Shown here piece after piece: positions 1 to 14,006 of a stretch of 14,006 nt of DNA. The notes below the pieces were generated by a model. It worked only from the letters and a program-made list of their open reading frames with translations. It did not search any database and was not told the origin of the DNA. This DNA is from Sphingobium sp. GTDB lineage: Bacteria; Pseudomonadota; Alphaproteobacteria; Sphingomonadales; Sphingomonadaceae. Position 1 is the stretch's first letter, and the number at the start of each line of letters is the position of its first letter. Where the stretch lies: assembly GCA_020051025.1 (NCBI GenBank), contig JAGVJS010000125.1, forward strand, positions 1-14,006, read 5' to 3'. The position numbers and the translations under genes were made by a program.

Positions 1-82
1 CCCGCCCGCCCCCCGTGACAAGCGCAGCCCGCCCGGCAAAGGAGAAGCTGCCATTGGCGGGAAGTTCGAAATTATCGTCCAT
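1..82 (-). CDS. Short-chain dehydrogenase/reductase (SDR), N-terminal fragment cut by the window edge
   Basis: The minus strand reads ATG at 82 down to base 1 and gives 27 codons with no stop: MDDNFELPANGSFSFAGRAA followed by LVTGGGR. The F-x-G-R-x-A-L-V-T-G-G-G-R pattern is the start of a classical SDR Rossmann fold, where T-G-G-x-R-G-I-G binds the NAD(P) cofactor. A purine-rich AGGA lies about 8 bases upstream of the ATG, and the in-frame alternative ATG at 89 runs straight into a stop. The gene follows the receptor gene on the same strand after 57 bases, with a terminator-like hairpin between them, so it may be a downstream or partly insulated operon member. Its substrate is unknown; an alcohol or hydroxyacyl-CoA oxidation step in the same pathway is a guess. 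The fold is fairly certain despite the short fragment. Confidence 0.75.
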   Translation of the reverse strand, partial: MDDNFELPANGSFSFAGRAALVTGGGR

Positions 83-102
83 CGTTCATCCTGTAAAATC
101 GA

Positions 103-126
103 GGGGAGCGGCCAGGGCCACTCCCC
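103..126 (-). terminator. Terminator-like hairpin after the TonB receptor gene
   Basis: Bases 103-113 (GGGGAGCGGCC) and 116-126 (GGCCACTCCCC) form an 11-bp stem with one G-T pair and a very tight loop. Read on the minus strand, the stem is followed by ATTTTA (T-run at 98-95). It sits 14 bases past the receptor stop codon and 21 bases before the SDR start. The T-run is short, so it may terminate only partly and lower expression of the downstream dehydrogenase. In the plus direction there is no T-run. Confidence 0.6.
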
Positions 127-139
127 GATTGCATCGGCT

Positions 140-2398
140 TCAGGGGCGCAGCGACAGCGTCACGCCATAGGTGCGCGGCGTGTTGGTGAAGATTTTCCAA
201 TAGGTCGTGCCGTTGCCCGGCACCGCCAGAAAGGCGGTGATGTCGTCTGCATTGACGATCTGATAATTGTTGGTGAGGTTCTTGCCCCAGATGCCGACCG
301 TCCAGCGCCCATCGGCACCTTCGTAATTCAGCCGCGCGTTGAGCGTCCGCCCCTTCGTGTCATTATAGAGATTGTCGTAAAGACGCAGCGTGTTGGCGTC
401 GTCCGTGGAAATGCGCGCGGAATAGTTGAAATCGGCCTGCGGCGTGAGCTTGGCACCGTTCGCCATAGCCAGATCATAGCTGGCCCCGACCGTGAAGCTG
501 TCCCGCGGCGCGAATTTAGCCGGGTTGCCGGAATAATCGAGATTGACCAGCGGATCGCGCAGGTCGCTGTAAGTGCCGACAAGATGGGTCCAGTTGCCAG
601 TCAGGCGCAGACCGTCGAGCGGACGGAGCACGGATTCAACCTCGATGCCCTTCATCTTCAACGTGCCATTATAGGTATGCGCAATGCCGCCCGCGCCCGA
701 GAAATTCTGGAGATTCTTCGTCTTCTGCTTGAACAGCGCAACATTGAAATCGAGCATATTGTCGAACAGCCGAGACTTCGCGCCGATTTCGTAATTCTGC
801 GCCTTTTCCGGCTCCAGCGGGATCGTCGGGTTGAGATAGGCATTGTCGACGAAGCCGCCCGATTTGAAGCCCTTTGCCCAGGTGGCATAGAGATTCACGT
901 TCTGCATCGGACGATATTTGACCGTCACCCGCGGCGTGAAGGCATTCCATGTCTTGCCACCCGACGCGAACACTTCGCCGGGGAAGCCGAAACCGGGAAT
1001 CGCGCCTGCGTCCGTGGTGGAAAAAGCGTGATAGTCGATCTTTTTGCGATCCGACGTGTAGCGTCCACCTGCGACCAGCGACAGGCCATCGGTCACTTCG
1101 AACGTCGCCTCACCAAATACCGCGAGGCTGCGGACATTGCCTTCCTGTTCGCGCGTGATGTTGGTCACGCCCGGATTGCGCCGGACAGTCGCGTTGACGG
1201 CCGATCCGGGCAGCGGGCTGTAGTTGAAGATGTTCGTCGTCGAGACATCCGCTGACAGGAAATAACCGCCCACAACATAAGACAGACGGCCCGGCGCGGA
1301 GGCGAAGCGGACTTCCTGCGTGAAACTGCGATTCTTCACCACCTGCCGGCGATCGAAGACAGGAACCTGCGTGGCGACCGGTACATCGTCGTTGGTCGCA
1401 TGGCTGTCGTTCATCCGGTAGCCGGTAATCGACGTCAGCGTGCCGCCAAACAGATCCAGATCGCCGCGCAGATAGCCCCCGCGCAGCCGTTGGCGATAGG
1501 GCGAGCGAGCAAAGTCGTTATTCGTCCACTTGCTGTCATCATAGTCGCCAAAGCTAGCGGGAACGACCTGATTGCCGCCGATACCCAGGCTGATCGCACC
1601 GCCGTTGCCCTGCGTGTAGCTATAGTCCCCCGACAGGACGATCTTGAGCGTATCGGTCGGCCGGAACAGCAGTTTGCCGCGCATGGCGACGCCATCGGTC
1701 TTGCCATAGCTGCCCTTCTGGTTGGGCGTATCGATCAGGCCGTTCGACGTTTCCGTGCTAAATGCCGCTCGAAAGGCCAGCTTGTCATCCACCAGCACGC
1801 CGTTCACCATGCCTTCGGTGCGGACATAGGCCCCGTTGCCTGCTGTCACCTGACCGAACCAGTCTTCCTTCATCTCCGGATTATTGCTGATGACGGCGAT
1901 CGCACCGCCCACGACGTTACGGCCGAACAGGGTACCCTGCGGCCCGCGCAGCACCTCGACCCGCTGCGTGTCGAAGAAATTGGCGTTCAAGTCATTGTTG
2001 AACACATAATAGACATCGTCCATGAAATAAGCGACCGGCGTGTCGAGCGTGGCCGTGCGGAACGTCGACACATTGCCGCGTATCGCCACGATCGACAGTG
2101 ACTTGTCGGATGTGTTGACGGTGATGCCCGGCATCTGCTGGGTCAGCGCCGCGGGGCTGAACACCTGTGATTGGCGCAGCAATTCGCCGCCAAAGGCGGC
2201 TATTGAAAATGGCACTTCACGCACGGTCGACTCACGACGCTCTGCCGTCACGACAATATCTTCAGGCAACATGCTGGGCTGTGCGGCGGCATCCTGGGGC
2301 GCGCCCTGATCCGTCTGTGACCAAGCCGGCGCGGCGACCATCATGGCAATGAGGGCCGATGCTGCGACCGAGGATTTGAAGCTGAAAGGCATACCCAT
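140..2398 (-). CDS. TonB-dependent outer-membrane receptor
   Basis: Outer-membrane gated channel that imports a substrate using energy from TonB-ExbB-ExbD. The 752-residue product starts with a signal peptide (hydrophobic stretch about residues 9-22, likely cleavage after PAWS near residue 27). Next come a TonB-box-like segment EDIVVTAERR (46-55), a plug domain (about 58-170, containing QRVEVLRGPQGTLFGR near 145-160) and a long beta-barrel ending in RTYGVTLSLRP. The ATG at 2398 is preceded by AAGGGAG with only 3 bases of spacing. An in-frame ATG at 2392 gives 9 bases, so either could be used. The frame stays open to 2548, but those extra residues would sit in front of the signal peptide and are not convincing. 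It is divergent from the oxygenase operon, as is common in sphingomonads, where such receptors are proposed to bring in aromatic or polymeric substrates. The transported compound cannot be told. Confidence 0.95.
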   Translation of the reverse strand: MGMPFSFKSSVAASALIAMMVAAPAWSQTDQGAPQDAAAQPSMLPEDIVVTAERRESTVREVPFSIAAFGGELLRQSQVFSPAALTQQMPGITVNTSDKSLSIVAIRGNVSTFRTATLDTPVAYFMDDVYYVFNNDLNANFFDTQRVEVLRGPQGTLFGRNVVGGAIAVISNNPEMKEDWFGQVTAGNGAYVRTEGMVNGVLVDDKLAFRAAFSTETSNGLIDTPNQKGSYGKTDGVAMRGKLLFRPTDTLKIVLSGDYSYTQGNGGAISLGIGGNQVVPASFGDYDDSKWTNNDFARSPYRQRLRGGYLRGDLDLFGGTLTSITGYRMNDSHATNDDVPVATQVPVFDRRQVVKNRSFTQEVRFASAPGRLSYVVGGYFLSADVSTTNIFNYSPLPGSAVNATVRRNPGVTNITREQEGNVRSLAVFGEATFEVTDGLSLVAGGRYTSDRKKIDYHAFSTTDAGAIPGFGFPGEVFASGGKTWNAFTPRVTVKYRPMQNVNLYATWAKGFKSGGFVDNAYLNPTIPLEPEKAQNYEIGAKSRLFDNMLDFNVALFKQKTKNLQNFSGAGGIAHTYNGTLKMKGIEVESVLRPLDGLRLTGNWTHLVGTYSDLRDPLVNLDYSGNPAKFAPRDSFTVGASYDLAMANGAKLTPQADFNYSARISTDDANTLRLYDNLYNDTKGRTLNARLNYEGADGRWTVGIWGKNLTNNYQIVNADDITAFLAVPGNGTTYWKIFTNTPRTYGVTLSLRP

Positions 2399-2414
2399 AC
2401 TCTCCCTTAACGAC

Positions 2415-2429
2415 GCGGCTTGATGCCGC
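2415..2429 (-). repeat. Small hairpin in the receptor leader
   Basis: GCGGC (2415-2419) and GCCGC (2425-2429) are perfect 5-base arms around a 5-base loop. In the receptor mRNA this stem would end about 7 bases before the ribosome-binding AAGGGAG. It could influence translation, but it is short enough to be chance in GC-rich DNA. Confidence 0.3.
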
Positions 2430-2489
2430 CTGAGCTTGGTGAAGCAGCAAAAGGAAGAAGCGCGCAATAACATCGTCCCGATTATTGAA

Positions 2490-2500
2490 TGGTCCGACCA
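2490..2500. promoter_or_regulatory. Candidate GntR (FadR-subfamily) operator, site 1
   Basis: TGGTCCGACCA is a perfect 5+1+5 palindrome and fits the FadR-subfamily pattern TNGTNNNACNA fully. The wider context AATGGTCCGACCACATT resembles the sites at 11175-11191, 11195-11211 and 13694-13709. It lies midway in the divergent region, so a protein bound here could act on both the receptor and the oxygenase operon. The assignment to the GntR regulator encoded at the right edge is inferred. Confidence 0.6.
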
Positions 2501-2511
2501 CATTCCGATTG

Positions 2512-2530
2512 GGGTCGCCGCGAGCGACCC
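2512..2530. repeat. Inverted repeat, candidate operator
   Basis: GGGTCGC (2512-2518) and GCGACCC (2524-2530) are perfect 7-base arms with a 5-base spacer. Position and symmetry suit a dimeric DNA-binding protein. No second copy was noticed elsewhere in the window, so the binding protein is unknown; the LysR-type regulator is one candidate. Confidence 0.4.
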
Positions 2531-2558
2531 TCTAGCTAGGAGAAACAAGATTTCATGT

Positions 2559-2582
2559 GTCGTGATACAGCGAGATCACGAC
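2559..2582. repeat. Inverted repeat upstream of the oxygenase gene
   Basis: GTCGTGAT (2559-2566) and ATCACGAC (2575-2582) are perfect 8-base arms separated by 8 bases, ending 37 bases before the oxygenase start. It could be an operator or a hairpin in the oxygenase leader. There is no T-run after it, so it is not a classic terminator. Confidence 0.45.
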
Positions 2583-2619
2583 CAGGGTACAACAACGAAG
2601 ACAAGGAAGAGGCTGAGCC

Positions 2620-3933
2620 ATGCAGTCCAGTGATAGCGCCGACATGACCCGCGTGGGACCGGGAACGATCATGGGCACGATGATGCGTCAATATTGGTTG
2701 CCGGCCTGCCTGTCGTCCGAAGTGACGGCAGATGGCGACCCGGTCCGCCTGATGATCCTGTGCGAAAAGTTGATCGCTTTTCGCGACAGTTCAGGCCGCG
2801 TCGGCATCATGGACCATCGCTGCCCACATCGTTGCGCGTCGCTGTTCATCGGCCGCAACGAGCAGAATGGTATTCGCTGCGTCTATCATGGCTGGAAGTT
2901 CGATGTGGACGGCAAGTGCGTCGACATGCCTTCCGTCCCGGCGCGAATGGATTTCAAGGAAAAGGTGCATGCCAAGGCTTACAAGACTCATGAGGCCAAT
3001 GGCCTGATCTGGGTCTATATGGGCGAGAACCAGGCGAGCCCGCCACCGCTGCCCGAAATCGAGGCGACCATGCATCCCGACGCGGAAATCTGGTGCCTGC
3101 AACGTGATTGCAACTGGCTTCAGGCGCTGGAGGGGGACATCGACACCAGCCATGTCGGCTTCCTTCATGTCGGCTCGATTGAGGCGGACGATCTGGATGA
3201 AGATCATCCGATGCGCCCGACCGTACTCAACCGCGCTCCGGAATATGAGGTCGCACAGTCCGACTGGGGCGTCATGTATGGCGGCTATCGCCCGAACGAC
3301 GATGGCCAGATGAGCTGGCGCGTCGCCCATTACATGTTCCCCTTCTGGACGCAGACGCCCAACAACCGTTTCCATACCCGCGCCATCGCCCGCGCCTGGG
3401 TGCCGATGGACGACGAGCATTCCATGCTGTTCGACATCACCTGTGGAGTCGATGCAGGCAATCCGGCCTACACCTCGACGCTGAAGGATGGGACGCCACT
3501 TTTCGCGCCGCTGGAATATGCGCCCAACACGACCGATTGGTATGGCCGCTGGCGATCGCCCGACAGCCAGGCCAATGACTGGGCCATCGACAGGGAATCG
3601 CAGCGCAACGGCACGCAATTCACTGGCATCCCCAATATCACAATGCAGGATCAGGCGGTGACGGAGAGCATGGGACCGATCACGGACCATAGTTTCGAGA
3701 ATCTGGCGCCGACCGACCAGATGATCGCCCGCGTGCGTCGCCGGGTGTTGCTGGCCGCCCGTGCGCTGGCGAACAAGGGCACCCTGCCGCCGGGTATCGA
3801 AGATCCGAGCATCTTCTATCGTGCCCGTGCCGGATCGTTCCTGCATGATCCCAACGACACGCTTGCCAACGCCTATGCAGCCGCGTTGGCCAAGGCGGTC
3901 CGCTGGCCCGAACAGGTCGAGGCGGCGGAATAG
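2620..3933 (+). CDS. Rieske non-haem iron oxygenase, catalytic (alpha) subunit, phthalate dioxygenase / O-demethylase type
   Basis: Oxygenase component that would hydroxylate, dihydroxylate or oxidatively O-demethylate an aromatic or related substrate with O2 and electrons from the reductase encoded downstream. The 437 residues carry a Rieske [2Fe-2S] centre (C68-x-H70 and C87-x2-H90, in RCPHR and RCVYHGW). The mononuclear iron motif follows in GDIDTSHVGFLH, with D175 as likely bridging Asp and H178/H183 as ligands. The segment MQDQAVTESMGPITDHS is typical of the phthalate 4,5-dioxygenase/LigX-like branch, which uses no small beta subunit; none is encoded here. The start at 2620 is supported by AAGGAAGAGG ending 7 bases upstream, and the N-terminus (TRVGPGTIMGTMMRQYW) aligns with the family start as I recall it. 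The enzyme class is secure; the substrate is not. Aromatic ethers, phthalate-like acids and other hydrophobic acids are all possible. Confidence 0.93.
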   Translation: MQSSDSADMTRVGPGTIMGTMMRQYWLPACLSSEVTADGDPVRLMILCEKLIAFRDSSGRVGIMDHRCPHRCASLFIGRNEQNGIRCVYHGWKFDVDGKCVDMPSVPARMDFKEKVHAKAYKTHEANGLIWVYMGENQASPPPLPEIEATMHPDAEIWCLQRDCNWLQALEGDIDTSHVGFLHVGSIEADDLDEDHPMRPTVLNRAPEYEVAQSDWGVMYGGYRPNDDGQMSWRVAHYMFPFWTQTPNNRFHTRAIARAWVPMDDEHSMLFDITCGVDAGNPAYTSTLKDGTPLFAPLEYAPNTTDWYGRWRSPDSQANDWAIDRESQRNGTQFTGIPNITMQDQAVTESMGPITDHSFENLAPTDQMIARVRRRVLLAARALANKGTLPPGIEDPSIFYRARAGSFLHDPNDTLANAYAAALAKAVRWPEQVEAAE

Positions 3934-3943
3934 AATGACAACC

Positions 3944-3972
3944 GAGGCCGGCGCGATCCAAGCGCCGGCCTC
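3944..3972 (+). repeat. Perfect 11-bp hairpin between oxygenase and reductase genes
   Basis: GAGGCCGGCGC (3944-3954) and GCGCCGGCCTC (3962-3972) are exact complements around the 7-base loop GATCCAA, starting 10 bases after the oxygenase stop codon. There is no T-run behind it, so it is a poor intrinsic terminator. It may protect the oxygenase mRNA 3' end or attenuate the downstream genes, which would suit the higher need for oxygenase than reductase. Confidence 0.6.
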
Positions 3973-4079
3973 CTGAACAAGGATATGAGGGTGACGAAAT
4001 GCTTTGCGGCTCGTCCGGTCCGTCGATCCATGATGGCCCGGCCCTGCCAAGACACGCATCGCACCAGATGGAGAGGCAG

Positions 4080-5012
4080 ATGCGCGCAAGATTGAAGAAC
4101 ATCCGTTGGGAAGCGGAAGGGATCAACAGCTATATATTGGAACCCGTGGACGGCGGCCTGATGCCCGCATTTGAACCGGGCGCCCATGTCGACGTCCAGT
4201 TGTCACCCGGCCTCGCCCGCAGCTATTCGCTGGTCAACGACCCGGCCATTCGCAGCCATTATGAGATCGCGGTGCATCACGCGATCGACAGCCGGGGCGG
4301 GTCGCGCCACATCCATGAACAATGGCGCGTGGGCCAGATCCTGGACATTTCGGACCCGAAGAATAATTTCCCGATGGTGGAAGATGCCAGCCACACGGTA
4401 ATGATCGCGGGTGGCATCGGCATTACCCCGATGCTGCCGATGATCGCCCGGCTGAAAAAGCTGGGGCGTAGCTGGGAACTCCATTACGTCGCCGCCAGCC
4501 CGGATCGTGCTGCCTATGTCGATCGCCTGTCCGACCATGATCGAGTGGAAATCGCCTATGACGGCATCCCCGGTGGCCGCCGGCTGGACCTCGCCGCCAT
4601 CTGTGCCGCCGCTCCTGCCGATGCGCATCTGTATTGTTGCGGGCCGGGCGGTATGCTCGAGGCATTCGTCGCCACCAATTGCGACCGTCCCAAGGGCCAC
4701 GCCCATATCGAATATTTCTCGGCGGAAACGGAAGTCGCCACCGAGGGCGGCTATACGCTGGAACTGGCCAAGAGCGGCAAGACCATCAGCGTCGATGAAG
4801 GGGAAACCATGCTGGACGCTCTGCTGAGCGCCGGGGTCGATATCGGCTTTGCCTGCGCCGAGGGGATTTGCGGCACCTGTGAAGTCAAAGTGCTGAGCGG
4901 CGTCCCCGACCATCGCGACCATTTCCTGACCGATGAGGACAAGGCCGCCAACACATCGATCATGGTCTGCTGTTCGGGTTCCAAAACACCGACGCTGGTG
5001 CTCGATATCTAA
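4080..5012 (+). CDS. Oxygenase reductase: FMN/NAD domain plus plant-type [2Fe-2S] ferredoxin (phthalate dioxygenase reductase / VanB type)
   Basis: Passes electrons from NAD(P)H through FMN and a [2Fe-2S] cluster to the Rieske oxygenase encoded upstream. With the start at 4080 it has 310 residues, close to the family norm. RSYS (47-50) belongs to the flavin-binding barrel, GGIGITP (111-117) is the nucleotide-binding loop, and CCGPGGML is the later conserved loop. The C-terminal ferredoxin has C259-x4-C264-x2-C267 and C297 as cluster ligands. The N-terminus MRARLKNIRWEAEGINSY looks like the true family start, and GGAGAGG lies directly upstream. In-frame ATGs at 4068 and 3999 exist, the latter with GAGGG before it, and would add 4 or 27 unconserved-looking residues. 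A 146-base gap with a strong hairpin separates it from the oxygenase gene. The pairing makes a two-component class IA-type system. Confidence 0.93.
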   Translation: MRARLKNIRWEAEGINSYILEPVDGGLMPAFEPGAHVDVQLSPGLARSYSLVNDPAIRSHYEIAVHHAIDSRGGSRHIHEQWRVGQILDISDPKNNFPMVEDASHTVMIAGGIGITPMLPMIARLKKLGRSWELHYVAASPDRAAYVDRLSDHDRVEIAYDGIPGGRRLDLAAICAAAPADAHLYCCGPGGMLEAFVATNCDRPKGHAHIEYFSAETEVATEGGYTLELAKSGKTISVDEGETMLDALLSAGVDIGFACAEGICGTCEVKVLSGVPDHRDHFLTDEDKAANTSIMVCCSGSKTPTLVLDI

Positions 5013-5092
5013 AATACGAAATTCCGGTTTTTCAATGCCGGGCCAGAAAATGAATAAGCGGTCGAAAACGGCCCAAGGGTAAGGAGAATGTC

Positions 5093-6448
5093 TTGGCGGT
5101 TGCCACGATAGACAGCAGCAGCTCGCAATCCATGCTGGACGACCTGCCGATGTCGGCTTTCCAGCTATGGTCGGTGCTGATGATCGCCGCGACCGTCATC
5201 CTCGACGGGCTCGACAACCAGATGCTCGGCCTGGCTGCGCCGTCGCTGCTCAAGCAATGGGGCATTGGACGGGAGGCGCTGGGGTCGGTGTTTGCGCTGG
5301 GTTTCGTCGGCATGGCGGTCGGCACCTTGACGTCGGGCTGGGTCGGTGACCGGTTCGGGCGGCGCGGCGCTTTGATCATCGGCGTCGCCATTTTCGGCGT
5401 GGCGACGCTGCTGACCGGTTTCGCCGATGCGTTGTGGCAGGTGGCGATACTCAAGATGCTGGCAGGCGTCGGGCTGGGCGGGGTGCCGGGCACGGCGAGC
5501 GCCATGATCGCGGAATTCACCCCGGTCCGCTGGCGCAGCATCGCAGTGACATTCGGTGTGGTCTGCGTTTCCATCGGCGGGATACTGGGCGGGATAGCCG
5601 CCGCCCTGATCCTGCCCGGTCTTGGCTGGCGCTGGCTCTTCTACATTGGCGGCACGGCGACGCTCCTTTTTGTAGCCTGGCTATGGTCGGTCCTGCCGGA
5701 ATCTCCCCGCTATCTCGCACAACGCCCTGATCGTGCCGACGAGCTGGAACATATTTTGCGCCGCATCGGCCATCCCGATCCGGCATCGGTCAGGCATCAG
5801 GCGCACACGACGCGCGACGCCGTGCATTATGAGCCCATGCGCAAGCTGTTCGGGCCTGCGTTGCTGCGCGATACGATGGCGCTGTCGATTGCCATGTTTT
5901 CGGGTATGTTCATGATTTACCTCATGTTCAACTGGGCTCCGACGATGCTCAACAGCGCGGGGTTCGGTCTTCAGACCGCCAGCCTTGGCCTGACCAGCTT
6001 CAACATGGGCGGCACCACCGGCGCGATGATCGCCAGCCTTGCCATCATCCGCTTCGGGTCGCGACCGGTCTTGATCCTGATGGCTGTCGTCGGCGCGAGC
6101 GTATGCGCGACGCTGGCTCTGCTGCCGATCGATGGCGGTCGCAATGAAGGGGCGGTGCTCGCCTGCCTCGGTGCGCTTGGCCTTTTCGCCAGCGCCGCCC
6201 AATCCGCCATGTTCGCAGTCGGCGCTCATGCCTTTCCCACCGTCTTGCGCGCGCGGGGTCTTGGCTTGATGGGCGCGGCCGGGCGAGCAGGCGCGATCGT
6301 AAGCGCCATCGCCGGCGCCATATTGATCGGCTGGAGCAATCTGGGCTTCTTTGGCGCGCTGGCCGCATTGATGCTGCTCAACGCCATCGGTTTCATCGCC
6401 GTGCGGGGCCATATTCCGCCACTCGGCCGCAAGGACATGCACATATGA
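5093..6448 (+). CDS. MFS transporter, aromatic acid:H+ symporter (AAHS) type
   Basis: Inner-membrane importer of 451 residues with about 12 hydrophobic segments in two halves. LDGLDNQMLGLAAP (37-50) matches the AAHS signature in the first helix (DGxD, as in PcaK/BenK-type carriers), and GWVGDRFGRR (82-91) is the MFS loop 2-3 motif. The start is a TTG at 5093: AAGGAG ends 6 bases before it, an in-frame stop lies at 5051, and no in-frame ATG or GTG occurs between them. An ATG at 5088 is out of frame and stops after seven codons. The stop overlaps the next start as ATGA, so the alcohol dehydrogenase is probably translationally coupled. Position within the operon suggests it imports the pathway substrate, likely an organic acid, while the TonB receptor handles the outer membrane. 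The cargo is not determinable. Confidence 0.9.
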   Translation: MAVATIDSSSSQSMLDDLPMSAFQLWSVLMIAATVILDGLDNQMLGLAAPSLLKQWGIGREALGSVFALGFVGMAVGTLTSGWVGDRFGRRGALIIGVAIFGVATLLTGFADALWQVAILKMLAGVGLGGVPGTASAMIAEFTPVRWRSIAVTFGVVCVSIGGILGGIAAALILPGLGWRWLFYIGGTATLLFVAWLWSVLPESPRYLAQRPDRADELEHILRRIGHPDPASVRHQAHTTRDAVHYEPMRKLFGPALLRDTMALSIAMFSGMFMIYLMFNWAPTMLNSAGFGLQTASLGLTSFNMGGTTGAMIASLAIIRFGSRPVLILMAVVGASVCATLALLPIDGGRNEGAVLACLGALGLFASAAQSAMFAVGAHAFPTVLRARGLGLMGAAGRAGAIVSAIAGAILIGWSNLGFFGALAALMLLNAIGFIAVRGHIPPLGRKDMHI

Positions 6449-8073
6449 GCGACGCCTTCGACTATATCGTGATCGGTTCCGGTTCGGCCGGCAGCCTGAT
6501 GGCCAATCGCCTGTCCGCCGATCCCGCCAATCGCGTCGCCCTGATCGAAGCCGGGCCGTCCGACAGGAAATGGCCGGTCAACATCAAGACAGCCATGCCG
6601 GTCGGGAATATCTTCCTACTGCCTCATGAAAAATATAACTGGAAGCAGTCGCTTGCCGGCAATTCCGCTGTCCACAACCGCCAGATCAATTTCCCGCGTG
6701 GCAAGCTGTTCGGCGGGTGCAGCGCGATCAATGGCGGCGTCTATATTAGGGGCCAGATGGCCGATTACGACGCCTGGGCCGATGCCGGCAATCGCGGCTG
6801 GTCCTATTCCGACGTGCTCCCCGCCTTCAAATCTGTAGAAAATTATGCCGGCCCTGACAGAGCCTGGCATGGCAAGGGCGGTGAACTGGATGTCCAGAAG
6901 CCCAAAAGCTGGAACCCGATCGCAAGCGCCATCGTCGATGCCGCCGCGCAGGCAGGCCATCATCGCAACGATGATTTTGCCGGTGTACGGCAGGATGGCT
7001 TTGGCCGCTATGACCTCAACCAGCGCAATGGCACCCGCCTGTCGAGTGCGCGCGCCTTTCTGCATCCCGCGCTGGGACGCGGTAACCTGACGGTTCTGGA
7101 CGAAACCCTGGTGCGCCGCATCCTGTTTGATCGCGGCCGGGCCGTGGGCCTGGAAATCGAGAAGGACGGTGCGCGCCGCACGGTCAGCGCCCGGCGAGAG
7201 ATCATCCTGTGCGCCGGCGCGACCAACTCGCCGCAATTGCTGATGCTGTCCGGCATCGGCCCGCAGGACCATCTGAAGGATATGGGGATCGATCTGGTCC
7301 ATCATCTGCCCGGTGTCGGGCAGCATCTTCAGGACCATCCGACCGTCCATGTGGCGATGGAAAATCCCTCGGCCGAATCCTACGCCATTTCGGCCAAGGC
7401 ACTGCCCCGCATCCTTGCCAGCCCGCTGAAATATCTGACCAACCGCACCGGCATGCTGGCGTCCAACGTCGCGGAATGCGGCGGTTTCCTCTGCACCGAC
7501 GGAAGCGGCCGACCTGACATCCAGATTACCTTCCTGGTCGGGCTGAAGATCGACGCCCGCGCCATTCCCCGCCGCCATGGCTATATGGCGCTGATCCAGT
7601 TGCTGCGTCCCAAAAGCGCCGGATCGGTGCGGCTGGCTAGCAACCGCCCGGAAGACAAGCCGGTGATCGATCCCAATTTCTTCGCCGATCCTTATGACAT
7701 GAAGACCCTAATCGCCGGTTTCCGTGAAGCCCGGCGCATCTTCGCCCAGCCTGCGCTTGCCGCCATGACCGGCGCGGAGATCGAGCCGGGCGCGCAATAT
7801 CAAAGCGACGCGGAGATCGACGCGGCCCTGCGCAAGATCGTCAACACCGCCTACCACCCGACCGGCACCTGCAAGATGGGGCCGGACAGCGATCCCATGG
7901 CCGTGGTTGACGGGCGCCTGCGCGTGCGCGGCGTGGCCGGTCTGCGCGTGGTCGATGCGTCGGTCATGCCGGAGATCATCAGCGGCAACACATCCGCGCC
8001 CACCATGATGATCGCTGAGCGGGCGGCGCGCTTCATTCTGGAAGACGCTCATCAATCGAATATCGCCGCCTGA
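6445..8073 (+). CDS. GMC family FAD-dependent alcohol dehydrogenase/oxidase
   Basis: Flavoprotein expected to oxidise a primary alcohol to an aldehyde. It has 542 residues. The ADP-binding fold is YIVIGSGSAG (7-16) with the acidic end of the second strand at E35. GMC signature 1 lies in RGKLFGGCSAINGGVYIRG (about 85-103) and signature 2 in GATNSPQLLMLSGIGP. The C-terminal active-site pair is H471 (in YHPTGTCKMG) and N515 (in SGNTSAPTMMIAE). It resembles choline dehydrogenase, polyethylene-glycol dehydrogenase and aryl-alcohol dehydrogenases of the family; choline is unlikely in this context. Its ATG overlaps the transporter stop (ATGA), and the aldehyde dehydrogenase follows 22 bases later. 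The two enzymes therefore look like a consecutive alcohol-to-acid pair. An oxidase reaction using O2 cannot be excluded. Confidence 0.93.
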   Translation: MSDAFDYIVIGSGSAGSLMANRLSADPANRVALIEAGPSDRKWPVNIKTAMPVGNIFLLPHEKYNWKQSLAGNSAVHNRQINFPRGKLFGGCSAINGGVYIRGQMADYDAWADAGNRGWSYSDVLPAFKSVENYAGPDRAWHGKGGELDVQKPKSWNPIASAIVDAAAQAGHHRNDDFAGVRQDGFGRYDLNQRNGTRLSSARAFLHPALGRGNLTVLDETLVRRILFDRGRAVGLEIEKDGARRTVSARREIILCAGATNSPQLLMLSGIGPQDHLKDMGIDLVHHLPGVGQHLQDHPTVHVAMENPSAESYAISAKALPRILASPLKYLTNRTGMLASNVAECGGFLCTDGSGRPDIQITFLVGLKIDARAIPRRHGYMALIQLLRPKSAGSVRLASNRPEDKPVIDPNFFADPYDMKTLIAGFREARRIFAQPALAAMTGAEIEPGAQYQSDAEIDAALRKIVNTAYHPTGTCKMGPDSDPMAVVDGRLRVRGVAGLRVVDASVMPEIISGNTSAPTMMIAERAARFILEDAHQSNIAA

Positions 8074-8095
8074 TCGCGGCACCGGAGAGAATGCC

Positions 8096-9583
8096 ATGAA
8101 CATGATGACCATCCCGCCCCGCCCCGCCCTACTCGACACGCCGCAGCAGGATATGCTGATCGGCGGCAAGCGTGTCCCCGCCCTGTCAGGCAAGCGTTTC
8201 GAAACCCGCAACCCCGCGACGGGTGAATTGCTCGCCACGGTAGCGCAAGGTGGCGCAGAGGATGTCGATCGCGCGGTAAAGGCTGCCCGCGCCGCCTTTG
8301 AAGGCCCCTGGCGCGCGATGAAGCCGGTCGAGCGCCAGCGCATCATGCTGCGCCTCGCTGATCTGGTCGAAGAGCATTACGAGGAACTCGCGATGCTCGA
8401 CACGCTGGACCTTGGAGCGCCCTATAGCCGCACCATCATGGGCAAGGCGCGCGCCGGGGCGCTGCTGCGCTATTATGCCGGGCAGGCGATGCTGATCACC
8501 GGCGACACAATCGACAATAATGCACCCGGCGATGTTATATCGCATACGCTGAAGGAACCGATCGGCGTCGTTGCCGCGATCAACCCCTGGAACGGTCCGA
8601 TCGGCATGTCCGTCTGGAAAGCCGGGCCGGTTCTGGCCACCGGCTGCACCCTAGTCATGAAGCCCGCTGAGCAGACGCCACTATCCGCCCTGCGCTTTGG
8701 CGAACTATGCCTGGAAGCCGGTGTACCCGAAGGTGTCATCAATATTGTTACCGGATTGGGCGATGCCGGTGCAGCCCTGTCCAGCCACCCCGACGTCGAC
8801 AAGATCGCCTTCACCGGTTCTACCGGTGTCGGCGAGAAAATCCTCCATGCCGCCGCACCGACGATGAAGCGCGTCACCGTCGAACTCGGCGGCAAGTCGC
8901 CCAATATCGTCTTTGCCGATGCTGATCTGGAAAAGGCGGTTCCCGCCGCCGCCATGGCCGTGTTCGCCAATGCCGGGCAAATTTGTTCGGCTGGCACGCG
9001 CCTTTTCGTGCAGTCCACGATCCATGACGAATTCATGGAACGACTTGCTGCCTATACTAAGACGATCCGTGTCGGCGATCCGCTCGATCCAGAAACCCAG
9101 ATCGGCCCGGTCGTCTCAGCCCCCCAGATGGACAAAATTCTGGCCTTCATCGACAGCGCACACAAGGAAGGCGCGCAGCCACTGACCGGCGGCAACCGCA
9201 TGCGCGGTACAGGCTATGATGCCGGCTATTTCATCGAACCGACCATCTTCACCGGCGTTGCGGACGACATGACCATCGCGCGCGAGGAAATTTTTGGCCC
9301 TGTCCTGTCCGCCTTCACCTTCGACACGATCGAAGAGGTGCTCGCCCGCGCCAATGCCACGGAATTCGGCTTGGGCAGCGGCGTGTGGACCCGCGATCTG
9401 GCAACGGCGCATCGTATGGCGCGCGGCATTCGCGCCGGATCGGTCTGGGTGAACTGCTATCAGATGCTCGATCCTGCTGTTCCTTTTGGTGGCTACAAGA
9501 TGAGTGGCTTTGGCCGGGAATCCGGGCCGCACCATATCGAGGACTATCTTGAGACCAAGGCTATCTGGATGAAGCTTGACTGA
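8096..9583 (+). CDS. NAD(P)-dependent aldehyde dehydrogenase
   Basis: Oxidises an aldehyde, presumably the product of the GMC enzyme, to the carboxylic acid. The 495 residues match the usual family length. Visible are the oxyanion Asn in NPWN (163-166), the cofactor loop FTGSTGVGEKI, the general base E263 in VELGGKSP and the nucleophile C297 in GQICSAGTR, followed by EEIFGPVL and the C-terminal PFGGYKMSGFGRE. All catalytic residues are present. The ATG at 8096 has GGAGAG six bases upstream. An ATG at 8091 is out of frame and reads only Met-Pro-stop, so it is not used as a gene. It is closest in appearance to the betaine/aromatic aldehyde dehydrogenase group, but the substrate must be inferred from the neighbours. 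Confidence 0.94.
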   Translation: MNMMTIPPRPALLDTPQQDMLIGGKRVPALSGKRFETRNPATGELLATVAQGGAEDVDRAVKAARAAFEGPWRAMKPVERQRIMLRLADLVEEHYEELAMLDTLDLGAPYSRTIMGKARAGALLRYYAGQAMLITGDTIDNNAPGDVISHTLKEPIGVVAAINPWNGPIGMSVWKAGPVLATGCTLVMKPAEQTPLSALRFGELCLEAGVPEGVINIVTGLGDAGAALSSHPDVDKIAFTGSTGVGEKILHAAAPTMKRVTVELGGKSPNIVFADADLEKAVPAAAMAVFANAGQICSAGTRLFVQSTIHDEFMERLAAYTKTIRVGDPLDPETQIGPVVSAPQMDKILAFIDSAHKEGAQPLTGGNRMRGTGYDAGYFIEPTIFTGVADDMTIAREEIFGPVLSAFTFDTIEEVLARANATEFGLGSGVWTRDLATAHRMARGIRAGSVWVNCYQMLDPAVPFGGYKMSGFGRESGPHHIEDYLETKAIWMKLD

Positions 9584-9597
9584 AGCGGGGTTCCGAA

Positions 9598-9822
9598 GTG
9601 GAGACCAAACAGAGCAGTCATCGCCCAGCCGTGCATCTGGACGATCATATCATTGCCCAAATGCAAGTCCTGGCAACAGGACGGACCGATGAAGCGCTCA
9701 ACGCGCGGTTCGGGATCAGCTATAATACCTGGCGAAAACTGTTGGCGGGCGAGGCAGTGCGCCCATCGCTCGCCCATCGGCTCAGATTGCGGATTGAAGC
9801 GCTCCAGGCACCCGAGACCTGA
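9598..9822 (+). CDS. Small helix-turn-helix-like protein, function unknown
   Basis: A 74-residue protein starting at GTG 9598, 14 bases after the aldehyde dehydrogenase stop, and therefore probably the last gene of the operon. The ribosome-binding site is weak (GGGG about 8 bases upstream). Residues about 31-56, DEALNARFGISYNTWRKLLA followed by GEAVRP, look like a helix-turn-helix in which the second helix would be YNTWRKLLAG. The C-terminal part is basic (HRLRLRIEAL). No gene-family name is recognised with confidence. It may be a small DNA-binding protein that modulates the operon, or an accessory protein. The coding call rests on position, length and protein-like composition. Its stop lies only 15 bases from the stop of the convergent LysR gene. 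Confidence 0.6.
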   Translation: METKQSSHRPAVHLDDHIIAQMQVLATGRTDEALNARFGISYNTWRKLLAGEAVRPSLAHRLRLRIEALQAPET

Positions 9823-9837
9823 CCCCCGACCCGATAA

Positions 9838-11070
9838 TCAGACCCAGCCAGATGCCCGCAGATCAGAGGGGGCGCCCTCTGCGGTCTCGCCCGTCGCTGC
9901 GTCCCCGAGCATTTCCAGAAATCGACGCTGTGTAGCGGTCGGTCGCCAACTGCGTCGCGTGGTAATGCCCACGACACGCTTCGTCCCTTCCAGAGCGGGG
10001 CCGACCTGCGTCAACAATCCGCTCCGGATTTGGAGCGCGACCTGATCGGGCGACAACAGCGTCAAGAAATTGCCCTCTGTCAGCAAGCGGCCGATGATCA
10101 TGACCGATCCGCATTCAACAGGCGTCGAGGGTGTCGTCACTTCTGCAAAAAGATTTTCCCATTGCTCGCGCAGCGGTGAATTGGCGGGGGCGACAATCCA
10201 GGGATAGGTCGCCAGTTGCTCCATGCTTGGCTTCTCCACGCCGGCCAGCGGATGCTGGCTGCCGGCCGCAATCACGAGCCGATCTTCCGTCAACGGCAAT
10301 TGATAGAGGTCGGCGATCTCATAGGGACGCAATGCGCCGACGATGATGTCGATCACGCCATCACGCAGCGGTTCGACAAGTTCACGCCAACTGCCTTCCA
10401 GTACTTTAAAGGCAGCGCGCGGATCGCTTCGCGCCATCCGGGCCATGGCGGCCGGCACCAGATAGGGGCGAGACAACGGCAGGGCACCAAAAGCGATCAA
10501 TTCACTGCCGCTGCCGCTATCGCGGCCAATATCAGCCAGCGCCGCCACGATCTCCGCAACAGCCAGGCGCGTCCCGCGCGCCAACTTCTTGCCGGCCGAA
10601 TTGAGCCACACCGCCCGCCCCCGCCGCTCCACCAGCTTGCCACCGATCATATGCTCCAGATCGCCGACGGCCCGGTGCACGGCCGTCTGCGACAAAGTGC
10701 TGCCATGGGCCGCCGCTGCAAAACTGCCCGCTTCTGCCAGCGCCAGAAACGCCCGCAACTGGGTCATCGTCATCAGCCGTTCGGGATATTGGAACACGCC
10801 TGACAGACCCTTGGCCGCCTGCGATAAATGGTCCAGCGCTGCGCTGGCCCGCTCGATGACGATCTCCCCCATTGCCGTGGGGACCATCCCGCCCGATCGC
10901 CTTTCGAAAAAACTATAGCCGAACTGCCGCTCCAGCTTGGCCAGCCCCTGAGTCAGAGCGGGCTGGGACAGGCTCACGACATCGGCCGCGGCCGTGATGC
11001 TGCCATGTTCGCGTATTGCCAGCAGAGCGCGCAGGTGCCGCAGATTGAGGTCGAACGGATCGGTCGCCAT
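9838..11070 (-). CDS. LysR-type transcriptional regulator with two tandem N-terminal DNA-binding domains
   Basis: Transcription factor of 410 residues, about 100 more than a normal LysR protein. The extra length is a second winged helix-turn-helix. Domain 1 spans about residues 8-69 (LRALLAIREHGSITAAADVV...SQPALTQGLAKLERQFG), and domain 2 spans about 102-160 (LRAFLALAEAGSFAAAAHGS...SQTAVHRAVGDLEHMIGGKL). A LysR-type effector-binding domain follows from about 190 to 385, and then a polar tail. Both domains keep the A-A recognition-helix context and the Q-x-A-(L/V) turn, so both may bind DNA. The ATG at 11070 has only a weak AAGAG upstream; a GGAGG lies too far away. It is divergent from the acyl-CoA dehydrogenase and convergent with the oxygenase operon, so it plausibly controls one or both and itself. 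The inducer is probably a pathway intermediate. Confidence 0.93.
   Translation of the reverse strand: MATDPFDLNLRHLRALLAIREHGSITAAADVVSLSQPALTQGLAKLERQFGYSFFERRSGGMVPTAMGEIVIERASAALDHLSQAAKGLSGVFQYPERLMTMTQLRAFLALAEAGSFAAAAHGSTLSQTAVHRAVGDLEHMIGGKLVERRGRAVWLNSAGKKLARGTRLAVAEIVAALADIGRDSGSGSELIAFGALPLSRPYLVPAAMARMARSDPRAAFKVLEGSWRELVEPLRDGVIDIIVGALRPYEIADLYQLPLTEDRLVIAAGSQHPLAGVEKPSMEQLATYPWIVAPANSPLREQWENLFAEVTTPSTPVECGSVMIIGRLLTEGNFLTLLSPDQVALQIRSGLLTQVGPALEGTKRVVGITTRRSWRPTATQRRFLEMLGDAATGETAEGAPSDLRASGWV
9864..9881. repeat. GC-rich hairpin near the 3' end of the LysR gene
   Basis: CAGAGGG (9864-9870) and CCCTCTG (9875-9881) are perfect 7-base arms around a 4-base loop, inside the last codons of the LysR gene and about 40 bases past the end of the convergent operon. 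Neither direction has a T-run. It might help stop or stabilise the operon transcript, but coding constraint alone could explain it. Confidence 0.3.
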
Positions 11071-11174
11071 GCCGCTTACTCTTGTTACCCTCCGCCCGCG
11101 CCCTTTCCGGGTCGTCGGTCTTGTCTCCGACTCCTAAAGGATGATTCCGCACCCGCCAAGAGCGACAAAGCTTT

Positions 11175-11191
11175 TAATGGACTGACCATTA
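11175..11191. promoter_or_regulatory. Candidate GntR (FadR-subfamily) operator, site 2
   Basis: TAATGGACTGACCATTA has 6-base arms (TAATGG/CCATTA) around 5 bases. The core TGGACTGACCA differs at one position from the TGGTCNGACCA core of site 1. Its centre (11183) is 20 bases, about two helical turns, from the centre of site 3, so two dimers could bind on one face of the DNA. Confidence 0.6.
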
Positions 11192-11194
11192 GAC

Positions 11195-11211
11195 AAATGG
11201 TAGGACCATTT
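11195..11211. promoter_or_regulatory. Candidate GntR (FadR-subfamily) operator, site 3
   Basis: AAATGGTAGGACCATTT is a perfect palindrome of 7-base arms around AGG and fits TNGTNNNACNA. It shares the 12-base string GGTAGGACCATT with the minus strand of site 4 in front of the CoA-transferase. It lies 50 bases before the acyl-CoA dehydrogenase start, in a position suited to repression. Confidence 0.7.
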
Positions 11212-11261
11212 CACGCCACGGCATAATCGTGCTGCGGATTCGAGTGAAAAGGAGGTTGCTC

Positions 11262-12401
11262 ATGGATTTTGAACTGCCAGACGATGTCCGGGAATTTTGT
11301 GAGGTGACGCGCACTATCGTTCGCGACCTTTTGCCCTACGAGATCGAATTTCAGGAAACCGGCAATGTCCCGCCGATCGTGCGTCAGACATTGGTTGACA
11401 ATGGCTATTTCGGCATGGCCCTTCCCGAACAATATGGCGGGCTTGGCCTTGGCGCCCTCGCGCAGGCGGCGGTACAGATCGAACTTGCGCGCCTGCCTCC
11501 GCAATTCTGGACCGAACTGCGCCCGCTGATGGGGCCGGGCGCAAAAAATATCATGTATCATGCATCGGAAGCCCAGCGTGAAGCCCTGCTGCCTGGTATG
11601 GCAACCGGCGAAATCCCGATCGCCTTCGCCCTGACCGAACCTAATAGCGGTTCGGACCCCGGATCTATGCGCACCACCGCCGTCCGCAACGCAGATGGCT
11701 GGCTGATCAACGGCAGCAAGACATTCATCTCGAATGGCAAGAAGGCCAAATATGTGATCGTCTATGCCTATACGGATAAATCGGCAGGCGCGCGCGGCGG
11801 CATCTCTGCCTTTTTGATGCCGGCCGATACGCCCGGCTTCTCGGTCACCGGTACGATCGAACTTATGGGGACCGCAACACCGGGCGTCTTCGAACTGAGT
11901 TTCGATGAATGCCAGGTCGGCCCAGACGCCCTGATCGGCGAACTGGGCCGGGGCTTTCACTATGCGCTTGAAGGCCTGAACGAAGGCCGGATGAATGTCG
12001 GCGCGACCGCTGTGGGCATGGGCGAATATGCGCTGGAACTGGCGATCGAGGAATCGAAGCAACGTCCGGCTTTTGGCGGCGTGATCTCCGACTTCCAGGC
12101 GATCCGCCACTATATCGCCACCATGGCGACCGACATGCGGGCCGCACGCTTGATCCTGCTCGATGCCGCATGGCGTTATGATCAGGGCGAGAAACGGCGC
12201 GAACTGGCGTCCATGGCGAAATTATTCGCCACCGAAGCGGGCAGCCGCACGGTAGATACGGCGGTCCAGATATTCGGCGGCACCGGCTATTGCCGGGGCT
12301 TTGCGGTCGAACGTCTCTATCGCGACATTCGCATCACCCGCATCTATGAAGGATCGTCGGAAATCCAGAAGAACACGATCGCGCGCGAACTGCTGCGATA
12401 A
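11262..12401 (+). CDS. Acyl-CoA dehydrogenase
   Basis: FAD enzyme that introduces an alpha,beta double bond into an acyl-CoA thioester. It has 379 residues, a standard length. The flavin and substrate loop is seen in FALTEPNSGSDPGSMRTTA and the middle beta-domain in WLINGSKTFISNG. The C-terminal helical domain has FGGTGYCRGFAVERLYRD and IYEGSSEIQKNTIAREL, where E363 is the expected catalytic base. The ATG at 11262 is preceded by AAAAGGAGG with 7-base spacing; a GTG at 11229 in the same frame has no comparable site. It stands as a single-gene unit with its own promoter carrying two operators and ends at a strong terminator. With the CoA-transferase it supplies a beta-oxidation-like branch. Electrons would go to ETF, which is not encoded here. 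Chain type of the substrate is unknown. Confidence 0.94.
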   Translation: MDFELPDDVREFCEVTRTIVRDLLPYEIEFQETGNVPPIVRQTLVDNGYFGMALPEQYGGLGLGALAQAAVQIELARLPPQFWTELRPLMGPGAKNIMYHASEAQREALLPGMATGEIPIAFALTEPNSGSDPGSMRTTAVRNADGWLINGSKTFISNGKKAKYVIVYAYTDKSAGARGGISAFLMPADTPGFSVTGTIELMGTATPGVFELSFDECQVGPDALIGELGRGFHYALEGLNEGRMNVGATAVGMGEYALELAIEESKQRPAFGGVISDFQAIRHYIATMATDMRAARLILLDAAWRYDQGEKRRELASMAKLFATEAGSRTVDTAVQIFGGTGYCRGFAVERLYRDIRITRIYEGSSEIQKNTIARELLR

Positions 12402-12446
12402 AATTAAGGGCGGGACGCGCAACGCCTCCCGCTCTTCGATCCTTGC

Positions 12447-12472
12447 AAGGGCGGGTATATCCCCGCCCTTTT
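12447..12472 (+). terminator. Strong intrinsic terminator after the acyl-CoA dehydrogenase
   Basis: AAGGGCGGG (12447-12455) pairs perfectly with CCCGCCCTT (12462-12470) around a 6-base loop, followed by further T residues (TTTT at 12469-12472). It lies 45 bases past the dehydrogenase stop and 5 bases before the convergent CoA-transferase stop. The A residues at 12447-12448 give only two U on the minus strand, so it works mainly in the plus direction. Confidence 0.85.
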
Positions 12473-12476
12473 CCTG

Positions 12477-13676
12477 TCAGAGCAGATCGCCCTTCTCTCG
12501 CAAGGTTGCGATCCGGTCGTCATCCAGCCCAAGTCCGGCCAGAAGTGCTGCGCCATCCTGCCCCAGACATGACACATGATCGCGCGCTTCGACCCGCGAG
12601 CCACTCATACGGAACGGCGGATTGGACACTTTGTAGCGCCCGGCGCCATCCGCTATCTCGGCAAAGGCGCCACGCACCGCCAGTTGCGGATCGTCCAGCA
12701 GTTCGCCTATCTCGCGATAGCGCGCGCAAGGAACGCCGTACCCCGAAAGGATCGTTTCCGCTTCCTCAGCAAGATGCTGCTCTGTCCATTTTTCGGTCAA
12801 GGCCAGCAGGGTCGCCCAATTAGCGTTACGATCGGCACTGGTGCGGAAGCGCGGATCGTCCCGCCATTCCGGATGACCAACCGCATCGGCAAGCTGCTCG
12901 AAATTGCGCGGTGATGTTGGCGCAACCATGATGAACCCATCGCGGGTCTTGAGCGGCGTATAGAGCGGGCGCCGGGCGTCGCCGGGAAATTGCGCCTCCT
13001 GCGTTTCGAACACCAGCATGCCGACCATCGCTTCGAGCATGGATACGTCGATATGCTGCCCCTCGCCCGTCCGTTCACGCTGGTAGAGCGCAGCCTGAAT
13101 CGCACCGAAGGCATGGGTTCCGCCCAGAACGTCCGCAACGAATATGCCGCTGGTCGCCGGTCGTTCCGCCCCGTCCTGATAACGTAGATTGACCATGTCG
13201 AAGCCGCTGGCCGCATGGATGACGGGCGCATAGGCCGGGAACAGCGCTTTTGGCCCCGTCTGGCCATAGCCGGAGATGGAACAGTAGATGAGGCGGGGAT
13301 TGATGTCCTGCAGCGTAGCATAATCCAGCCCGAACCGCTGCATCACGCCCGGCCTGAAATTTTCCACCAGCACATCGCAGTTTGCAACCATCTGCTTGAT
13401 CAGCGCCACCATTTCGGGTGATTTCAGGTTGCACGCGATGCTCTGCTTGCCTGCGTTAAGGTTGCCGAAATAGGCGCTGAACCCTTCACGTAGCGGCGGC
13501 CGCGCCCGCACCTGATCGCCCTCTAGCGACTCCACCTTGATCACCTGCGCGCCAAGATCGGCCAGCATCCGCGTGGCGAAAGGCCCCGCCATGACACTGG
13601 TAAAATCCAGCACGCGCACCCCGTCCAGTGCCCCTGCGCTGACAGCCATCCCGTTTTCCGCCATATCCTCACCCAT
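12477..13676 (-). CDS. Class III CoA-transferase (CaiB/BaiF family)
   Basis: Transfers CoA from a donor thioester to a carboxylic acid, activating it for further breakdown. It has 399 residues, the family norm. Conserved segments are RVLDFTSVMAGPFATRMLAD with LGAQVIKVE (21-49), NLNAGKQSI, DVLVENFRPGVM (101-112) and ISGYGQTGP. The catalytic Asp is D182 in GIFVADVLGG, followed by HIDVSMLEAM. The ATG at 13676 has no ribosome-binding site. In-frame ATGs at 13664 (GAGGA just upstream, tight spacing) and 13649 are alternatives, or the mRNA may be leaderless, since AAATATTAA lies only 9-17 bases before 13676. It converges on the acyl-CoA dehydrogenase and shares its operator type, which supports CoA activation followed by dehydrogenation. 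No acyl-CoA ligase is present, so this is the only visible activating enzyme. Confidence 0.93.
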   Translation of the reverse strand: MGEDMAENGMAVSAGALDGVRVLDFTSVMAGPFATRMLADLGAQVIKVESLEGDQVRARPPLREGFSAYFGNLNAGKQSIACNLKSPEMVALIKQMVANCDVLVENFRPGVMQRFGLDYATLQDINPRLIYCSISGYGQTGPKALFPAYAPVIHAASGFDMVNLRYQDGAERPATSGIFVADVLGGTHAFGAIQAALYQRERTGEGQHIDVSMLEAMVGMLVFETQEAQFPGDARRPLYTPLKTRDGFIMVAPTSPRNFEQLADAVGHPEWRDDPRFRTSADRNANWATLLALTEKWTEQHLAEEAETILSGYGVPCARYREIGELLDDPQLAVRGAFAEIADGAGRYKVSNPPFRMSGSRVEARDHVSCLGQDGAALLAGLGLDDDRIATLREKGDLL

Positions 13677-13681
13677 GATTA

Positions 13682-13693
13682 GGACTTAATATT
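13682..13693 (-). promoter_or_regulatory. Possible -10 region of the CoA-transferase promoter
   Basis: Read on the minus strand, TAAATATTAA falls just downstream of operator site 4 and is the only AT-rich block near the gene. Taking TATTAA as the -10 hexamer, transcription would start at or very near the ATG at 13676. The -35 element is not recognisable, so this is tentative. Confidence 0.3.
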
Positions 13694-13709
13694 TAATGGT
13701 CCTACCTAT
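13694..13709. promoter_or_regulatory. Candidate GntR (FadR-subfamily) operator, site 4
   Basis: TAATGGTCCTACCTAT is an imperfect palindrome (ATGGT/ACCtAT) 18 bases upstream of the CoA-transferase start. On the minus strand it contains GGTAGGACCATT, identical to site 3. It directly adjoins the AT-rich AAATATTAA that could serve as the -10 element, so a bound protein would block the promoter. Confidence 0.6.
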
Positions 13710-13788
13710 CACATGAGGTGCAAGATGGGTCAACTGCCAGATGGCGGCACGGATGGGCCCTTATCCGGTTATTGGGTTATGGGGACTA

Positions 13789-14006
13789 TCAGCCCCTGGC
13801 TGCCTTGCTGTTCTTGCGCACATGGCGATGCACGCGCTCCAGATGCTTGCGCATTTCCGCGACGGCCGCATCACTGTCATTGGCGCGCAGATGGCGCACC
13901 AATCTGAAGCGGGATTCGATCAGCGACTGTTGCAGCATCTCATAATCCGGCCCCCGCACGAACTCGTGCAGAATCGCAGAGAGCGAATTCACGAAAATGC
14001 CGAAAA
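13789..14006 (-). CDS. GntR-family transcriptional regulator, FCD (FadR-like) domain, C-terminal part; 5' end outside the window
   Basis: The minus-strand frame is open from the window edge to the stop at 13789, giving 71 complete codons of the protein's end. The reading FGIFVNSLSAILHEF, then SLIESRFRLVRHLRANDSDA and AVAEMRKHLERV, matches the last helices of an FCD ligand-binding domain. There N-x-L, a helix before 'R-A-x-D', and M-R-x-H-L are typical. The position usually occupied by a metal-binding His in 'E-H-R' appears to be Arg here, while the final His (MRKHL) is kept. The DNA-binding N-terminus is not in view, so the family call rests on the C-terminus alone. It is the natural candidate to bind the four TGGTCNGACCA-like palindromes in this window, and it precedes the CoA-transferase on the same strand. 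Confidence 0.8.
   Translation of the reverse strand, partial: FGIFVNSLSAILHEFVRGPDYEMLQQSLIESRFRLVRHLRANDSDAAVAEMRKHLERVHRHVRKNSKAARG

Follow-up and report, generated by a model that had tools for sequence, protein, structure and literature searches.

FadR-subfamily GntR regulators, among them PdhR, LldR, GlcC, DgoR and FadR, recognise palindromes of the type TKGT-N3-ACMA, in which a gap of three nucleotides separates GT from AC, as described in the accessible part of one report (PMC4494728). The FCD repressor Atu1419 of Agrobacterium controls hydroxycinnamate catabolism through palindromes, ATGTATACAT, located on the -10 and -35 elements of several promoters, and is a tetramer with a metal-bearing effector domain (PMC7797058, portions available). 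In Sphingobium SHPJ-2, PheR, a repressor of the IclR family with its own DNA motif, links TonB-receptor uptake with aromatic catabolism (PMC13273656, portions available). The Sphingobium locus described here has TKGT and ACMA boxes 3 nt apart, as in the FadR subfamily, and full-length relatives of its regulator combine a GntR winged helix-turn-helix with an FCD domain; this protein is the putative partner of the sites, and the outer half-site, AATGGT/ACCATT, differs from that of the group. As with Atu1419, an FCD protein is proposed to repress an aromatic pathway from palindromes on promoter elements, and as with PheR, TonB-receptor uptake and aromatic catabolism would be linked, whereas operator sequence, effector domain or protein family differ. 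A literature search that covered few subscription papers found no report of this regulon.

The window, meaning the whole stretch analysed, is one entire contig of 14,006 nucleotides from a MAG that is 61% complete, and 1,174 bp of it are non-coding. Its features are collected in Table 1. The gene order of the putative Rieske operon is shared by most sphingomonad loci found, with L035 lacking a match to the MFS transporter, and the Rieske protein is close to a phthalate 4,5-dioxygenase-like chain.

Table 1. Genes, candidate operators and candidate promoters in the window
Feature	Position	Strand	Details
TonB-dependent receptor gene	140..2392	-	Pfam PF00593, PF07715
Operator S1 (candidate)	2488..2502		AATGGTCCGACCACA; between divergent TonB-dependent receptor and Rieske oxygenase genes
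Rieske operon promoter (candidate)	2509..2537	+	-35 TTGGGG 2509-2514, -10 CTAGCT 2532-2537, spacer 17
Putative operon	2620..9583	+	Rieske oxygenase, ferredoxin reductase, MFS aromatic-acid-type transporter, GMC oxidoreductase, aldehyde dehydrogenase
LysR-type regulator gene	9838..11070	-	two HTH_1 stretches
Operator S2 (candidate)	11176..11190		AATGGACTGACCATT; acyl-CoA dehydrogenase promoter
Acyl-CoA dehydrogenase promoter (candidate)	11178..11206	+	-35 TGGACTG 11178-11184, N14, -10 GGTAGGAC 11199-11206
Operator S3 (candidate)	11196..11210		AATGGTAGGACCATT; sole perfect copy in MAG
Acyl-CoA dehydrogenase gene	11262..12401	+	
Class III CoA-transferase gene	12477..13676	-	PF02515
Operator S4 (candidate)	13695..13709		AATGGTCCTACCTAT; 18 bp upstream of CoA-transferase start used here
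CoA-transferase promoter (candidate)	13705..13733	-	-35 TTGACC 13733-13728, spacer 17, -10 GATAGG 13710-13705
GntR/FCD regulator gene, 3' end	13798..14006	-	69 aa readable; contig edge cuts the rest

The initial annotation had reported four palindromes sharing AATGG-N5-CC, and all four are present where it placed them and carry that pattern. Its reading of them as FadR-subfamily sites also stands: those at 2490 and 11198 match TNGTNNNACNA fully, and the ones at 11178 and 13697 each deviate at one position. All four are intergenic, as it had proposed; its further observation that none occurs within genes holds for the longer motif only, as the core TGGTNNNACCA has intragenic matches at 5986 and 12918, with one mismatch each. 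This core is the FadR-subfamily form taken from the literature, independent of these four sites. At up to one mismatch it has six matches on the + strand of the window, four of them the intergenic palindromes, compared to a simulated intergenic mean of 0.24 and a maximum of 3, with none of 2000 runs giving 4. The longer motif, AATGGTNNNACCATT, has exactly four matches in the window at up to two mismatches, namely S1 to S4. Simpler patterns, AATGGNNNNACC and AATGGNNNNNCCATT, searched with loose mismatches, were not over-represented within the window.

Across the MAG, AATGGTNNNACCATT at up to two mismatches gave 42 sites versus 24 for a reversed-pattern control, and four relatives held 56-136 two-mismatch sites per genome versus 37-67 for the control. 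The motif is thus non-specific genome-wide at two mismatches, and half of the four window sites match no better than this. When one mismatch at most is allowed, the MAG contains four sites: two in the window promoter at 11176-11210, and two (C75:991 and C60:3432) within ORFs of 191 and 313 aa. Perfect copies were concentrated at this cluster (41 of 42 in 26 sphingomonad genomes, ~129 Mb), while the reversed pattern occurred 3 times. Order-wide, a perfect site was carried by 48 of the 292 genomes in which no GntR orthologue was found (64 sites), which suggests that the sequence is common to other regulators or arises there by chance.

The regulator gene is cut, and a Pfam search of its 69-aa fragment alone gave no match; the fragment shares 94% identity with its positional counterpart in L019. 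Full-length relatives (L035 and L040) have an N-terminal GntR winged helix (PF00392) and a C-terminal FCD domain (PF07729), and orthology with them assigns the predicted protein to the FCD group of the FadR subfamily. A close GntR/FCD orthologue (E <= 1e-93) was present in 26 of 28 genomes searched. The best PDB sequence match is CGL2915/LldR, and the fold of a regulator model matched CGL2915/LldR, NanR, FadR and Atu1419, with modest TM-scores of 0.39-0.53 by query length among the matches listed and about 18-20% identity to Atu1419; NCBIfam matches to NanR and PdhR were far under their cut-offs. Two recognition-helix arginines, R56 and R60, are invariant in 22/22 rows and align by eye with FadR Arg45 and Arg49, which contact DNA through arginine touching G (PMC7797058, portions available). 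FCD regulators usually have three metal-binding histidines, which FadR also lacks (PMC7674646, portions available). Here, by alignment with LldR, Tyr and Arg occupy two of the three positions and His the third in 22/22 rows, making a metal-chelated organic acid less likely as the ligand and leaving a CoA thioester, the other type suggested in the initial annotation, as a candidate.

In relatives that keep the regulator, the sites are retained at orthologous promoters, and the comparison proposed in the initial annotation thus came out in its favour. The Rieske oxygenase gene is preceded by S1 at up to two mismatches in 28/30 loci, L027 and L032 having three mismatches; a site is present at the acyl-CoA dehydrogenase promoter in 27/27 loci and, at up to two mismatches, at the CoA-transferase promoter in 16/16. 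Wherever S2 and S3 both occur at up to two mismatches, they are spaced 20 nucleotides start to start (19/19 loci), and one member of the pair is kept in 8 further loci. In 28 cluster loci, 6 sites were found in 331 kb inside cluster genes versus 88 in 33.9 kb outside; for eight control palindromes, the counts outside cluster genes ranged from 0 to 15, the top control sharing most of the motif. Locus alignments show fixed half-sites and variable central bases. As the loci are related, these counts are not independent.

The earlier proposal that the regulator joins three promoter units is supported by these relatives, in which the predicted regulon is wider and also includes etfBA and a CYP gene close to P450terp, and perhaps gntR itself. 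Where etfB starts beside gntR, a site at up to one mismatch is found in 18/18 loci; among etfB copies away from the cluster, none of 10 has a site even at two mismatches. Of 11 rows without an etfB start beside gntR, 8 have no site, and the remaining three are L094 and L107, in which etfB is cut, and L101. A site had been predicted at etfB located elsewhere, and in this plain form the prediction failed: copies in G008, G009 and G011 have no site and look unrelated to the cluster, and in G019 there was a partial match only. The site was retained when the acyl-CoA dehydrogenase-etfB genes were relocated (4/4 Croceicoccaceae-type loci with the upstream region present) and when the CYP gene was relocated in L133; no CYP site was found in L024 and L027. 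Autoregulation through the perfect site ~110 bp upstream of gntR was considered and dropped, as that site belongs to the divergent etfBA. A weaker conserved element upstream of gntR, GGTCNNNCCATTGS, occurs in 20/29 rows and is a candidate autoregulation site.

That the likeness of the sites reflects chance, or general conservation among close relatives with no regulatory meaning, draws on the poor genome-wide specificity of the two weaker window sites and on the close relationship of many loci. It is nevertheless highly improbable, given that the sites are confined to intergenic DNA, are fixed in their half-sites but not their centres, accompany relocated genes and are lost along with etfB.

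The -35/-10 pattern of the candidate Rieske promoter, which was composed after inspection of the alignment, is kept with a spacer of 17 in 30/30 loci, the intervening letters being variable. S1 lies 6 bp upstream of this putative -35 and overlaps no obvious box of the promoter; the conserved block around S1 exceeds the width of one GntR site, which may reflect binding by a different protein. The candidate acyl-CoA dehydrogenase promoter falls within S2/S3. Its boxes were compared by eye with the Caulobacter RpoD consensus (PMC8144410, portions available), a standard sigma-70 scan covering S2/S3 predicted no promoter, and the pattern TGGAC-N16-GSTA is present in 23/27 loci. Where S3 has been lost (L032 and L045), a GCTA -10-like block remains at the same spacing, and where S2 has been lost (L038), TGGACGG remains. 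At the putative CoA-transferase promoter, the -10 overlaps S4 in part, and TTG(A/C)NN followed after a spacer of 16-18 by NATAGGT is found in 16/16 loci. These conserved -35/-10-like blocks inside operators at two promoters point to repression as the likely mode. The regulator might instead activate, wholly or in part, as FadR does at some promoters, and S1 is positioned as an activator site would be; however, protein bound at S2/S3 or S4 should block the boxes within them, and activation is considered rather unlikely.

The clustered LysR-type regulator adjoins S2/S3 and is another potential binder of the palindromes. Its gene is divergent from that of acyl-CoA dehydrogenase, a position in which LysR operators usually sit, and the wide block around S1 has room for a LysR site. 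On the other hand, the motif is of the FadR-subfamily type (PMC4494728, portions available), and the sites at etfBA, CYP and CoA-transferase stand apart from LysR. Furthermore, in the one GntR-less cluster found, L053, LysR is retained (63% identical), no GntR orthologue was found in the genome and the three matching gaps contain no site, which favours GntR as the binder. LysR was set aside on the basis of the motif type and L053, and is quite improbable in this role. Genes following the L053 cluster, read by eye, putatively resemble those for protocatechuate 4,5-dioxygenase.

Taken together, the palindromes are very probably operators of the cut FadR-subfamily GntR regulator, predicted from sequence comparison to repress the catabolic cluster as a unit until an inducer appears. 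A regulator dimer would bind AATGGT-N3-ACCATT and, when inducer is absent, repress the receptor/oxygenase divergon and the acyl-CoA dehydrogenase and CoA-transferase promoters, and in relatives those of etfBA and the P450terp-like CYP. Where operators hold the likely -35/-10 elements, as at the dehydrogenase and CoA-transferase promoters, bound regulator would exclude RNA polymerase; the 20-bp spacing of S2 and S3 may allow side-by-side occupancy. S1, just upstream of the Rieske -35, seems better placed to act against the divergent receptor promoter or a co-regulator LysR. The releasing signal would be an intermediate of the pathway, perhaps a CoA thioester.

A tentative and rather unlikely extension is that this FCD regulator, having lost the canonical metal site, responds to a CoA-thioester intermediate and governs in one step an entire sphingomonad pathway new to the literature. 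If true, the pathway would comprise uptake across the outer membrane, P450terp-like hydroxylation, oxidation of alcohols and aldehydes, CoA transfer, acyl-CoA dehydrogenation served by a dedicated electron-transfer flavoprotein, and Rieske oxygenation, and an acyl-CoA sensor would have arisen in the FCD group separately from FadR. A new regulon of a familiar kind is well supported. It ties separate transcription units, some of which are located elsewhere in relatives, into one pathway, and provides well-resolved cases of promoter boxes inside operators, in which the operator was lost in evolution and the box was kept. It also offers a short gene list and a single regulator to work on; with regulator and operator known, the inducer, and hence the substrate, may be found with a simple reporter.

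Four palindromes of the AATGG-N5-CC type, predicted operators of the GntR/FCD regulator, had been placed in promoter regions by the initial annotation, and all were confirmed at their positions (S1 to S4 in the table). Scanning the plus strand of the window with a literature-derived core, TGGTNNNACCA, at no more than one mismatch returned six matches, these four and two within genes. The non-coding DNA of the window (1,174 bp) holds four core matches, whereas 2000 simulation runs gave 0.24 on average and never more than 3. Genome-wide specificity of the motif depends on stringency: across the 2.44 Mb, 61%-complete MAG, in which the window is the entire contig C411, there are 42 sites at two mismatches versus 24 for a reversed control, and four at one mismatch, of which two belong to the window and the others lie within ORFs.

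Features of the window. Locus counts for the -35/-10-like pairs are descriptive and not tests, because the patterns were composed after viewing the alignment.
Feature	Position or pattern	Strand	Remarks
TonB-dependent receptor	leftmost gene	minus	
Rieske oxygenase, ferredoxin reductase, MFS transporter, GMC oxidoreductase, aldehyde dehydrogenase	after receptor, in this order	plus	
LysR-type regulator	9838-11070	minus	between aldehyde dehydrogenase and acyl-CoA dehydrogenase
Acyl-CoA dehydrogenase	right of LysR	plus	
Class III CoA-transferase	right of acyl-CoA dehydrogenase	minus	
GntR/FCD regulator	right edge	minus	last 69 residues; gene runs off contig
S1	2488-2502		receptor/Rieske gap
S2, S3	11176-11190, 11196-11210		dehydrogenase promoter
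S4	13695-13709		CoA-transferase promoter
Rieske -35/-10-like pair	TTGGGG-N17-CTAGCT		downstream of S1; 30/30 loci
Dehydrogenase -35/-10-like pair	TGGACTG-N14-GGTAGGAC		inside S2/S3; 23/27 loci
CoA-transferase -35/-10-like pair	TTGACC-N17-GATAGG		ends in S4; 16/16 loci, spacer 16 to 18

A Rieske protein scan recovered 35 loci, mostly from sphingomonads sharing the cluster. As the initial annotation's proposal would have it, sites are kept at the same promoters of related clusters (Rieske 28/30, dehydrogenase 27/27, CoA-transferase 16/16 loci), in counts that omit L047, L048, L049, L051, L052 and L053, where cluster layout is different or incomplete, and that are not independent, the loci being related. 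The remaining two Rieske promoters have a site at 3 mismatches. S2 and S3 lie 20 bp apart in all 19 loci having both, and 8 loci keep one. In alignments the CoA-transferase promoter shows most clearly that the half-sites are set off from variable surroundings and that the bases in the middle differ among loci. Over 28 loci, cluster genes contain 6 copies of the motif in 331 kb, compared with 88 in the 33.9 kb outside them (DNA not covered by the query proteins, which may include unlisted genes). Counts for eight control palindromes were 0 to 15 outside and 0 to 14 inside, 15 being that of a control containing most of the motif.

The pattern extends to further genes. Upstream of etfB, where the etfBA genes diverge from gntR, lies a perfect site, and all 18 loci with the etfB start beside gntR carry one at up to 1 mismatch; Croceicoccus-type genomes, in which dehydrogenase and etfB have moved together from their usual places, retain a perfect site (4/4 loci with upstream region). 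The 10 etfB copies located outside the cluster all lack a site at up to 2 mismatches. For a P450terp-like CYP, with P450-terp as best PDB match, 15 of 17 rows (two rows being one genome) show a site some 100-110 bp before the gene; in Croceicoccus this CYP stands at the opposite cluster end, with a perfect site. Among 26 sphingomonad genomes, 41 of 42 perfect sites are at the cluster and one (G025) is elsewhere; the reversed pattern occurs 3 times. Order-wide, the GntR orthologue was found in 3 of 296 genomes and perfect sites in 52; because 48 of these (64 sites by hand count) have the site without a found orthologue, site sequence alone is not proof.

Orthologues were sought in 28 genomes via their loci, with L029, L041, L046, L047, L048, L049 and L052 left out of the 35. 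A GntR/FCD orthologue was present at E <= 1e-93 in 26, and G027 (Mesobacterium) has a 42% relative. Two matches each occur in G010 and G015, giving these genomes a second copy of the regulator; in G010 (G010:C10, L107) the second copy is a fragment near a cut etfB, and the loci in G015 are L089 and L106. In L049 and in L105 of G027, both Rhodobacterales-type loci, AATGGTCTGACATTT adjoins the start of the 40%-identical GntR relative. In Paraburkholderia, ATTGGTCCCACCAAT and AATGGTTGGACCAAT (L048:181, L048:6130) lie upstream of two Rieske-like genes, and a distant GntR-like match (30% identity) lies in between.

The remaining genome, the Hyphomonadaceae MAG G028, yielded no GntR orthologue at E <= 1e-45; outside its cluster it has a single perfect site, next to a gene that looks unrelated. 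The Hyphomonadaceae cluster L053 retains the receptor, Rieske, LysR, dehydrogenase and CoA-transferase genes, and its receptor-Rieske, LysR-dehydrogenase and CoA-transferase upstream gaps contain no site at up to 3 mismatches. L053 thus tells GntR from LysR as candidate binder, as a single example from a MAG possibly missing the gene. Genes after this cluster (L053:17183-18699), by eye protocatechuate 4,5-dioxygenase-like subunits and the next pathway enzyme, hint that the pathway drains to protocatechuate. HTH_1 occurs twice in the window's LysR protein (410 aa), at about residues 10-69 and near 101-160, an arrangement for which a literature search found no precedent; sphingomonad loci encode relatives of similar length at 75-97% identity, and for two Rhodobacterales-type loci the range is 60-64%. 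A 73-aa open frame (9601-9822, plus strand), located between the aldehyde dehydrogenase and LysR genes, appears helix-turn-helix-like by eye and has no Pfam match.

All three candidate -35/-10 pairs are conserved, their spacing being constant or almost so, and they are similar to the Caulobacter RpoD consensus TTGaCgS / GCTANAWC (PMC8144410). Losses are the informative cases: where S3 is lost (L032, L045), GCTA is still at the equivalent place, and where S2 is lost (L038), TGGACGG is retained. This would explain the imperfect palindromes of S2 and S4, which also carry candidate promoter boxes. Operators over the candidate boxes at the dehydrogenase and CoA-transferase promoters fit repression. 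S1 lies upstream of the candidate Rieske -35 in a conserved block wider than one site, so another protein, perhaps LysR, may also act at S1.

In the FCD domain, Tyr and Arg replace two of three metal-binding histidines in 22/22 aligned sequences. FCD proteins usually hold their ligand by a bound metal, FadR being without one (PMC7674646), and PDB titles give acyl-CoA as the FadR ligand; given the replaced histidines, analogy with metal-less FadR makes a CoA thioester a possible ligand. The modelled regulator structure (mean pLDDT 82, pTM 0.61) matches the folds of LldR, NanR, FadR and Atu1419 at modest TM-scores.

The GntR regulon proposed initially was supported by conserved sites and widened by etfBA and the P450terp-like CYP. 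The predicted conserved GntR regulon spanning the whole pathway is very probably real.
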